A program made the translations under genes and the position numbers. DNA of 47,184 nt. Source: a virus. Under the pieces are notes generated by a model. The model searched no databases. It had not been told where the DNA came from and worked only from the letters and a program-made list of their open reading frames with translations. The stretch lies in IMG/VR virus record IMGVR_UViG_3300028007_000004, positions 1 through 47,184 of that record; one strand, given 5' to 3'. Shown here piece after piece: positions 1 through 47,184 of the stretch (its first letter is position 1; each line of letters starts with the position of its first letter).

Positions 1-138
1 CTTTCAGTTTAAAAGTTATTTTATTATCTTGACGGAGGGGGCATTCAACCGGAACTTTTATGTCATCTTGCCAAATCAAAATGTGATGATTTGGATATTG
101 ACAATGTGCATAATTATTGCCAAACGGGCAATCCTGAC
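1..138. repeat. Terminal direct repeat, left copy
   Basis: Bases 1-138 recur at 47047-47184 with a single difference: G at 127 against A at 47173. This is either true terminal redundancy or the overlap left by assembling a circular or permuted genome. A gene reads continuously across the join, which supports continuity of the two ends. Confidence 0.95.
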
Positions 139-160
139 AGGATGTTATTTCTATGGTCAT
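1..160 (-). CDS. Small Cys-rich protein, N-terminal part (gene spans genome junction)
   Basis: The ATG at 160-158 overlaps the TGA of the upstream gene as ATGA. The frame stays open to base 1 and, when joined to 47046, ends at 47030, giving a 58-residue protein. Cysteines occur as CQDCPF near residues 9-14, a lone Cys near 20, and ECPLR near 39-43. The spaced Cys-Pro pairs suggest metal binding, but I know no function. The neighbouring 68-residue protein carries a similar ECPFR motif. The window cuts the gene, so this entry is its first 53 codons. Confidence 0.7.
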   Translation of the reverse strand, partial: MTIEITSCQDCPFGNNYAHCQYPNHHILIWQDDIKVPVECPLRQDNKITFKLK

Positions 161-363
161 AAATAATATAAGTTTGATTTATTATAACCGTTTGGTAAAT
201 CTATCTTACTAATAAATTCTATATCAGATTCGCGAAACGGGCATTCCCAGCTACCGCAAGCATAAAACTCATTATTTATATCCTTCATAAATACAGCAAT
301 ATCACCATGACCGATAACTTTACCCCAAAAGTGATCGCCTGTTTGTAATTTGTCCATAGCCAT
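157..363 (-). CDS. Small protein with ECPFR motif, function unknown
   Basis: This encodes 68 residues, or 66 if the second Met (MDKLQ) is used. It is mostly polar, with an N-terminal segment rich in Gly and aromatic residues, and a central Cys-Gly-Ser-Trp-Glu-Cys-Pro-Phe-Arg stretch resembling the end of the next protein downstream. It lies in a three-gene set with the 61-residue gene upstream and the 58-residue gene with which it shares an ATGA overlap. The set is fed by the promoter at 578-609. No family is recognised; real gene status rests on the tight coupling. Confidence 0.65.
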   Translation of the reverse strand: MAMDKLQTGDHFWGKVIGHGDIAVFMKDINNEFYACGSWECPFRESDIEFISKIDLPNGYNKSNLYYL

Positions 364-374
364 GTTTATAAGTA

Positions 375-560
375 TTATATATAATCTTCGTCAATGTCAA
401 TACACGGCAAATACGTAATCTTTTCGCTTTGCGCCGGATCAAGAGCGGGTTCGACAAATAGCTTATTCACAATGACACCGTTCAAGGTTTTTATTTCAAT
501 TATAAATCCTTTATCAATCAATTCATGATTTGATATTATTAAACTTATCTGTTTTTCCAT
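375..560 (-). CDS. Small acidic protein, function unknown
   Basis: This is a 61-residue protein with alternating hydrophobic strands (ISLIISN, FIIEIKTLNGVIV) and an acidic end (DIDEDYI), suggesting a small beta-rich fold. Its ATG lies 18 bases below a promoter-like -7 box, so it would be the first gene of the transcript that continues through the junction towards 46.5 kb. No signal peptide or known motif is visible. Confidence 0.65.
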   Translation of the reverse strand: MEKQISLIISNHELIDKGFIIEIKTLNGVIVNKLFVEPALDPAQSEKITYLPCIDIDEDYI

Positions 561-577
561 ATTTCCTTAATTTTCAG

Positions 578-609
578 CTAAACTATATAAGATTAATTAA
601 ATAACCAAA
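578..609 (-). promoter_or_regulatory. Bacteroidota-type promoter for the small-gene operon
   Basis: On the minus strand TTTG (609-606) is followed after 20 bases by TAGTTTAG (585-578), one mismatch from TAnnTTTG. The -33 box is part of the extended TTTGGTTA motif found at the other minus-strand promoters here. The start codon at 560 is 18 bases below the -7 box. Confidence 0.65.
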
Positions 610-615
610 TATTTT

Positions 616-3426
616 TTAGTCTTTCATGTAATAGGGTGTTTCAAAACCTGCCGCATCCAGTGGAAGACCGGGTGCCCAATCAAGCGGTTCGCGCATGATG
701 TTAATAATTTCTTCCAAAGCACCGTCGTTGTCCTCATCGCACTCCACCACAATCTCATCATGGATAGACATAATGATCTGATAACCTTTTGCTGCCACCT
801 TCTTCATAATATCCGCAATCACGTCTCTGGCTGTGGCTTGTACGATGTTCTCGACCAGCTTACCACCATAAGTGTCAATAAGCTTCCACTGCTTCGTAGT
901 TTGATCCATACCCTCGTAACACAGCATTGAACCACCAAACTTACCAGGCTTCAACTTAGGACGCAAATAAGCAAGCGTTCTTCCGGATGGTAACTCTATA
1001 AACAATAAGCCTTTCTTGGTGTAGAATTTGAGGAAGTTAGCTGAGAGTCTTACGGGGTTACCTTCGACAGCTGATATGACAGCGTGTTCCACCAAAGTCC
1101 ATAAATTAACTATCTTCTGGTTAGCGGCTCTCCATGCATCAATAAGCGGTTTGAGTTCTGCTTCTTGCAAACCCATCTTCAACGCGCCCATATTAATCAG
1201 AGCATTGGGGCCGCCACCAAAACCACAATTATGTACAAGTACTCCCGATACAGTGAAACGGTTATTTGGTCCAGCGTTTAGGATGTCATAGACTTCTACG
1301 CCTGTTTCAATGCCGTTAAAACGACAATCCTTCCTTATATCGGAAGAAGCATAAAGCGCTACCTCGTCAAATCCCGTTTCAAGTAAATCGTAGTTACCAA
1401 CCACAACTTGAATTAAAGAGTAGCTGTTGTAAGGGTCTACCCAAACGATATGGTCCATTGTGGCTTTTAGCGGACCATAATGAATAATATCTCTTATACC
1501 TCTGTACACAACACCTCCATGGCTCACCCAATTTTCACCATCCCAAACTTTATGGGCGAGCGTTACATCTTGAATAGGCACAAGACCTTGATGGGTAAGC
1601 ACAAGTTCATCTTTAGCAATACAAGCTAATTCTGCCACTTTACCTTTCTGTCTGAGTGGTGATCCTTTACCAATCGTCTCAATAGGCACTTTAAACATTT
1701 GGGATGCTGACGCTTCGTATATTTTACCATGTGTGTTAAACACATCTAATCTCCATTTCTCACCAGCGAACCAAGCGATTACACGGGCTTCGATGGCGGA
1801 TAAGTCGACAACGGTTAGTTTCTTGCCTTTTGGTGCAACAAAAGCAGTTCTAATCAGCTGAGAAAGCGTGTCAGGTACATTACCAAAAGCAAGTTCAAGG
1901 TTCTCTGCGTCACCATCAAGTACGAGCTGACGAGCAAAATCAATATCCGGTATTTTGTTTTGTGGAAGATTTTGCACCTGCACCAATCTACCTGAATTAG
2001 ATACAATTCTACCGTCGCACCAAAACCGGTTGTTTGGTCCAGCGTTAATGATGTCGTAAGTAGAAATTTGAAACTGCGTATCAAAAAAAGGATTCTCCGG
2101 TTTTACACCGCTAACGTGCCACTCTCGATAAGCCTCACCTTTCCATAATGGTAAATTTAACCTCTTTGCTTCGCCGAGAGAAATTTTCATATCTGGATCA
2201 ACAAAAACTTTATGCTCCGGTGTTGCTGTAACACCATCGTGTTCAATAACAAATTTCTCACCGCTGTAAACAACACCTTCGTGAAAAACCCATTGCAAAC
2301 CATCAAAAACTTGATCGGTTATTTCTACCTCCTCAATAGGCTTTTTTCCTATCCATCCTTCATCTGTCTTAACTAGAACCAAAGAACCCTCAGCAATACA
2401 CCACCGGCCTGTCCTCGCAGCACCGTAGAACTGCAACAAGCCACGGATGCGTCCGTCTTTACAAACGCAGTGCGCCATGGCTAAATATTTTTTAACAGAG
2501 GTTTTGGATAGTTCCTGACGAATTTCGAGCATCCGTTGAATATGACTTTCGCTGTATTTCTTCATAAGATCCGGAACGTCTGCTTTACGAAGTGTTTGTA
2601 TTTCTTCTCCGGTCTCGTATTCTAACCAACGTATCACTTGCGATACGCTGTTTGGGTTTTCTAATTTGGTCAGTTCCTTTGCTTCTTCAATCAATCTTGC
2701 TTTATACGCCTCATCAATAATGATGGCGTTTTTTACGAGCCTCTTATTGATCTTAACACCATAGTCATTGATTTGCTGATCAAGATGCCACAAGCGCATT
2801 TCGCTTTCAGGAACAGTAAAAAAGTCCAGCTTGTTTCTGATTGATAATTCTACCTCAACGTCTTTCACACAGTAATTCAAAAACTGCCGCCACTTCTCAG
2901 GCGAATGCTCCGGCAGGTTTCTTGTTCTTTCGTTATTAGCTTTGGTTGGTTTACACGGCAGTGAAAAATATCTAATCAATTGTCTACCCGTCATATCTTT
3001 TTGCACGTTCAGTTTAAGCACTTCTGCTACTTGTGCAAGAGACATCGGAAGCCCAAGCATAGCACCTTTTACCATGGTGCACTCCCACTGCTCAATAGGT
3101 AAGTTAATCTTAAAGAAAGCCGACAAACAAGTTCTTTCAAAAGCCGCGTTGAAGGCGGTTTTAAGCACTTCGGGGTTTTGTAAGTCTTCGCAAAAAGACT
3201 CCATAAATTGCAAGTAATCTTTCCAAGCAAGCGGTCCGTATTTTTCAATGTACCAATCCGCGTCCATGTAGTCTTGTCTAATGTCTATGATTTTCACAGG
3301 CTCGCCGTCATAAGAGTAGGCAATCATCAACACTTCAAACTCCGGATGCTCTGCGTATTTGTAAACACCTGACTTGATCAAATCAACGGGTGAGTAGGTT
3401 TCAATGTCTATGGATAGTGTTCTCAT
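616..3426 (-). CDS. polA: Family A DNA polymerase with 3'-5' exonuclease domain and two inteins
   Basis: This is the replicative polymerase, 936 residues before splicing and about 669 after. The DEDDy exonuclease motifs are DIETYSP (7-13), NAAFE (93-97) and YCVKD (185-189). The polymerase part has the template-binding TGRW...SGR segment (split by intein 1), motif A DLSAIEAR (541-548), motif B R592...K596 (split by intein 2) and motif C HDE (889-891). The residue equivalent to E. coli Phe762 is Leu600. I chose the ATG at 3426 because it overlaps the upstream TGA as ATGA and starts directly before the exonuclease strand; an in-frame ATG at 3450 would add eight residues. It belongs with the DUF2815 and DUF2800 genes upstream. 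Confidence 0.93.
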   Translation of the reverse strand: MRTLSIDIETYSPVDLIKSGVYKYAEHPEFEVLMIAYSYDGEPVKIIDIRQDYMDADWYIEKYGPLAWKDYLQFMESFCEDLQNPEVLKTAFNAAFERTCLSAFFKINLPIEQWECTMVKGAMLGLPMSLAQVAEVLKLNVQKDMTGRQLIRYFSLPCKPTKANNERTRNLPEHSPEKWRQFLNYCVKDVEVELSIRNKLDFFTVPESEMRLWHLDQQINDYGVKINKRLVKNAIIIDEAYKARLIEEAKELTKLENPNSVSQVIRWLEYETGEEIQTLRKADVPDLMKKYSESHIQRMLEIRQELSKTSVKKYLAMAHCVCKDGRIRGLLQFYGAARTGRWCIAEGSLVLVKTDEGWIGKKPIEEVEITDQVFDGLQWVFHEGVVYSGEKFVIEHDGVTATPEHKVFVDPDMKISLGEAKRLNLPLWKGEAYREWHVSGVKPENPFFDTQFQISTYDIINAGPNNRFWCDGRIVSNSGRLVQVQNLPQNKIPDIDFARQLVLDGDAENLELAFGNVPDTLSQLIRTAFVAPKGKKLTVVDLSAIEARVIAWFAGEKWRLDVFNTHGKIYEASASQMFKVPIETIGKGSPLRQKGKVAELACIAKDELVLTHQGLVPIQDVTLAHKVWDGENWVSHGGVVYRGIRDIIHYGPLKATMDHIVWVDPYNSYSLIQVVVGNYDLLETGFDEVALYASSDIRKDCRFNGIETGVEVYDILNAGPNNRFTVSGVLVHNCGFGGGPNALINMGALKMGLQEAELKPLIDAWRAANQKIVNLWTLVEHAVISAVEGNPVRLSANFLKFYTKKGLLFIELPSGRTLAYLRPKLKPGKFGGSMLCYEGMDQTTKQWKLIDTYGGKLVENIVQATARDVIADIMKKVAAKGYQIIMSIHDEIVVECDEDNDGALEEIINIMREPLDWAPGLPLDAAGFETPYYMKD
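1228..1623 (-). other. Mini-intein 2 in PolA (motif B / O-helix)
   Basis: This is a 132-residue in-frame insertion. It starts CIAKDELVLTHQG (block A, Cys1), has TMDH as block B, and ends YDILNAGPNNRF...LVHN (blocks F and G), with Cys as the +1 extein residue. Removing it joins KVAELA to CGFGGG and restores motif B with correct spacing. There is no room for a homing endonuclease domain, so it is a mini-intein expected to self-splice. Splicing is inferred from intact catalytic residues. Confidence 0.88.
1996..2400 (-). other. Mini-intein 1 in PolA (TGRW|SGR motif)
   Basis: This is a 135-residue in-frame insertion starting CIAEGSLVLVKT (block A), with TPEH as block B and ending YDIINAGPNNRF...RIVSN, +1 residue Ser. 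Removing it joins GAARTGRW to SGRLVQVQNLP, the normal primer-template contact motif of phage PolA. The penultimate residue is Ser rather than the usual His. It is clearly related to intein 2 and also lacks an endonuclease domain. Confidence 0.88.
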
Positions 3427-3707
3427 AGTCTTGTAATTGTTTTTGGCCAATTAAGTATTTCGTGATGTGCGTTGTGGAATTGCTTGAATATTTTGCAAGC
3501 GTCTGCTTCATCGTATCTTCTACGCCACACCCACACACAACCGTAAAAAAGTTCGGTCTCAGTGCATGTAATCTCGAATGCTGCAACCGGAAACAAATCT
3601 GTTTGATACTCTATACGCATATTTGCATCCGAAGCAATTTCACGAACAGACGTGAACCCGTTCGCCATGTGCAAGCGACCACCTTTATGATAAAAATAGA
3701 TTAGCAT
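3423..3707 (-). CDS. Small protein upstream of PolA, function unknown
   Basis: This is a 94-residue ORF (81 residues if the internal ATG at 3668 is used). The N-terminal part (IYFYHKGGRLHMANGF) reads as a beta hairpin; the rest has several aromatic residues, a Cys at an EITCTETE strand and a VWVWRRRYDEA segment. It ends in an ATGA overlap with polA, which argues for translational coupling. The ATG at 3707 is only a few bases beyond the hairpin at 3714-3743, so its expression probably depends on read-through. No family recognised. Confidence 0.6.
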   Translation of the reverse strand: MLIYFYHKGGRLHMANGFTSVREIASDANMRIEYQTDLFPVAAFEITCTETELFYGCVWVWRRRYDEADACKIFKQFHNAHHEILNWPKTITRL

Positions 3708-3713
3708 AGGATA

Positions 3714-3743
3714 AAAAGCACCTCACGAAATGGAGGTGCTTTT
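3714..3743 (-). terminator. Rho-independent terminator between DUF2815 gene and PolA genes
   Basis: A perfect 11-base stem (3714-3724 with 3733-3743) encloses an 8-base loop, and the minus-strand transcript continues into a run of U. It sits after the DUF2815 gene and would reduce expression of the polymerase relative to the ssDNA-binding-like protein. Confidence 0.8.
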
Positions 3744-3765
3744 GTTTTGGGAGTAAGCAAACAGG

Positions 3766-4335
3766 TTACAGATCGTCTTCTTCCAGATCATCGTCTCCGA
3801 GATCATCGAATACAGCATCCACATTGACTGTGCTGCCTAACGGCTCACCGTTTTTGATTTTCTGCACTGCGTTCAGACCAGCAGCGATACCTTTGTTTCC
3901 AGAGGTATTAAATGCATACAGGTTGATGTTTACGCGCGCATAATCACCAGAAATAACCTGTGTAGGATCTGTGATTTCCTCTTTTTCACGGTTAATCACT
4001 TTCGGTTTGTTGTCGCTAGAACAATTCAAAAACCATTTGCCTACATACGCAGGGTCGTCGCCTCTTTCTTCATCACCATCACGCAGAGGTGTTTTGAAGT
4101 TTTTAGGCAATTTGTTTGCGTCTTTGATATCGAGTTTACTCATACCAGCTACAATAGCAGCTTTGATGGCAGCCTCGATTTTTTGAACTGTCTCTTTATC
4201 TTCTTTGTCAATGATGATTGACACAGAATACTTTTCTTTTGCACCAGGGCTTGCAGCCTTCGGCTTAAAAAGATTAGCATAAGAGAGACGTACTTTGCCG
4301 GTAGTTACCAGCGTGGGGTTTGTGCTTGTTGACAT
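3766..4335 (-). CDS. DUF2815 family ssDNA-binding-like protein
   Basis: The 189-residue protein has an N-terminal strand segment (TGKVRLSYANLFKPKA), a YSVSIIIDKED strand and a central GDDPAYVGKWFLNCSS segment typical of DUF2815. It ends in an acidic tail (DDLGDDDLEEDDL) like those that recruit partners in ssDNA-binding proteins. In phages this family sits with DUF2800 and PolA genes, as here, and is taken to coat single-stranded DNA during replication. It is followed by a strong terminator, consistent with high expression. Binding is inferred from family and context. Confidence 0.82.
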   Translation of the reverse strand: MSTSTNPTLVTTGKVRLSYANLFKPKAASPGAKEKYSVSIIIDKEDKETVQKIEAAIKAAIVAGMSKLDIKDANKLPKNFKTPLRDGDEERGDDPAYVGKWFLNCSSDNKPKVINREKEEITDPTQVISGDYARVNINLYAFNTSGNKGIAAGLNAVQKIKNGEPLGSTVNVDAVFDDLGDDDLEEDDL

Positions 4336-4380
4336 AGCGTTTAGCTTTTAGCGGTTAAAAAAAATATACTGACGGAATTA

Positions 4381-5559
4381 TCAGTCGTCGTTAAAATCAT
4401 CCGAAAATTCATCCAACACATTTTTATCTGCTTGGAATACCGGTCTCGGATCTGTTTCCGGTGCAAGGGTTGGTGATCCTTGCGGTTTGACTGTTAAAGG
4501 CTCTACAATCTTTGTGAATTTTGCTTTACCAATAACTTTTGTAAGTTCTGTGATACCAACAATCACAGCAGGTTTCATCAAGTCTTCTCGCTTGTAACCT
4601 TCTTTCTCCAACTCAATCAAGATTTGGTTTTCATCCAAGTACTTGCGAACACTTCTACCTTCAACCAACTTCATACCTGGCCACGCTTTACCAGCGCGAA
4701 TCGCTTGCATCAAAGCAAAATCTTTTACGCCTTTCGCCCACTTAGCAAGCTCATCTGCTTTGCCTATTACCTCAACTACTTCTTCATCTGTAAGGAGTTC
4801 AGGATTGGCAAAATCGTGTTTAATAAGTTCCATGTGATAATCGTGGTTGGCTCGGCAAGTTTCTTTTACGCGGCAGAATTGACAGTGCTTTCCGGCTTTG
4901 AACTCACCTTTACCCTCAAAAGCAAGTTTCGCTTTTGGTTTCAGTTCATCTTCTGCCCACTGCAATAATTCAGCGACGCTGATCTCCCAAACAGAAATGT
5001 TGTCAAGTCTTGGTTGGTAGATGGTCATTCGCATGGTGTGAACATCGTACAAGTGTCCGTAAGCTTCATACAGTCCTAATGCATACAGCATCATTTGTTT
5101 GTTCTCGACTGCTGATACCGGAACACCTTTACCGTATTTAAGATCAGTAAAATCCATGATGTGATCGGCGACAATACAAACGTCACCTGTGCCAAAACAA
5201 TCGGGGGCATAAGCAGACAGATCAAGACGAGTTTCCAAGAAAATCAAAGCATCGCTTGTTTTCTTTTTTGCTTCGTCGTACTGCACCATTACATAGTTGG
5301 TGTAGTCTTCCATATACACCAGCATTTCTGGTGTGTACAGCGGATCGGCTTGTATGGCTTTAAGTTCTTTTTGCCACGCAGTTTTTCTGATTTCCCCAAG
5401 TTTGAAGCGCAGCATTTCTTCGGCAAGCTTGTGTGCCAAAGTACCTTCCGCAGCAGCAGCACCGGCACGATCCGGTACTGACTGCTCTAAGCGGACGGAT
5501 GGGGGGCAAGCGAGCCACCTGGACGCGCCTGACGGGGATAGTAATGCGTGTGCGGCCAT
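4381..5559 (-). CDS. DUF2800 family, RecB/Cas4-like nuclease
   Basis: This 392-residue protein begins with the family pattern LSPSGASRWLACPPS. It carries a PD-(D/E)XK-like core: Glu109, GTGD (123-126), DLKYGKG (139-145) and Gln in ENKQMMLYALG. A cluster HCQFC...TC about 100 residues further resembles the Cys-rich region of Cas4/RecB-type nucleases, though I count only three to four cysteines. It is expected to be a DNA exonuclease acting in replication or recombination with the DUF2815 protein directly downstream. The C-terminal 50 residues are acidic and probably disordered. Confidence 0.82.
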   Translation of the reverse strand: MAAHALLSPSGASRWLACPPSVRLEQSVPDRAGAAAAEGTLAHKLAEEMLRFKLGEIRKTAWQKELKAIQADPLYTPEMLVYMEDYTNYVMVQYDEAKKKTSDALIFLETRLDLSAYAPDCFGTGDVCIVADHIMDFTDLKYGKGVPVSAVENKQMMLYALGLYEAYGHLYDVHTMRMTIYQPRLDNISVWEISVAELLQWAEDELKPKAKLAFEGKGEFKAGKHCQFCRVKETCRANHDYHMELIKHDFANPELLTDEEVVEVIGKADELAKWAKGVKDFALMQAIRAGKAWPGMKLVEGRSVRKYLDENQILIELEKEGYKREDLMKPAVIVGITELTKVIGKAKFTKIVEPLTVKPQGSPTLAPETDPRPVFQADKNVLDEFSDDFNDD

Positions 5560-5561
5560 TA

Positions 5562-5969
5562 TTATAACTTGTTTAATTCATCCTCAATTTTGTTCCACTG
5601 CTCCGGCTTGTTCTCCACGTCGGTGATCTTGTCGAAACCGAGTTTCTTCCACAAGCCTTTCACGTCTTTACCGGCCTTGTTCTTTTCAACAGCCAGCTTG
5701 CGCAGTTCAGGGAAAGTGAGACGAGGTTCTTCTGTTTCACCTTCTGCTTCTCCGTCGGCTTCTTCGTCTTTTGCCACAGGAGTTGGTTTTTCCTCGACTT
5801 TTTTAACAGTCTCTTTCTTAGGCTCGGTAACAGAAACCTTTACAGGCTCTCCGGTTACAAATGTTTCTTCTTTCAAAGCGAAAACCTGTTCTAAGTTTCT
5901 TTTAAGCGCCTTTACGTGCTGCGAACTGTCTGTATCTGACAGCTCGATGGTAATGGTGATTTTTGCCAT
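5562..5969 (-). CDS. Replication-block accessory protein, function unknown
   Basis: The 135 residues fall into a short N-terminal strand (KITITIELSD), a charged Lys/Glu-rich linker (about 48-84) and a C-terminal helical domain (about 85-135: LTFPELRKLA...GLWKKLGFDKI). The C-terminal part recalls small helical domains on phage replication or recombination accessory proteins, but the likeness is weak. The gene lies two bases upstream of the DUF2800 gene in the same operon, so a role in DNA metabolism is the best guess. Confidence 0.65.
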   Translation of the reverse strand: MAKITITIELSDTDSSQHVKALKRNLEQVFALKEETFVTGEPVKVSVTEPKKETVKKVEEKPTPVAKDEEADGEAEGETEEPRLTFPELRKLAVEKNKAGKDVKGLWKKLGFDKITDVENKPEQWNKIEDELNKL

Positions 5970-5992
5970 AAAATGTGCGTGGTTTTTAATTA

Positions 5993-6262
5993 TTAAATAG
6001 TAGCGATTTCTTTAGCTCTTTTACTTTTAGCAGATGGCGATTTTACTTTTGGGCGGATAGCTGTGTTTACTTCCAATACCCAATAATACCCCATTTTACC
6101 AATAGAGATAACACCTCTCAATACGGAAGATTTATAAGGCGCAGCCTCGCCATTATCAACAGCAGTGCGCAACGCACGCGATACAACATTTACGGACAGC
6201 TGGCAGTGCTGTGCAAATTCCGATGCGGTCATTGGTTCAATTACTTGTTTCTTTGATACCAT
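5993..6262 (-). CDS. Small winged-helix-like DNA-binding protein
   Basis: This 89-residue protein is the first gene of the leftward replication operon. Residues 10-38 (MTASEFAQHCQLSVNVVSRAL) read as a helix-turn-helix; a wing-like segment (GVISIGKMGYYWVLE) and a basic tail (RPKVKSPSAKSKRAKE) follow. It starts 20 bases below a perfect promoter that shares an inverted repeat with the divergent promoter, so it is a natural candidate for the regulator of that switch. DNA binding and target are inferred. Confidence 0.65.
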   Translation of the reverse strand: MVSKKQVIEPMTASEFAQHCQLSVNVVSRALRTAVDNGEAAPYKSSVLRGVISIGKMGYYWVLEVNTAIRPKVKSPSAKSKRAKEIATI

Positions 6263-6281
6263 GTCATATACGATTTGAAAG

Positions 6282-6312
6282 CAAATATAGGACGAAAAAT
6301 TAATTAACCAAA
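6282..6312 (-). promoter_or_regulatory. Leftward promoter for the replication operon
   Basis: TTTG (6312-6309) and TATATTTG (6289-6282) on the minus strand are separated by 19 bases, an exact match to the Bacteroidota consensus. The ATG of the helix-turn-helix gene is 20 bases further on. Confidence 0.85.
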
Positions 6313-6328
6313 TATTTTTTGGTTAATT
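6302..6328. promoter_or_regulatory. Operator-like palindrome shared by two divergent promoters
   Basis: A perfect inverted repeat has arms AATTAACCAAA (6302-6312) and TTTGGTTAATT (6318-6328) around five bases. Each arm contains the -33 box of one promoter, so a dimer bound here would block or activate both. The binding protein is unknown. Confidence 0.7.
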
Positions 6329-6348
6329 GAATAAACTTTTTATTTTTG
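6318..6348 (+). promoter_or_regulatory. Rightward promoter for the accessory cluster
   Basis: TTTG (6318-6321), 19 bases, then TATTTTTG (6341-6348): an exact consensus match. The first ATG is at 6369, giving a short leader. Confidence 0.85.
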
Positions 6349-6368
6349 GTGTCTAAACAAAAAGAAAT

Positions 6369-6770
6369 ATGTCGAACACACCACCCAACACCCGACCATT
6401 CAATTTGCAGGACTTTCTTGCAGGTAAACCGATAGTATGTAGGAATGGATTTGTACCACAAGACATTCACTATTTTAAGGACGCACATAATAATCACACG
6501 CCAATATTTTTTGGCACTAATGAAGGGACTGTTATGCGATGCGATAGAAATGGCGTATGCCCATCTGATTTGGTAAATAACAGTGATAATAAATACGACC
6601 TCTTCCACCCCTGCGAGCAAAAGGAAGGATGGGTGAAGTTATATAGGAAAAATTTTGGAGAAGTATATGTAAGGCATGCCGATGTTCATAATTTAGAAGA
6701 ACAAGCTAAAAGATTTGTAAAAGTTCCAGATGACTACCTAACCACCGTAAAAATAACATGGTATGAATAA
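6369..6770 (+). CDS. Conserved small phage protein, function unknown
   Basis: This 133-residue protein is the first gene of the rightward cluster. The opening RPFNLQDFLAGKPIVCRNG pattern is, from memory, shared by small proteins common in Bacteroidota phages. Two Cys pairs (CRNG; MRCDRNGVCPSD) and a HPCEQK segment could bind a metal. It overlaps the next gene by eight bases. No catalytic motif is visible; an early accessory role is inferred from its promoter. Confidence 0.75.
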   Translation: MSNTPPNTRPFNLQDFLAGKPIVCRNGFVPQDIHYFKDAHNNHTPIFFGTNEGTVMRCDRNGVCPSDLVNNSDNKYDLFHPCEQKEGWVKLYRKNFGEVYVRHADVHNLEEQAKRFVKVPDDYLTTVKITWYE

Positions 6771-7035
6771 AGAACTACAACAGAAGATCGAGGAATTGGC
6801 TGATGAATATTCATTAGTGCCTTATGACAGGACTATTTTTAATGATGCTTTGAAATCTATCCTCTCCTCCCCCGACCTACTAAGATTAGCGGGATATATT
6901 CCTTTAACTGAATTAATACAGTTGGTTGAATGGAATAGCGATGAAGATGGTAGGATATGGGATGGATTAAAATTCGTTGACAGAAAACAATTTTTAAACA
7001 CTCACTATCCATTAACTGATAAACCACAACCATGA
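6763..7035 (+). CDS. Small helical protein, function unknown
   Basis: This 90-residue, mainly helical and acidic protein starts MNKELQQKIEELADEY and has no membrane segment or Cys cluster. Its ATG overlaps the end of the previous gene, and its TGA overlaps the next ATG as ATGA, so it is translationally coupled at both ends. It ends in DKPQP, a tail repeated at the end of the next small gene. Confidence 0.7.
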   Translation: MNKELQQKIEELADEYSLVPYDRTIFNDALKSILSSPDLLRLAGYIPLTELIQLVEWNSDEDGRIWDGLKFVDRKQFLNTHYPLTDKPQP

Positions 7036-7170
7036 AAACTAAATTTTTATTTTATCCTTATACTTGGATGTTTCCAACAATAGGGTTTGATATAAAAGAT
7101 AAAGAAATATTAATTGTTATATTTTGTTGTGCAATTCACTTCACTTTTAAACAACCACAACCATGAAAAC
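7024..7170 (+). repeat. Direct repeat pair flanking a mini-gene
   Basis: The 16-base sequence CCACAACCATGAAAAC occurs at 7024-7039 and again at 7155-7170. Each copy carries a stop/start overlap. The 44-residue gene therefore looks like a unit bounded by short direct repeats, as expected from a small insertion or slippage duplication. Confidence 0.7.
7032..7166 (+). CDS. 44-residue membrane-prone mini-protein
   Basis: A short ORF starts MKTKFLFYPYTWMFPTIGF and has a hydrophobic stretch ILIVIFCCAIHF near residues 27-38, probably one membrane segment. It is coupled to both neighbours by ATGA overlaps (7032-7035 and 7163-7166). Function unknown. Its reality rests on coupling and hydrophobic design. 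Confidence 0.55.
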   Translation: MKTKFLFYPYTWMFPTIGFDIKDKEILIVIFCCAIHFTFKQPQP

Positions 7171-7588
7171 CCAACTAGACAAACACCTATTCCTTGCCTC
7201 GCACGCACAGGCTCAACTATTCAGCCACAAGTACAAGACAAAGAAACCTTCACCAATAATTAGATATGTTGTTATTGGGTTGCTGTTGTCGATGGGGTTG
7301 AGTAGTAGGGGACAGCAACAAGGGGAAATAGCTTTACCAAAAGATGCTTTTAGGATTCCTCAATTCTCGCACATTGACACTGCAAAAAGCCAACGTATAC
7401 TAATCGGCTCCGTTACTGATGCGGGAGATTTATTTTCATTGCAAGCAACAAACAGCGTAGCTAAAATAACAATGTTTGCACCTAAGACTTTGATAATTGA
7501 GGAAAAGAGTATTATTAGTCAATCAAAACGAATCGACACCGTAATAATAGGCAACCGTATTTATACACTTAAAAAAGCGACTGAATGA
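7163..7588 (+). CDS. Single-pass membrane protein, function unknown
   Basis: This 141-residue protein has a basic N-terminal stretch, one membrane segment (about residues 33-49, IRYVVIGLLLSMGLSS) and a polar beta-rich C-terminal domain. The orientation, with basic residues before the helix, suggests that the C-terminal part is periplasmic. It is coupled by ATGA overlaps to the genes on both sides. The cluster of envelope proteins suggests a role at the host surface, for example superinfection exclusion, but no family is recognised. Confidence 0.65.
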   Translation: MKTQLDKHLFLASHAQAQLFSHKYKTKKPSPIIRYVVIGLLLSMGLSSRGQQQGEIALPKDAFRIPQFSHIDTAKSQRILIGSVTDAGDLFSLQATNSVAKITMFAPKTLIIEEKSIISQSKRIDTVIIGNRIYTLKKATE

Positions 7589-7962
7589 AACACCTACTAA
7601 CCATTTTACTGATATCGGGAATATGGTCTTGCACCAAACAAGCAGATCAACCAATCCAACTACGCACCCCTTCACGTCCAGAGATAGCCACCGTTCAACC
7701 AATGGTAAATACTATCTACGGTTACATGGCATGGAGATTTAACTTTACTATCCCGAACAAAGCTGAATCAAACATAAAAATTTGGTACAACTGGAAGCAG
7801 AAGAATGAATCTCGCGATTGGACTTTTGAAGCTACTATATTTAAAGGTCAAAGGGCAATGGACGTATTTACCATGATAGATGTACTAGGACAGATTGAGT
7901 ACATTAGATTAGTAAAGGTAGAAGGAACGGATAGGAAATTTAATTTGTTACATGTAAAATAA
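7585..7962 (+). CDS. Small lipoprotein, function unknown
   Basis: The 125-residue protein has a type II signal peptide: MKHLLTILLISGIWSC, with Cys16 as lipidation site. The mature part is beta-rich (YMAWRFNFTIPN, DWTFEATIFKG) with aromatic residues and may be immunoglobulin-like. It is translationally coupled to the upstream membrane protein. Phage lipoproteins of this size can block superinfection, but that is only a suggestion from context. Confidence 0.7.
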   Translation: MKHLLTILLISGIWSCTKQADQPIQLRTPSRPEIATVQPMVNTIYGYMAWRFNFTIPNKAESNIKIWYNWKQKNESRDWTFEATIFKGQRAMDVFTMIDVLGQIEYIRLVKVEGTDRKFNLLHVK

Positions 7963-7971
7963 AAAAAAACC

Positions 7972-8115
7972 ATGACACCACTACAAATCTTTGCATCTAT
8001 CTTTATTACAGCCTGTATATTAGGATGGGTAATACTTGTTAATGCTTGTAAGAACGCACCCTATGAGAATAAAGGTGATGAAATAATTTACACGGATGAA
8101 ACGCATTTTGATTAA
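7972..8115 (+). CDS. 47-residue single-pass membrane protein
   Basis: This short ORF begins MTPLQIFASIFITACILGW. Residues 5-25 form a hydrophobic helix, followed by a Cys-Lys pair and an acidic tail (NKGDEIIYTDETHFD). The A-rich sequence before the ATG fits translation starts elsewhere in this cluster. It lies between two lipoprotein genes. Function unknown. Confidence 0.5.
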   Translation: MTPLQIFASIFITACILGWVILVNACKNAPYENKGDEIIYTDETHFD

Positions 8116-8134
8116 AATAAAAAAAAACAAAACA

Positions 8135-8497
8135 ATGAAATACCTAAATTACATTTTGATTTTATTCCTATTACAATCTTGCTCTAATGGATTATTATTT
8201 AATCCTAAAAAAGATACTGTTTACATTTATGTATCTGATACGGTAAAACCTAAGCCGAAATATTCAGAAGCATATCCGAATTTTACAGAAACTAGGCACG
8301 TTACATTTGACGTTATGAAAAGCTATGAAAAGAAAAAATATTTTGTAACCTTTTATCTATGGATTGATGGGAATATAGCTTATTCTGACCCTAATATTGG
8401 TACTTATATTGAACCTTCTGAACTTGAAGTATATAAATCTAAAATCAGAAAAATTTGCAATGATAAAATACCAGAACTAATAAAAGTTTGGAACTAA
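8135..8497 (+). CDS. Small lipoprotein, function unknown
   Basis: The start at 8135 gives a clean lipoprotein signal MKYLNYILILFLLQSC, with Cys16 lipidated. The open frame extends 13 codons further upstream but would add a basic tail ahead of the signal and overlap the previous gene. The mature 105 residues include a Tyr-rich, charged beta region and a Lys-rich end. It is the last gene of the rightward cluster, followed by a terminator. No family recognised. Confidence 0.68.
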   Translation: MKYLNYILILFLLQSCSNGLLFNPKKDTVYIYVSDTVKPKPKYSEAYPNFTETRHVTFDVMKSYEKKKYFVTFYLWIDGNIAYSDPNIGTYIEPSELEVYKSKIRKICNDKIPELIKVWN

Positions 8498-8520
8498 CCC
8501 CCATTCCCTTACCCCCAACT

Positions 8521-8547
8521 GCCCGACTAATAATCGGGCTTTTTTTA
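8521..8547 (+). terminator. Terminator of the rightward accessory cluster
   Basis: A GCCCGA / TCGGGC stem (8521-8526 with 8534-8539) around a 7-base loop is followed by eight T residues. Confidence 0.88.
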
Positions 8548-8580
8548 TCCTAAAATGTCCTAAAATATCCCAAATTATAA

Positions 8581-8606
8581 AATCCCCACGTAGAAACGCA
8601 GGGATT
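8581..8606 (-). terminator. Possible terminator of the lysis operon
   Basis: AATCCC (8581-8586) pairs with GGGATT (8601-8606), and the minus-strand transcript continues with a T-rich stretch. It lies 30 bases past the lysozyme stop codon. The stem is short, so this is less certain than the other terminators. Confidence 0.5.
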
Positions 8607-8635
8607 AACCTTGATACAAAGCCTATTAGGCTCAG

Positions 8636-9118
8636 TTATTTTCTATACAAATCAGCCTCAGCCGCCCGTCTTAATATCAATCCGTTCAAAACTACTCCAC
8701 CCGCTTTTACCCACTTGAGGAACTCGCAGGAACCCACTACCGGCATGCCATTTTCTTTTGTGTATGTATATATGGTCGGATCGTTAGGGTCGGCTTTCAT
8801 TTTACGCAGCAATGTGCTATTTCTCAACGCCCCAATCCCCAGGTTGTAAGCAAACGACACAAGGGAATCAAATTGACTCTGTGTGGTGTCTTTAGGTAGT
8901 AATGCAAGAACACTCATTGAACGTTTAGCCACGTCATCCTGAAGCCACTGAGCAGCCTGTTCCATCGTACAAGTATCGCCTTGTTTTAAGGCTTTCCCAT
9001 CCGGATAACGGGTAGTACCCCAACCTATAGTCCACACTCTCGCCGAACATTGGTAAGCCTCTGAACGGTAACCCTCGAATTTCTTTATGAGATCCAAACA
9101 ATTTTTAGATGGTGTCAT
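8636..9118 (-). CDS. Endolysin, GH24 T4-type lysozyme
   Basis: The 160-residue enzyme is expected to cleave the N-acetylmuramic acid to N-acetylglucosamine bond in peptidoglycan. The catalytic triad follows the Glu-8-Cys-5-Thr spacing: Glu15 in KKFEGYR, Cys24, and Thr30 in VWTIGWG. The FDSLVSFAYNLG segment near residues 84-95 is also typical. There is no signal peptide or anchor, so release should depend on a holin. The start overlaps the upstream spanin-like gene by four bases. Confidence 0.93.
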   Translation of the reverse strand: MTPSKNCLDLIKKFEGYRSEAYQCSARVWTIGWGTTRYPDGKALKQGDTCTMEQAAQWLQDDVAKRSMSVLALLPKDTTQSQFDSLVSFAYNLGIGALRNSTLLRKMKADPNDPTIYTYTKENGMPVVGSCEFLKWVKAGGVVLNGLILRRAAEADLYRK

Positions 9119-9690
9119 ATCCCTATTACTTTACGAATGGATGGAACAATCTGCCTGAATAGTAACACAGCAATAACCGCAACCAAACCCCACAGCACCC
9201 AACCCAACTGCTTTAGCCTTTTTTCTGTCGATGTAGCCCGTTTCTCCTGTTCTGCCTTGTCGATACCCACCTGCAATATTATACCCTTCTGTTGGGCTTC
9301 CCTTAGCTTCACAGCCTGTAAGGAGTCGGATAGTTCATTGATTGCCCGATTATCCACCACATAATTCGTAACCGTGTTGGTGCGAGTGGTAGTTATGCGG
9401 ATGGTGTCGGGTCGGATGATTGTGTCGGTTGTGCCGGGAAGAACGGCAGTATCAGATAAAATAAGCACTTCTGTTTCGCCGATTATAGTGTCATTGGAAC
9501 AAGGCTTTTGTAAAGAAGCAAACTTCTGACCGATGGAACGGAACATAGCGGAATCGGTAATTACCCGCTGATAGGCTTGCTCGTTCTTTTTTGCAACGGT
9601 GGCGCATGATGACAGGAACAGTAGTGCTATCCCTAGTGCAAGTAAATAAAATACTACAATATGCCAACCACGGATATTAGTTGTTTTCAT
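9115..9690 (-). CDS. Candidate unimolecular spanin (lipoprotein with C-terminal membrane helix)
   Basis: This 191-residue protein has a lipobox (LFLSSC, Cys29) after an N-terminal hydrophobic segment, a polar Thr-rich and then helical middle (about 40-158), and a C-terminal membrane helix (about 164-178, WVLWGLVAVIAVLLF). An outer-membrane lipid anchor plus an inner-membrane helix in one chain is the layout of u-spanins such as T1 gp11, which fuse the two membranes in the last lysis step. Its place next to the lysozyme supports this. It is longer than T1 gp11; no sequence match is claimed. Confidence 0.62.
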   Translation of the reverse strand: MKTTNIRGWHIVVFYLLALGIALLFLSSCATVAKKNEQAYQRVITDSAMFRSIGQKFASLQKPCSNDTIIGETEVLILSDTAVLPGTTDTIIRPDTIRITTTRTNTVTNYVVDNRAINELSDSLQAVKLREAQQKGIILQVGIDKAEQEKRATSTEKRLKQLGWVLWGLVAVIAVLLFRQIVPSIRKVIGI

Positions 9691-9769
9691 ACAGTTTCTT
9701 TTTCATCTGCAAATAGTTGCGGATGATACGGTTAAATATCGCTATTGCTTGCAGGTCATTTTTGCACAT
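9677..9769 (-). CDS. Possible 30-residue basic peptide
   Basis: A short ORF (MCKNDLQAIAIFNRIIRNYL...) fills the gap between the holin-like gene and the spanin gene, overlapping the end of the first and the start of the second. It reads as an amphipathic basic helix. It may be real, given the dense packing here, or chance. Confidence 0.3.
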   Translation of the reverse strand: MCKNDLQAIAIFNRIIRNYLQMKKKLYENN

Positions 9770-10016
9770 CGTTGATGTCTTTCTTTGTGAGTTGAGCAAT
9801 AAGGAAAGCGGTAAGACCCGCTACCTTAACCATAGCGTCATTGATTTTAGCAAGCCATACAGGCTCTGCTATTTCCAACCATGATAACACCGCTTCTGCT
9901 GCCCACGGAACGAGAACAGTAAATGCCGCTACCCACTTCAAGTAGTTGAAGTATTTAGGTGAGCCGCTGAAAAAGCGAGCGATTGTTTCGAGTACGAATT
10001 GTTTAGGGTTGAACAT
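9756..10016 (-). CDS. Holin-like protein with two membrane segments
   Basis: In this 86-residue protein two hydrophobic segments (about 26-45, YLKWVAAFTVLVPWAAEAVL, and about 62-77, MVKVAGLTAFLIAQL) are joined by a short loop, with a charged C-terminus (KKDINDVQK). Size, topology and position upstream of spanin and lysozyme genes fit a holin that releases the endolysin. There is no clear family signature, and the next gene is also a candidate. Confidence 0.55.
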   Translation of the reverse strand: MFNPKQFVLETIARFFSGSPKYFNYLKWVAAFTVLVPWAAEAVLSWLEIAEPVWLAKINDAMVKVAGLTAFLIAQLTKKDINDVQK

Positions 10017-10027
10017 ATTTTTTTGTT

Positions 10028-10288
10028 TTAAGGTTCTGACTTTGATTTTTTAATCTTAACGTAGTTATAACAAATAGTACTGATACCAGCCACTATTGTA
10101 ACTGCTAATGCGATCAATTTCATCCAAGTCTCCACATTTGCCATACTCAATATGCCGCTTAGTAAAGTAATTCCGTACCCTTTAACGGAGGTTGTGTCTA
10201 AATTTTCCAACGTGTTTCGCATTTTAACGCAATTTACTTCATAAATGTACGGTGAAAACACCGAATTTTTGGTACGTGTTTTACGCAT
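10028..10288 (-). CDS. Small membrane protein, second holin candidate
   Basis: From the ATG at 10288 the protein has 86 residues; a second ATG at 10222 would give 64 (MRNTLENLDTTSVKGYG) and removes a basic leader that looks less natural. It has two hydrophobic segments: YGITLLSGILSM and MKLIALAVTIVAGISTICYNYV, followed by a basic tail. The sequence between the two starts contains an inverted repeat (CGGTG/CACCG), which might affect start choice. A dual start can encode holin and antiholin, but this is inference. Confidence 0.5.
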   Translation of the reverse strand: MRKTRTKNSVFSPYIYEVNCVKMRNTLENLDTTSVKGYGITLLSGILSMANVETWMKLIALAVTIVAGISTICYNYVKIKKSKSEP

Positions 10289-10289
10289 G

Positions 10290-10505
10290 TTATTTCATTT
10301 TTTGTAAGGTCGTATCCTGTGCCTGTGCAACAATCTTTTGAATAACTCCCGCTGATTGCTCATAGGGCAGTTTTGATAAGCCGCCAAGAACGGTTTGCAG
10401 TTCTGTTTCGGTTAGTTTCAGTTTGTATGTCGGCTGTTGCTGCCAACCAACTACAAGAATTGCAACTAATAATACAGCGCAAAGGATTGTGAATTGTTTT
10501 TTCAT
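10290..10505 (-). CDS. Small membrane-anchored protein, function unknown
   Basis: This 71-residue protein has an N-terminal hydrophobic helix (FTILCAVLLVAILVVGW) and a soluble helical domain (LKLTETELQTVLGGLSKLPYEQSAGVIQKI). It lies at the start of the lysis set and overlaps the GIY-YIG endonuclease gene by four bases. The LTETELQTVLGGLSKLP pattern feels familiar from small Bacteroidota phage proteins next to lysis genes, but no function is known to me. Confidence 0.6.
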   Translation of the reverse strand: MKKQFTILCAVLLVAILVVGWQQQPTYKLKLTETELQTVLGGLSKLPYEQSAGVIQKIVAQAQDTTLQKMK

Positions 10506-11329
10506 ACGTATTTTAAATTTGTTTTATTTTTTCTAGCCCCGTTTAACATAGCTTTTAAAGTACTATGATTGTACCCGTATAAATTAGCCGCTTCTTTTGC
10601 ACTTTCATAAAAAATACCATATTCAGGATGGAGAACTTTTTTCATTGGAGCAACTATTAAAGTAGGAGACACTATGCCAGTAATAAGGGTTTTTATATAA
10701 TATCTAATCTTTTTTGTTTCTGAAATTTTCTTTCTTGTTTCTTCTTTATGCGTTCTTTTGTTTGACAATTTCATTTTTTCTCTCGTTTTTAAAGACCTTT
10801 TCTTTCCTTTTCCTGCTACACTTAATTTTAATCTCGTTTCTTGTGTTACGGGCGGCATTTTTTTACCTTTAGTTGCTAAAGATAGTTTCAATTTATACTC
10901 TTCGCTTCTAGGTTTATCCAATTTTTTACCCTTAAACATTAAAGATGCCCTCTCTTGTGCTGCTTTTCTTTGCTCTTCGTTTTTATAAGGTCGTGGAATT
11001 CCTTTTCTTTCTTTTCTATATCGTTGTCTAATTTCTTCTGAAACTATTAAATTGATTGCCCCCTCGCCACCGTCTGTTTTATTTACTAATTCACCCTTTT
11101 TCAAATCTTTTCTGCCATAAAAAGAAATTAGATATTGTTCTATTTTACACGCTTCTTCCCAACAAATATCCTTATGTGTTATCTGAATTTTATATCCATA
11201 TTTTTTTACAACGCTATGCCAATGCTTACTTCTACCAAATTTTTCTTTTGATCTGTTTTCTTTTTTACCAATTCCAATGTAAAAAACTTGACCATTATCT
11301 TTTCTGACATGTTGGTAAACAATAGCCAT
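10502..11329 (-). CDS. GIY-YIG homing endonuclease with NUMOD3-type repeats
   Basis: This 275-residue protein has an N-terminal GIY-YIG domain (VYQHV...VFYIGIG, residues 4-21; Glu in CKIEQYLI as metal ligand). A highly basic middle carries NUMOD3-like repeats (GKKLDKPRSEEYKLKLS, GKKMPPVTQETRLKLS). A C-terminal NUMOD1-like DNA-binding helix (ESAKEAANLYGYNHSTLKAML) follows. It is free-standing and should nick or cut a target in related phages to spread itself. Its Lys-rich, AT-rich coding differs from its neighbours, in line with a mobile origin. Confidence 0.9.
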   Translation of the reverse strand: MAIVYQHVRKDNGQVFYIGIGKKENRSKEKFGRSKHWHSVVKKYGYKIQITHKDICWEEACKIEQYLISFYGRKDLKKGELVNKTDGGEGAINLIVSEEIRQRYRKERKGIPRPYKNEEQRKAAQERASLMFKGKKLDKPRSEEYKLKLSLATKGKKMPPVTQETRLKLSVAGKGKKRSLKTREKMKLSNKRTHKEETRKKISETKKIRYYIKTLITGIVSPTLIVAPMKKVLHPEYGIFYESAKEAANLYGYNHSTLKAMLNGARKNKTNLKYV

Positions 11330-11335
11330 AAAAAA

Positions 11336-11683
11336 TTACTTTCTTTTAAATAAAGATAGAAAACTAATTACATATTCTTTTATTATAGCATCGTCTGTTC
11401 CCCACTTATTTACAATAGAAAAAGGAATATGAACGTTTTTAGCTCCAATTCTTTTTCCTTTTCTGTCATAAAATTCTACACAGGTATTACAACCACTAGT
11501 TGTATCCCCTATTGACAAGTCAAACGCCTTTATAGTTATTTGATATAGAGTATCTTTTTCCATTTGGTTCAATACAATTGGCATTACTTGTATTGAATTT
11601 TTTACAGTATCAACTTTTTGTACCGTTTGTGCTGTGGCTGCCAGTGAGATTGCAGCAAATAAGATTGTGAGTATTGTTTTCAT
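11336..11683 (-). CDS. Exported small protein, function unknown
   Basis: This 115-residue protein has a type I signal peptide (MKTILTILFAAISLAATA, cleavage before Gln, as common in Bacteroidota). The mature part is beta-rich, with a CNTC motif (GDTTSGCNTCVEFYDRKG) that could form a disulphide or bind a metal. It lies between the GIY-YIG gene and a lipoprotein gene, six bases from each. It probably acts in the periplasm. Confidence 0.65.
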   Translation of the reverse strand: MKTILTILFAAISLAATAQTVQKVDTVKNSIQVMPIVLNQMEKDTLYQITIKAFDLSIGDTTSGCNTCVEFYDRKGKRIGAKNVHIPFSIVNKWGTDDAIIKEYVISFLSLFKRK

Positions 11684-11688
11684 TTTAA

Positions 11689-12021
11689 TTAATGTATAAA
11701 ATTTAATATTACAAACTCATTAGGTAATTCTAAAATATGGTCATTAAAATTACTTCTATTAGTATAGAAATAGGGGTCTTTTTTTGATGAACGAACTACC
11801 CTGACATTTGATTTTAGGACATTTGGATAGATAAGAAAAGAAGTCTGACTCGTTTCTGCGTATATAATATAATTACCTAAGTCATTATATTTTACTATAA
11901 ATGCTTTGTACCCGTAGTAAACAGCATTTGAAATAGTCTCATTTTGATTTATTGGTGCTTCAAATTGTTTTGTACAACCAAATAATACAGTTAAGATAAT
12001 AATAAATAAATACTTTTTCAT
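11689..12021 (-). CDS. Small lipoprotein, function unknown
   Basis: The protein has 110 residues with lipoprotein signal MKKYLFIIILTVLFGC (Cys16). The mature domain is short and rich in Asn, Tyr and Ser with beta-strand patterning (NAVYYGYKAFIVKYNDLGNYIIYAE). It shares the CTKQ start of its mature part with the lipoprotein at 7585-7962, but no further similarity is evident. Function unknown; host-surface modification or exclusion is possible. Confidence 0.65.
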   Translation of the reverse strand: MKKYLFIIILTVLFGCTKQFEAPINQNETISNAVYYGYKAFIVKYNDLGNYIIYAETSQTSFLIYPNVLKSNVRVVRSSKKDPYFYTNRSNFNDHILELPNEFVILNFIH

Positions 12022-12087
12022 GTGTTTTTTATTTAAAATTAAAGTAACTGATTATATATATTAATTTTTGTAAATTATTTAATTTAA

Positions 12088-13968
12088 TTAATCACATCCA
12101 CCTGCGTGGTAAGATATTACATACCAATTAGACCCATCTGATTTATAGGTAGCCGCACCATGACAAGGCAAAGACCCACCATTTTCAGAAGTTCCAAGTG
12201 TAACGCCAGATATAGTAATACTTGTTCCAAGCCCAGAACTTGTCCTTTTTATTGTTATAATCCTTCCGGGGAAACTACTTGCAGAGGGTAATGTTATTGT
12301 GTAAGTATTGCTACTTGCGTAAACAGTTCCTATGTTATCAGCTACTGTGTATGTTGTTGAAACGCTTGTATATGATTCTGAAAAATAAGTCGCTTTAACA
12401 CTGCTACTGAATGTGGCTGCTCCTGTGTTGTCTATCGAAAACCTTGTTGCACCCGACGCGGTGTTATCAGCGATTTGAAATACGCCACTATTAGCACTGT
12501 TTAATACCCACTCTCTACCTGTTGAAGATGTTGTGTTTTTTAAAAATAATTCTGCGCTTGATGTTGTATTAAAACCAGTTCCCTGCGAATAAAATCTTCC
12601 TGTTGCACTAACACTCCCCGCCACCTGCAAGGCATCTGTGCCGTTGTTCGTGTTCGTGTTTACCAATAATGCACCACTATTGACTACTAATGAAGCGTTT
12701 GGCGCAGTAGTACCTATACCTACGTTGCCGCTTGTAGTAATTGTCATTCGTGTACCAGCATCCGCAAATCCACCTGTAATGAATTTGATACCACCACCTG
12801 TTGTTGACCTGTTAATTATCGCTAATGTGTTTACACCTAATCCTGTGTACGCACCACTATAAGCAGACGATGTATATACAAACTGTGATGTAGTTGCGTC
12901 TGTTGTTAAGTTAATATTTGATACGGCAGACGTACCGCTATTTGTGTTGACATAGTTTAAAGAGTTTTCACCATTTACGGATGTCGTAAACCCTGCTGTT
13001 GTTCCACTTAGCGCACCTGTCAACGTGCCGCCTGTTAACTGCAAGTATCGGGCATCACCTGTGGTATTAAAGTCACTTATATTTAGTTTGGTATTGATTG
13101 AACTTCTTAATGCAGATGCCGTATCTGTTAATCTTCCAATAGTAGCATAAGTCGCAGCAGCATCACTTATATTCAGCTTAGTATTTATTGAGGCTCGTAA
13201 GGCAGAGGAGGAGTCGGTGATTTGAGATGTTAAAGCAAGAGTACCAGATGCGTTTGGTAGTGTCCAAGTTCTATTATCTGAAATAGATGGAACTGTCAAT
13301 TTACCCGTAAAAGCAGACTTAGCATTTTGAATATTAATATCCATCGCCGTATCTACATAAAGTCTATTTGAGAAGGAATTAATCAATTCAATAATCCTAT
13401 ACGAATCGTCCTGAACAACTCTTAGTGCGGGGTTAGTAGTTGAACTGTTCTGAATGTTTACACCTATCCCTGTTGCAGCAGTAAAACTTCCCGCTCTACC
13501 CGTTGAACTATTTACAGCATTAACAGCTTGAACAGATGTAGCAGAACTAACCGATAATCTTTCTCCTAAAAGCAATCCACTTGTCCTAATCGTATCACTT
13601 ACCCATATTTTACCATCCTGACGGAACAAGTTGCCTGTTTGGAGGCGAACTTTACCGAGTAACGTATCTCTTAAATCCGTTTGATTATTCAGCGACCCCT
13701 GTATATTTCCCCATACAATACTGTCTTTTAAATTGTCAACAAAAGCAAGCGTTCTGTGAAAACCTTTGAATTTAACCCTTACTGAGCTGTCTTCGCAGTT
13801 AAATATCATGTACATGGTGTCGCTGGCATTCACATAAATAGTCGTGTCAGCACAGCCCATGGCGATACCCCGGTTAAATCTTGTTTTGCTGTTCGTCCCT
13901 ACCCACGGTTGAGAAAAGGCAGAAACAGCTACAATCAAAAACGACAATAAAGCAATTATTTTTTTCAT
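12088..13968 (-). CDS. Fibre-like protein with signal peptide
   Basis: This 626-residue protein starts with an apparent signal peptide (MKKIIALLSFLIVAVSAFS, then Gln). The body is low in charge and rich in Ser, Thr, Asn and Gly, with two copies of INTKLNISD at about residues 250-310 joined by YATIGRLTD, a phage-fibre stalk motif (GDARYLQLTGG), and an NVGIGTTAPNASL segment typical of trimeric fibre or adhesin modules. It is probably a tail fibre or surface appendage that binds the host. An export signal on a virion-type fibre is unusual. It ends beyond a Gly/Ser-rich head domain. Confidence 0.7.
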   Translation of the reverse strand: MKKIIALLSFLIVAVSAFSQPWVGTNSKTRFNRGIAMGCADTTIYVNASDTMYMIFNCEDSSVRVKFKGFHRTLAFVDNLKDSIVWGNIQGSLNNQTDLRDTLLGKVRLQTGNLFRQDGKIWVSDTIRTSGLLLGERLSVSSATSVQAVNAVNSSTGRAGSFTAATGIGVNIQNSSTTNPALRVVQDDSYRIIELINSFSNRLYVDTAMDINIQNAKSAFTGKLTVPSISDNRTWTLPNASGTLALTSQITDSSSALRASINTKLNISDAAATYATIGRLTDTASALRSSINTKLNISDFNTTGDARYLQLTGGTLTGALSGTTAGFTTSVNGENSLNYVNTNSGTSAVSNINLTTDATTSQFVYTSSAYSGAYTGLGVNTLAIINRSTTGGGIKFITGGFADAGTRMTITTSGNVGIGTTAPNASLVVNSGALLVNTNTNNGTDALQVAGSVSATGRFYSQGTGFNTTSSAELFLKNTTSSTGREWVLNSANSGVFQIADNTASGATRFSIDNTGAATFSSSVKATYFSESYTSVSTTYTVADNIGTVYASSNTYTITLPSASSFPGRIITIKRTSSGLGTSITISGVTLGTSENGGSLPCHGAATYKSDGSNWYVISYHAGGCD

Positions 13969-13969
13969 C

Positions 13970-15301
13970 TTATATACGCATTAATAAGTAAATACCTGTG
14001 TTTTTAGGCGTTGTTTCACCTCCTGTTGATCCAGTGTTAACCGTATCTCCGGTCCATAATCCGCGATCACCGCCAGAACGCATACGGTTCGCTTCGTAAT
14101 TGGTTCCGATAGTGTCGGTTCTGGTGCGAGTAAATGTGTGCGTGTGGGCCTTCACATCATCAGCTTGGTATGATCCAGCTAATCTGGTTATGCCTGTTCC
14201 TTCCACCCCCCTTAAATACCCAGCGGAATAAAGCCTTGGTATGCGGAAAGTAGTTGATCCGTCACCATCGGAAAACTTACCATGTTGTTCAGACGATCCT
14301 GTCCAGGTTGCATCGGCTATTAAAAGCGATGCATCTAGCTGTTGCACATACTCCCACAGTCTTCTGTACACTGTTCGATCAAGCAGCGATCCGTCTGCAA
14401 ATATAGCACCTTGTACAGTAGCATCTTTATCGTTTTGGAACAAGATGTCTCCCACGCGAAGTACCCCGTCGATATTGTTGAGCACCACATAGTCAGTTCC
14501 GGTATAAATGATCATGGCGCGTTCACCTTGTGCTAAATGCAGTTCGGTGCGGTTGCCAAAATAGTTGATGTTTCCGCCACCATCTACATCAATAGTTACA
14601 TTCACATGGTTGCCACCATCTGATGCAAAGAAATATTGCAAGAAAGTGTCTGTTGTGGATATGGCCGGTAGCGATACTGTAAAAGCCGATCCAGCACCTT
14701 GCAAGCGTAAAAGCTTACCTGCATCCGCGTCGGTTAGCACAGTGTCTACGGTAATGATTTCTTCATCCGTAATTGTCTTAGCACTTTGCACCGTAGGCGA
14801 CAACACTTGCACTTTCGGGTAAAACTGCACCGTGAACTGTTCGTCAGGCGTAAACTCATCCCCCGCAGCCAAATTAAAGCCTATCACATCCCCATCGACA
14901 TCTGTAATCCATGTCAGCTGATCAGGCTCAAACATTGGTCCAAACGCCACTCTGTAAATAATATCAATATCCCAAGTTTTCCAATCCACATTTGTGTACG
15001 AAGTATCGCCACCAACCATCTTTAAAAATTCAGTAGGTCTGATCTCAATGCTTTCGTAGGAAGGCTGGTAAATAAAAGATTGGCGCAGCGTACCAGTAAC
15101 CATAAGTGATGTCGTCTCGTAAATATTTACGATAAACGTCACAGGGTCTACGTCAGCGAATGTTACATTTTGCGGCGTGTTATGTGGAGGGGCAAATATC
15201 TGCGCATCAACGACCACAAGTGGGTTAGATGCTTTGAATATTCTGACCGCAATACTATCAGTAATGCTAGGCGCGGATGATATGGTAAGATTGATATTCA
15301 T
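13970..15301 (-). CDS. Tail fibre with C-terminal collar domain
   Basis: In this 443-residue protein the first half is beta-rich with no recognised domain. Around residues 280-350 is a phage tail collar domain (VGDILFQN...GAIFADGSLLDRTVYRRLWEY...FRIPRL), and the end (DDVKAHTHTF...GGETTPKNTGIYLLMRI) is the His-rich receptor-binding tip common to such fibres. It should form a trimer contacting the cell surface. It ends two bases before the signal-peptide fibre gene starts. Confidence 0.85.
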   Translation of the reverse strand: MNINLTISSAPSITDSIAVRIFKASNPLVVVDAQIFAPPHNTPQNVTFADVDPVTFIVNIYETTSLMVTGTLRQSFIYQPSYESIEIRPTEFLKMVGGDTSYTNVDWKTWDIDIIYRVAFGPMFEPDQLTWITDVDGDVIGFNLAAGDEFTPDEQFTVQFYPKVQVLSPTVQSAKTITDEEIITVDTVLTDADAGKLLRLQGAGSAFTVSLPAISTTDTFLQYFFASDGGNHVNVTIDVDGGGNINYFGNRTELHLAQGERAMIIYTGTDYVVLNNIDGVLRVGDILFQNDKDATVQGAIFADGSLLDRTVYRRLWEYVQQLDASLLIADATWTGSSEQHGKFSDGDGSTTFRIPRLYSAGYLRGVEGTGITRLAGSYQADDVKAHTHTFTRTRTDTIGTNYEANRMRSGGDRGLWTGDTVNTGSTGGETTPKNTGIYLLMRI

Positions 15302-15303
15302 GT

Positions 15304-18300
15304 TTATTCAATATCTGTAACTTGAACAATAGCATCTTGCTGGTTAGCCGGTGCTTGATTGGAACTGAAACCTTTGGTGTTGATGTTGTAGGTAACAAAC
15401 AGATCACCTTCATTTTCGCCTTCTGCATCGATAGCAATACCAGCTCTGTTGTTAGCTTCTCTGATTGGGACAGTCCAGAAGCTCAATGGCGATCCTGGCG
15501 TTGATATTTCTTCCAACTGCGCATCCTTATCAAGCGTGTATTCGTAACCATCAATACTTACGTTGTCGCAAGTAAGCGCGCGATTAATTTTATCGATCAT
15601 CCAATCTGGTAAACCTTGATCACTACCAACCAAAAACTCATACGATCTAGTTGGCTCGCTATCCAAGTTCACGATGTCTAGCGGCTCATCCTCGTATTGC
15701 GATAATCTTCCACCAGGACGGAAACGCTGAATATAGCCTTCTACGCGTATGCGGGACGTATATCCGCCAGCCACATTCCAAATGATATCCGTATCGTTCT
15801 CATCGTTGCTGTAATCAATCACAACGGTCTCAGGCCAATCAGCGGCTATCAAAATAGGCTCTGTTACAAACTGTCTTGCGGTAGGACCAGAACCGAAAGT
15901 AGCCAGCAAATAGTAAGTCTCACCTGCTGCCAGAACAGAACAATCCACTGTACCCACGTACAATTGTTGACCAGCAGACAGCCCATCGTTAGCTATTTCA
16001 TTCAGTGTGATAGTGTCTACTTCCGCGCCATTGCAATCTATGATTACCAACGTAGCTGCCAGCCCTTCTGTAATAAATTGCACATCGAAAGTATCGTTGG
16101 TTTGCCACTTTTGGAAATATGGTGTTTGCACAGAGTACCTGCCGATACGGTTCGTAAACCAATCAGTATCCATTTGCTTGAAATGGTATTGCAGTGGGTA
16201 GGTTGCCCCCACGCGTATAAATTTTACCGGTAATCTATGACTTATGATACCCATGTCTTCTATTACAAGTGCTTGATCATTATAATTGATAAACTCAGAC
16301 ACATCGGTAAGAGAACTACACAACAGTGTCATTTCTTGTGACTCGTTAAACGCTGGCTTCACAGATACTTCTTGTGGGAAGCCGTAAAACCTTTTTCCTT
16401 GCCACGTTCCTGTGATATATCCTCTACCTGCTTGCTGCAACAATGATACGATATTTTGAGGTATTTCTGACCTGAATTTTAACAGGAACGGTCTGAAATA
16501 GGTCTCTGTAAGTTGATTCACACGTAAGTTGCCGTTCTCAACAGTAGTAACACCGTTGAGTGTTCGGATAAGTGTTGCGTTTTTATCCGCGCTTGTAAAT
16601 TTTACAAGTTCGTTAGGTAATGCATACAACCCACCAGACAACAAATCGCCATTCGCAATTAATACTGTTTTAGGTGTCAACTGTTCTAAGTTGTACCAAG
16701 TGTCTATGTTCGTTCCACCGCTGATAGCTGTGTAGGTCGGTCTGAATACACTGTACTTGCCATCCTCATCCGGTGCACGATTAATATTGATGATAAAAAC
16801 AGAGTTGTCGCCTCTTGCATCTGTGTTTGGCAGATCAAAAAATCGCTGGCGTATTCTCTCAATACCAAATATATCTGTACGGTACCGGCCAACGAGATCA
16901 AGCTGATTGTTGGTTCTTGATATCGGTGTGCGGTATTCTTGTCCTGCGTTCACCTCTTGACGAGCCGCGCCTTCTTCTTGTTTCTGATCCGGATATCCTA
17001 CTTTAACGGAATTGAACAACAGATCAGAAGCAACATCAATAGTAAGCTCTGCTACTTCACCAATATCTAATATCTCTATGTTGTTATTAAGAAAATAGGA
17101 TCTTTCCTCAAACAACACTTCCTGAGTATCATAATTCACCCCAACAGCACCTTTCAATATTTTGCCATAGCTGGTGAAAAAGTCCGAGAAGCTTGTTTTG
17201 ATTACTGGGTTATCCAATCCGCGTATAGCATCCCCGCATGTTGTTACCAGATGTTCGTTGTCTTCTAAAAGCGATGAAACACCTGTAAAACGGTTATCCG
17301 TCATGTTTGCTACCAACTCCTTAAATACATCAATCGGTCTTTTTGCGGCGCACTCTGTAATCTGAAAACGGGAGTCGAAAGTAATTTTGAAATTGGTTTC
17401 TTCTACGAACAAGAATATAGAACCTAAGAACGAACCTGTTTCAATCACTATAAATAATTTACCATCCCTTGTAACAACAACAGGTTCGTCAACTAAAGAT
17501 ATCGTGTATGTACCTGGCCCGGTTAAAGTACCCGATAAAATAGTGGTTTTAGCTAACGCTGGTGGAAGTATTGGGTACACATAAAAAGATAAATCATAAG
17601 TAAGATTGGTACCTCCAGGTAGGTTATCAATTCTTACCGTAAAATCTCCGGTAACTCTAGCTGTAAGTGTTTCTATTGAGGAAAAGAAAAAATTACCTGA
17701 ATTAGTTAACGACGTAGATATCGCTCCTGTTATCTCCTCAAAAAATGAATCGCCTCTTGTCACCCCAACATTTTCACCTTCATTATTGACGAAATTGACC
17801 GGAACAATATATTTTTTCAATGGATCGATTTGCCCTGTGCCTGCTGAGAAATAATTGAACGTATCAGTAAAGCGAATACCATCAAGATCAAGCGTAATGC
17901 CTTCGCATGGGATGTCGTAAGTAACGCCGTCATTGGCGCGGATGAATTTAGCTGGTCCGTCTTGCATCACCTCTACCGTGATACCGGTTTTTGGGTCGTC
18001 CACGGCTTTGCTTAAATCAATCTCAGCTTTATAGTACAGTTCATAATTACCATTGGTTTCGCGGTTTAATTTTAGCAACCCTAAATACACCCCGCTTTCC
18101 ACGCTTCTGTTTGCGTATAAAAGAGCGCGTAATATTTTGGCCCCATCTTTTACAAATTTGTAGGTAGATGTGTACGTCCTTTCAAGTCCAAAATACTTTG
18201 CACTGCGACCGTAGTTCAAGACAATATCAGACCAACCCTCAAACATATTGTTCAAAGGCTTTGGCGCGAGCTGCAATTTAAGATCACCAAACTGATCAAT

Positions 18301-18363
18301 GTAATACGACGCACCGTTTTCATTCAGTAAAACTGCCAGCCATTGTTTTGAACTTATTGCCAT
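15304..18363 (-). CDS. Large tail or baseplate protein
   Basis: This 1019-residue protein is encoded directly after the tape measure, where siphoviruses place distal tail and baseplate hub genes. The N-terminal 150 residues (QWLAVLLNENG...MFEGWSDIVLNYGRS) match, in my memory, large Bacteroidota phage tail proteins; the rest is beta-rich with several Gly/Thr stretches. There is no visible peptidase or lysozyme motif. It shares one base with the tape measure gene. I infer a tail-tip structural role. Confidence 0.65.
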   Translation of the reverse strand: MAISSKQWLAVLLNENGASYYIDQFGDLKLQLAPKPLNNMFEGWSDIVLNYGRSAKYFGLERTYTSTYKFVKDGAKILRALLYANRSVESGVYLGLLKLNRETNGNYELYYKAEIDLSKAVDDPKTGITVEVMQDGPAKFIRANDGVTYDIPCEGITLDLDGIRFTDTFNYFSAGTGQIDPLKKYIVPVNFVNNEGENVGVTRGDSFFEEITGAISTSLTNSGNFFFSSIETLTARVTGDFTVRIDNLPGGTNLTYDLSFYVYPILPPALAKTTILSGTLTGPGTYTISLVDEPVVVTRDGKLFIVIETGSFLGSIFLFVEETNFKITFDSRFQITECAAKRPIDVFKELVANMTDNRFTGVSSLLEDNEHLVTTCGDAIRGLDNPVIKTSFSDFFTSYGKILKGAVGVNYDTQEVLFEERSYFLNNNIEILDIGEVAELTIDVASDLLFNSVKVGYPDQKQEEGAARQEVNAGQEYRTPISRTNNQLDLVGRYRTDIFGIERIRQRFFDLPNTDARGDNSVFIININRAPDEDGKYSVFRPTYTAISGGTNIDTWYNLEQLTPKTVLIANGDLLSGGLYALPNELVKFTSADKNATLIRTLNGVTTVENGNLRVNQLTETYFRPFLLKFRSEIPQNIVSLLQQAGRGYITGTWQGKRFYGFPQEVSVKPAFNESQEMTLLCSSLTDVSEFINYNDQALVIEDMGIISHRLPVKFIRVGATYPLQYHFKQMDTDWFTNRIGRYSVQTPYFQKWQTNDTFDVQFITEGLAATLVIIDCNGAEVDTITLNEIANDGLSAGQQLYVGTVDCSVLAAGETYYLLATFGSGPTARQFVTEPILIAADWPETVVIDYSNDENDTDIIWNVAGGYTSRIRVEGYIQRFRPGGRLSQYEDEPLDIVNLDSEPTRSYEFLVGSDQGLPDWMIDKINRALTCDNVSIDGYEYTLDKDAQLEEISTPGSPLSFWTVPIREANNRAGIAIDAEGENEGDLFVTYNINTKGFSSNQAPANQQDAIVQVTDIE

Positions 18364-21300
18364 TACTTGAATACTTGATTGTACAAATGTATGTCTCTGC
18401 CTAAATTAACACTCACTTTTGACTTCACCACAGGTTTGTTCTTTTTCATTCCGCGAAGCAGTGCTTCTGTTTGCCACTTTACCAAAGCTGTGCTTTGATC
18501 GGTCTCTCTGCGCTGTTCTGGTCGTCTACCCATGGACACAGATAGAAAACGATGTACTTTTTCAGCATCCGGAAGAACGTGTGTACCTTTTGGAAGATCC
18601 ATGATGGTTGGCTTGCTTGGCGTGTCAAATATCTGGCCGCTTGGTGTGATTACTGTTTCACGCTTGCCGCCATCACCAACCATCGCCAAACCACCTTTGT
18701 GCCCGTCTGCCTTTGTACCATGTTTGTATCGCGGTATTGGTGAACTAAGCGCTTTAACCAACTGCGCAGCACCTAACGCGCCCACAGTGGCCGCCAAAGC
18801 AATATTAAATGGCGACCAGGGTTTTGCCCCTAATGCATTCACCACAGCCAAAGACGTACCGGATATGATGCCCGCAATAGAGTTCAATCTCTCAAACCTT
18901 GCTCTTTCCACTTCCAACTTTCTACGGCGACGATCATTTTCCTCCAACTGCGCTTGCTTACGAGCCTCCAAAATGATAATGGCATCGGCTTGCTGTTGCT
19001 GATTCAGTGTGCTGGTTCTGATCTTCTCCAATTCTGCTGCTGAGTTCTTTTCAATAGAGGCGCGTTCTGTTTCAAGATCAGCTTGTCTCTGTTCAAATTG
19101 GATAGAAGTCAGTGTAGCAATAGCGTTTGAAATGTTTTTTACAGATTGATCAATCAACTGTAAAGTGTTCAACAACTCTTGCCTTCTTAGCTCTTGGTTC
19201 TTTTTAAAGTTCTCAGTCTCTTTGTTGTCGGCATCAATGGAAACTTGGGTCAGCTTTAATTTAAGTGCTGACAATTGGTTTTCATACTTCTCTCGTTCTT
19301 GTGGTAAAAGTTTTGCGTTCTTTAACTGCTCTTGAACGGCTTGTATCTCCAAGGCTGTTCCATCAACAGCACTTTTCAACCCTATCTTATCTTTTTCAGC
19401 AACATACGCTTCGTATGATTTTATTTCTCCGGAAAGATACTTTTGGTTTAATCGGATTAACTGATCGTTAAGTGTAGTTTGATTACGGAGTGCGCGGCTC
19501 TGTATATTCGCTTCTCCTTTATCCACACTTGCCTGTCTGTCTTCCGCTTCTTTGTCCGCTGCTGCTTTTGCTGCTGCTTGTCTTTGCTGGTAATATTTTT
19601 CGTTAAGATCGCGCAGCACCGTTAGGTAATCAATCTCAGCTTTCACAACATCTTTGCGAAAATTAAATTCGATCTCACGTATTTTAACAGCAGAATTGTT
19701 TCTGATTGTTTTTTCTTCCTCTGCTGTGTATTTTTTGAGTTTAAGCGTTTCTTCTGTGTTAAATTTTTCTTCTGCTATTGCGTTTTGCAAAAGCTCATTG
19801 TTAAGTTGTCTAGCCAATTTATCATACACTCTTGCCGCTTCAATTCGAGCACCAAAACCATTTTGGTCATTATCACGAATAGACTTCCAAACCGCCATTT
19901 GATTTTCAATCAAAGAACGATTCATTTCAAATATAGCGTTGTAGTATTTACGCGCTTTTCCTTCCCTATCAGATGCCGTTTTTGTATCTAAGTCAATCAA
20001 AGCTTTGCCGGATTCCAAATCAGCTTTAAACATATTTTGCAGCATGACAATATACATATCTTGCTCCGCCATAGTTATTTTCTTGTTATACGCCGCTTGT
20101 TTATCCTTACTCGCCACTAATTGATCGTAAAAACTATCTTCTCCTTTTTTTAATTTTGCGTAAAAAGCGCCAGCTCCTTGCAACATCTGATCAAAAAAAC
20201 CTAGAAATTCTTTTGCTGGTTCGGTAGTTATGGCTATTCTTTTTTCAAACGCTTCTCTTATTTTTGCTTGATAAGCTTGCGCTAAAGCCATTTTTCCTAG
20301 TAGCCCAATGTATTCTTCAATTATAGCATTCGCTTTTCCGGTTTCAACTGCTTCTTTTGTAATGTATCCAATGTGATCAGGGATAATCTTGTTTATTTTT
20401 GCAATAGCTGCTTCTCTTTCTAAATCGGATTTATTTTTATCCTTGGCAACAATCAAAAGAGCTTGCAACTCTACTCTTTCTGCAACAAGAGATTTCTGCG
20501 CCAAAGCATTCACTTCTGCGAAAGTCTTTGTCTTTTTCTCCATCTTATCTAATTCTGTTTCCATGGATTTCAAAATCTTTGGAAGACCTGTGATGGCTAT
20601 TGTGATAAGCGTAATAACCCCGCCTAAACTAAATATTTGACCGGCTAATCCTTTTAGAATAGTACCCCAGCTTTGCCCCTCTTTACGAGCTAACGCTATG
20701 GCATCCGCTAACATCGGTATGTTGTTCGACAAAGACTGAATACCTGTCGTTGCAGAAATAGCAAAGTTGGGCAATTCTCGAAGCACTAAACCAAAATCCT
20801 TAAATCCAGATGCGTAGTTACCTACATTTCTTTGAAAGTTCCCAACGCCAGCATCAATCGCTTTTAGGCGATTGTTCATTTCATTTGCGGCCGATGCTGC
20901 CTCTTTATATTCGTTTGATGTAACGCCAAGCGTAGCACCGAGATCCTGCGCTTTCTTTTGTGCTTCTTTAAACTGTTGCTGTAATTTTTGATACGGACCG
21001 GTAAGACCTAATACTTCTCTCGCTTGTTCTTTCAACTGTTTATTCACCTCTGCAAGCGCAACTTTTGATTGTGCGTGCTGTTCTGCTTCTTTGGAAAGCG
21101 TGGCATTTAACGTAGCAAGTGTAGCTTCATATAGTTTGGCAAGCTTTTCAGTTTCAGACATGGCTTTACCCTGTGCCATGGTATCCGCAGCGGTTTTCTG
21201 TAAAGTAACGGTTAGTTGTTCCTCTGCTGTTCTAAGTTTTAAAGTGGCTTTGTCTGCGTTGTTTGATGCCGTAGCCAATTGTTCAACCGCAGCCGCAAGA

Positions 21301-21449
21301 CCCGTCATACTTTGAGAAGCCTTCACGTTAGAGGCAGCATTTTGCACCTTTACCATGGCTGCTTCTACCTCGGTCAAATAGGTCATAATACGACGAACCT
21401 GCGCTTCAATCGCTGCTTCATCAAATATCTTATTAATTGGGGTTGCCAT
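18363..21449 (-). CDS. Tail tape measure protein
   Basis: The 1028-residue, mostly alpha-helical protein has long coiled-coil stretches (residues 30-205 and 590-870), a hydrophobic segment near 270-290 (GQIFSLGGVITLITIAITGL) and another near 890-920 (IALAATVGALGAAQLV). This is the usual build of a tape measure that sets tail length and enters the membrane on ejection. At about 1.5 angstroms per residue it would fit a tail near 150 nm. It follows small tail genes and precedes the baseplate-like gene. Confidence 0.88.
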   Translation of the reverse strand: MATPINKIFDEAAIEAQVRRIMTYLTEVEAAMVKVQNAASNVKASQSMTGLAAAVEQLATASNNADKATLKLRTAEEQLTVTLQKTAADTMAQGKAMSETEKLAKLYEATLATLNATLSKEAEQHAQSKVALAEVNKQLKEQAREVLGLTGPYQKLQQQFKEAQKKAQDLGATLGVTSNEYKEAASAANEMNNRLKAIDAGVGNFQRNVGNYASGFKDFGLVLRELPNFAISATTGIQSLSNNIPMLADAIALARKEGQSWGTILKGLAGQIFSLGGVITLITIAITGLPKILKSMETELDKMEKKTKTFAEVNALAQKSLVAERVELQALLIVAKDKNKSDLEREAAIAKINKIIPDHIGYITKEAVETGKANAIIEEYIGLLGKMALAQAYQAKIREAFEKRIAITTEPAKEFLGFFDQMLQGAGAFYAKLKKGEDSFYDQLVASKDKQAAYNKKITMAEQDMYIVMLQNMFKADLESGKALIDLDTKTASDREGKARKYYNAIFEMNRSLIENQMAVWKSIRDNDQNGFGARIEAARVYDKLARQLNNELLQNAIAEEKFNTEETLKLKKYTAEEEKTIRNNSAVKIREIEFNFRKDVVKAEIDYLTVLRDLNEKYYQQRQAAAKAAADKEAEDRQASVDKGEANIQSRALRNQTTLNDQLIRLNQKYLSGEIKSYEAYVAEKDKIGLKSAVDGTALEIQAVQEQLKNAKLLPQEREKYENQLSALKLKLTQVSIDADNKETENFKKNQELRRQELLNTLQLIDQSVKNISNAIATLTSIQFEQRQADLETERASIEKNSAAELEKIRTSTLNQQQQADAIIILEARKQAQLEENDRRRRKLEVERARFERLNSIAGIISGTSLAVVNALGAKPWSPFNIALAATVGALGAAQLVKALSSPIPRYKHGTKADGHKGGLAMVGDGGKRETVITPSGQIFDTPSKPTIMDLPKGTHVLPDAEKVHRFLSVSMGRRPEQRRETDQSTALVKWQTEALLRGMKKNKPVVKSKVSVNLGRDIHLYNQVFK

Positions 21450-21480
21450 GGGTAGACTATTTCATCTGCAATATACATTT

Positions 21481-22116
21481 TTATCCGGCTTTTCGGGGCT
21501 GTTTATTCTGTGCTTCCAACGCTTTTTTCTTCATGATGGCGAATTGATAAGTGGATATTTCGGTAGACTTGATGTGGTACCCTTGTTCTTTGGATAGCGC
21601 GATTAGCCAATCTTCAAAATACGGTCGATCCACAGGCTTCTTTGTTTCGCTGGTGCCAACTAATCTTTCCGCCTCTCTGACAAGTGCCTGGCGCTGTACA
21701 TACCACGCTTTTGTGCGAGCAAGGACGCTGTTCAACTGCTTAAAATATTGTTCTTCTGCTATGTTTTCCCATTGGTAGCTTATACCATACTTACGCAGCA
21801 CATCTGCAAAAGACGGCGCATAATATTTTGACATCTGATCAGCTATGGTGGATACAATCTGGATTTTCGCTTTTAGGAATATGATATCTCTTTCCAAACG
21901 AACCAAAGTAACATAACCGGTATTACCTTCCAACGCCTCATATTCTGCGCGTATAGCGTCCCAAGCGGCTGCTGTATCGCCTTCACCCAAACGAGAATGG
22001 TCACCATCACAAACAATACGAATAAAGGTCTCTAAAATAAGATCTTCACATTTACTGATCGGGATGGATGACTTCGACGGTGTTTGGCTCTGTTGTTTCT
22101 GAGATTGTGTATTCAT
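21481..22116 (-). CDS. Tail protein upstream of tape measure, possible assembly chaperone
   Basis: The 211-residue, largely helical protein starts at the ATG at 22116 (MNTQSQKQQS). The frame is open to 22200 with an earlier ATG, but that would overlap the Cys-rich gene almost entirely. A conserved-looking helix is KCEDLILETFIRIVCDGD; the C-terminal part is basic. Its place directly before the tape measure is that of tail assembly chaperones. The open frame running back over the upstream gene allows a frameshift fusion. Confidence 0.6.
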   Translation of the reverse strand: MNTQSQKQQSQTPSKSSIPISKCEDLILETFIRIVCDGDHSRLGEGDTAAAWDAIRAEYEALEGNTGYVTLVRLERDIIFLKAKIQIVSTIADQMSKYYAPSFADVLRKYGISYQWENIAEEQYFKQLNSVLARTKAWYVQRQALVREAERLVGTSETKKPVDRPYFEDWLIALSKEQGYHIKSTEISTYQFAIMKKKALEAQNKQPRKAG

Positions 22117-22240
22117 CGTGTGTGCGAAGTATAAATACAGGTAAACCGGTTTCAGCAGCTTTTTTCTTGGCTGCCGCTTTTGCCAAGTTGTATGATTCAA
22201 TCACGTTGGCTCTTTCAGCTATGCAGTTTGGACAGCTCAT
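22052..22240 (-). CDS. Small CPNC-motif protein, function unknown
   Basis: This 62-residue protein starts MSCPNCIAERANV; the CxxC pair may bind zinc or be redox active. A helix with AKAAAKKKAAE follows, then an acidic beta segment. It overlaps the next gene by 65 bases and its start overlaps the previous gene's stop as ATGA. A run of six A (minus strand, 22165-22160) lies within the AAAKKKAA codons. It may be the short partner of a frameshifted tail-chaperone pair. Confidence 0.6.
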   Translation of the reverse strand: MSCPNCIAERANVIESYNLAKAAAKKKAAETGLPVFILRTHDEYTISETTEPNTVEVIHPDQ

Positions 22241-22476
22241 AAAATTCCGTTTAAAACCTCATTGAACTCTTGAACCGGATCTGCTTTCTGTTGTTCTGAT
22301 TGAGCTGCTGCGGCTGCAAAATAAGAAGCAACCTGCTGTATGTCAGAAGGGAGTAAATCTGTGTGGCAAGTAAGGCTTTTTCTTTCCTTGCACCCAAGAA
22401 CAAAAAACCGATCGCTTTTTAGGATCAGTTTTACAGCGTTGATTTTTTGTGTGAGTAGTTGTAGTCTCTTTTTCAT
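22237..22476 (-). CDS. Small tail-region protein, function unknown
   Basis: The 79 residues have a basic helical N-terminus (MKKRLQLLTQKINAVKLILK), a Cys at LGCKERKSLTCHTD, and a helical Ala/Gln-rich end. It is linked by ATGA overlaps to the genes on both sides, so it is part of the tail transcript. There is no recognisable domain; small neck or chaperone proteins are common at this position. Confidence 0.6.
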   Translation of the reverse strand: MKKRLQLLTQKINAVKLILKSDRFFVLGCKERKSLTCHTDLLPSDIQQVASYFAAAAAQSEQQKADPVQEFNEVLNGIL

Positions 22477-22883
22477 ATCCCAAGTTTGTTTTTTATGTTG
22501 GCAATTAACTGTTCTTCTGCTTGCGGTTTGAGCACTTCTAAACTTTCGTCATTCAATCCAAAAATAGTCTCTCCACTTTTCTCAACCAATAAACTTTCTT
22601 TACTGTCTCGGCTCCCATGGGTGATATCGCCTCTGCCCACTCTCGCATAAATACCGCTATGAAAAGCACCTGTCTTTTTCAAATCTATTGGCGCTGACCG
22701 GCCTTTGCGTTTAGCGTACCCCGCTGAGTAAGCTGCGCGCCCTTCGTATGTCACGGCTTTACTGTCAGCAGTTACACCGCTATTCAGTTGATCCCTGTTC
22801 AGTTGCGCCATTTCCGGCTCCAATTCCGTCAACGCTTCCTGTATCGCCGTCGATACTTTCAACTGCCGCAGTGCTGTTTTCAT
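22473..22883 (-). CDS. Small virion assembly protein, possibly gp10-like
   Basis: From the ATG at 22883 the protein has 136 residues; ATGs at 22949, 22898 and 22811 are alternatives. The helix before LNRDQLNSG and the following KRKGRSAPIDLKKTGAFHSGIYARV segment resemble small Bacteroidota phage proteins that may be head-tail completion factors. The helix looks genuine, so I prefer a start that keeps it, although this gives an overlap of about 100 bases with the upstream gene. The product should act in neck or tail assembly. Confidence 0.55.
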   Translation of the reverse strand: MKTALRQLKVSTAIQEALTELEPEMAQLNRDQLNSGVTADSKAVTYEGRAAYSAGYAKRKGRSAPIDLKKTGAFHSGIYARVGRGDITHGSRDSKESLLVEKSGETIFGLNDESLEVLKPQAEEQLIANIKNKLGI

Positions 22884-23130
22884 TTCCGTTGGATGCATCT
22901 GATATAGATTGAACAGGTTTAACGGTTTTTGACTTTTTCGGTTTTTCAATCGCTGGTTCAGGATTGAAAGTATGGTACACCTCTTTTAATTTTTGATCAA
23001 TGGCCGCCGGACTAAGCGATTCAAAATTTACTCTGTTACTATGGTGCGTTACAAACGCATCCACAGAAGAAAAACGTCTCACATAATCCGGGTTCCAATT
23101 CACGCCGTGAACAGTTATACCTTTTGCCAT
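22780..23130 (-). CDS. Small tail-region protein with low-complexity tail, function unknown
   Basis: The protein has 116 residues from the ATG at 23130 (MAKGITVHGVNWNPDYVRRF); six more codons lie upstream. The N-terminal 65 residues look structured; residues after about 70 are Lys-rich and then Gly/Ser/Glu-rich, and this low-complexity end is encoded over the start of the next gene in another frame. It is the first minus-strand gene below the candidate plus-strand transcript at 23252-23549. Function unknown. Confidence 0.6.
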   Translation of the reverse strand: MAKGITVHGVNWNPDYVRRFSSVDAFVTHHSNRVNFESLSPAAIDQKLKEVYHTFNPEPAIEKPKKSKTVKPVQSISDASNGNENSTAAVESIDGDTGSVDGIGAGNGATEQGSTE

Positions 23131-23251
23131 GGTGTATTTTATTTGCAATATAGCAAAATAAATTAGTAACTTGCTTCAAGTAGTCTTCAAATCTCATAAG
23201 CAGTTGTTTTTGGTGGAGGGAGGGTGTTCTCATCCTCCCAACTTTTAACAT

Positions 23252-23279
23252 TTTGGTTATGTTATTAACCATATATTTG
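23252..23279 (+). promoter_or_regulatory. Possible plus-strand promoter in the tail region
   Basis: TTTG (23252-23255) and a perfect TATATTTG (23272-23279) are present, but the gap is only 16 bases, shorter than at the other promoters. It points to the 39-residue ORF or RNA at 23299-23519. Confidence 0.45.
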
Positions 23280-23298
23280 CTGTCTAAACCAATCGGAA

Positions 23299-23418
23299 AT
23301 GCCTACTTTAACTTTTTTTGCACTTGGCGTTGACCCTAGAGTGCATTATCACAACGAATCGCTAATTATGAAAGATACTCGCAATGATCTTCATTTTTTC
23401 ACTATTTGCTTAAACTAA
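23299..23418 (+). CDS. Possible 39-residue plus-strand ORF, or part of an RNA gene
   Basis: An ORF starts MPTLTFFALGVDPRVHYHNE and ends in a TAA touching an 11-base helix. It lies antisense to the direction of all surrounding tail genes, with a promoter-like sequence before it and a terminator after it. The same stretch can form hairpins (CGTTG with CAACG; ATGAA...GAT with ATCTTCAT), so it may be an RNA rather than a gene. Protein status is weak. Confidence 0.3.
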   Translation: MPTLTFFALGVDPRVHYHNESLIMKDTRNDLHFFTICLN

Positions 23419-23519
23419 TTTAGCGTAAGGGATTATTCATTAATTATAACAATCTAACCCCCGTTAGTTCTGTTCGGGATGCGGTTGTTTAATGGGCTCC
23501 AGCGGAAACTTGCGCTAAA
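23419..23519 (+). ncRNA. Candidate structured RNA element closed by an 11-base helix
   Basis: TTTAGCGTAAG (23419-23429) pairs with CTTGCGCTAAA (23509-23519) with one G-U wobble, enclosing 79 bases with further CCCG/CGGG pairing. It lies within a 420-base gene-free stretch (23149-23570) and is followed directly by a terminator. The helix could act on either strand; the plus strand is favoured by the upstream promoter-like sequence. I recognise no known RNA family. Confidence 0.4.
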
Positions 23520-23522
23520 AGA

Positions 23523-23547
23523 AAAGCCCCTCAATTAGAGGGGCTTT
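23523..23547. terminator. Bidirectional terminator below the tail-tube gene
   Basis: AAAGCCCCTC (23523-23532) pairs perfectly with GAGGGGCTTT (23538-23547) around a 5-base loop. The minus-strand reading runs into a U-rich stretch and would end the transcript of the major tail protein gene; the plus reading also has a weaker U-rich tail. Confidence 0.85.
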
Positions 23548-23570
23548 ATTATTCATAAACCGCACACGTA

Positions 23571-24545
23571 TTACGCTGTTGTTGGGAGAGTGAGTGCTCC
23601 GGCACTTTCGTAACCGTCGATGTTCTCTGCTTCCAAACCTGCGATGTTTACCAAATCCAGCGTAACGCCTTGTGTTCCCGCAGGGAAGTCAGGATCAGCA
23701 GTGCTGATAGTTACGTTGAATGTTTTGGTAGCTGCTACACCTGCAACACTTGAAATGGTAATAGCCGCGCCTGTTGATGCGTTTGCTGCTGCCCAAACAG
23801 CAACCAAAGCCAATTCGGTTGGGAATACCTCGTACAAGTTTGTTCCGCAGCGAGAAAACACGCTTACGTTTGCAACCCCTGTGCCTTCGTTCCAACTGTT
23901 GTTGGTCAGGATGATGTCTTGCAAACCTGCTACGTCTGCTACTTCGCTAGTCGCTTGGTAGTAAGCCAAGTTCTCATTGATGTAGCGAGGCTCAAACACA
24001 AAACGCAGCATATAGCCGGTTGTATTCGATCCGTCGGTAGGCTTCCATGGGTTAGTCCACAACATTTTGGTTGGAATGCCGTACATCGCTCCCGCTTCTG
24101 CACCAGAAGTACCGAATAAACGGAAATCTTCATCGTAAAACAGAACAGACCAATTGCCGTTGCTGTTAAAGCTGCGGAGAGCTTGCTGCAAGCACAATCC
24201 ACCATCTGTAAATTGGAACATCCAATCGTAGTCGCCTTCGCGCACTACTTTCTTTCCGCCGTAGCCGAAATTCTGGATAGTAATATCTTCTGTGTTATCT
24301 GTGATAGCCAAGAAGTTTCCAACAGAGAAGATGCGGTTCAGCTTGGGTGTTACTTTCGCATCTGCTGTCAGGGTGACGATCAAATCGTCAAGTTCTGCCG
24401 CTGTCAATTTATAGCCATTAGGCACGATAAAGCCACCGACAATTTGTTTCATGTCTAAGTAGCAAGATCCAAAGCCAGTATTGGCCACATCGTTAGCGCA
24501 GATAAGCTGATTTAAGTCTGCCATTGTTATAAAATTTGTGGCCAA
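23571..24545 (-). CDS. Probable major tail protein
   Basis: In this 324-residue protein a mixed alpha/beta N-terminal domain (residues 1-250) is followed by an Ala/Thr/Ser-rich beta domain (about 250-315, AAITISSVAGVAATKTFNVTIS), resembling an added immunoglobulin-like surface domain. Its position after the connector genes, its own strong terminator and its size fit a tail-tube protein made in quantity. No sequence family is recognised, so the call rests on order and build. Confidence 0.6.
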   Translation of the reverse strand: MATNFITMADLNQLICANDVANTGFGSCYLDMKQIVGGFIVPNGYKLTAAELDDLIVTLTADAKVTPKLNRIFSVGNFLAITDNTEDITIQNFGYGGKKVVREGDYDWMFQFTDGGLCLQQALRSFNSNGNWSVLFYDEDFRLFGTSGAEAGAMYGIPTKMLWTNPWKPTDGSNTTGYMLRFVFEPRYINENLAYYQATSEVADVAGLQDIILTNNSWNEGTGVANVSVFSRCGTNLYEVFPTELALVAVWAAANASTGAAITISSVAGVAATKTFNVTISTADPDFPAGTQGVTLDLVNIAGLEAENIDGYESAGALTLPTTA

Positions 24546-24554
24546 TAGGCCGTT

Positions 24555-25109
24555 TTAACAAATCTGTTTGTATCGCAATCGGAAATTAACCCGAAAGCAG
24601 TGATAAGGCTCCATATCTCGAAATTTGAGTCCTTGGTCTCTTATCGGTCCTGGATATTCTCTAAACACGTTTTCGACGCCCGTTTCAAAACCTGTAAACT
24701 GAAAACCATAAAGTTTTCGGTTGTACAGTAGGTTTACCACATCTATTCTTACTTCCTCGTCGGCTCTGTCTGTTTGATTTTTCAAAGCTTTTAAGTTGAC
24801 AAAGAAATGAATGCTGCATGTTGTTTCGAGATCACCACCAATCAAGTTTGTCGCTTCCCCAACAGAGAAGAAAGACAAGGCTTTTATCTTATCATCCAAG
24901 TACACTTCTTTGTACTGTTTTGATCCGATATACACCTCTGCAACCGTACCGGTAGACTTCTCGTTTTTGTATGCACGGGCATACGAATTGTAATCCAAAG
25001 AACTATCAGCGTTAAGTCCCCAAGTTGCTACAAGTCTGTCGTAGAGCCATTCTTGTAAGTTATGGATAGGTATATCCACGCCCTCTTTCTCGGTCTTGGT
25101 ATACTTCAT
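24555..25109 (-). CDS. Head-tail connector or tail terminator candidate
   Basis: This 184-residue protein starts MKYTKTEKEGVDIPIHNLQEWLYDRL and has mixed alpha/beta sequence with Tyr-rich strands near the end (PYHCFRVNFRLRYKQIC). It lies between an unknown head gene and the probable tail-tube gene, where tail terminator and neck proteins are encoded. Its start overlaps the end of the upstream gene by 50 bases; a GTG at the VDIPIHN codon would shorten the overlap. No family match seen. Confidence 0.55.
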   Translation of the reverse strand: MKYTKTEKEGVDIPIHNLQEWLYDRLVATWGLNADSSLDYNSYARAYKNEKSTGTVAEVYIGSKQYKEVYLDDKIKALSFFSVGEATNLIGGDLETTCSIHFFVNLKALKNQTDRADEEVRIDVVNLLYNRKLYGFQFTGFETGVENVFREYPGPIRDQGLKFRDMEPYHCFRVNFRLRYKQIC

Positions 25110-26172
25110 AAGGTAAAGAATGTGACTCTATTCGAGCCTGTCCAAAAAACGATTTATGCAACTTCTTTATTTCATTTTCCAATCGGTACTTTAAACCCGG
25201 ACTAAACACTTGCCCTTCCGATGGAACGCCCAAATTCAAATCTTTATACAAATCGCCCATTTGTTCTTTGCTGATCCTTTCAGTCGCATTGCTTCTGGTT
25301 GAGTTTAATATCAACTCAATCGTGTCGCAAGCAATTTGAAGGCTTACAGCAGTGTCAAACAACGGTGCGTTTGCAACGATTCTGTTGGTCAAGTCTCTGT
25401 ATGTGGTGAACTGTGGATTGAACCCGTATGTCTTTGATGAGTATGTTGGAGGAACAACAAATTTAGTTCCACTAACAGGACTCTCAAAAGCGTCGAAGTA
25501 AAACATACAACCTCTGCGGTAAACAAGTACCGGTTCATCGTATGCTTGTGCGTCTCCGATATCCGATTGAAAGTATCCGATGTAAAAGTCTCTTGAAACA
25601 GACTTGTTACTCATATAACTTAAAATCAGATCATCAACAGGTACAATGGTCAGCTCGCCGCCAATTACATTGACTGTTTTTGTCCATATTGCTTGGCTGC
25701 TGTTATCAATAAAGCATTTCATTTCAAACGAAACGCTTTGATCAAAATAAAAAGCCAAACTTGAAAGAGCTACGGCAAAGTCGGTGTTAGGACCGATGGT
25801 AATTCGATATCCGACAAAATAATTTTGGTTAGGTATAACAGTATCCACGATGTCTGTTTCTCGATCAAAGGCTTGCACAGTTTCAATCACCTCTATGTTG
25901 TGTGCAAAAACACTGTCCATCACTCTTTGGATGGCTGATTTCTGCATGTCTTCCAGAAACAGATTAAAGTCTGGATCTGAAATATCGGGATCTTCCTGCG
26001 ATTGCCAAATGTTCTGAATCGTAACAGCCGCGTGGTTACTCGGAGAGTTGAAATACTTCCCCGATTTACTTAACGTATTCGGTTCGGTAAGACCAGGCAT
26101 TCCGGCGAGAGTAGGTTGTTTCCACCCCACTCTCCCGAACAATGCCTCAATAACTCTCGTATTGTTATACAT
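25060..26172 (-). CDS. Virion protein of the head-neck region, function unknown
   Basis: The 370-residue protein is mostly mixed alpha/beta, without membrane segments. The stretch MYNNTRVIEALFGRVGWKQP at the N-terminus and long beta regions in the middle (ITIGPNTDFAVALSSLAFYFDQ) suggest a structural protein. It is encoded five bases after the signal-peptide protein that follows the capsid gene. Its place fits a neck or decoration component. No family recognised. Confidence 0.6.
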   Translation of the reverse strand: MYNNTRVIEALFGRVGWKQPTLAGMPGLTEPNTLSKSGKYFNSPSNHAAVTIQNIWQSQEDPDISDPDFNLFLEDMQKSAIQRVMDSVFAHNIEVIETVQAFDRETDIVDTVIPNQNYFVGYRITIGPNTDFAVALSSLAFYFDQSVSFEMKCFIDNSSQAIWTKTVNVIGGELTIVPVDDLILSYMSNKSVSRDFYIGYFQSDIGDAQAYDEPVLVYRRGCMFYFDAFESPVSGTKFVVPPTYSSKTYGFNPQFTTYRDLTNRIVANAPLFDTAVSLQIACDTIELILNSTRSNATERISKEQMGDLYKDLNLGVPSEGQVFSPGLKYRLENEIKKLHKSFFGQARIESHSLPYEVYQDRERGRGYTYP

Positions 26173-26177
26173 TCAAA

Positions 26178-26597
26178 TTAATTTGTCAAAAGTCGAATCA
26201 ATCGGTAGCGAACTTTTGGAACCGCCACCACTGTTCCTGCGGATATGAACCGAACTCTGTGGTATTGATACACGCTTGGAGTCAAAGCCCAAATTTTAAA
26301 ATTTGTGGTTTGATCTGTAAAAGTGAGTGTATCCGTTCCAATGTTCTGCCAATTACTACCATCCAAACTTCCTTGGATAATAGCGGTACCGCTTACGGTT
26401 CCGGAAACCTTAGATACAGTACCTTGGATAGCTACTGCGTAATAACCGCCGGTAGCGGTAGGCAGTGCGATATTTACGGTATCTGCGTTGGTCAGCGTGT
26501 CAGAACTAGACACCAGCACAGAAGCCTGTGCATTGGTCTCAGTAGAGAAAGCTGCTAATGTTACAAGAACCAACAATAAAGCGAATAACTTTTTCAT
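26178..26597 (-). CDS. Exported beta-sandwich protein next to the capsid gene
   Basis: This 139-residue protein starts with an apparent signal peptide (MKKLFALLLVLVTLAAFSTETNA, then Gln). The mature part reads as one beta-sandwich (VNIALPTATGGYYAVAIQGTV; SGTAIIQGSLDGSNWQNIG). Similar sandwich domains occur in phage decoration proteins, but an export signal there would be strange. It lies 12 bases below the capsid gene in the same transcript. It could be a decoration protein with a misleading N-terminus or a periplasmic protein. Confidence 0.6.
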   Translation of the reverse strand: MKKLFALLLVLVTLAAFSTETNAQASVLVSSSDTLTNADTVNIALPTATGGYYAVAIQGTVSKVSGTVSGTAIIQGSLDGSNWQNIGTDTLTFTDQTTNFKIWALTPSVYQYHRVRFISAGTVVAVPKVRYRLIRLLTN

Positions 26598-26609
26598 GGT
26601 ATTATTGGT

Positions 26610-27632
26610 TTACTGCATTTGAGCTACTTCGTACACCACACTCTCCGTCGCGGTGCTTAACGGTGCTAAGATCCAAGCCACGTCCACAGACAACTCGAAC
26701 TGCAAAACAACGTCTTGCGCGTTACCATTGCTTGCGCTGGTGTCGCCTCTCTTAGCGTATACAGACAACGCCATGTCCATGCCAGAACCCAAAGGATCAG
26801 GGATGCTCATAAAGCGGCCAACTTCATTCAGTTCGCCATCGCCCCAACCTTCACGGTTTTGCTTTGGAATCCATGGAAGAACACCAAATGTATTCTCAGG
26901 CATAACCAGAGAAATACCGCCAGCGTAGTTCGCATCTTCCAGCTCTACGCTTTCAATGATGTTCAAGTCTGCAAACTGAAACGCGGTGTTTACAGCGTTT
27001 GCGTTGCCTTGCGCCAAGTTAAACTCGGCATCCACAAAAGTCTGAGGTGATGCAATCACATCGAAACGACCTTTGTACTTGTTCTGACGCATCATAGACT
27101 TAGCAATCTGATAGAACTGCTTTTGCTTGTCTGCGCCGATTTCAAACGCGTCATTCGCAGCGTTGAAAGTACCGTTTTGGGTAGCGTTGTTGATTTGCGT
27201 TTTGTTTGCAATCAAATAGTCGATACCGGCGGTTTCAATCGCTTCGTGAATGTTGATAGCTGAGTTGCGAAGCAACGTAGCCAAAGCTTCTTCAAAAGAG
27301 AATACGTTGGTATCCATCTGTTTGATAGAAATGCTGAATGGATCAACAAATGAGTTCCAAGTCAGAGAAACTGCAAAAGAGTCTCCTCTGTTACCTGTGT
27401 GTTCTGCTACGCGGGCAGTACCAGGTGTACGCTGCTGGCGTGACATTACATACGCTTCAACGGTGCGATCTTCTCTGGTACGCAAAGTACGGTGAGAAGG
27501 GATCAATACATCGTTATTACGCATGGCAACCACAAGCGCAGCCGCTTGTCTTTTACGCATTTCCTCTTGTGGGAAACGGTCTTTGAGTATTGCTTGTGCT
27601 TTGACAAGGTTACTCGGCGTGAAATTTGCCAT
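26610..27632 (-). CDS. Major capsid protein
   Basis: In this 340-residue protein, order (portal, scaffold, then this gene), length and pattern fit an HK97-fold capsid protein. Features include a helical N-terminal arm, a spine-helix-like segment (FSFEEALATLLRNSAINIHEAIE), PQTFVDAEFNLAQGN, and a C-terminal strand region (DVVLQFELSVDVAWILAP). No separate protease gene is seen, so maturation cleavage is doubtful. It probably has its own promoter about 130 bases upstream and follows a strong terminator, fitting high expression. Confidence 0.85.
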   Translation of the reverse strand: MANFTPSNLVKAQAILKDRFPQEEMRKRQAAALVVAMRNNDVLIPSHRTLRTREDRTVEAYVMSRQQRTPGTARVAEHTGNRGDSFAVSLTWNSFVDPFSISIKQMDTNVFSFEEALATLLRNSAINIHEAIETAGIDYLIANKTQINNATQNGTFNAANDAFEIGADKQKQFYQIAKSMMRQNKYKGRFDVIASPQTFVDAEFNLAQGNANAVNTAFQFADLNIIESVELEDANYAGGISLVMPENTFGVLPWIPKQNREGWGDGELNEVGRFMSIPDPLGSGMDMALSVYAKRGDTSASNGNAQDVVLQFELSVDVAWILAPLSTATESVVYEVAQMQ

Positions 27633-27764
27633 TGTGATGAAAATTTTAAGATTTGCCGCCTATCCTGGCGAATAGTTGTGCGCAGCACTTCTTCTATCTG
27701 TATCTCGGAAACGGGCGTTTCCCACTGATCTAAAGATGTATCCCCTGCAATGGATATACAGTCA

Positions 27765-27797
27765 CAATATTAATGATAAGATTGTATATGTTCCAAA
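27765..27797 (-). promoter_or_regulatory. Possible promoter for the major capsid gene
   Basis: On the minus strand TTTG (27797-27794) is followed after 21 bases by TAATATTG (27772-27765), one mismatch from consensus. It sits just past the terminator at 27821-27842, leaving a leader of about 130 bases before the capsid ATG. Lacks the extended TTTGGTTA seen at early promoters. Confidence 0.45.
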
Positions 27798-27820
27798 AAT
27801 ATTTTTTAGGTATAAAAAAA

Positions 27821-27842
27821 CAGGTCTGAAAAATCAGACCTG
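27821..27842 (-). terminator. Strong terminator between scaffold and capsid genes
   Basis: CAGGTCTGA (27821-27829) pairs perfectly with TCAGACCTG (27834-27842) around an AAAA loop; the minus-strand transcript continues into seven U residues. Confidence 0.9.
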
Positions 27843-27870
27843 CTCCTAAACCTTGGGTAAACATGAAAAA

Positions 27871-27906
27871 CTACTTCTTTTTACCTTTTTTCTTTTTGCC
27901 GTACAT
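27871..27906 (-). CDS. Possible 11-residue Lys-rich peptide MYGKKKKGKKK
   Basis: An ATG at 27906 opens an 11-codon frame made of Lys and Gly after Met-Tyr, ending in TAG. It lies between the scaffold stop and the terminator, in the only free space of the head operon. If translated it would be a nucleic-acid-binding peptide; chance in an A-rich region is the alternative. Confidence 0.3.
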   Translation of the reverse strand: MYGKKKKGKKK

Positions 27907-27952
27907 AACTGTAAATTTTAGATGAAAGTTAAGTAGGCTTAAAGATAGGATT

Positions 27953-28795
27953 TTATGCGTTCAAATCAAACTCTTTATTTTCTGCTCGAAGTTCGTCTAC
28001 GTAGCGAGAAAAATCAGCGGTTCCGGTTTTCTTGCCATCTTTTACCCACTCCTTTTCCGCGTCAGACAATTTGGTTGGTTTGGTCGGTGCACCGCTTCCG
28101 CCGCCAGAACTTCCCTCGCCTCTGCCAGATCTTGTGCCGGTGCCGGTATCAATCCAACCTCTTTCAGTAGCATACTCAGTCACCACGTCTTTAATTGGTC
28201 TTGGGTTGAGGGCTTGATCAGCGATGGTTTCACCGTTTTTTACAGCGACAATTTGCCCGTCTTTCTCGGTGAAATCATAGCCTTTGGCTTTCATAAGCGT
28301 CAGCACTTCTTCTGCATCCATGCCAGCTTTTAAATTGCTTGGAATGGATTTAAGAACTGTTGCTTCCACTTTTACTTGGCTTACCTTCTGTTCAATCTGC
28401 TGTTTTTCGTTTTGCAGCGTTTGGATGTTCTTTTGCAGCTGAGAAATAGTTTTATCCTTTTCTTTCAACTTCTCATCCGGCGCAATCTTAGCGTCAGCTA
28501 AAGCCTTTTGTTGTAAAGCCTCGATGAATGTGTCAGGATCTTTCCCTTCAAACTCCAACCCCAACTCTTTCTTTTTATCCTTGATCAGCATTTCAATTGA
28601 AGCGGTTTCACCGGCTTTTCTACCCGCTAATTCTTTTGCTCTGTCTCTTGTTGCAAGTTCCTCTGCCGTCAGAACAGTGATATTGTCCGGGATGGCGATA
28701 TCTTTTTCGGCTGTGTCCGTGATGGCAGACTCTAAAGCAGCAGCATCCATTTTAAGGGTCGCGGCTATTTTCTGAATGGTTTCTTTTTTCAGCAT
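27953..28795 (-). CDS. Scaffold-like head assembly protein
   Basis: The 280-residue, highly charged protein has a long coiled coil (about residues 108-148, LKEKDKTISQLQKNIQTLQNE...), flanking helices and a Gly/Ser-rich linker (TRSGRGEGSSGGGSG) before a basic C-terminal helix. A coiled coil plus a capsid-binding basic tail, in the gene before the capsid, is the standard scaffold build. It would fill the procapsid and leave before packaging. Confidence 0.8.
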   Translation of the reverse strand: MLKKETIQKIAATLKMDAAALESAITDTAEKDIAIPDNITVLTAEELATRDRAKELAGRKAGETASIEMLIKDKKKELGLEFEGKDPDTFIEALQQKALADAKIAPDEKLKEKDKTISQLQKNIQTLQNEKQQIEQKVSQVKVEATVLKSIPSNLKAGMDAEEVLTLMKAKGYDFTEKDGQIVAVKNGETIADQALNPRPIKDVVTEYATERGWIDTGTGTRSGRGEGSSGGGSGAPTKPTKLSDAEKEWVKDGKKTGTADFSRYVDELRAENKEFDLNA

Positions 28796-28823
28796 AAAAT
28801 GTGGTTAGTGTGCGGTGATGAAA

Positions 28824-29168
28824 TTATTTTACCTCAACATAGCGGATCAAAGAGTTCGCCTCTTGCCCGTTAAGCCTAGCAGCTCTTTCAGGCGTGATCT
28901 TCACATTAGGTTTGATAATCGGCCCTTCTACAAGCTTACCATCGTGTTTCACCAACTTTACTTGGTTGTACACTTTGTTAAGAGTCTTGGTGGGCTTGGC
29001 GGGTGCTGGATTAGCTTTCGCTTCCTTTTCGCGAATCAGTTCAATTTCAGCTTTGATGGCTTCTTTGTCTTCTTCGCTTGCTTCCATTTCAGATAAACGG
29101 AAATCGATATCCGCTTCATCTAAAGGGGCGAATAGCTTCGCCGTGTCTTTGATTTCTTTTTTCGTCAT
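28824..29168 (-). CDS. Small head-region protein, function unknown
   Basis: This 114-residue protein has an N-terminal charged helical part (DEADIDFRLSEMEASEEDKEAIKAEIELIREKEAK), an Ala/Pro linker (NPAPAKPTK) and a C-terminal beta part (NQVKLVKHDGKLVEGPIIKPNVKITPERA). It lies between portal and scaffold genes, 21 and 28 bases from them. It may assist assembly. No family recognised. Confidence 0.6.
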   Translation of the reverse strand: MTKKEIKDTAKLFAPLDEADIDFRLSEMEASEEDKEAIKAEIELIREKEAKANPAPAKPTKTLNKVYNQVKLVKHDGKLVEGPIIKPNVKITPERAARLNGQEANSLIRYVEVK

Positions 29169-29189
29169 TGTGTGTGGTTTTAAAAATTA

Positions 29190-30902
29190 TTAATCGTCTT
29201 CATCGTCGTCAGGGCCGGCGGCTCCGCCAGCACCCACGACAGTTTTATCTTTTTTCTTTACTCTTTGTTGATTGTTTGCACCTCCGCCATTATCATCACC
29301 TTTTGCTTCGTAATCCGGATCATCCGCTGGCTCGTACCTTTCTTCGGCAAATCTAGTCAATGACTCTTTTAAATCGCTATCTTTCATTCCTAACCATTGT
29401 GGTTCGGTGATGGTAGCAGCCCATTCGCTAAAATACACTTTTCTTGCAAGTTCAATGCCCCCTATCACAGTTTTTGCCTGTTCTACGGTCAAGTGCACAA
29501 CAGGCTCTATGCGCATCATTTTAAGATACTTATTCAGTTCAAGTGCATTGGATTGAAACTTGGTTTCGTAGTACTCTTTTAAATGCTCATCCAGCGTTCC
29601 AAATGGCGCGCCTTGTTTCCTGGCAGACTCGTATTTTTTCCAAATCGCATCCGGTCCTTCCACTAAAAATCTGCGCCCGTAAGAAATGGTTGCGCCTTTA
29701 TATGCAGATTGATAATTGAAAAAACCAATATTGTTCACGATGAACTTTTCCATGTGTTCCGCTGCATCAGCATATTCACTTAATCGATCATTGATAGGTT
29801 GCACATCCATGTACCGGCCAGCAGCAGTTTCTCTTTCCAGATTCTGTCTGCTATCGCTGCGCTTGGTGCCCCAATGCGTTTCAAAAATAAGATCCTCTAA
29901 ATGTGTCTGTTCTTCACGGGAGTATTTTAAATACTCTATATCTGGTGACACAAAGCCCATCACATCCGGCGCAATAGTTGGCTCTCCGTTTGTTGGAAGA
30001 TCAAGCACCATGATTTCAGAAGGCTTAGAGTCAAGCTTTAAACCTGTACCATTACAGGTTCTACACACCGTTCCGCCAATCATGCCTGTGCTTTTACAAT
30101 CGCCGCAGACTTCGCGGTACTTCCACGTTTTAGGGAAGCCGTGTTTAAATTTATAAATGTTGCGAATCGATCCATCGCGCAAATAAGTATCCGCTAATTC
30201 CACCACATCATTCAGCGGTGAAATAAATAAATCAGTAAAACCATTTTTGGGTAAATCAGAGACAACAAGCCCTGGAACATACCCAAAGTAGTTAGGATAC
30301 GTCGGTCCTACTTTGCGGACAGACTCGTTCTCTACCTTGTACGTAAGATCAAACATGTCATCCACAACGCGGAAAACATCTTTCTCTTTTGTGCGAAATA
30401 CTACCCACTCGACTCTGCGTCCAGAAAGTTTATAATCAAAAATATCTTCAATGGATTTGTATGTCGGGTAGGTTTCGTTATCACCTACTTCCATATAGAT
30501 CAGCCCCATTGGATCATCAAAATAACGAGGCTTCCAAAAAGTTTCAACCCACTTCTTTGAGCTGTATTCGTGTTCAACATTGGTCAGCATCATCGCAAAC
30601 TCGCGTTCCTGTTCTTCGGTCTCTAGTTTGTAGTACCTGCCGCCGCCTCTAGCTGAAAACACTTTGGAAACAGGCCTTGTAAGACGTGCAAACAAGTCCA
30701 CGTTGGATTTCGCATACTGCTTACGCAGCTTGATGTGTTCCGGCTTTTCGTAAGTCTCAATCTGTTCTATGTAATTGGCAAGTCCAATGCCGTTGATGTG
30801 CATGGACAACTTTTTGTGCATGTTGCACCCGTCTTCAATTAACTCCTTACCTGGTCGGTTTAAAAGGATCTGCTTTATTTCGGAGTAGGTGAGCTTGGCC
30901 AT
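29190..30902 (-). CDS. Portal protein with inserted zinc-finger-like motif
   Basis: The 570-residue protein follows the terminase gene and forms the DNA entry ring. A tryptophan- and acidic-rich N-terminal part, the NDVVELADTYLRDGSIRNIY helix (about 231-250), and a helical C-terminus with an acidic Gly/Asn-rich tail fit the phage portal family. Unusually, residues 266-288 hold CGDC...CRTCNGTG, a four-Cys DnaJ-like zinc knuckle. The same residues are absent from portals I know from other phage groups. Confidence 0.85.
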   Translation of the reverse strand: MAKLTYSEIKQILLNRPGKELIEDGCNMHKKLSMHINGIGLANYIEQIETYEKPEHIKLRKQYAKSNVDLFARLTRPVSKVFSARGGGRYYKLETEEQEREFAMMLTNVEHEYSSKKWVETFWKPRYFDDPMGLIYMEVGDNETYPTYKSIEDIFDYKLSGRRVEWVVFRTKEKDVFRVVDDMFDLTYKVENESVRKVGPTYPNYFGYVPGLVVSDLPKNGFTDLFISPLNDVVELADTYLRDGSIRNIYKFKHGFPKTWKYREVCGDCKSTGMIGGTVCRTCNGTGLKLDSKPSEIMVLDLPTNGEPTIAPDVMGFVSPDIEYLKYSREEQTHLEDLIFETHWGTKRSDSRQNLERETAAGRYMDVQPINDRLSEYADAAEHMEKFIVNNIGFFNYQSAYKGATISYGRRFLVEGPDAIWKKYESARKQGAPFGTLDEHLKEYYETKFQSNALELNKYLKMMRIEPVVHLTVEQAKTVIGGIELARKVYFSEWAATITEPQWLGMKDSDLKESLTRFAEERYEPADDPDYEAKGDDNGGGANNQQRVKKKDKTVVGAGGAAGPDDDEDD

Positions 30903-30931
30903 TTATACATATTTCTTCACAATAATACAAA

Positions 30932-32299
30932 TTAAACTGAAACAGGACCCAAAGATTTTGGTTTTTTGATGTAAGCAACGCAATACCTGAGTGGGTCAAT
31001 TAGGTGATTGTAGTTGTCTACCGGATCATTTGTAGACTGCCCGTTCTTGTCAATGTGGTACACGTAATGCGTCACCTCGTGCCAAAAATTCGTGCTTTCT
31101 TCCACGATGTAAATTTCCATTTCGTTTAGAGTGGATATACCTGCTCGCACACTATCCGGTCCTTTTACGGCGGATATGATATTAAATCCTGCCGCCAGCA
31201 TCGGGTATCTTTGCAAGTCTTCAATATCCAACTCACTCAGTTTCCACCCCCGTTTTATCTTATCAATTGTTTTTGGCTCTGCACTATCTCCGATAATTAT
31301 ATCCGTTCTGTTGAACCCCATTGTGCAATACAGCTTACCAATCTCCAAAGTAGAAAGGGGCTTATAGTTTAATTCTCTGGCGTACACTCTGTTTTTGTGC
31401 ACCTTAACCCCAACCAACCCTGCTGGCGCTGCCGTACCAAAGTCTTGCCCGTAGTACTCCTTGTACGGCAGTTCGAGGTATTCTCTGAGACTTATTGACT
31501 TTACATTCTTCAACACCTGACCTTTCAAGCCGCTGGATGCATAACCCATGATGGCTGTTAAATAGTGGTGCTTGTTGTATGTGGGGCTTTGCGGATCACC
31601 GTACGCTGCATAACGCAGCTTCACTTGATCGGGCAAATGTGGGTTGTCGAGATAAGTTGTTTGGATAGTCAAAACGCCTGGTACATTCTTTGGCTCTGAT
31701 ACAAAATAGCCATCTTCCTCCGTGCCATCTGCATTTTTGAGTGGGATAAGGTTGAAATATCGTTTTAAGATCCAATGGTTCGTATCCGGTGTATTCAGGA
31801 TGATCACCACTACGGACCCTTTCTTACGAATGGAGTCGAGGAAGGTGTTAAACTTATCCTCATCACGGATATCCTCGGCTTCTTCCACCACTGAAATATC
31901 TACGTCTGATACCGATTTCAAATTCGCTTTCTTGTCACTACTCGAAGCCCTAAAGCCTTTTGTAAACACCCGCATCGTTCCGGTGCGTTTATCCTTAATA
32001 CCCGTTTCTAATCGATCATAGTACGCGTCCAATTGCCCCAGTTCGCCTTCTTCTAATGGTTGATTGGCGGTATCATAGCGCAGCAACACTTCATTCAAAA
32101 TAGACTCACGTACTGTTTCCTTTTCATCCCGGAGAATACAACATCGCTTACCCTTCATAGTAGCTGAGAACGCCACCCATTTTGACACCTCGTAAGTCTT
32201 CATACCGCCACGACCGCCCATCGCTATGACCAGATTAATGTCTTCCGGAAGATCATAGAGTATTTTAAATTTCTCAGCTCTTTTGACGGTTACTCCCAT
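30932..32299 (-). CDS. terL: Terminase large subunit
   Basis: This 455-residue protein has an N-terminal ATPase with Walker A AMGGRGGMKT (26-35) and Walker B VDISVVEEAED (133-143), a coupling segment VVIILNTPDT, and a C-terminal RNase H-like nuclease with Asp in YYGQDFGTAAPAG and Asp in IIIGDSAEPK. It drives DNA into the procapsid and cuts concatemers. The family resembles PBSX-type terminases with the C-terminal Terminase_6-like nuclease. It is preceded by the small-subunit-like gene. Confidence 0.95.
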   Translation of the reverse strand: MGVTVKRAEKFKILYDLPEDINLVIAMGGRGGMKTYEVSKWVAFSATMKGKRCCILRDEKETVRESILNEVLLRYDTANQPLEEGELGQLDAYYDRLETGIKDKRTGTMRVFTKGFRASSSDKKANLKSVSDVDISVVEEAEDIRDEDKFNTFLDSIRKKGSVVVIILNTPDTNHWILKRYFNLIPLKNADGTEEDGYFVSEPKNVPGVLTIQTTYLDNPHLPDQVKLRYAAYGDPQSPTYNKHHYLTAIMGYASSGLKGQVLKNVKSISLREYLELPYKEYYGQDFGTAAPAGLVGVKVHKNRVYARELNYKPLSTLEIGKLYCTMGFNRTDIIIGDSAEPKTIDKIKRGWKLSELDIEDLQRYPMLAAGFNIISAVKGPDSVRAGISTLNEMEIYIVEESTNFWHEVTHYVYHIDKNGQSTNDPVDNYNHLIDPLRYCVAYIKKPKSLGPVSV

Positions 32300-32315
32300 G
32301 CGTTAGTTGTATTGG

Positions 32316-32783
32316 CTACTCAAATGTTACGTTCTGTATTTGTATTGGCCCGCCGCCGGCACCGGTGATCTCGGTTGGAATTAGCTTCATGCAAAGCGAA
32401 TAGAAAAGATCCGGATTACGCATTGCCCAGGTTTTGAGGGAGAACTGATCCATGTACTGCAACTCCGTAAAGACTTCTTTGAACGCCTCCTTAATATTCT
32501 TCATCTTGGTTTGGCTCGGTGTCATAGTCAGCAGTTTTACCGCCGGGCTACTCATCGCAGCATTGTACTCCTTTGCAAGGTTATTGTTGCGCTGGCGGGT
32601 GATAGCCGCTTTCTGTTGGTTGGTCAGTTTCGCTGGCGGTGGTTCCGGAGGTTTGACCGGTGGTGCTAAAGGTTGCACGGGTTTAGCCAATTTGATAGCT
32701 GCCCGCGGCTTTTCTGCGCGGGTGTACGCTTTCTTTTTTGGGGGTTTGACCTGTGCTTTTACCGGAAATCTTTTAATCGCCAT
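32316..32783 (-). CDS. Probable terminase small subunit
   Basis: From the ATG at 32783 (MAIKRFPVKAQVKPPKK) the protein has 155 residues; an ATG at 32804 adds seven. The first half is basic and Pro-rich (KPVQPLAPPVKPPEPPPAK) and probably disordered; the second half is helical and ends in a PIQIQNVTFE strand. Small terminase subunits often end with a similar beta segment that contacts the large subunit. It lies 16 bases from terL. A clear helix-turn-helix is not visible, so the call rests on position. Confidence 0.65.
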   Translation of the reverse strand: MAIKRFPVKAQVKPPKKKAYTRAEKPRAAIKLAKPVQPLAPPVKPPEPPPAKLTNQQKAAITRQRNNNLAKEYNAAMSSPAVKLLTMTPSQTKMKNIKEAFKEVFTELQYMDQFSLKTWAMRNPDLFYSLCMKLIPTEITGAGGGPIQIQNVTFE

Positions 32784-32816
32784 ACGTGTGCTTCTTACAT
32801 GCAAGATAATAAAATC

Positions 32817-32960
32817 TCACAACAACTCGCACAGCTGGTGTTCCAACTGATCAGCGCGGATGCACCATCTGTTATAGCTGTACGGGTTGCTTGCAAAAAG
32901 AATACGCACGGAAGCTCCGAAAAGCTTGGACCAAACGTATATGATTTTAAGTATTCTCAT
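32817..32960 (-). CDS. 47-residue mini-protein, function unknown
   Basis: An ORF starts MRILKIIYVWSKLFGASVRI and ends CELL. It begins two bases after the stop of the upstream gene and stops before the terminase small-subunit gene, filling an otherwise empty 160-base gap in the operon. It reads as an amphipathic N-terminal helix followed by a polar part with two Cys. No family recognised. Confidence 0.45.
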   Translation of the reverse strand: MRILKIIYVWSKLFGASVRILFASNPYSYNRWCIRADQLEHQLCELL

Positions 32961-32962
32961 GT

Positions 32963-33382
32963 TCACTGTTTTTTATTTCTTACGTATCTTTCTGTAGTGT
33001 CATTTCTTACGCAAAATAAATACTGCTCAGGCAGAGTCCATGTATCTTTCTGCTCTCCTTCTAATTCAACCTCTACTTTATAAAGATACCCAGTAAACCT
33101 TGTTAACTGAATATCTTTTACAGGGCCTGAAAAACAAAAATCAGAGGTGGTAAGGTAAACAGTTTCACCTAAATTAAAAACAGGTTGTTGAAAAGGAAGT
33201 TCCAACCAACTCTCGGGGTATATTTGTTCATAAGGTTCAACACCTACACAATAAACAAGAACACGCCAAAGTGTTTCACCTGATTGGTCGGGGTGGCTGA
33301 GATGTTCAAGTAGTTTACCGGCTTTATTAACTATTTTTTGGTCGTCAGGTGTCTCGATGTACACATATTCGTTTGGTTTCAT
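32963..33382 (-). CDS. Small beta-rich protein, function unknown
   Basis: In this 139-residue protein the sequence alternates short strands with Gly and Pro turns, notably PVFNLGETVYLTTSD and VKDIQLTRFTGYLYKVEVELEGE, which suggest an SH3- or KOW-like barrel in the second half. It lies six bases from the gene upstream and is part of the small-gene operon leading into the terminase. No catalytic motif visible. Confidence 0.65.
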   Translation of the reverse strand: MKPNEYVYIETPDDQKIVNKAGKLLEHLSHPDQSGETLWRVLVYCVGVEPYEQIYPESWLELPFQQPVFNLGETVYLTTSDFCFSGPVKDIQLTRFTGYLYKVEVELEGEQKDTWTLPEQYLFCVRNDTTERYVRNKKQ

Positions 33383-33388
33383 GTGTTT

Positions 33389-33760
33389 CTAAGGTTTAAT
33401 GAATTTAGACCAATCATACCCGCTGCCGTCGGGGTATTTTGGCACTTTGAATATCTCTGCGAGCTCGAACTCGGCTTGTTCCAAGGCGTTTTTGTCGGCG
33501 CAGCAGCCGCAGCCCATGGACCAGATCAGTTTGGCAAGCGCTGGAAGCACAGCTTCTTTAAGAACGATGGGTGAGTTTGGCCGGTTGAGCAGGGAATCGA
33601 CCACTTGTGCATGCCTTTGCTTCGGTGAAATCGTTGTGTTGAGCAAGATGCGCCTGGCATCTTCAACGATGGTTCGGATGTTATTGGTTGACGGGTGTTG
33701 TTTCATTTCTAAAACTTTTTCTACCGCTTTAAAAGCGGTCTTAGGTACTATGATAGACAT
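33389..33760 (-). CDS. Small helical protein with CGCC motif, function unknown
   Basis: This 123-residue, mainly helical protein has a CGCC motif in LIWSMGCGCCADKNALEQ, near residues 83-86, that may bind a metal. The first 60 residues include RARRILLNT-like basic helices. It overlaps the upstream gene by 13 bases. It probably belongs to the early part of this transcript rather than to the virion. Function unknown. Confidence 0.65.
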   Translation of the reverse strand: MSIIVPKTAFKAVEKVLEMKQHPSTNNIRTIVEDARRILLNTTISPKQRHAQVVDSLLNRPNSPIVLKEAVLPALAKLIWSMGCGCCADKNALEQAEFELAEIFKVPKYPDGSGYDWSKFIKP

Positions 33761-34068
33761 TTCTTATTCGGTTTAGTTTCTTCGATGGCTTGTTCGATCC
33801 ACTTGATACGGGTACGCCAGCCAGCAGGTGTGGTGGGTGCCCAATATAGGCGTAGGCCTGTCATACCTCCTTTGTGGAGTCTTTTAGGTCGGTATTCTCT
33901 AAGTTCTTTAAAATCCTCGGGTTTAATCAACCTGTGATCAGTTTTTGAAGGGTACAGCGTGTAAAACACAAACCCTAAATACTTACACAGTCCTGTGTTT
34001 GTGTTAGGATCGTAACAAACCGCTTCAAGCAGCTTCTTATAGAATTCATGTCGTTGGGCTTTTGTCAT
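33748..34068 (-). CDS. Small basic protein, function unknown
   Basis: This 106-residue protein is the first gene below the promoter at 34087-34118. It is basic and aromatic (RHEFYKKLLEAVCYD; LCKYLGFVFYTLYPSKTDHR; LRLYWAPTTPAGWRTRIKWIEQ). It has two Cys but no clear motif. It overlaps the next gene and starts 19 bases below the -7 box. A regulatory or host-takeover role is possible but not shown. Confidence 0.65.
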   Translation of the reverse strand: MTKAQRHEFYKKLLEAVCYDPNTNTGLCKYLGFVFYTLYPSKTDHRLIKPEDFKELREYRPKRLHKGGMTGLRLYWAPTTPAGWRTRIKWIEQAIEETKPNKKCLS

Positions 34069-34086
34069 GTTATTTGGTTTAGAGCA

Positions 34087-34118
34087 TAAAGGTAGGGAAG
34101 TTGATTTAGTTAACCAAA
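34087..34118 (-). promoter_or_regulatory. Promoter for the operon leading into the terminase genes
   Basis: TTTG (34118-34115) is followed after 20 bases by TACCTTTA (34094-34087), one mismatch from TAnnTTTG. The -33 box is again TTTGGTTA. ATG at 34068 lies 19 bases further. Confidence 0.65.
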
Positions 34119-34477
34119 GAAAATGGTTAAATATTTGAGAAAGTGGTTTTGTGGGGGTTTGGTTGATCTGGGAGGTGGTAAACTACTTTGAAATACAAAG
34201 TGCTTTGAGTTTCAATGTTGATAGGGGTTTTGGTAGATATTTGGTTAAATGATTGAGCATTGGAAAAGTGGATATGGTGGGTGATCCAATAAGGAGGGGC
34301 GGCCGGTAGAAGCTATCCCCCGTATGGGGTAGGGTGGCATCCGCCATAAGCACAAATAAACCTGTCAAACCGTCTGATAATCAACCTTATAATATTTATT
34401 ATGTTAAATGAGTGCTTGAATGGGTTGAATATCAGCAACTTATAAACCCCTCCCCTACCCTACTGTAAATAAGAAAA

Positions 34478-34493
34478 GCCCGTGAAAACGGGC
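34478..34493 (-). terminator. Terminator of the peptidase operon
   Basis: GCCCGT (34478-34483) pairs with ACGGGC (34488-34493) around a GAAA loop in the plus reading. The minus transcript continues with UUUUCUUAUU. It lies about 185 bases below the peptidase stop codon. Confidence 0.7.
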
Positions 34494-34582
34494 CTTTGAT
34501 AGTGGATTACCACTTTTCAACCTTACGATCTTATGATAATCAGTTGAATATCAATAAGTTAATGTTTGTTCTGATGGGTTTG

Positions 34583-34680
34583 GTGGGAAAATTTGTCCAA
34601 TTTTTTCCTAAATATTGGTACTTAGTGGGAAAATTGGACGAAAACCTGGGACTTTTGAGGGGTAAAGTGGGAAAAATTTA
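34583..34680. repeat. Three GTGGGAAAA repeats at exact 42-base spacing
   Basis: GTGGGAAAA begins at 34583, 34625 and 34667. The first two copies are also part of an inverted pair, GTCCAATTTT (34595-34604) with AAAATTGGAC (34630-34639). The third runs into the stop codon of the peptidase gene. Four helical turns between copies would place bound proteins on one face of the DNA. Confidence 0.65.
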
Positions 34681-35601
34681 CGTTGTAACGTCTGCCCACT
34701 CTTGGCATTCAGCGCACATATTGATTTGATAAAAAGCGTGATATTTAACATCCTGCTTGGACTCAAAACAGCATTCACAAGATTTAATACTACCCTTCGG
34801 TGCTGTGCTGGTTTTCCATGTAGGGGTATATATTTTCCGTTTTCTAGTTTTATGTGTCTGTCTATCTTTACCTAATTGCAAACAAATTGCAGTGCATAAC
34901 AGAAGGCAGTTTTCCACATCCTGAATATTCACGTACTCGCTCTCTGTATGCGGGTTATAATACCCACATTCTATATTCATACATGCTACGTTCAACCCTA
35001 TTTCTTTGAGTGCCATTACATCGGTCATTCCTCCGCTGTGCGTTATTGAGTAATTATAGTAATACCCGATGACTTCAATATCTCTCAACTGCTTATCTGT
35101 CATTAATTCAACCCCGCAAGCGGTTGCAACTATATGTTTATTACCTTTTCGGTCGCATTGAGTAACAAGACTACAATCAGTAAAAAATTTCATGTCTGCT
35201 TCATAGCTACCTACACATCCTATTTCCTCATCTACAAAAAAAGCAGCCTTGCAATGTGGTAATGAAAGCAATAAAGATAAACAAACGAAAACCCCTACTT
35301 TGTCATCTCCGCCTATTCCCGTTGGTTGCATTGCTCCGCTATCATAAGCAAACAAATTGCCCTTTAATTCAACTACATTGAAATTTTCCGGTTCTATTAA
35401 GTCATGGACTGTGTCTATGTGAGATACTATACAAGGGTAAAGATCACTTTGTCCTTTCGTAGCGTAGATATTGCCCGTCTTATCTACATAAAAAGGGATG
35501 CTGTTATAAGTCAAAAAATCAGTTATGTATTTTTCCATCTGCGCAGATTGAAAAGATGTAGATTGAATGCGGAGTGTATTTATTAATAGTTCTTTGTCCA
35601 T
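34678..35601 (-). CDS. M20-type metallopeptidase with C-terminal zinc ribbon
   Basis: In this 307-residue protein the M20/M42 metal and catalytic residues are present in order: His61 and Asp63 (VSHIDT), Asp100 (GIGGDDKVG), Glu125-Glu126 (FFVDEEIG), Asp150 (TQCDRKG) and His218 (GYYNPHTESEY). The small dimerisation domain usual in M20 enzymes seems short. Residues 275-299 form a separate Cys cluster (CECC...CAEC), a likely zinc ribbon. It should hydrolyse a small peptide or amide. The ATG at 35601 is preferred; one at 35640 would overlap the upstream gene. Confidence 0.8.
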   Translation of the reverse strand: MDKELLINTLRIQSTSFQSAQMEKYITDFLTYNSIPFYVDKTGNIYATKGQSDLYPCIVSHIDTVHDLIEPENFNVVELKGNLFAYDSGAMQPTGIGGDDKVGVFVCLSLLLSLPHCKAAFFVDEEIGCVGSYEADMKFFTDCSLVTQCDRKGNKHIVATACGVELMTDKQLRDIEVIGYYYNYSITHSGGMTDVMALKEIGLNVACMNIECGYYNPHTESEYVNIQDVENCLLLCTAICLQLGKDRQTHKTRKRKIYTPTWKTSTAPKGSIKSCECCFESKQDVKYHAFYQINMCAECQEWADVTT

Positions 35602-35605
35602 TGCT

Positions 35606-37081
35606 TTAAAATTTAGTAGTTGATGCAAATTGTCTAACATAGTATTTTCCGTCTATCTCTATGCATTGGTTAATATGTTTGTAATGATTATCATTTGTAG
35701 TCTCTATCACTACTATTTCATTCTGTGAGTAGTGGTAATATTTACCTGCAAATTGTACTAAATCGGGATCAGTTGTAAGATAGTATATTCCGTTCTCTGC
35801 TTCTATTACTTCGTCGCTATCTTCTGAATAAAAATTACCGTCTGTTTGGCAGTAATTAGCATTATCAATATTTGCGTAGTCCTTAATATCTTCACAATAA
35901 ACCGCGTCATCTGTTTTGATGTATTCCCCTTCATAATCAGAGTAAATAATGTGCTCACTGTCTCTGTGAAAATATTCCCCGTCCACTTCTTCAATATGCT
36001 CATCTCTTTCATATGCATAACAATAGCCGTGTCTCGGATGGTGTATTCTAACGGCTCTATCTATATCACAAAACATGTCATCGTAAGTATAAACAACTTC
36101 ATCTACATACCTATCTGTAAAATCACAATATGCTTCTTCTCTTTCTTCGCCGTCTCTAGTCCCGTCTGTATTGTTATATTGGTATTTTTCTACGCAATAG
36201 TTAGTTAAAAAACCATCTCCGCCATAGCTAAAAGTATCTATGTAAGGGTAGTATTTACAATCTGTATCAGTTTCTATTTTTAAATCCATGCGCACGGATT
36301 CGCCTGTTCTGGTGTCTATGAAATGGCGTTTTTCATCATAACTGTTATATCTGACCTTATAAAGCCACCCCTTTTCTTTTGCTAGTTTTATAAACAGATC
36401 ATTATAGTGATCTTTTCCGCAGTAAAAACGATCTAAGAAAAATCTATCTTCTGAAACTTTCCAAAGTAGCGCTCTGCCGTGTATATTTTTATCAGCGTCA
36501 AATAGAGCAACAATCTGTAAACATTTGCACTCTGCATAAATTTGCAAGTATTGGCTTTCCCCTTTCATACAACTCCCCGCTAAAGGGCTGCCATCAAAAC
36601 ACTTTAATATCTCAGCATCATAAATTTCACCAATGCTATCACTTTCTAAAATCTCAAATTTCAGGTTATCGGTTGCAAAATTACTTTTGTAAGCATTGGT
36701 GAAGTTTTCAAATTGTATATCTTTTATTTTAAGAAAACTAATGACACGGGGTAAAATAAGTTTTCTTAACACCTTAGCGGGTTTTGCATTTTGCCTTCCC
36801 TCTCTTTTCCACTCTTTGTTTTCATTCACTTGGTGTTCTTTTCCAGCGGGTAAATAGCTGATTGTGCCATCATTACGGAATGTCAAATAGTTGCACTCAT
36901 CCGTAGAAATTAAGGCGTTAAAATGCCCGTAACAATCACTCCCTTGCATGTCATATTTGCCATGCTTTATTTTTTCAATTCTACTTCTTCTCAGTAGTAT
37001 TTTACCGATGATACAATTTTCTTCGCATACTCTTTTGTTTAAAAAATCACGGAATGACTTGGAGATAAATAAATATTTCAT
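35606..37081 (-). CDS. 491-residue protein with C-terminal Tyr/Asp-rich repeats, function unknown
   Basis: The first 290 residues look globular (for example FRNDGTISYLPAGKEHQ and DRFFLDRFYCGKDHYNDLFIKLAKEKGWLY). From about residue 330 the chain carries repeated short hairpins with the pattern Asp-Gly-Glu-Tyr and acidic-aromatic neighbours (EEVDGEYFHRDSE, DYEGEYIKTDDAVYCEDI, AENGIYYLTTD, IDGKYYVR), giving a very acidic end with scattered Cys. It is the first gene of a two-gene operon with the peptidase, under a perfect promoter. Similar repeat proteins occur in other large phage accessory regions, but their role is unknown to me. Confidence 0.75.
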   Translation of the reverse strand: MKYLFISKSFRDFLNKRVCEENCIIGKILLRRSRIEKIKHGKYDMQGSDCYGHFNALISTDECNYLTFRNDGTISYLPAGKEHQVNENKEWKREGRQNAKPAKVLRKLILPRVISFLKIKDIQFENFTNAYKSNFATDNLKFEILESDSIGEIYDAEILKCFDGSPLAGSCMKGESQYLQIYAECKCLQIVALFDADKNIHGRALLWKVSEDRFFLDRFYCGKDHYNDLFIKLAKEKGWLYKVRYNSYDEKRHFIDTRTGESVRMDLKIETDTDCKYYPYIDTFSYGGDGFLTNYCVEKYQYNNTDGTRDGEEREEAYCDFTDRYVDEVVYTYDDMFCDIDRAVRIHHPRHGYCYAYERDEHIEEVDGEYFHRDSEHIIYSDYEGEYIKTDDAVYCEDIKDYANIDNANYCQTDGNFYSEDSDEVIEAENGIYYLTTDPDLVQFAGKYYHYSQNEIVVIETTNDNHYKHINQCIEIDGKYYVRQFASTTKF

Positions 37082-37111
37082 GTTTGTAAGGTTTATTTGT
37101 TATTGATAGGT

Positions 37112-37143
37112 CAAAGATATAAATGGTTAATTGATTAACCAAA
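37112..37143 (-). promoter_or_regulatory. Promoter for the 491-residue protein / peptidase operon
   Basis: TTTG (37143-37140) is followed after 20 bases by TATCTTTG (37119-37112), an exact -7 match. The -33 box is TTTGGTTA. ATG at 37081. Confidence 0.78.
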
Positions 37144-37187
37144 TATTTTCACAAATTTATTTTTGCAAATTAGTTGCAAATAAATTA

Positions 37188-37219
37188 TTTGGTTATTTAG
37201 TTAATCTTTTATAAATTGC
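37188..37219 (+). promoter_or_regulatory. Weaker plus-strand promoter for the 75-residue gene
   Basis: TTTGGTTA (37188-37195) carries the -33 box; 20 bases on, TAAATTGC (37212-37219) is an imperfect -7 box. The ATG is at 37236. It is divergent from the promoter at 37112-37143, as at 6.3 kb. Confidence 0.45.
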
Positions 37220-37235
37220 GTAAAATTTACAAAAC

Positions 37236-37463
37236 ATGAAAATGATTCAACTAACCGAAAACACAGCAAATGCAAAAACATTGCAAATATCAGTAAGCAG
37301 TAAAGTTTTTAAAACATTAGAAGCCATCCAATATGAAGGGGGTTATTTAAGCTTCCATTTAACTTTAGTGGATGATAAAGTAAAAACCGATATTAATAGT
37401 AATGATAAAACTAAATTATCTGAATTTTTAAAATCGGTTTTTAATTACCAACCTGTTAAATGA
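37236..37463 (+). CDS. Small plus-strand protein, function unknown
   Basis: The 75-residue protein has beta strands (TLQISVSSKVF; GGYLSFHLTLVDDKVKT) followed by a C-terminal helix (KTKLSEFLKSVFNYQ), a compact single domain. It is divergent from the 491-residue protein gene and is translationally coupled to the next small gene by ATGA. Location beside two repeat arrays and its own promoter would suit a small regulator, but there is no DNA-binding motif. Confidence 0.65.
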   Translation: MKMIQLTENTANAKTLQISVSSKVFKTLEAIQYEGGYLSFHLTLVDDKVKTDINSNDKTKLSEFLKSVFNYQPVK

Positions 37464-37618
37464 TCCCCGTAATAATTATAAAGGAAACCAGTTCATACTA
37501 TTGCATCTACCATAGATATACTAATGAGCTGTTAAGGGATAACGCAGCAATAAGCCTAACTGCTTTACTGCTATCCTGCGCGTCCCTTCGCTGGGTTGTT
37601 ACTGATATTTTTGAATAA
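37460..37618 (+). CDS. 52-residue mini-protein coupled to the 75-residue gene
   Basis: The ATG at 37460 overlaps the previous TGA (ATGA). The product starts MIPVIIIKETSSYYCIYHRY and has a hydrophobic stretch AAISLTALLLSCASLRWVVT that may be a membrane helix. A terminator lies 24 bases after the stop. Coupling and terminator placement support a real gene. Function unknown. Confidence 0.55.
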   Translation: MIPVIIIKETSSYYCIYHRYTNELLRDNAAISLTALLLSCASLRWVVTDIFE

Positions 37619-37641
37619 CTGACATAACGGACTCAACCTTA

Positions 37642-37671
37642 CCCCGTAAAAGTTTAACCCCTTTTACGGGG
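37642..37671 (+). terminator. Terminator of the plus-strand mini-operon
   Basis: CCCCGTAAAAG (37642-37652) pairs perfectly with CTTTTACGGGG (37661-37671), followed by TTTT. Confidence 0.85.
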
Positions 37672-37726
37672 TTTTGTGCGTTTGCTCAATCCGTACTAAA
37701 ATGATCCGACAAATTCAGCAAAAATT

Positions 37727-37820
37727 TGTAGTGTTTTTACTACATAAAAATGTAGTGTTATTACTACAAAACGTGTAGTGTTATTACTACAAACGCTTGT
37801 AGTGATATTACTACAAGCGT
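37727..37820. repeat. Four 18-base palindromes at 23-24 base spacing
   Basis: Copies at 37727-37744, 37751-37768, 37774-37791 and 37798-37815 have TGTAGT/ACTACA arms around six variable AT-rich bases. The last extends to an 11-base perfect arm (ACGCTTGTAGT, 37793-37820). Spacing of just over two helical turns suggests cooperative binding of a dimeric protein. No gene starts within 100 bases downstream on the plus strand, so an origin or partition site is as likely as an operator. Confidence 0.85.
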
Positions 37821-37827
37821 TTCAACC

Positions 37828-37904
37828 CACCAGAGTTTTTTGATCCAAAAATGACACCAGAGTTTTTTGATCCAAAAATGACACCAGAGTTTTTTGATCC
37901 AAAA
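37828..37904. repeat. Three 27-base direct repeats (iteron-like)
   Basis: Copies begin at 37828, 37855 and 37882. They are identical over the first 23 bases, and each holds CACCAGAG followed by TTTTTTGATCCAAAA, a near-palindrome around GATC. The third copy stops at the HNH gene's stop codon, which suggests the endonuclease gene was inserted into or beside the array. Confidence 0.88.
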
Positions 37905-38462
37905 TTACTCTTGTGATTTTATATCATCCCCGTAAATTTCTAATCGTGCTTTTCTGTACGCTTCGTGTGCTTGTTCTGGTGTAGAAAAATATCCTAAATG
38001 CAAATTAGTCTTTTTAATCGGACACCATATTTGCCCTGCCCATCTTATTCCGTATTTTTTAGTTTGTTTACTTCTAACACCTACATAAGGTGCTTTTCTA
38101 TCCCATTTAACATTTTTAAAAGTTAAATTATTTATTCTTTTACAAGCTCTTAAATTGTGAATAGTAAAATTACTAGGATTACCATCTATGTGGTCTACGT
38201 CCTCATTACTTTCAAGTGTTCTTACAAAACTCTCAAACATAATCCTGTGTAACATTCTACGTTGCCCTTGTAGATGTACGCAAACATATCCATCTTTGTC
38301 TTTGTCTTTAGACACTGTCTTAATAATACCTTTTATAAAAAGTTCCCACTTCTTACCTAACTTGCTTTTAACCTCAACCCACCTATCAAGTGATCGAACA
38401 TTTCCTTGGTCACTTACTTCGTAAATACCTTCAAAACCTCTAATTGGTTTCCACTGCTCCAT
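37905..38462 (-). CDS. HNH homing endonuclease with NUMOD4 and AP2 domains
   Basis: This 185-residue protein has an N-terminal NUMOD4 (WKPIRGFEGIYEVSDQGNVRSL, residues 4-25), an HNH core (LHRIMFESFV...VDHIDGNPSNFTIHNLRA, about 71-107) and a C-terminal AP2 domain (YVGVRSKQTKKYGIRWAGQI...LGYFSTPEQAHEAYRKAR). All three are typical parts of free-standing phage homing endonucleases. Catalytic His residues are present. It lies between the helicase gene and the direct repeats, interrupting the replication arm. Confidence 0.92.
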   Translation of the reverse strand: MEQWKPIRGFEGIYEVSDQGNVRSLDRWVEVKSKLGKKWELFIKGIIKTVSKDKDKDGYVCVHLQGQRRMLHRIMFESFVRTLESNEDVDHIDGNPSNFTIHNLRACKRINNLTFKNVKWDRKAPYVGVRSKQTKKYGIRWAGQIWCPIKKTNLHLGYFSTPEQAHEAYRKARLEIYGDDIKSQE

Positions 38463-38573
38463 AAAATAAAAATGCCCGACAGTTCCGGTGGTGACGCACC
38501 TTCCCTGCCAGGACTTGTAATTCGTTTTACAATTAACGCCGTCACACGCTATTGCAGAACAAATATAAACTGT

Positions 38574-39953
38574 TTAAACCAAATATTTATCTATCCTCGC
38601 CTTCACTGCTTCCATCAAAGCGTCTTGCCCTTTCACTTTATTCTCCAAAGCTCTTAACACATCCTCATCCATAGTGCCTTTACAGATCAATCTATAATTC
38701 CGGACCACCTCGCACTGCCCTTGTCTGTGTAACCTGGCGACTGCTTGCTGATACAGCTCCAAACTCCAAGGCAACTGAAACCAAATGATCACGTTACCTC
38801 CATGCTGTAAATTCAGTCCGTGCCCTGCGGAAGCTGGATGCGCCATCAAAACATCAATTTTCCCTTCGTTCCAATCATCCATGTCCTTGTTGCACTCTAG
38901 TAACCTGACCTCCCCAAAGCTTTTCAAACCTTGCTGCAATCTCGGTATATTGTGTTTATAGGCGTAAAACAAAAGCACAGGCTTACCATTGGCGGATTCT
39001 ATAAGTTCCTTGACTTTATACATCTTTTCATCATGCACCTCAAAAACAGCCTTATTTTCATCATAAACAGCCCCGTTGGAAAACTGCAACAACTTATTGG
39101 TCAGTCCAGCTGCGTTTGTCGTGGTGATCTCCTTATCATGCTCGAACAGCTTTAACACCTCCATCTTCTCAAATTCCAGATACTTCTTCATCACATCCGC
39201 ACTAAACTCAATATTCTCATCAATATCCAACCTATCCGGTAATTCCAAATAATCCTTCGCCTTCATGCTCACACATATATCCCCGATTTTATCATAAATT
39301 TTCTGCTCAGAGTCTTCCAGCGGCTTGTAGCTATACACCACATGCCCGTTCATCTTACCTGGCTTAAAATACGCATCACGGTAAGCCGTAATGGTCCGAC
39401 CCAAACGCTCACCCATATCCATCAAATACAGTTGACTCCACAGATCCAACAAACCATTCGGTGCTGGTGTACCGGTAAGCCCTACCAAACGCGTGATCTT
39501 GCCTCTCACCATTTTAAGCGCCCTGAACCTTTTTGATTGGTGGTTTTTAAACGAACTCAACTCATCAATCACCACCATATCGAACATCCAGTGCCCGCCT
39601 AAATGGGCCACCAACCATTCCACATTTTCTCGGTTAATGGTGTAAATGTCTGCCTTCTTCATAAGGGCTGCTTTACGCTGGGCGGCTGGACCGAGAATTT
39701 TCACCAGTTTCAAGCCCTTCAGATGCGCCCAGGCATTAATCTCATTGTACCAAGTGTAATCAGCCACCTTTTTAGGCGCAATCACCAAAACCCTCCGTAC
39801 CTCACAGTAGTCATTCATCAACTGATCAATCGCGGTAAGCGTGGTAGCGGTCTTCCCAAGCCCCATATCCAAAAACAACCCACAGAAGGGGTTTTTAATG
39901 ATGTGTTCAACCCCAAACTTTTGGTAATTGTGTAAATCATCCTTTGTTCTCAT
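38574..39953 (-). CDS. SNF2/SF2 helicase
   Basis: The 459-residue protein has motif I GLFLDMGLGKT (25-35), motif II VIDEL (128-132), motif III-like GLTGTPAPN, and motif VI QQAVARLHRQGQ near 410-421. It is expected to move along double-stranded DNA using ATP and act in phage DNA replication or repair. Phages place this enzyme beside a VRR-NUC nuclease and a VirE-type helicase, as here; the nuclease gene overlaps its start by four bases. Confidence 0.92.
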   Translation of the reverse strand: MRTKDDLHNYQKFGVEHIIKNPFCGLFLDMGLGKTATTLTAIDQLMNDYCEVRRVLVIAPKKVADYTWYNEINAWAHLKGLKLVKILGPAAQRKAALMKKADIYTINRENVEWLVAHLGGHWMFDMVVIDELSSFKNHQSKRFRALKMVRGKITRLVGLTGTPAPNGLLDLWSQLYLMDMGERLGRTITAYRDAYFKPGKMNGHVVYSYKPLEDSEQKIYDKIGDICVSMKAKDYLELPDRLDIDENIEFSADVMKKYLEFEKMEVLKLFEHDKEITTTNAAGLTNKLLQFSNGAVYDENKAVFEVHDEKMYKVKELIESANGKPVLLFYAYKHNIPRLQQGLKSFGEVRLLECNKDMDDWNEGKIDVLMAHPASAGHGLNLQHGGNVIIWFQLPWSLELYQQAVARLHRQGQCEVVRNYRLICKGTMDEDVLRALENKVKGQDALMEAVKARIDKYLV

Positions 39954-40261
39954 ATCAATTCGTTTTGTAGTTTTTCAATGTATTCCTTTACGGTTTTTTT
40001 ACTCCAAACAAGATCAACATCAACACCATAACTACGAAGCTGCTCGTGAACCTTTTTCTGCGCCTCTGACAAACCGTGGCGCGTATCGGGCGCTTTCAAT
40101 TCGACGAATCTCACCGGCAAACCCTTCAAAATAATCATCCGGTCAGGCATCCCCCTAAACCATGGACTATATAGCTTCAAACACAATCCTCCCATCTTCT
40201 TTATTTCCCTCACCAGCATCATCTCAATACTCTTTTCAGACACCCTAATTTTATTGCTCAT
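39950..40261 (-). CDS. VRR-NUC domain nuclease
   Basis: From the ATG at 40261 (MSNKIRVSEKSIEMML) this protein has 103 residues; an ATG at 40297 would add twelve. The nuclease core is present: Glu in SEKSIE, RGMPDRMIIL with catalytic Asp, and FVELKAPDTRHGLSEAQ with Glu-Leu-Lys. VRR-NUC proteins act as structure-specific DNA nucleases, here probably on replication or recombination intermediates. It is translationally coupled to the helicase gene. Confidence 0.9.
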   Translation of the reverse strand: MSNKIRVSEKSIEMMLVREIKKMGGLCLKLYSPWFRGMPDRMIILKGLPVRFVELKAPDTRHGLSEAQKKVHEQLRSYGVDVDLVWSKKTVKEYIEKLQNELI

Positions 40262-40309
40262 TTCTTTAACCTTTTTTATTGTTGGCGGTGTTGACATAGT
40301 AAAAATCGC

Positions 40310-40400
40310 AAAAAGTTAAAAACCCTATATATTACGTAAATATACCCCCTATATAACTTATTATTACTATATATACCTATATTTTCTAATTATAGTGTAT
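40310..40400. other. AT-rich stretch, possible DNA unwinding element
   Basis: About 90 bases are almost entirely A and T, with short Cs, rich in TATATA-type steps. It directly adjoins the TACTATGCCA repeats and separates the primase and nuclease genes. Together they have the make-up of an iteron-type replication origin. Confidence 0.55.
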
Positions 40401-40571
40401 TTTACTATGCCATTATGCCAAAGTGGTTCAAACCCTTTACTGTATTGCGTTTGACTTGGCATAGTAAATGGCATAGTAGAATTTTTTTACTATGCCATTA
40501 TGCCAACACTTCTGAATTGCTTGGCATAGTATAATTTTACTACTCCACGTACTATGCCACGTACTATGCCA
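40400..40571. repeat. Seven TACTATGCCA iterons in both orientations
   Basis: The 10-base motif is at 40403, 40488, 40550 and 40562 (plus) and 40457, 40469 and 40522 (minus). Two extra TTATGCCAA half-copies lie at 40413 and 40498, making a 22-base block repeated at 40400-40421 and 40485-40506. Two pairs (40457/40469 and 40550/40562) are spaced 12 bases. This fills the gap between primase and VRR-NUC genes and has no coding content. Confidence 0.88.
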
Positions 40572-40601
40572 CAAAATAAAGAGCTTTTTTTGGTTAAACA
40601 T

Positions 40602-43445
40602 TTAATCAAATTCAACATCATATCTATCGATATGAATGTATGCGGTTTGTTTTCCAAAACCGTTAAAATGTAGCTGATTTTTTGCCTTCACCCACTTACT
40701 TCCTTTCCTGCATACAGACTCTCTGATCATACGGTGGTACTCTCTGGTGTTCCAATTATTGATGTCTTTTCTCGTAAAACCCATAAGATCAAAAAGTATA
40801 TCCAAAACACATATTTTAGCTCTTTCTACGATTATTGGCTCATATCCATTTTGATCACACCAATGCTTAACACCTTCAATCGCTTCATTTCTGACTACTT
40901 CTTTTTCTTCCGGCGTAAAGCCTCGTTCCTTCCCCTCTGCCTCTCTTATCTTGTTTATCAGTCCCTCCCCCGCAATTTTAAACTTATCCCCCCATACACC
41001 TGTGTACTCTTTACGCTTGTACATATCCATGTACTCCCACTCGAAAGGAATAGGCATATCAAAATACGTCGCTATCATTCCGCCTCTCTCATCCCCCACC
41101 TTATTCGCGGTTTGCTGCTCCTTGGCTTGTTCTATGGCTTCGCCCTCTAGCACCAGCTTCTCCCCAGCCAAATAACGCTCCAACGCCTCCGCCCATATTT
41201 GTTTCACGTCCTCCCCTGACAGATCCCCCTTTCCATCTTCCCCACCCCACAAGCTCTTAGTCCTTCTCTCAAAACCATCTTCTCCGTCCTCAATATTAAT
41301 CGGCCACCATCTACGGTTCTGTTCGTCTTTCAGGAACCCGTCGACTTCGTTAGTGGTAGCGGTGAACACGCACTGACGATCGAAAGTCTCGGTCCGCTTT
41401 AAATAAGCCCCACGGAAAGTATCGCTACGCTTCGATATGAAATGCTTCACGCTCTCTACCTCGGCTTTTTTAAGTCCGGCTAGTTCTGCCAGCTCAATAA
41501 TCCAGAAACCCTGTATGAGCTCATAAGCCTCCTTAGTACCAACCCCTCCGAAACTATCAGAGTACCACTCACCACCCAACCGAGCAAATATCTCACTCTT
41601 ACCAAGCCCCTGCGACCCGACAAGCGTGATCACGGTGTCGAACTTCACACCCGGGCTGAGCACGCGAGCAACCGCAGCAACTAAGAACTTCCGTGTCGCC
41701 TGGCGCACGTATTCAGAGTCCTCTACGCCGAAGAAATCCATGAAAAGCGTGTCAATACGCTCAGTACCATCCCAGATAGTCCGCCTTTTTAAGTTTGAAT
41801 TCCTGGTCGGCTCATTTTTGAGCGCTCCTTTATTACCTACCGTCGGCTTAACCGAGGGCAGCATAAGCCCTTGCAAATAAGACTTAACAGGGTGAAAAGA
41901 GTGCTTGCGGATGTGTAAGAGCAGAGCGTCTTGGATCTTTTGCTGGCCGGTAATGCCATACACCTTCTCTAAATAATGCCTTACACCACTGTCATCTGCG
42001 TCCGTCATAACATCATAGCCCTTACGCTTGCGTCGCCATGGTGGTGAGACCATAATGCACTCACGCTTACGGAAATCATCCCAAGCGAAAACGCCCTTCA
42101 AGCGCGGATCGTTCTCTAAGATCATTAACACATTATCTACCGTAGAGTGGTAATTGCCTTTTTTGTCCATGGACAGCTTCTCCATCCACTTTACGTCCTC
42201 ATCACCTACATCCACTCTACGCTCCGGCTCGAATGCGGAGTCGAAGGTGAGCAAACCTTCGTTTTGATCATATTCAACAACACCCACCAAATTCCCTTCT
42301 TCATCCACACTGCCTTCGCCCAAAGCACTCTCATCCTCATCCTCTCCGATATCATACCCATCATCAAACAGACTGATACGCTCCTGCCCTAACAAGGCCT
42401 TAACCGGACCATCTTTGGTGACGAACTCAGTCATGGCTGCATAACTTGGTAATGCATTAATAGCGGTACCTGGTTCTGCGTCTTCATCCTTTAAACCGAA
42501 CAAGTGCAAGCGCACCAGATCGAAACTGTTACAGAGCTTACCACCAGCAGGGTCCGTGCTGTGATGTGAATAAGCGAATTTATCATCGTAGGTAACAAGA
42601 CCGGAAGCGGTTGAGCCGTGCTTGTACGTGTAGCGTCTGCCCTCATCCGGACCGTCGACAGGCTGGTACACTTCGGGTAGGAATTTCTCAATTGCCTCAT
42701 GGATATCGTAACAGCGACAGAAGGCACCGACCAGACCAGGCTTTTCAGTTGGCTCGCCTTGCTTCGACATCCCCCTTTCAATCAATCGATCGACTTTAAC
42801 GCTGACCGGGTATTCGCTGATATCTGTCCAATCATCGTACTGAGCGAGCACCGCGTCCACATCAAGCCATTTACCGTCTTGGTACTCGAACACGTACACA
42901 CCATCTTTTGAGGTGCTGGGCCAATACATAAGACGTTCAGGCTCGAAGCCGGTATGATCGAACCACTCAATATCTAGATCACCGGCAACTCTGCGACCGA
43001 TGGCGATGTACTCATCCGGCGAAACAGGTCGAGACAGCGGAAGCACAAGGCGTAAGCGCTGCGCATGCGGTGAGTGTTTGTGCGTGGAGTAGACACAGGC
43101 GGCGCAGTCGTAGAGGAAAGTGAAATCGCCCCACAGGTCAGCTTTAGCAGGGATATGATCAGCGTCGAGCGTGAGCACTTCACGGCTTACCACTGTGCCT
43201 TTTTTACGCCTACCGCCACTGATTGTACCCCCCACAAAAGCACCGATATCCTTGCGCTCGTCTTGCAAAGGCTTGGGCATGTTCATGAACTCTTGGTGCG
43301 TCTCTGTGGTCCGGTGCGTCTCTGAGAGCCTGGCAACCAGATCAGACCATTGCAATTCTTTGTTCTTCCATCTTATTTCCTTGCGGCTTTTACCGATGGA
43401 AATGTGTACCGCCCCGTCGTGGGTAAGTTGAATATTTTCTGGCAT
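40602..43445 (-). CDS. Primase fused to VirE/D5-type helicase
   Basis: In this 947-residue protein the N-terminal part resembles an archaeo-eukaryotic-type primase: LTLDADHI (about 92-99) and HSPHAQRLRLVLPLSRPV (about 124-141). A linker rich in Asp, Glu and Gly lies near 355-400. The C-terminal half is a VirE-type P-loop helicase: Walker A VGSQGLGKSE (609-618), Walker B-like WIIELAEL (648-655), TATTNE sensor (695-700) and NRRWWPI (710-716). It should prime and unwind DNA at the origin; the iteron array lies directly at its 3' end. Confidence 0.9.
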   Translation of the reverse strand: MPENIQLTHDGAVHISIGKSRKEIRWKNKELQWSDLVARLSETHRTTETHQEFMNMPKPLQDERKDIGAFVGGTISGGRRKKGTVVSREVLTLDADHIPAKADLWGDFTFLYDCAACVYSTHKHSPHAQRLRLVLPLSRPVSPDEYIAIGRRVAGDLDIEWFDHTGFEPERLMYWPSTSKDGVYVFEYQDGKWLDVDAVLAQYDDWTDISEYPVSVKVDRLIERGMSKQGEPTEKPGLVGAFCRCYDIHEAIEKFLPEVYQPVDGPDEGRRYTYKHGSTASGLVTYDDKFAYSHHSTDPAGGKLCNSFDLVRLHLFGLKDEDAEPGTAINALPSYAAMTEFVTKDGPVKALLGQERISLFDDGYDIGEDEDESALGEGSVDEEGNLVGVVEYDQNEGLLTFDSAFEPERRVDVGDEDVKWMEKLSMDKKGNYHSTVDNVLMILENDPRLKGVFAWDDFRKRECIMVSPPWRRKRKGYDVMTDADDSGVRHYLEKVYGITGQQKIQDALLLHIRKHSFHPVKSYLQGLMLPSVKPTVGNKGALKNEPTRNSNLKRRTIWDGTERIDTLFMDFFGVEDSEYVRQATRKFLVAAVARVLSPGVKFDTVITLVGSQGLGKSEIFARLGGEWYSDSFGGVGTKEAYELIQGFWIIELAELAGLKKAEVESVKHFISKRSDTFRGAYLKRTETFDRQCVFTATTNEVDGFLKDEQNRRWWPINIEDGEDGFERRTKSLWGGEDGKGDLSGEDVKQIWAEALERYLAGEKLVLEGEAIEQAKEQQTANKVGDERGGMIATYFDMPIPFEWEYMDMYKRKEYTGVWGDKFKIAGEGLINKIREAEGKERGFTPEEKEVVRNEAIEGVKHWCDQNGYEPIIVERAKICVLDILFDLMGFTRKDINNWNTREYHRMIRESVCRKGSKWVKAKNQLHFNGFGKQTAYIHIDRYDVEFD

Positions 43446-43449
43446 AAGG

Positions 43450-44481
43450 TTAGATTATAGATAAGTTATCTAAGTAAGGTGCAATTCGTTTATTTGCTAT
43501 TTCAATGTAATCTGGATTCAGCTCGCAGCCTAAAAAATTGCGATAATGCTTTGCTGCTACCAAAGCGGTTGTTCCAGCACCCATAAAAGGGTCAAAAACA
43601 ACATCACCAATATTTGATCCAGCAAGAACACAAGGCTCTATTAAATCTGGCGGAAACGTGGCAAAATGGGCTTCCTTGAATGGTTTGGTTGTTACTGTCC
43701 ACACCGATTTTTTGTTTGCAGTGGAACGTACTAATAAATTACCGTCTTTATCAAAGTAACCACTTTTACCTGTATGATTTATACTTCCGGACGTAGCGTA
43801 TTTTTTTTCAGCCAACTCAGATTTGCGAACCAAAGCTTTCATAGGTCCGTTTGTTTTCCCCACAGCTCTTTCAGAACCTTTTTGATTTTCTATATCTTGG
43901 GCCAACCTTGCGATTGAAGCGTCTTTTAAAGGTACTCGAATAGCTTCACTATCGAAATAATACTTAGGCGACTTCGACAAAAGAAAAATATACTCATGCG
44001 CCTTAGTGCAACGATCAGTAACGCTTTCAGGCATCGGGTTAGGTTTGTGCCAAATAATATCTTGTCGTAAATACCATCCAGCAGCTCGCAGGGCAAAGGC
44101 AACACGCCATGGAATACCAATTAAGTCTTTGTTTTTAAGTCCGTCGGATAAACCTTTTTTCTGTACGTTGTCGGCCGTAAAAGTTCTGTCTTTTCTTTGG
44201 CCAGACGCGCCTTGTTTTCCAGATTTAGTAGATGTTGCATAACTATCTCCTAAATTCAACCACAGCGTTCCATCCGGTTTAAGTATTCTTTTCACTTCTT
44301 CAAATACGGCTACAAGCTTTGCCAGGTAATCTTCGATGCTCTTTTCCAGCCCTATTTGATCAGGATTTCCGTAATCTCGCAAACCGAAATAAGGAGGGCT
44401 GGTTATGCAGGTTTGTATATAAGCGTCAGGAATGGTTTTTATTGTAGTCAAAACATCCCCTTGTATAATGGTGTTGATCAT
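43450..44481 (-). CDS. DNA methyltransferase, SPPY type
   Basis: This 343-residue protein has motif IV TSPPYFGLRDYG (27-38) near the N-terminus and the S-adenosylmethionine-binding DPFMGAGTT motif (about 293-301) near the C-terminus, an order of beta-class enzymes that make N4-methylcytosine or N6-methyladenine. The WLNLGDSY segment is also typical. No restriction enzyme is seen nearby, so it probably protects phage DNA or adjusts expression. The start lies 13 bases below the next gene's end. Confidence 0.9.
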   Translation of the reverse strand: MINTIIQGDVLTTIKTIPDAYIQTCITSPPYFGLRDYGNPDQIGLEKSIEDYLAKLVAVFEEVKRILKPDGTLWLNLGDSYATSTKSGKQGASGQRKDRTFTADNVQKKGLSDGLKNKDLIGIPWRVAFALRAAGWYLRQDIIWHKPNPMPESVTDRCTKAHEYIFLLSKSPKYYFDSEAIRVPLKDASIARLAQDIENQKGSERAVGKTNGPMKALVRKSELAEKKYATSGSINHTGKSGYFDKDGNLLVRSTANKKSVWTVTTKPFKEAHFATFPPDLIEPCVLAGSNIGDVVFDPFMGAGTTALVAAKHYRNFLGCELNPDYIEIANKRIAPYLDNLSII

Positions 44482-44494
44482 ATAAGTAGGTTAT

Positions 44495-44914
44495 TTATAA
44501 TAAAGGAAGCACTATTTTATCATCAGGTCTGTCAGAAACAACATCTTCTGAATCAAATACTTTTTGTTGTATTTCTTCTACGTCTTTTTTGGCGATGACC
44601 TCACTCAAATCGGCCTTCTCTTGTCTCTCAACATACCTCGCAGCCTCAATAGCGTACTGCTTTACTCCCGCAGCGCCGTACCTGTTATACACACGCTTCA
44701 TTTCTTTCTCGTGGTTGACGGGAACTTTTTTGAACTCTTGTTTCTTGTACTTGTGATTAGGTAAGACAGGAACGCTTTCGTCTGCGATTGATACGACGCC
44801 TTTCTCAATCAATTCAGATCCAGAAACAACTGTTCCAACTTTTTTTACTGTTTCTATTGTAGGCATTAAAGCCGCCATCTTCTTGATGGCTTTGAGTTTT
44901 GATTTTTTACCCAT
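44495..44914 (-). CDS. Small basic protein upstream of methyltransferase, function unknown
   Basis: In this 139-residue protein the N-terminus is Lys-rich (MGKKSKLKAIKKMAAL), the middle has a helix with KEMKRVYNRYGAAGVKQYAIEAARYVERQEKAD, and the end is acidic. The basic start may bind nucleic acid. It is separated from the methyltransferase by 13 bases in the same transcript. No family recognised. Confidence 0.6.
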   Translation of the reverse strand: MGKKSKLKAIKKMAALMPTIETVKKVGTVVSGSELIEKGVVSIADESVPVLPNHKYKKQEFKKVPVNHEKEMKRVYNRYGAAGVKQYAIEAARYVERQEKADLSEVIAKKDVEEIQQKVFDSEDVVSDRPDDKIVLPLL

Positions 44915-44952
44915 GGTTATGTGCGGTTTAAAAATGACAAGGGAAAATGAAA

Positions 44953-45309
44953 TTAAGGTTTCTTTTTGTATTTCTCTCTAAGATAGTTTTCGTACTTAGT
45001 CAGCTCATCATCAATCCACTTTGCTGGCATATCCGGCAATTCTCGGTGAGATCCGATTCGTCGTTTGAGGGTAGAATACGCCCCGTAGCGGATAGATGCC
45101 AGCTCAACCGGATCAGTTGTCAGCGTGTGTACGAACTCAGCGAATTTCGCCATCCTGACAAGCTTGGCTGTTAGGTTCTCGTGGAACTTGTTCTGGTTCT
45201 TTGGCACCCGCCATCCTTTCGGGAACTTACTCTTTTGTTTGCCGGCAGCCTTATCAGCTTTATGCTTCGCAATGCGACGAGCGAATAATTGATCGTATGG
45301 GAGTGTCAT
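44953..45309 (-). CDS. Small basic protein, function unknown
   Basis: The 118 residues are strongly basic throughout (RRIAKHKADKAAGKQKSKFPKGWRVPKNQNKF; RRIGSHRELPDMPAKWIDDELTKYENYLREKYKKKP). The sequence suggests two or three helices without Cys or membrane parts. Binding to nucleic acid is plausible from charge alone. It starts three bases below the next gene upstream. No family recognised. Confidence 0.6.
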   Translation of the reverse strand: MTLPYDQLFARRIAKHKADKAAGKQKSKFPKGWRVPKNQNKFHENLTAKLVRMAKFAEFVHTLTTDPVELASIRYGAYSTLKRRIGSHRELPDMPAKWIDDELTKYENYLREKYKKKP

Positions 45310-45312
45310 AGG

Positions 45313-45516
45313 CTACACATTAAAAGGCTCAATATCAAAAATCTGAACAGATGCATTCTTACTCAACTCTACCACGGCTACTTTCAAACATTCTGCGTTC
45401 AAATACGTCCTGTCCAAAATCTGTATGCGGGTAAGCGACAAGATGATACAGTTATCTTGTTTGACATCACCTGAATCCTTAATCCACATCTTAAACTTAA
45501 TCTTGTAAGTTTTCAT
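45313..45516 (-). CDS. Small protein, function unknown
   Basis: This 67-residue protein starts MKTYKIKFKMWIKDSGDVKQDN and has alternating strands (CIILSLTRIQILDRTYLNAECLKVAVVEL), likely a small beta-rich domain. It lies seven bases from the HNH-like gene and three from the next, inside the operon. No motif is recognised. Confidence 0.6.
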   Translation of the reverse strand: MKTYKIKFKMWIKDSGDVKQDNCIILSLTRIQILDRTYLNAECLKVAVVELSKNASVQIFDIEPFNV

Positions 45517-45522
45517 AATTTT

Positions 45523-45921
45523 TCATTCATCAAACCACTCAACATCTTTCTTCTCGACAGAAGTGGTGACGGTAGCGGTTTTGGTTTGGTAGCAATATTG
45601 CAAATGTTTTTTCTTGTTTTCACCCACGGTTAGTTTTTGCAGGTTTCCTGGCACGTACCCTTTTGTCTCGTCTATTCGATCAACCGAATAAGACTCTTTT
45701 GTTCTGCCTTTACCCGCAATATAGTCCTCTCTGTAACAGAACTCCGTAAATTCTTCCAACGTGATTGTAAACTCTTTACCTCTGCGTTTTGCATTGTTCC
45801 TGAGATTGTTGTATGCAGATCGGATAGGGTTTGCTTCCCGACTTGCCTTTGACCTGCACGTCGAGCATTTCCCATTGTGCTCTACTTTGTTACGACAATA
45901 TTTTTGGGAACACTTTTTCAA
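45523..45921 (-). CDS. HNH-like endonuclease with N-terminal zinc knuckle
   Basis: This 132-residue protein has an N-terminal four-Cys cluster (CSQKYCRNKVEHNGKCSTC) and a later segment YSVDRIDETKGYVPGNLQKLTVGENKKKH, the pattern of a small HNH fold (Asp-Arg-Ile-Asp, Asn-Leu-Gln). It is shorter than most homing endonucleases and has no added DNA-binding module. It could be a nuclease for packaging or a homing enzyme. The start overlaps the upstream gene by 32 bases. Confidence 0.75.
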   Translation of the reverse strand: MKKCSQKYCRNKVEHNGKCSTCRSKASREANPIRSAYNNLRNNAKRRGKEFTITLEEFTEFCYREDYIAGKGRTKESYSVDRIDETKGYVPGNLQKLTVGENKKKHLQYCYQTKTATVTTSVEKKDVEWFDE

Positions 45922-46153
45922 CGGCTTCTTTTACTTTTTCAGGCGGCCAAGGTGAAATGATGGTGTCGGCTCCGTAACTGATACGGGCGTACACAATACC
46001 GTTTTCCCGATAAGGACGTATCGCTGTGATTTGGTAAAAGTCTTGATCCACTTCTTCACAATCCTCAATACTAAATTTTAACCCTTGTTGATACTTTTCC
46101 CAAGTTTCATCGCTGTGTATGAATACCGGTAATGTTACATAGGTTGAGGTCAT
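45890..46153 (-). CDS. Small protein, function unknown
   Basis: The 87-residue protein has a beta-rich pattern with a strongly acidic segment (EDCEEVDQDFYQITAIRPYRENGIVYARISYGAD). The C-terminus (WPPEKVKEAVEKVFPKIL) is helical. It is coupled to the HNH-like gene by overlap. No family is recognised. Confidence 0.6.
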   Translation of the reverse strand: MTSTYVTLPVFIHSDETWEKYQQGLKFSIEDCEEVDQDFYQITAIRPYRENGIVYARISYGADTIISPWPPEKVKEAVEKVFPKILS

Positions 46154-46160
46154 AATGGTT

Positions 46161-46547
46161 TTATATCTTTACAACGTCAATTTTATCTTGTTTCCAATAC
46201 TTCATAACATCGTTCATTTTTCGTTCCCACTTTTGTTTTATGTCTTGTATTCTTCCGGGTGTTGATTCGTAAGGTATCTGTTCAGAAAATATTTTAACGC
46301 TGCCATCTATCATTATCAATTTAAATCCGGCTTCTCGATTTAGAAACATCTTCTTATCAGCTTCTACATCAACAATGTTTGCAATTTCAGATGTTTCTAT
46401 AACTGTTTCATTTATAAGTATTTTCACTGTTGTGGTTTTTAACGTGAATAAAAATTTTGCCTGCCGAGCCCAGGTATTAAACACACCATCATAACTATCA
46501 TAAATAAAATAATTAAACACATTATGTTTACAAATTTGTTTTATCAA
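46161..46547 (-). CDS. Small protein, function unknown
   Basis: From the ATG at 46547 the protein has 128 residues; a GTG at 46427 (VKILINETVIETSE) is an alternative start, since the first 40 residues look less typical. The rest is beta-rich, ending in a basic helix (DIKQKWERKMNDVMKYWKQDKIDVVKI). It overlaps the upstream gene by 20 bases. No family recognised. Confidence 0.5.
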   Translation of the reverse strand: MIKQICKHNVFNYFIYDSYDGVFNTWARQAKFLFTLKTTTVKILINETVIETSEIANIVDVEADKKMFLNREAGFKLIMIDGSVKIFSEQIPYESTPGRIQDIKQKWERKMNDVMKYWKQDKIDVVKI

Positions 46548-47043
46548 TAGCTTCTCCGTTGGGGATTAGGTCGAATAGGTCGAAGTTTTTATCCAACATC
46601 CATTTGTAAGCTAATAGCTCATTGTACCTAAACCCCCAACCCCTATCAAAACAATTAGGCTTACAAAAAGACATAACAGTTTTAATCGGTGTTGCTATAA
46701 GAAACCCTTGTTTTTTATCATACAGTCTTATTACATCTGATCCGGTTTTTACAACACCTAAATCGTAAAACAGGGAAAGAGTATCTAATATGTCTTTTGG
46801 CATACCGGTAATAAACATTTCCATGCCTTCTTCCTCTGTCATAGCTGATAATGGGCGAAGGATGGGTTTTGATTCTTCTGGAGTAATTTCGGTTATAACA
46901 GCTGAACCTATCACAATTTGAAACGCAATATCATCATCATTTTGCACCCCGATCAATTTATGTAGTGACGGTCTGTTTGGCATTAATTCAACTAACATCT
47001 CGCATCCTAAATACAGATGTGCTACGTCTTTAAATTTTATCAT
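46528..47043 (-). CDS. Conserved Bacteroidota phage protein (YLGCEM...ILRPLS), function unknown
   Basis: This 171-residue protein has the opening AHLYLGCEM, the central ILRPLSAMTEEEG and the close FDLFDLIPNGEAIDKTNL, which form a pattern I know from many small, uncharacterised proteins in Bacteroidota genomes and their phages. The start overlaps the junction-spanning Cys-rich gene by 14 bases. No enzymatic motif is visible. It supports the host assignment. Confidence 0.8.
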   Translation of the reverse strand: MIKFKDVAHLYLGCEMLVELMPNRPSLHKLIGVQNDDDIAFQIVIGSAVITEITPEESKPILRPLSAMTEEEGMEMFITGMPKDILDTLSLFYDLGVVKTGSDVIRLYDKKQGFLIATPIKTVMSFCKPNCFDRGWGFRYNELLAYKWMLDKNFDLFDLIPNGEAIDKTNL

Positions 47044-47184
47044 CTTCTTTCAGTTTAAAAGTTATTTTATTATCTTGACGGAGGGGGCATTCAACCGGAA
47101 CTTTTATGTCATCTTGCCAAATCAAAATGTGATGATTTGGATATTGACAATGTGCATAATTATTGCCAAACGAGCAATCCTGAC
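47030..47184 (-). CDS. Small Cys-rich protein, C-terminal part (junction-spanning gene, right copy)
   Basis: This is the same gene as at 1-160, seen here without its start because the window ends at 47184. It ends in TAA at 47032-47030 after KEDDKI. The substitution at 47173 changes the CPF triplet of the left copy to CSF (Pro to Ser). The true gene is 177 bases long when the ends are joined. Confidence 0.65.
   Translation of the reverse strand, partial: QDCSFGNNYAHCQYPNHHILIWQDDIKVPVECPLRQDNKITFKLKEDDKI
47047..47184. repeat. Terminal direct repeat, right copy
   Basis: Identical to 1-138 except for A at 47173 in place of G at 127. Confidence 0.95.

Follow-up and report, generated by a model that had tools for sequence, protein, structure and literature searches.

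Tandem palindromes are typical of partition, packaging and recombination sites, and in extragenic positions they also characterize REP/BIME elements. The origin of phage lambda comprises four iterons and a flanking AT-rich tract (PMC7466680), and in SaPIs the origin iterons immediately follow the Rep helicase gene (PMC7581432). Our searches found no described origin for the VapE replication module and no paper on VapE origins or on palindromes in Bacteroidetes phages. Here we compare these systems with an array of four palindromes in a 47,184-base virus record, a phage contig analyzed over its whole length (the window), whose replication module is of the PolA/VapE/VRR-NUC/SNF2 kind. Like ori-lambda, the array has four tandem dyads of ~18 bp and an adjacent AT-rich element; like SaPI Rep-type origins, it consists of short repeated sites within the replication region; and it has the same 6-base arms and 6-base centre length as operators of TetR/TauD, ArsR/HTH_20 and HipB-like XRE genes. 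Unlike REP/BIME elements, it is a single locus, being the one such cluster in the phage, and no such tandem palindromes occur in 395 Bacteroidota genomes (seed genome excepted).

The window contains four exact copies of TGTAGT-N6-ACTACA, each specified at 12 bases, within 89 bp (Table 1). This confirms the 18-base palindromes repeating every 23–24 bases that an earlier note on this DNA had described; its starting coordinate also holds, although the last palindrome ends at 37815 and not at 37820. No further site with zero or one mismatch occurs in the 47,184 bases, for which a dinucleotide model predicts 0.0025 single exact sites, and tandem arrays of at least two palindromes with any 6-base arms arose in 0 of 40 Markov-simulated windows. 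Among ~0.74 Mb of fetched viral DNA, at least three copies were found besides the array only in contigs L007, where they belong to an identical repeated 22-bp unit, and L163, where they lie in a simple-repeat coding region. Neither the array nor the neighboring 27-bp repeat was found in phage records, plasmid records or IMG/VR, and the array has no Rfam match; relaxed-arm matches in IMG/VR were mostly simple repeats inside coding regions and were set aside as background. A search for VapE relatives returned two distant VapE loci, TerL relatives lack both the array and the SNF2 gene, and no close relatives of the SNF2 protein or of a 491-aa protein were found; none of these searches turned up a relative with the array. 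The start-to-start spacings of 24, 23 and 24 bp correspond to 2.2–2.3 turns of B-DNA, so that the sites, earlier called phased, are evenly spaced and do not lie on one helical face.

Table 1. Coordinates of the palindrome array, its neighbors and related features in the window
Feature	Position	Strand	Description
75-aa ORF of rightward unit	37236..37463	+	no family match
52-aa ORF	37460..37618	+	overlaps 75-aa ORF by ATGA
Terminator of rightward two-ORF unit	37641..37672	+	hairpin CCCCGTAAAAG/CTTTTACGGGG and T-run
Palindrome 1	37727..37744		TGTAGT GTTTTT ACTACA
Palindrome 2	37751..37768		TGTAGT GTTATT ACTACA
Palindrome 3	37774..37791		TGTAGT GTTATT ACTACA
Palindrome 4	37798..37815		TGTAGT GATATT ACTACA
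Longer inverted repeat around palindrome 4	37791..37822		16-nt arms, 94% complementary
Three tandem 27-bp repeats CACCAGAGTTTTTTGATCCAAAAATGA	37828..37908		33% G+C; adjoin array, abut HNH stop codon
NUMOD4/HNH/AP2 homing-type endonuclease	37905..38462	-	last gene of leftward replication operon
Candidate origin, outside array	40298..40601		seven TGGCATAGTA iterons, both orientations; between vapE and VRR-NUC gene
TTTGGTTAA box copies	6304, 6318, 34110, 34240, 37135, 40589		

Variation in the array spares the arms. Across the four copies, 0/12 arm columns are variable against 8/12 non-arm columns (P = 6.7e-4; the latter are 6 centre columns and, in our alignment, 6 linker columns, and the numbers are small), in agreement with the selection on the arms suggested earlier. 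The varied centres that were also reported are an overstatement: 2/6 centre columns differ and all four centres share the one-orientation pattern G[TA]T[TA]TT, and it is the linkers (TAAAAA, AAACG and AACGCT) that vary throughout. Neutral tandem duplication of a single palindrome, which perhaps arrived with the HNH homing endonuclease, would suit an array with a second tandem repeat and a gene for a homing-type endonuclease as neighbors, and yet it leaves diverged linkers beside unchanged arms to be explained, the HNH endonuclease has relatives of only ~34% identity or less, and the array occurs in no phage record; we regard such an origin as unlikely, if a little less so than the other unlikely readings below that invoke partition or a decoy. 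Constancy of the arms after tandem duplication is, however, equally expected from selection for hairpins.

The array occupies a convergent gap, with a rightward two-ORF unit on its left and, on its right, the leftward replication operon, which faces it with its 3′ end. Nearly all genes of the window point left, and in that direction replication genes are followed by the array and then by late genes (peptidase, terL, portal, tail, endolysin). Replication genes lie at both ends of the window, with an exonuclease, a ssDNA-binding protein and PolA at the left and a DNA methylase, VapE, VRR-NUC, SNF2 helicase and HNH endonuclease at the right, and they read as one leftward series only if the two ends of the genome are taken to be joined. 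The PolA-type DNA polymerase (616–3450) matches its family in three stretches, split by two intein-like (HINT) inserts. The region around the array is gene-free, as the earlier note held, in that no gene of at least 60 aa lies between 37464 and 37904, although the 52-aa ORF qualifies that description. The palindromes do lie past the plus-strand terminator, and no promoter or gene of at least 60 aa is placed such that they would obviously control it. The three 27-bp repeats appear to form one functional unit with the array; this stretch (37828–37916) is in frame, with 9 codons per repeat, and reads on the plus strand as the micro-ORF MTPEFFDPKMTPEFFDPKLLL.

Promoters of Bacteroidota type (TTG, 17–22 bases, TAnnTTTG) carrying a TTTGGTTAA box are found at the divergent junctions 6289/6341 and 37119, and no TTG-N17-22-TAnnTTTG promoter is present at the array. 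The box is present 6 times where 1.3 copies are expected, and every copy lies in a gap or at the end of a gene; several act as the −33 element of promoters of this type, and a palindrome, GGTTAATTGATTAACC, lies at 37125. Judged from promoter type and protein relatives alone, the host appears to be of Bacteroidota type.

The array might act as RNA, its transcribed hairpins ending or protecting the leftward replication transcript and the identity of the DNA copies being a by-product of duplication. Folding of either strand is much stronger than that of shuffled sequences (z = −5.0 and −7.0), on the plus strand G7 and T12 bring every stem to 7 pairs around a 4-base loop, and leftward transcripts leaving the HNH gene would meet no strong structure before the array, the scan having found no ordinary terminator in that direction between the replication operon and the rightward unit. 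The fold scores, however, follow trivially from the palindromes. Single hairpins reach only −2.4 to −3.0 kcal/mol, the extended hairpin of palindrome 4 being the only strong one (−12.1 kcal/mol), and against the GC-rich stem and U-tract of an intrinsic terminator the array has AT-rich stems and short U-tracts and was not reported by the terminator scan, whereas at its other convergent junction the phage uses ordinary GC-rich terminators for both strands. We consider a role as RNA doubtful, and since the single hairpins are weak, structure alone hardly explains the exact 12-base identity.

Because of these weak hairpins and the ordinary terminators at the other junction, we prefer to read the locus as a protein-bound array, and that it binds protein in some manner and for some use is probable. 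That the replication operon lacks an ordinary terminator ahead of the rightward unit, in a phage that has such terminators at its other junction, also speaks for this reading. As we infer them, protein binding, dimer state and action on transcription would combine as follows. Each palindrome would be the docking site of a small, two-fold symmetric, dimeric protein of the helix-turn-helix class, from phage or host, and four such dimers, one per 23–24 bp, would together cover ~90 bp. The resulting nucleoprotein block would separate the leftward replication operon from the rightward two-ORF unit and the late promoter region beyond it, and its likely effect would be to stop or silence transcription across the early/late junction. 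A four-dimer block or silencer at the early/late boundary is our tentative choice among specific roles; binding sites for a silencer, one of the functions named by the earlier note, are possible and close to this preferred reading. Against it, the sites are not a whole number of helical turns apart, and none of the small phage proteins scanned matches an HTH or ribbon-helix-helix family, which leaves no candidate binder; structure prediction without alignments gave low confidence for the 75-aa ORF (pLDDT 53) and for an 89-aa early protein (pLDDT 58). Nor do further palindrome sites occur at the phage's own promoters, which share TTTGGTTAA instead.

The TGTAGT palindrome word has been adopted repeatedly by different systems. 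Scanning 84,980 species genomes for two TGTAGT-N6-ACTACA copies within 30 bases returned 112 stretches, many of them from mycobacteria and Nocardia, where two copies of the palindrome separate a TetR-type gene from a TauD-like gene. Spirosoma, Roseivirga and relatives have a pair of copies ahead of an ArsR-type (HTH_20) gene, and the whole Roseivirga genome has no copies besides this operator pair. A HipB-like XRE gene is preceded by three copies, and other stretches precede AAA_14 ATPase genes or, in bacilli, an alcohol-dehydrogenase-like gene; the names TetR, TauD and dehydrogenase come from reading the translated sequences. Two Bacteroidota-like loci (L092 and L109) have tandem TGTAGT palindromes 33 bp apart before AAA_14-type ATPase genes, with a Pfam match in L092. 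Such repeated, independent adoption fits recognition of double-stranded DNA by a symmetric protein. The TetR, ArsR and XRE operators nevertheless count against a binding array in the form seen here, since they have 2–3 sites, mostly 24–51 bp apart, at the promoter of an adjacent regulator, while the array has four at 23–24 bp, no promoter, and neighbors without an HTH regulator match.

Phages use the same word in other arrangements. All 18 bases of palindrome 4 (TGTAGTGATATTACTACA) recur in L173 and L179, two of five phage contigs (with L175, L176 and L178) that carry 3–7 dispersed TGTAGTGAWWTCACTACA-like palindromes each and that we call marine, a guess from their sequences. Unlike the array, these are single sites, many of them 19–31 nt upstream of start codons, and this 5′-leader position also allows a role as RNA, including for the reading of the array as a transcribed element; no protein is common to these contigs and the window. 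Three loci of one Wallbacteria MAG (L028, L057 and L089) contain TGTAGTAAAATTACTACAAATTTGTAGTAATTTTACTACA, in this or the reverse order; the protein next to the L028 site looks like a REP-associated transposase, with no Pfam match.

The array could also titrate a host repressor as a decoy, or be a cluster of host operators that the phage has captured, given the same arms in the Bacteroidota ArsR-type and HipB-like operators. This is highly improbable: the centres and spacing of host sites differ (TATTTG, 26 bp), the 18-mer TGTAGTGWTATTACTACA is absent from 395 Bacteroidota genomes, and short-linker tandem palindromes occur among these only in the seed genome. A host repeat as source of the array was rejected on the same absences.

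The earlier suggestion of an origin is weakened by a stronger set of iterons. The strongest short-repeat cluster of the whole window in a repeat scan is not the array but seven TGGCATAGTA copies at 40403–40571, directly downstream of vapE and beside a stretch of 21% G+C. SaPI origins occupy the corresponding place behind the Rep helicase gene, and by this analogy the phage probably replicates from 40298–40601, whose iterons immediately follow the initiator helicase gene. The array, in contrast, is palindromic, lies 2.6 kb further downstream and shares neither position nor any word with this cluster; it is probably not the main replication origin.

Comparison with other phages suggests that iterons in the vapE gap are the likely conserved origin of the VapE replication module. 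The gap after vapE holds 5–8 copies of one word each in L009, Listeria LWP01, Enterococcus phiFL4A, Staphylococcus 2638A and StauST398-2, Clostridioides phiCDKH02 and Dulem virus 37 (0/200 composition shuffles as extreme), and a weaker cluster in Streptococcus Javan405 (P = 0.01). The gap holds the top repeat cluster of the stretch examined in all iteron-bearing comparison phages but 2638A. The words mostly differ between VapE-module phages, TGTCAACA being common to LWP01 and phiCDKH02. Bacteroides BT16 has a long vapE gap without an iteron cluster, and Croceibacter P2559Y, Elizabethkingia TCUEAP1 and Bacteroides BF486P2 have no gap at this position.

The four-dyad layout does resemble ori-lambda (PMC7466680), and the array might be a second, lambda-like origin, in which the 18-bp dyads would be iterons for an O-like initiator and the AT-rich 27-bp repeats the unwinding element. 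That the replication module ends at the array agrees with this, as do phage contigs L155 and L158, where GTAGT-N6-ACTAC repeats 22–24 bp apart lie inside HTH_36 initiator-like genes (the HTH_36 match of L158 is sub-threshold). Yet the conserved VapE-type position, where an origin is expected in this phage, is already filled by a separate cluster of seven iterons with an AT-rich stretch, no O-like wHTH initiator was seen among the proteins scanned, and the array lies between genes and not, as in lambda, within an initiator gene. GC skew keeps its sign at the array, a weak test since nearly all genes point left. We judge a second origin unlikely, and it is a shade more unlikely still that the array is a second nucleoprotein locus of lambda-origin layout, switching replication mode or late transcription through an unrecognized phage protein.

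A centromere-like partition, packaging or recombination site would account for tandem palindromes as such, and with no integrase recognized among the proteins scanned a plasmid-like prophage is conceivable. The partition site of the earlier note nonetheless finds no partner, as ParA, ParB and ParM families are unmatched among the proteins scanned, and neither is there a recombinase match. The likely terS is 5 kb from the array, and a gene-poor stretch of 600 bp (34070–34680) with GTGGGAAAATT-type direct repeats, ~1.3 kb upstream of terS, is nearer to it; this stretch is itself a possible packaging site. A role of the array in any of these three processes is improbable.

The iterons downstream of vapE offer a directly testable candidate for the origin of a replication module that is very common in phages, and they may matter more than the array, as such clusters span phages of Bacillota-type and Bacteroidota-type hosts. 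The array could serve as bait for finding its binding protein and, if the preferred reading of a protein-bound block at the early/late boundary is true, would help to show how early and late transcription are insulated or switched in phages that infect little-studied bacteria.

Follow-up and report, generated by a model that had tools for sequence, protein, structure and literature searches.

Iteron plasmids of the RepA type (pSC101, R6K, P1) use a separate RepA-type initiator, usually together with DnaA. The alpha protein of satellite P4 is a fused primase-helicase that recognises the iterons of its own origin. The C-terminal domain of SaPI Rep is reported to recognise iterons located directly 3' of its own gene (PMC7581432), and the isolated C-terminal domain of SCCmec Cch2 to bind short direct repeats that immediately follow the cch2 gene (PMC7581432). 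The origins of PICIs contain AT-rich DNA between two iteron sets, a layout that has in the past been called unique to phage satellites (PMC6092414). Streptococcus phage Sfi21 carries an annotated 302-bp ori (NC_000872, 34487-34784). The Sfi21 ori region is reported to act as an independent replication origin, which inhibits the phage when supplied in copies (PMC6356513). As PICI and Sfi21 origins share their layout, this kind of origin is already known. In open-access papers, we found no report of a fixed geometry with changing letters, of a residue-base rule, or of a swap cassette, and none on the spread of such origins in VapE tailed phages.

Here, we analyse a locus of this kind in a 47-kb virus record, the whole 47,184-nt stretch of which is referred to as the window. 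The gap between its vapE and nuclease genes is very likely the replication origin of the phage, read by the C-terminal winged domain of VapE. The computed basis of this assignment comprises the position of the array, its conserved geometry, the homology of VapE to PriRep1, and the covariation between residues and bases.

Genomic setting

The window encodes terminase, portal, tail, and virion proteins along with a DNA polymerase and an exonuclease, and the relatives of its portal are mostly phages of Bacteroidota. Its own terminase, portal, and tail proteins exclude a PICI satellite. The genes at the putative origin are as follows.

40602..43445, minus strand: VapE-type primase-helicase of 947 aa, the proposed initiator, with a helicase homologous to PriRep1 (7pds)
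40626..40694, minus strand: codons 918-940 of vapE, C-terminal beta-hairpin and proposed iteron reader, with Lys932 at 40650-40652
39950..40297, minus strand: VRR-NUC nuclease gene, downstream of the putative origin (Pfam, PHROGs)
38574..39953, minus strand: SNF2-type helicase, the next gene in the conserved cassette (Pfam, PHROGs)

The closest solved relative of the window VapE is the SaPI-type initiator PriRep1 (7pds; phmmer 1e-58, profile E 1e-116, Foldseek E 2e-28, about 400 columns), the deposition titles of which read 'similar to D. nodosus vapE' and 'PriRep1 with dsDNA'. This homology covers the helicase half of VapE. The N-terminal part is primase-like, featuring D-x-D and S-T-H-x-H motifs that we take to mark an archaeo-eukaryotic primase, and PHROGs labels the relatives of VapE as primase or helicase. 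In the phage collection, 900 records match the VapE helicase. With 947 aa against about 800, the window protein is longer than its relatives, owing to insertions around aa 526-556 and in the C-terminal part.

Organization of the repeat array

The gap holds the following elements, where F and R designations refer to the common template described below.

40298..40601, 304 bp: vapE-nuclease gap, with both flanking genes (VapE and VRR-NUC) on the minus strand
40403..40571, minus strand: main iteron block (repeat scan, template fit)
40485..40506, minus strand: first forward pair, second copy of the 22-base block (template elements F0/F9)
40457..40478, minus strand: inverted pair with 12 bp spacing (template elements R29/R41)
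40400..40421, minus strand: AT-proximal forward pair, one copy of the 22-base block (template elements F86/F95)
40298..40402, no strand: AT-rich stretch and putative unwinding element, 79% AT, rich in TATATA/TATAG
40292..40301, minus strand: TACTATGTCA, distal inverted iteron with one mismatch, which overlaps the start codon of the nuclease gene

Seven exact copies of TACTATGCCA are present, at 40403(+), 40457(-), 40469(-), 40488(+), 40522(-), 40550(+), and 40562(+). The chance expectation for the whole window is 0.15, and none of 100 shuffles reached seven. An earlier note on this DNA had listed these seven copies, two half copies (CATTATGCCA, at 40411 and 40496), a duplicated 22-base block (TTTTACTATGCCATTATGCCAA, exact at 40400-40421 and 40485-40506), the adjacent AT-rich region, and the placement between primase-helicase and nuclease genes, all of which we recovered. 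It had overlooked the distal copy at 40292-40301 beyond the AT-rich stretch, a degenerate copy at 40538 (TACTACTCCA) that continues the 12-bp spacing of 40550 and 40562, and the defined order in which the copies face both directions. Read in gene sense, the main block starts with forward copies at 40562 and 40550 (12 bp apart, with the degenerate 40538) and a reverse copy at 40522, followed by the forward pair 40496/40488 (8 bp), the reverse pair 40469/40457 (12 bp), and the forward pair 40411/40403 (8 bp). The 22-base block is the F pair of the template, with the half copies as the weaker partners in those pairs. The first iteron lies 31 bp from the vapE stop. In total, the AT-rich stretch has nine sites to one side and, to the other, one site with a single mismatch, and the window holds no second cluster of comparable size.

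The earlier note had also seen a classical iteron origin here. Its reading as an origin stands, supported by the place, geometry, and helicase covariation shared with relatives, with the refinement that this is not a classical origin of the RepA/DnaA type. The DnaA box TTWTNCACA has no match in 39950-40601 (nine in the whole window, with seven expected), and Pfam recognises no RepA-type initiator among the ten proteins around and upstream of the array, only VapE, VRR-NUC, SNF2, MTase, HNH, and a peptidase. GC skew, which the note had proposed as a check, is negative throughout the array without inflection, as expected with all genes tested on one strand, and is uninformative. An Rfam search gave no RNA match.

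Two further groups of repeats occur in the window. Four tandem palindromes (TGTAGTG-N-TATTACTACA) form two 47-bp units, 81% alike, at 37721-37822; they are operator-like and bear no relation to the iterons of the putative origin. The second group consists of three 27-bp direct repeats in tandem (CACCAGAGTTTTTTGATCCAAAAATGA) at 37828-37908, where the HNH endonuclease gene has its 3' end.

Arrays in relatives

The gene order VapE, VRR-NUC, SNF2 is conserved in relatives. The equivalent gaps of Listeria LWP01, Clostridioides phiCDKH02, and Enterococcus phiFL4A contain arrays with other letters (GTCAACA, GTATCCA), accompanied by an AT-rich tract and, next to the nuclease start, a distal site in inverted orientation. 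A first survey placed a significant array at most 320 bp from the vapE stop at 105 of 167 loci. In the dereplicated survey, the array was located in the gap at 90 of 152 VapE loci (about 60%), and none was detected in the gap at about 40% of the surveyed loci. The exact iteron pattern of the window had no match in viral_contigs, and the gap DNA showed no similarity to the phage collection because iteron letters diverge too fast for BLAST. On whether relatives lack the array, which the earlier note had named as evidence against an origin, the result is divided: the letters of the window were not found in relatives, whereas the architecture was.

There are exceptions in position. Two relatives have no gap after vapE and carry the array elsewhere, namely Croceibacter P2559Y (42880-43087) and Elizabethkingia TCUEAP1 (24888-25109; layout FF, AT-rich, RR). 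An array was also looked for in Bacteroides BF486P2, and none was found. As a separate observation, P2559Y (L483 5083-5233) contains a tandem repeat of the coding type among its structural genes, with eleven CCTAAGG spaced by 15 bp.

At the family level, the iteron approximates TGKNAMCAA with base 4 free (roughly TGKNNMCA). The window iteron TGGCATAG matches this consensus in its first half and is missing the usual C at base 7. The arrays share a common template, in gene sense F0 F9, R29 R41, F86 F95, about 100 bp of AT-rich DNA, and R195 R204, that is, an inverted pair between two direct pairs, the AT-rich part, and then one or more inverted sites. This template was derived from L013 and its relatives; the first-set count thus leaves out every locus with 90% or more identity to L013, and the held-out loci are independent of the template source. 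With each site counted once and random arrays given an equal number of sites, at least seven of the eight template positions were occupied in 33 of 92 first-set arrays (random expectation 0.00) and in 22 of 60 held-out arrays (random expectation 0.03). The window, one of 56 first-set loci and outside the held-out set, occupies seven of eight, as many as were reached in 1 of 3000 random arrays. On the distal side, relatives have pairs where the window has a single imperfect site. The AT-rich part exceeds the iteron block in AT content at 52 of 56 loci and is enriched in alternating steps such as CGTATATA.

Covariation between VapE and iteron letters

Prior to the covariation tests, the iteron register of the window was fixed manually as TGGCATAGT on the basis of the layout. 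A partial Mantel comparison of iteron distance with windows along VapE gave no regional signal, and single-column tests were therefore needed. Among 4185 associations between iteron positions and helicase columns in 92 dereplicated loci, the three strongest all involve the C-terminal hairpin, where base 3 is linked to residue 932 (z 15), base 4 to residue 922, and base 6 to residue 924. Detected in the first set, the 932/base-3 association was then predicted on held-out loci (<90% identical to every earlier locus), where Lys/Arg was present at 932 in 7/7 loci with G at base 3 and in 3/25 with T (p=3.6e-5).

Tree-independent contrasts gave the same picture. When the C-terminal domain was left out of the tree, there were 16 node-disjoint closest pairs with a G/T difference at base 3; 15 of these show a concordant switch of Lys/Arg with G, and none is reversed. 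The runner-up among 794 VapE columns scores 6, and columns of VRR-NUC and SNF2 score 4 at most. The window obeys the rule, with Lys932 and G at base 3 (TGG). Lys/Arg nevertheless occurs in 8 of 56 T-iterons, and P2559Y and TCUEAP1 pair a hairpin Lys with T iterons, contrary to the rule. Residues 922 and 924 were rejected as established further readers, since their mutual information is high but their tree-independent pairs stand at 6:1, a rank tied with unrelated columns; they remain suggestive only as reading positions. A match of Asn/Gln with A at base 3 was discarded for too few cases. Structurally, an AlphaFold2 model of aa 545-947 (mean pLDDT 87) places 922 and 924 in strand one and 932 in strand two of a terminal beta-hairpin.

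Natural exchange of hairpin and iterons

Three members of a C. difficile phage family (L034, L037, and L035) have VapE proteins that are 98-99% identical. L037 and L035 differ in nine VapE residues, all at window positions 920-939, and their iterons differ as well. In the three phages, the exchanged block spans about -140 to +270 relative to the vapE stop (around 6250-6665) and comprises the last ~45 vapE codons and every iteron, with the flanks shown being 97-100% identical. Within it, each iteron copy is altered at the same place and the AT-rich core is nearly constant. Pairs of VapE proteins at least 95% identical that share iterons show up to 31 differing residues, none of them in the C-terminal hairpin domain. 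Covariation and natural swaps thus favour recognition of the iterons by the C-terminal domain of VapE, which would bind them directly. The tree-independent residue rule is the stronger evidence of the two, because linkage alone could move hairpin and iterons together.

Proposed mechanism and alternatives

We postulate that VapE occupies two places, namely the ordered iteron pairs to one side of the AT-rich tract and, beyond the tract, the inverted site at the start of the nuclease gene, with its C-terminal hairpin contacting TGGCATAGTA sites specifically. The two resulting VapE assemblies would then be opposed to one another. In analogy to SaPI Rep, the tract between them may melt, and each assembly may load as a helicase ring for a bidirectional start, while the N-terminal primase would lay primers. 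We further consider it reasonably probable that VapE phages share one origin blueprint, in which the geometry is frozen and the letters drift, a few hairpin residues set specificity, and near-identical phages trade hairpin and iterons as one cassette. In such a blueprint, 932 would read base 3, and possibly 922 base 4 and 924 base 6. As the iterons adjoin the hairpin codons, one recombination event can exchange both, changing origin specificity, and selection may favour such change.

Initiator binding sites often also autoregulate. The array could be an operator through which VapE or another phage protein regulates the nuclease-helicase genes, with replication starting elsewhere; it lies inside a same-strand gene run, and one copy overlaps a start codon. 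We consider this very unlikely, given that the promoter and terminator scan stayed at chance level (2 promoters found versus 2.9 expected). Moreover, an operator leaves unexplained the AT-rich tract kept between opposed sites over about 200 bp and the array moved to unrelated gaps in two relatives, and the sole residue tracking the letters belongs to a replicative helicase. Physical linkage alone has a slightly smaller chance still of accounting for the joint switch of hairpin and iterons. The hairpin codons do adjoin the array, and a 3' vapE recombination block spanning both could carry them without any recognition, but linkage gives no reason for one residue type per base in 16 independent contrasts (15:0, next column 6). 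Neither does it predict the chemically sensible match of Lys/Arg with G, or the change of all iteron copies around a nearly constant AT-rich core.

The least probable alternative in our estimate is a sink or incompatibility locus for VapE, a repeat resembling copy-control loci at which replication does not open. The extra iterons at 40522-40571, upstream of the template block, exceed the core geometry and would suit such a role, and satellite P4 has a replication region, crr, apart from its origin. An AT-rich tract flanked by inverted site sets is, however, what a melting site requires, the tracts being more AT-rich than the iteron block at the 52 of 56 loci given above, and the equivalent layout in Sfi21 is annotated as an origin and reported as an independent one (PMC6356513).

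The origin reading would provide a computable origin for a large phage group whose gene is usually annotated just as 'virulence-associated protein E'. It also supplies a recognition rule, from residue to base, that is amenable to a single-substitution test, and a natural specificity-switch cassette that would let close phages avoid cross-talk at their origins; L034, L037, and L035 are a candidate system for studies of origin incompatibility. If true, origins with frozen geometry and drifting letters would be the phage counterpart of plasmid incompatibility groups, and the force behind their change of specificity may be the need to escape resident prophages or satellites sharing the origin.

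Comparison with known systems

With RepA-type plasmids, the locus shares iterons beside AT-rich DNA and differs in having neither a RepA-type initiator among the ten proteins nor a DnaA box in the gap. P4 alpha with ori/crr (mentioned in PMC6092414) is likened by description, being a fused primase-helicase like VapE; P4 differs in needing crr as a second region. Cch2 likewise has a helicase gene with repeats directly 3' and a putative origin, whereas its helicase is of the D5/Primase_Cterm type, its repeats are three AAGTG, and the element is integrated.

The Sfi21 ori is closer in layout, lying directly 3' of the helicase gene and consisting of a direct pair (8 bp), AT-rich DNA, and an inverted pair (8 bp) before the next gene. 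A core of this type is recognisable in the window as 40411/40403, the AT-rich 40298-40402, and the inverted 40292. Sfi21 differs by its simpler array and its D5-type helicase (Pox_D5, DUF5906), which has no detectable VapE-profile match, whereas the window helicase is of the VapE type.

The SaPI/PICI Rep-ori systems share most with the window: an initiator homologous to the self-loading helicase SaPI Rep (PriRep1, 7pds), iterons immediately 3' of the initiator gene, and two iteron sets around an AT-rich stretch. Reading by the C-terminal domain of the initiator would be a further parallel, which covariation and natural swaps support. The eight-site geometry and the residue-base code were not found in the open-access papers searched, and the window, unlike a satellite, represents a tailed phage that has terminase, portal, and tail genes. 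As a whole, the best reading is an origin resembling the SaPI/PICI PriRep type, in which the primase-helicase itself reads the iterons. This would extend a satellite-type origin layout to ordinary tailed phages and bear on the emergence of satellites and their competition with helpers.
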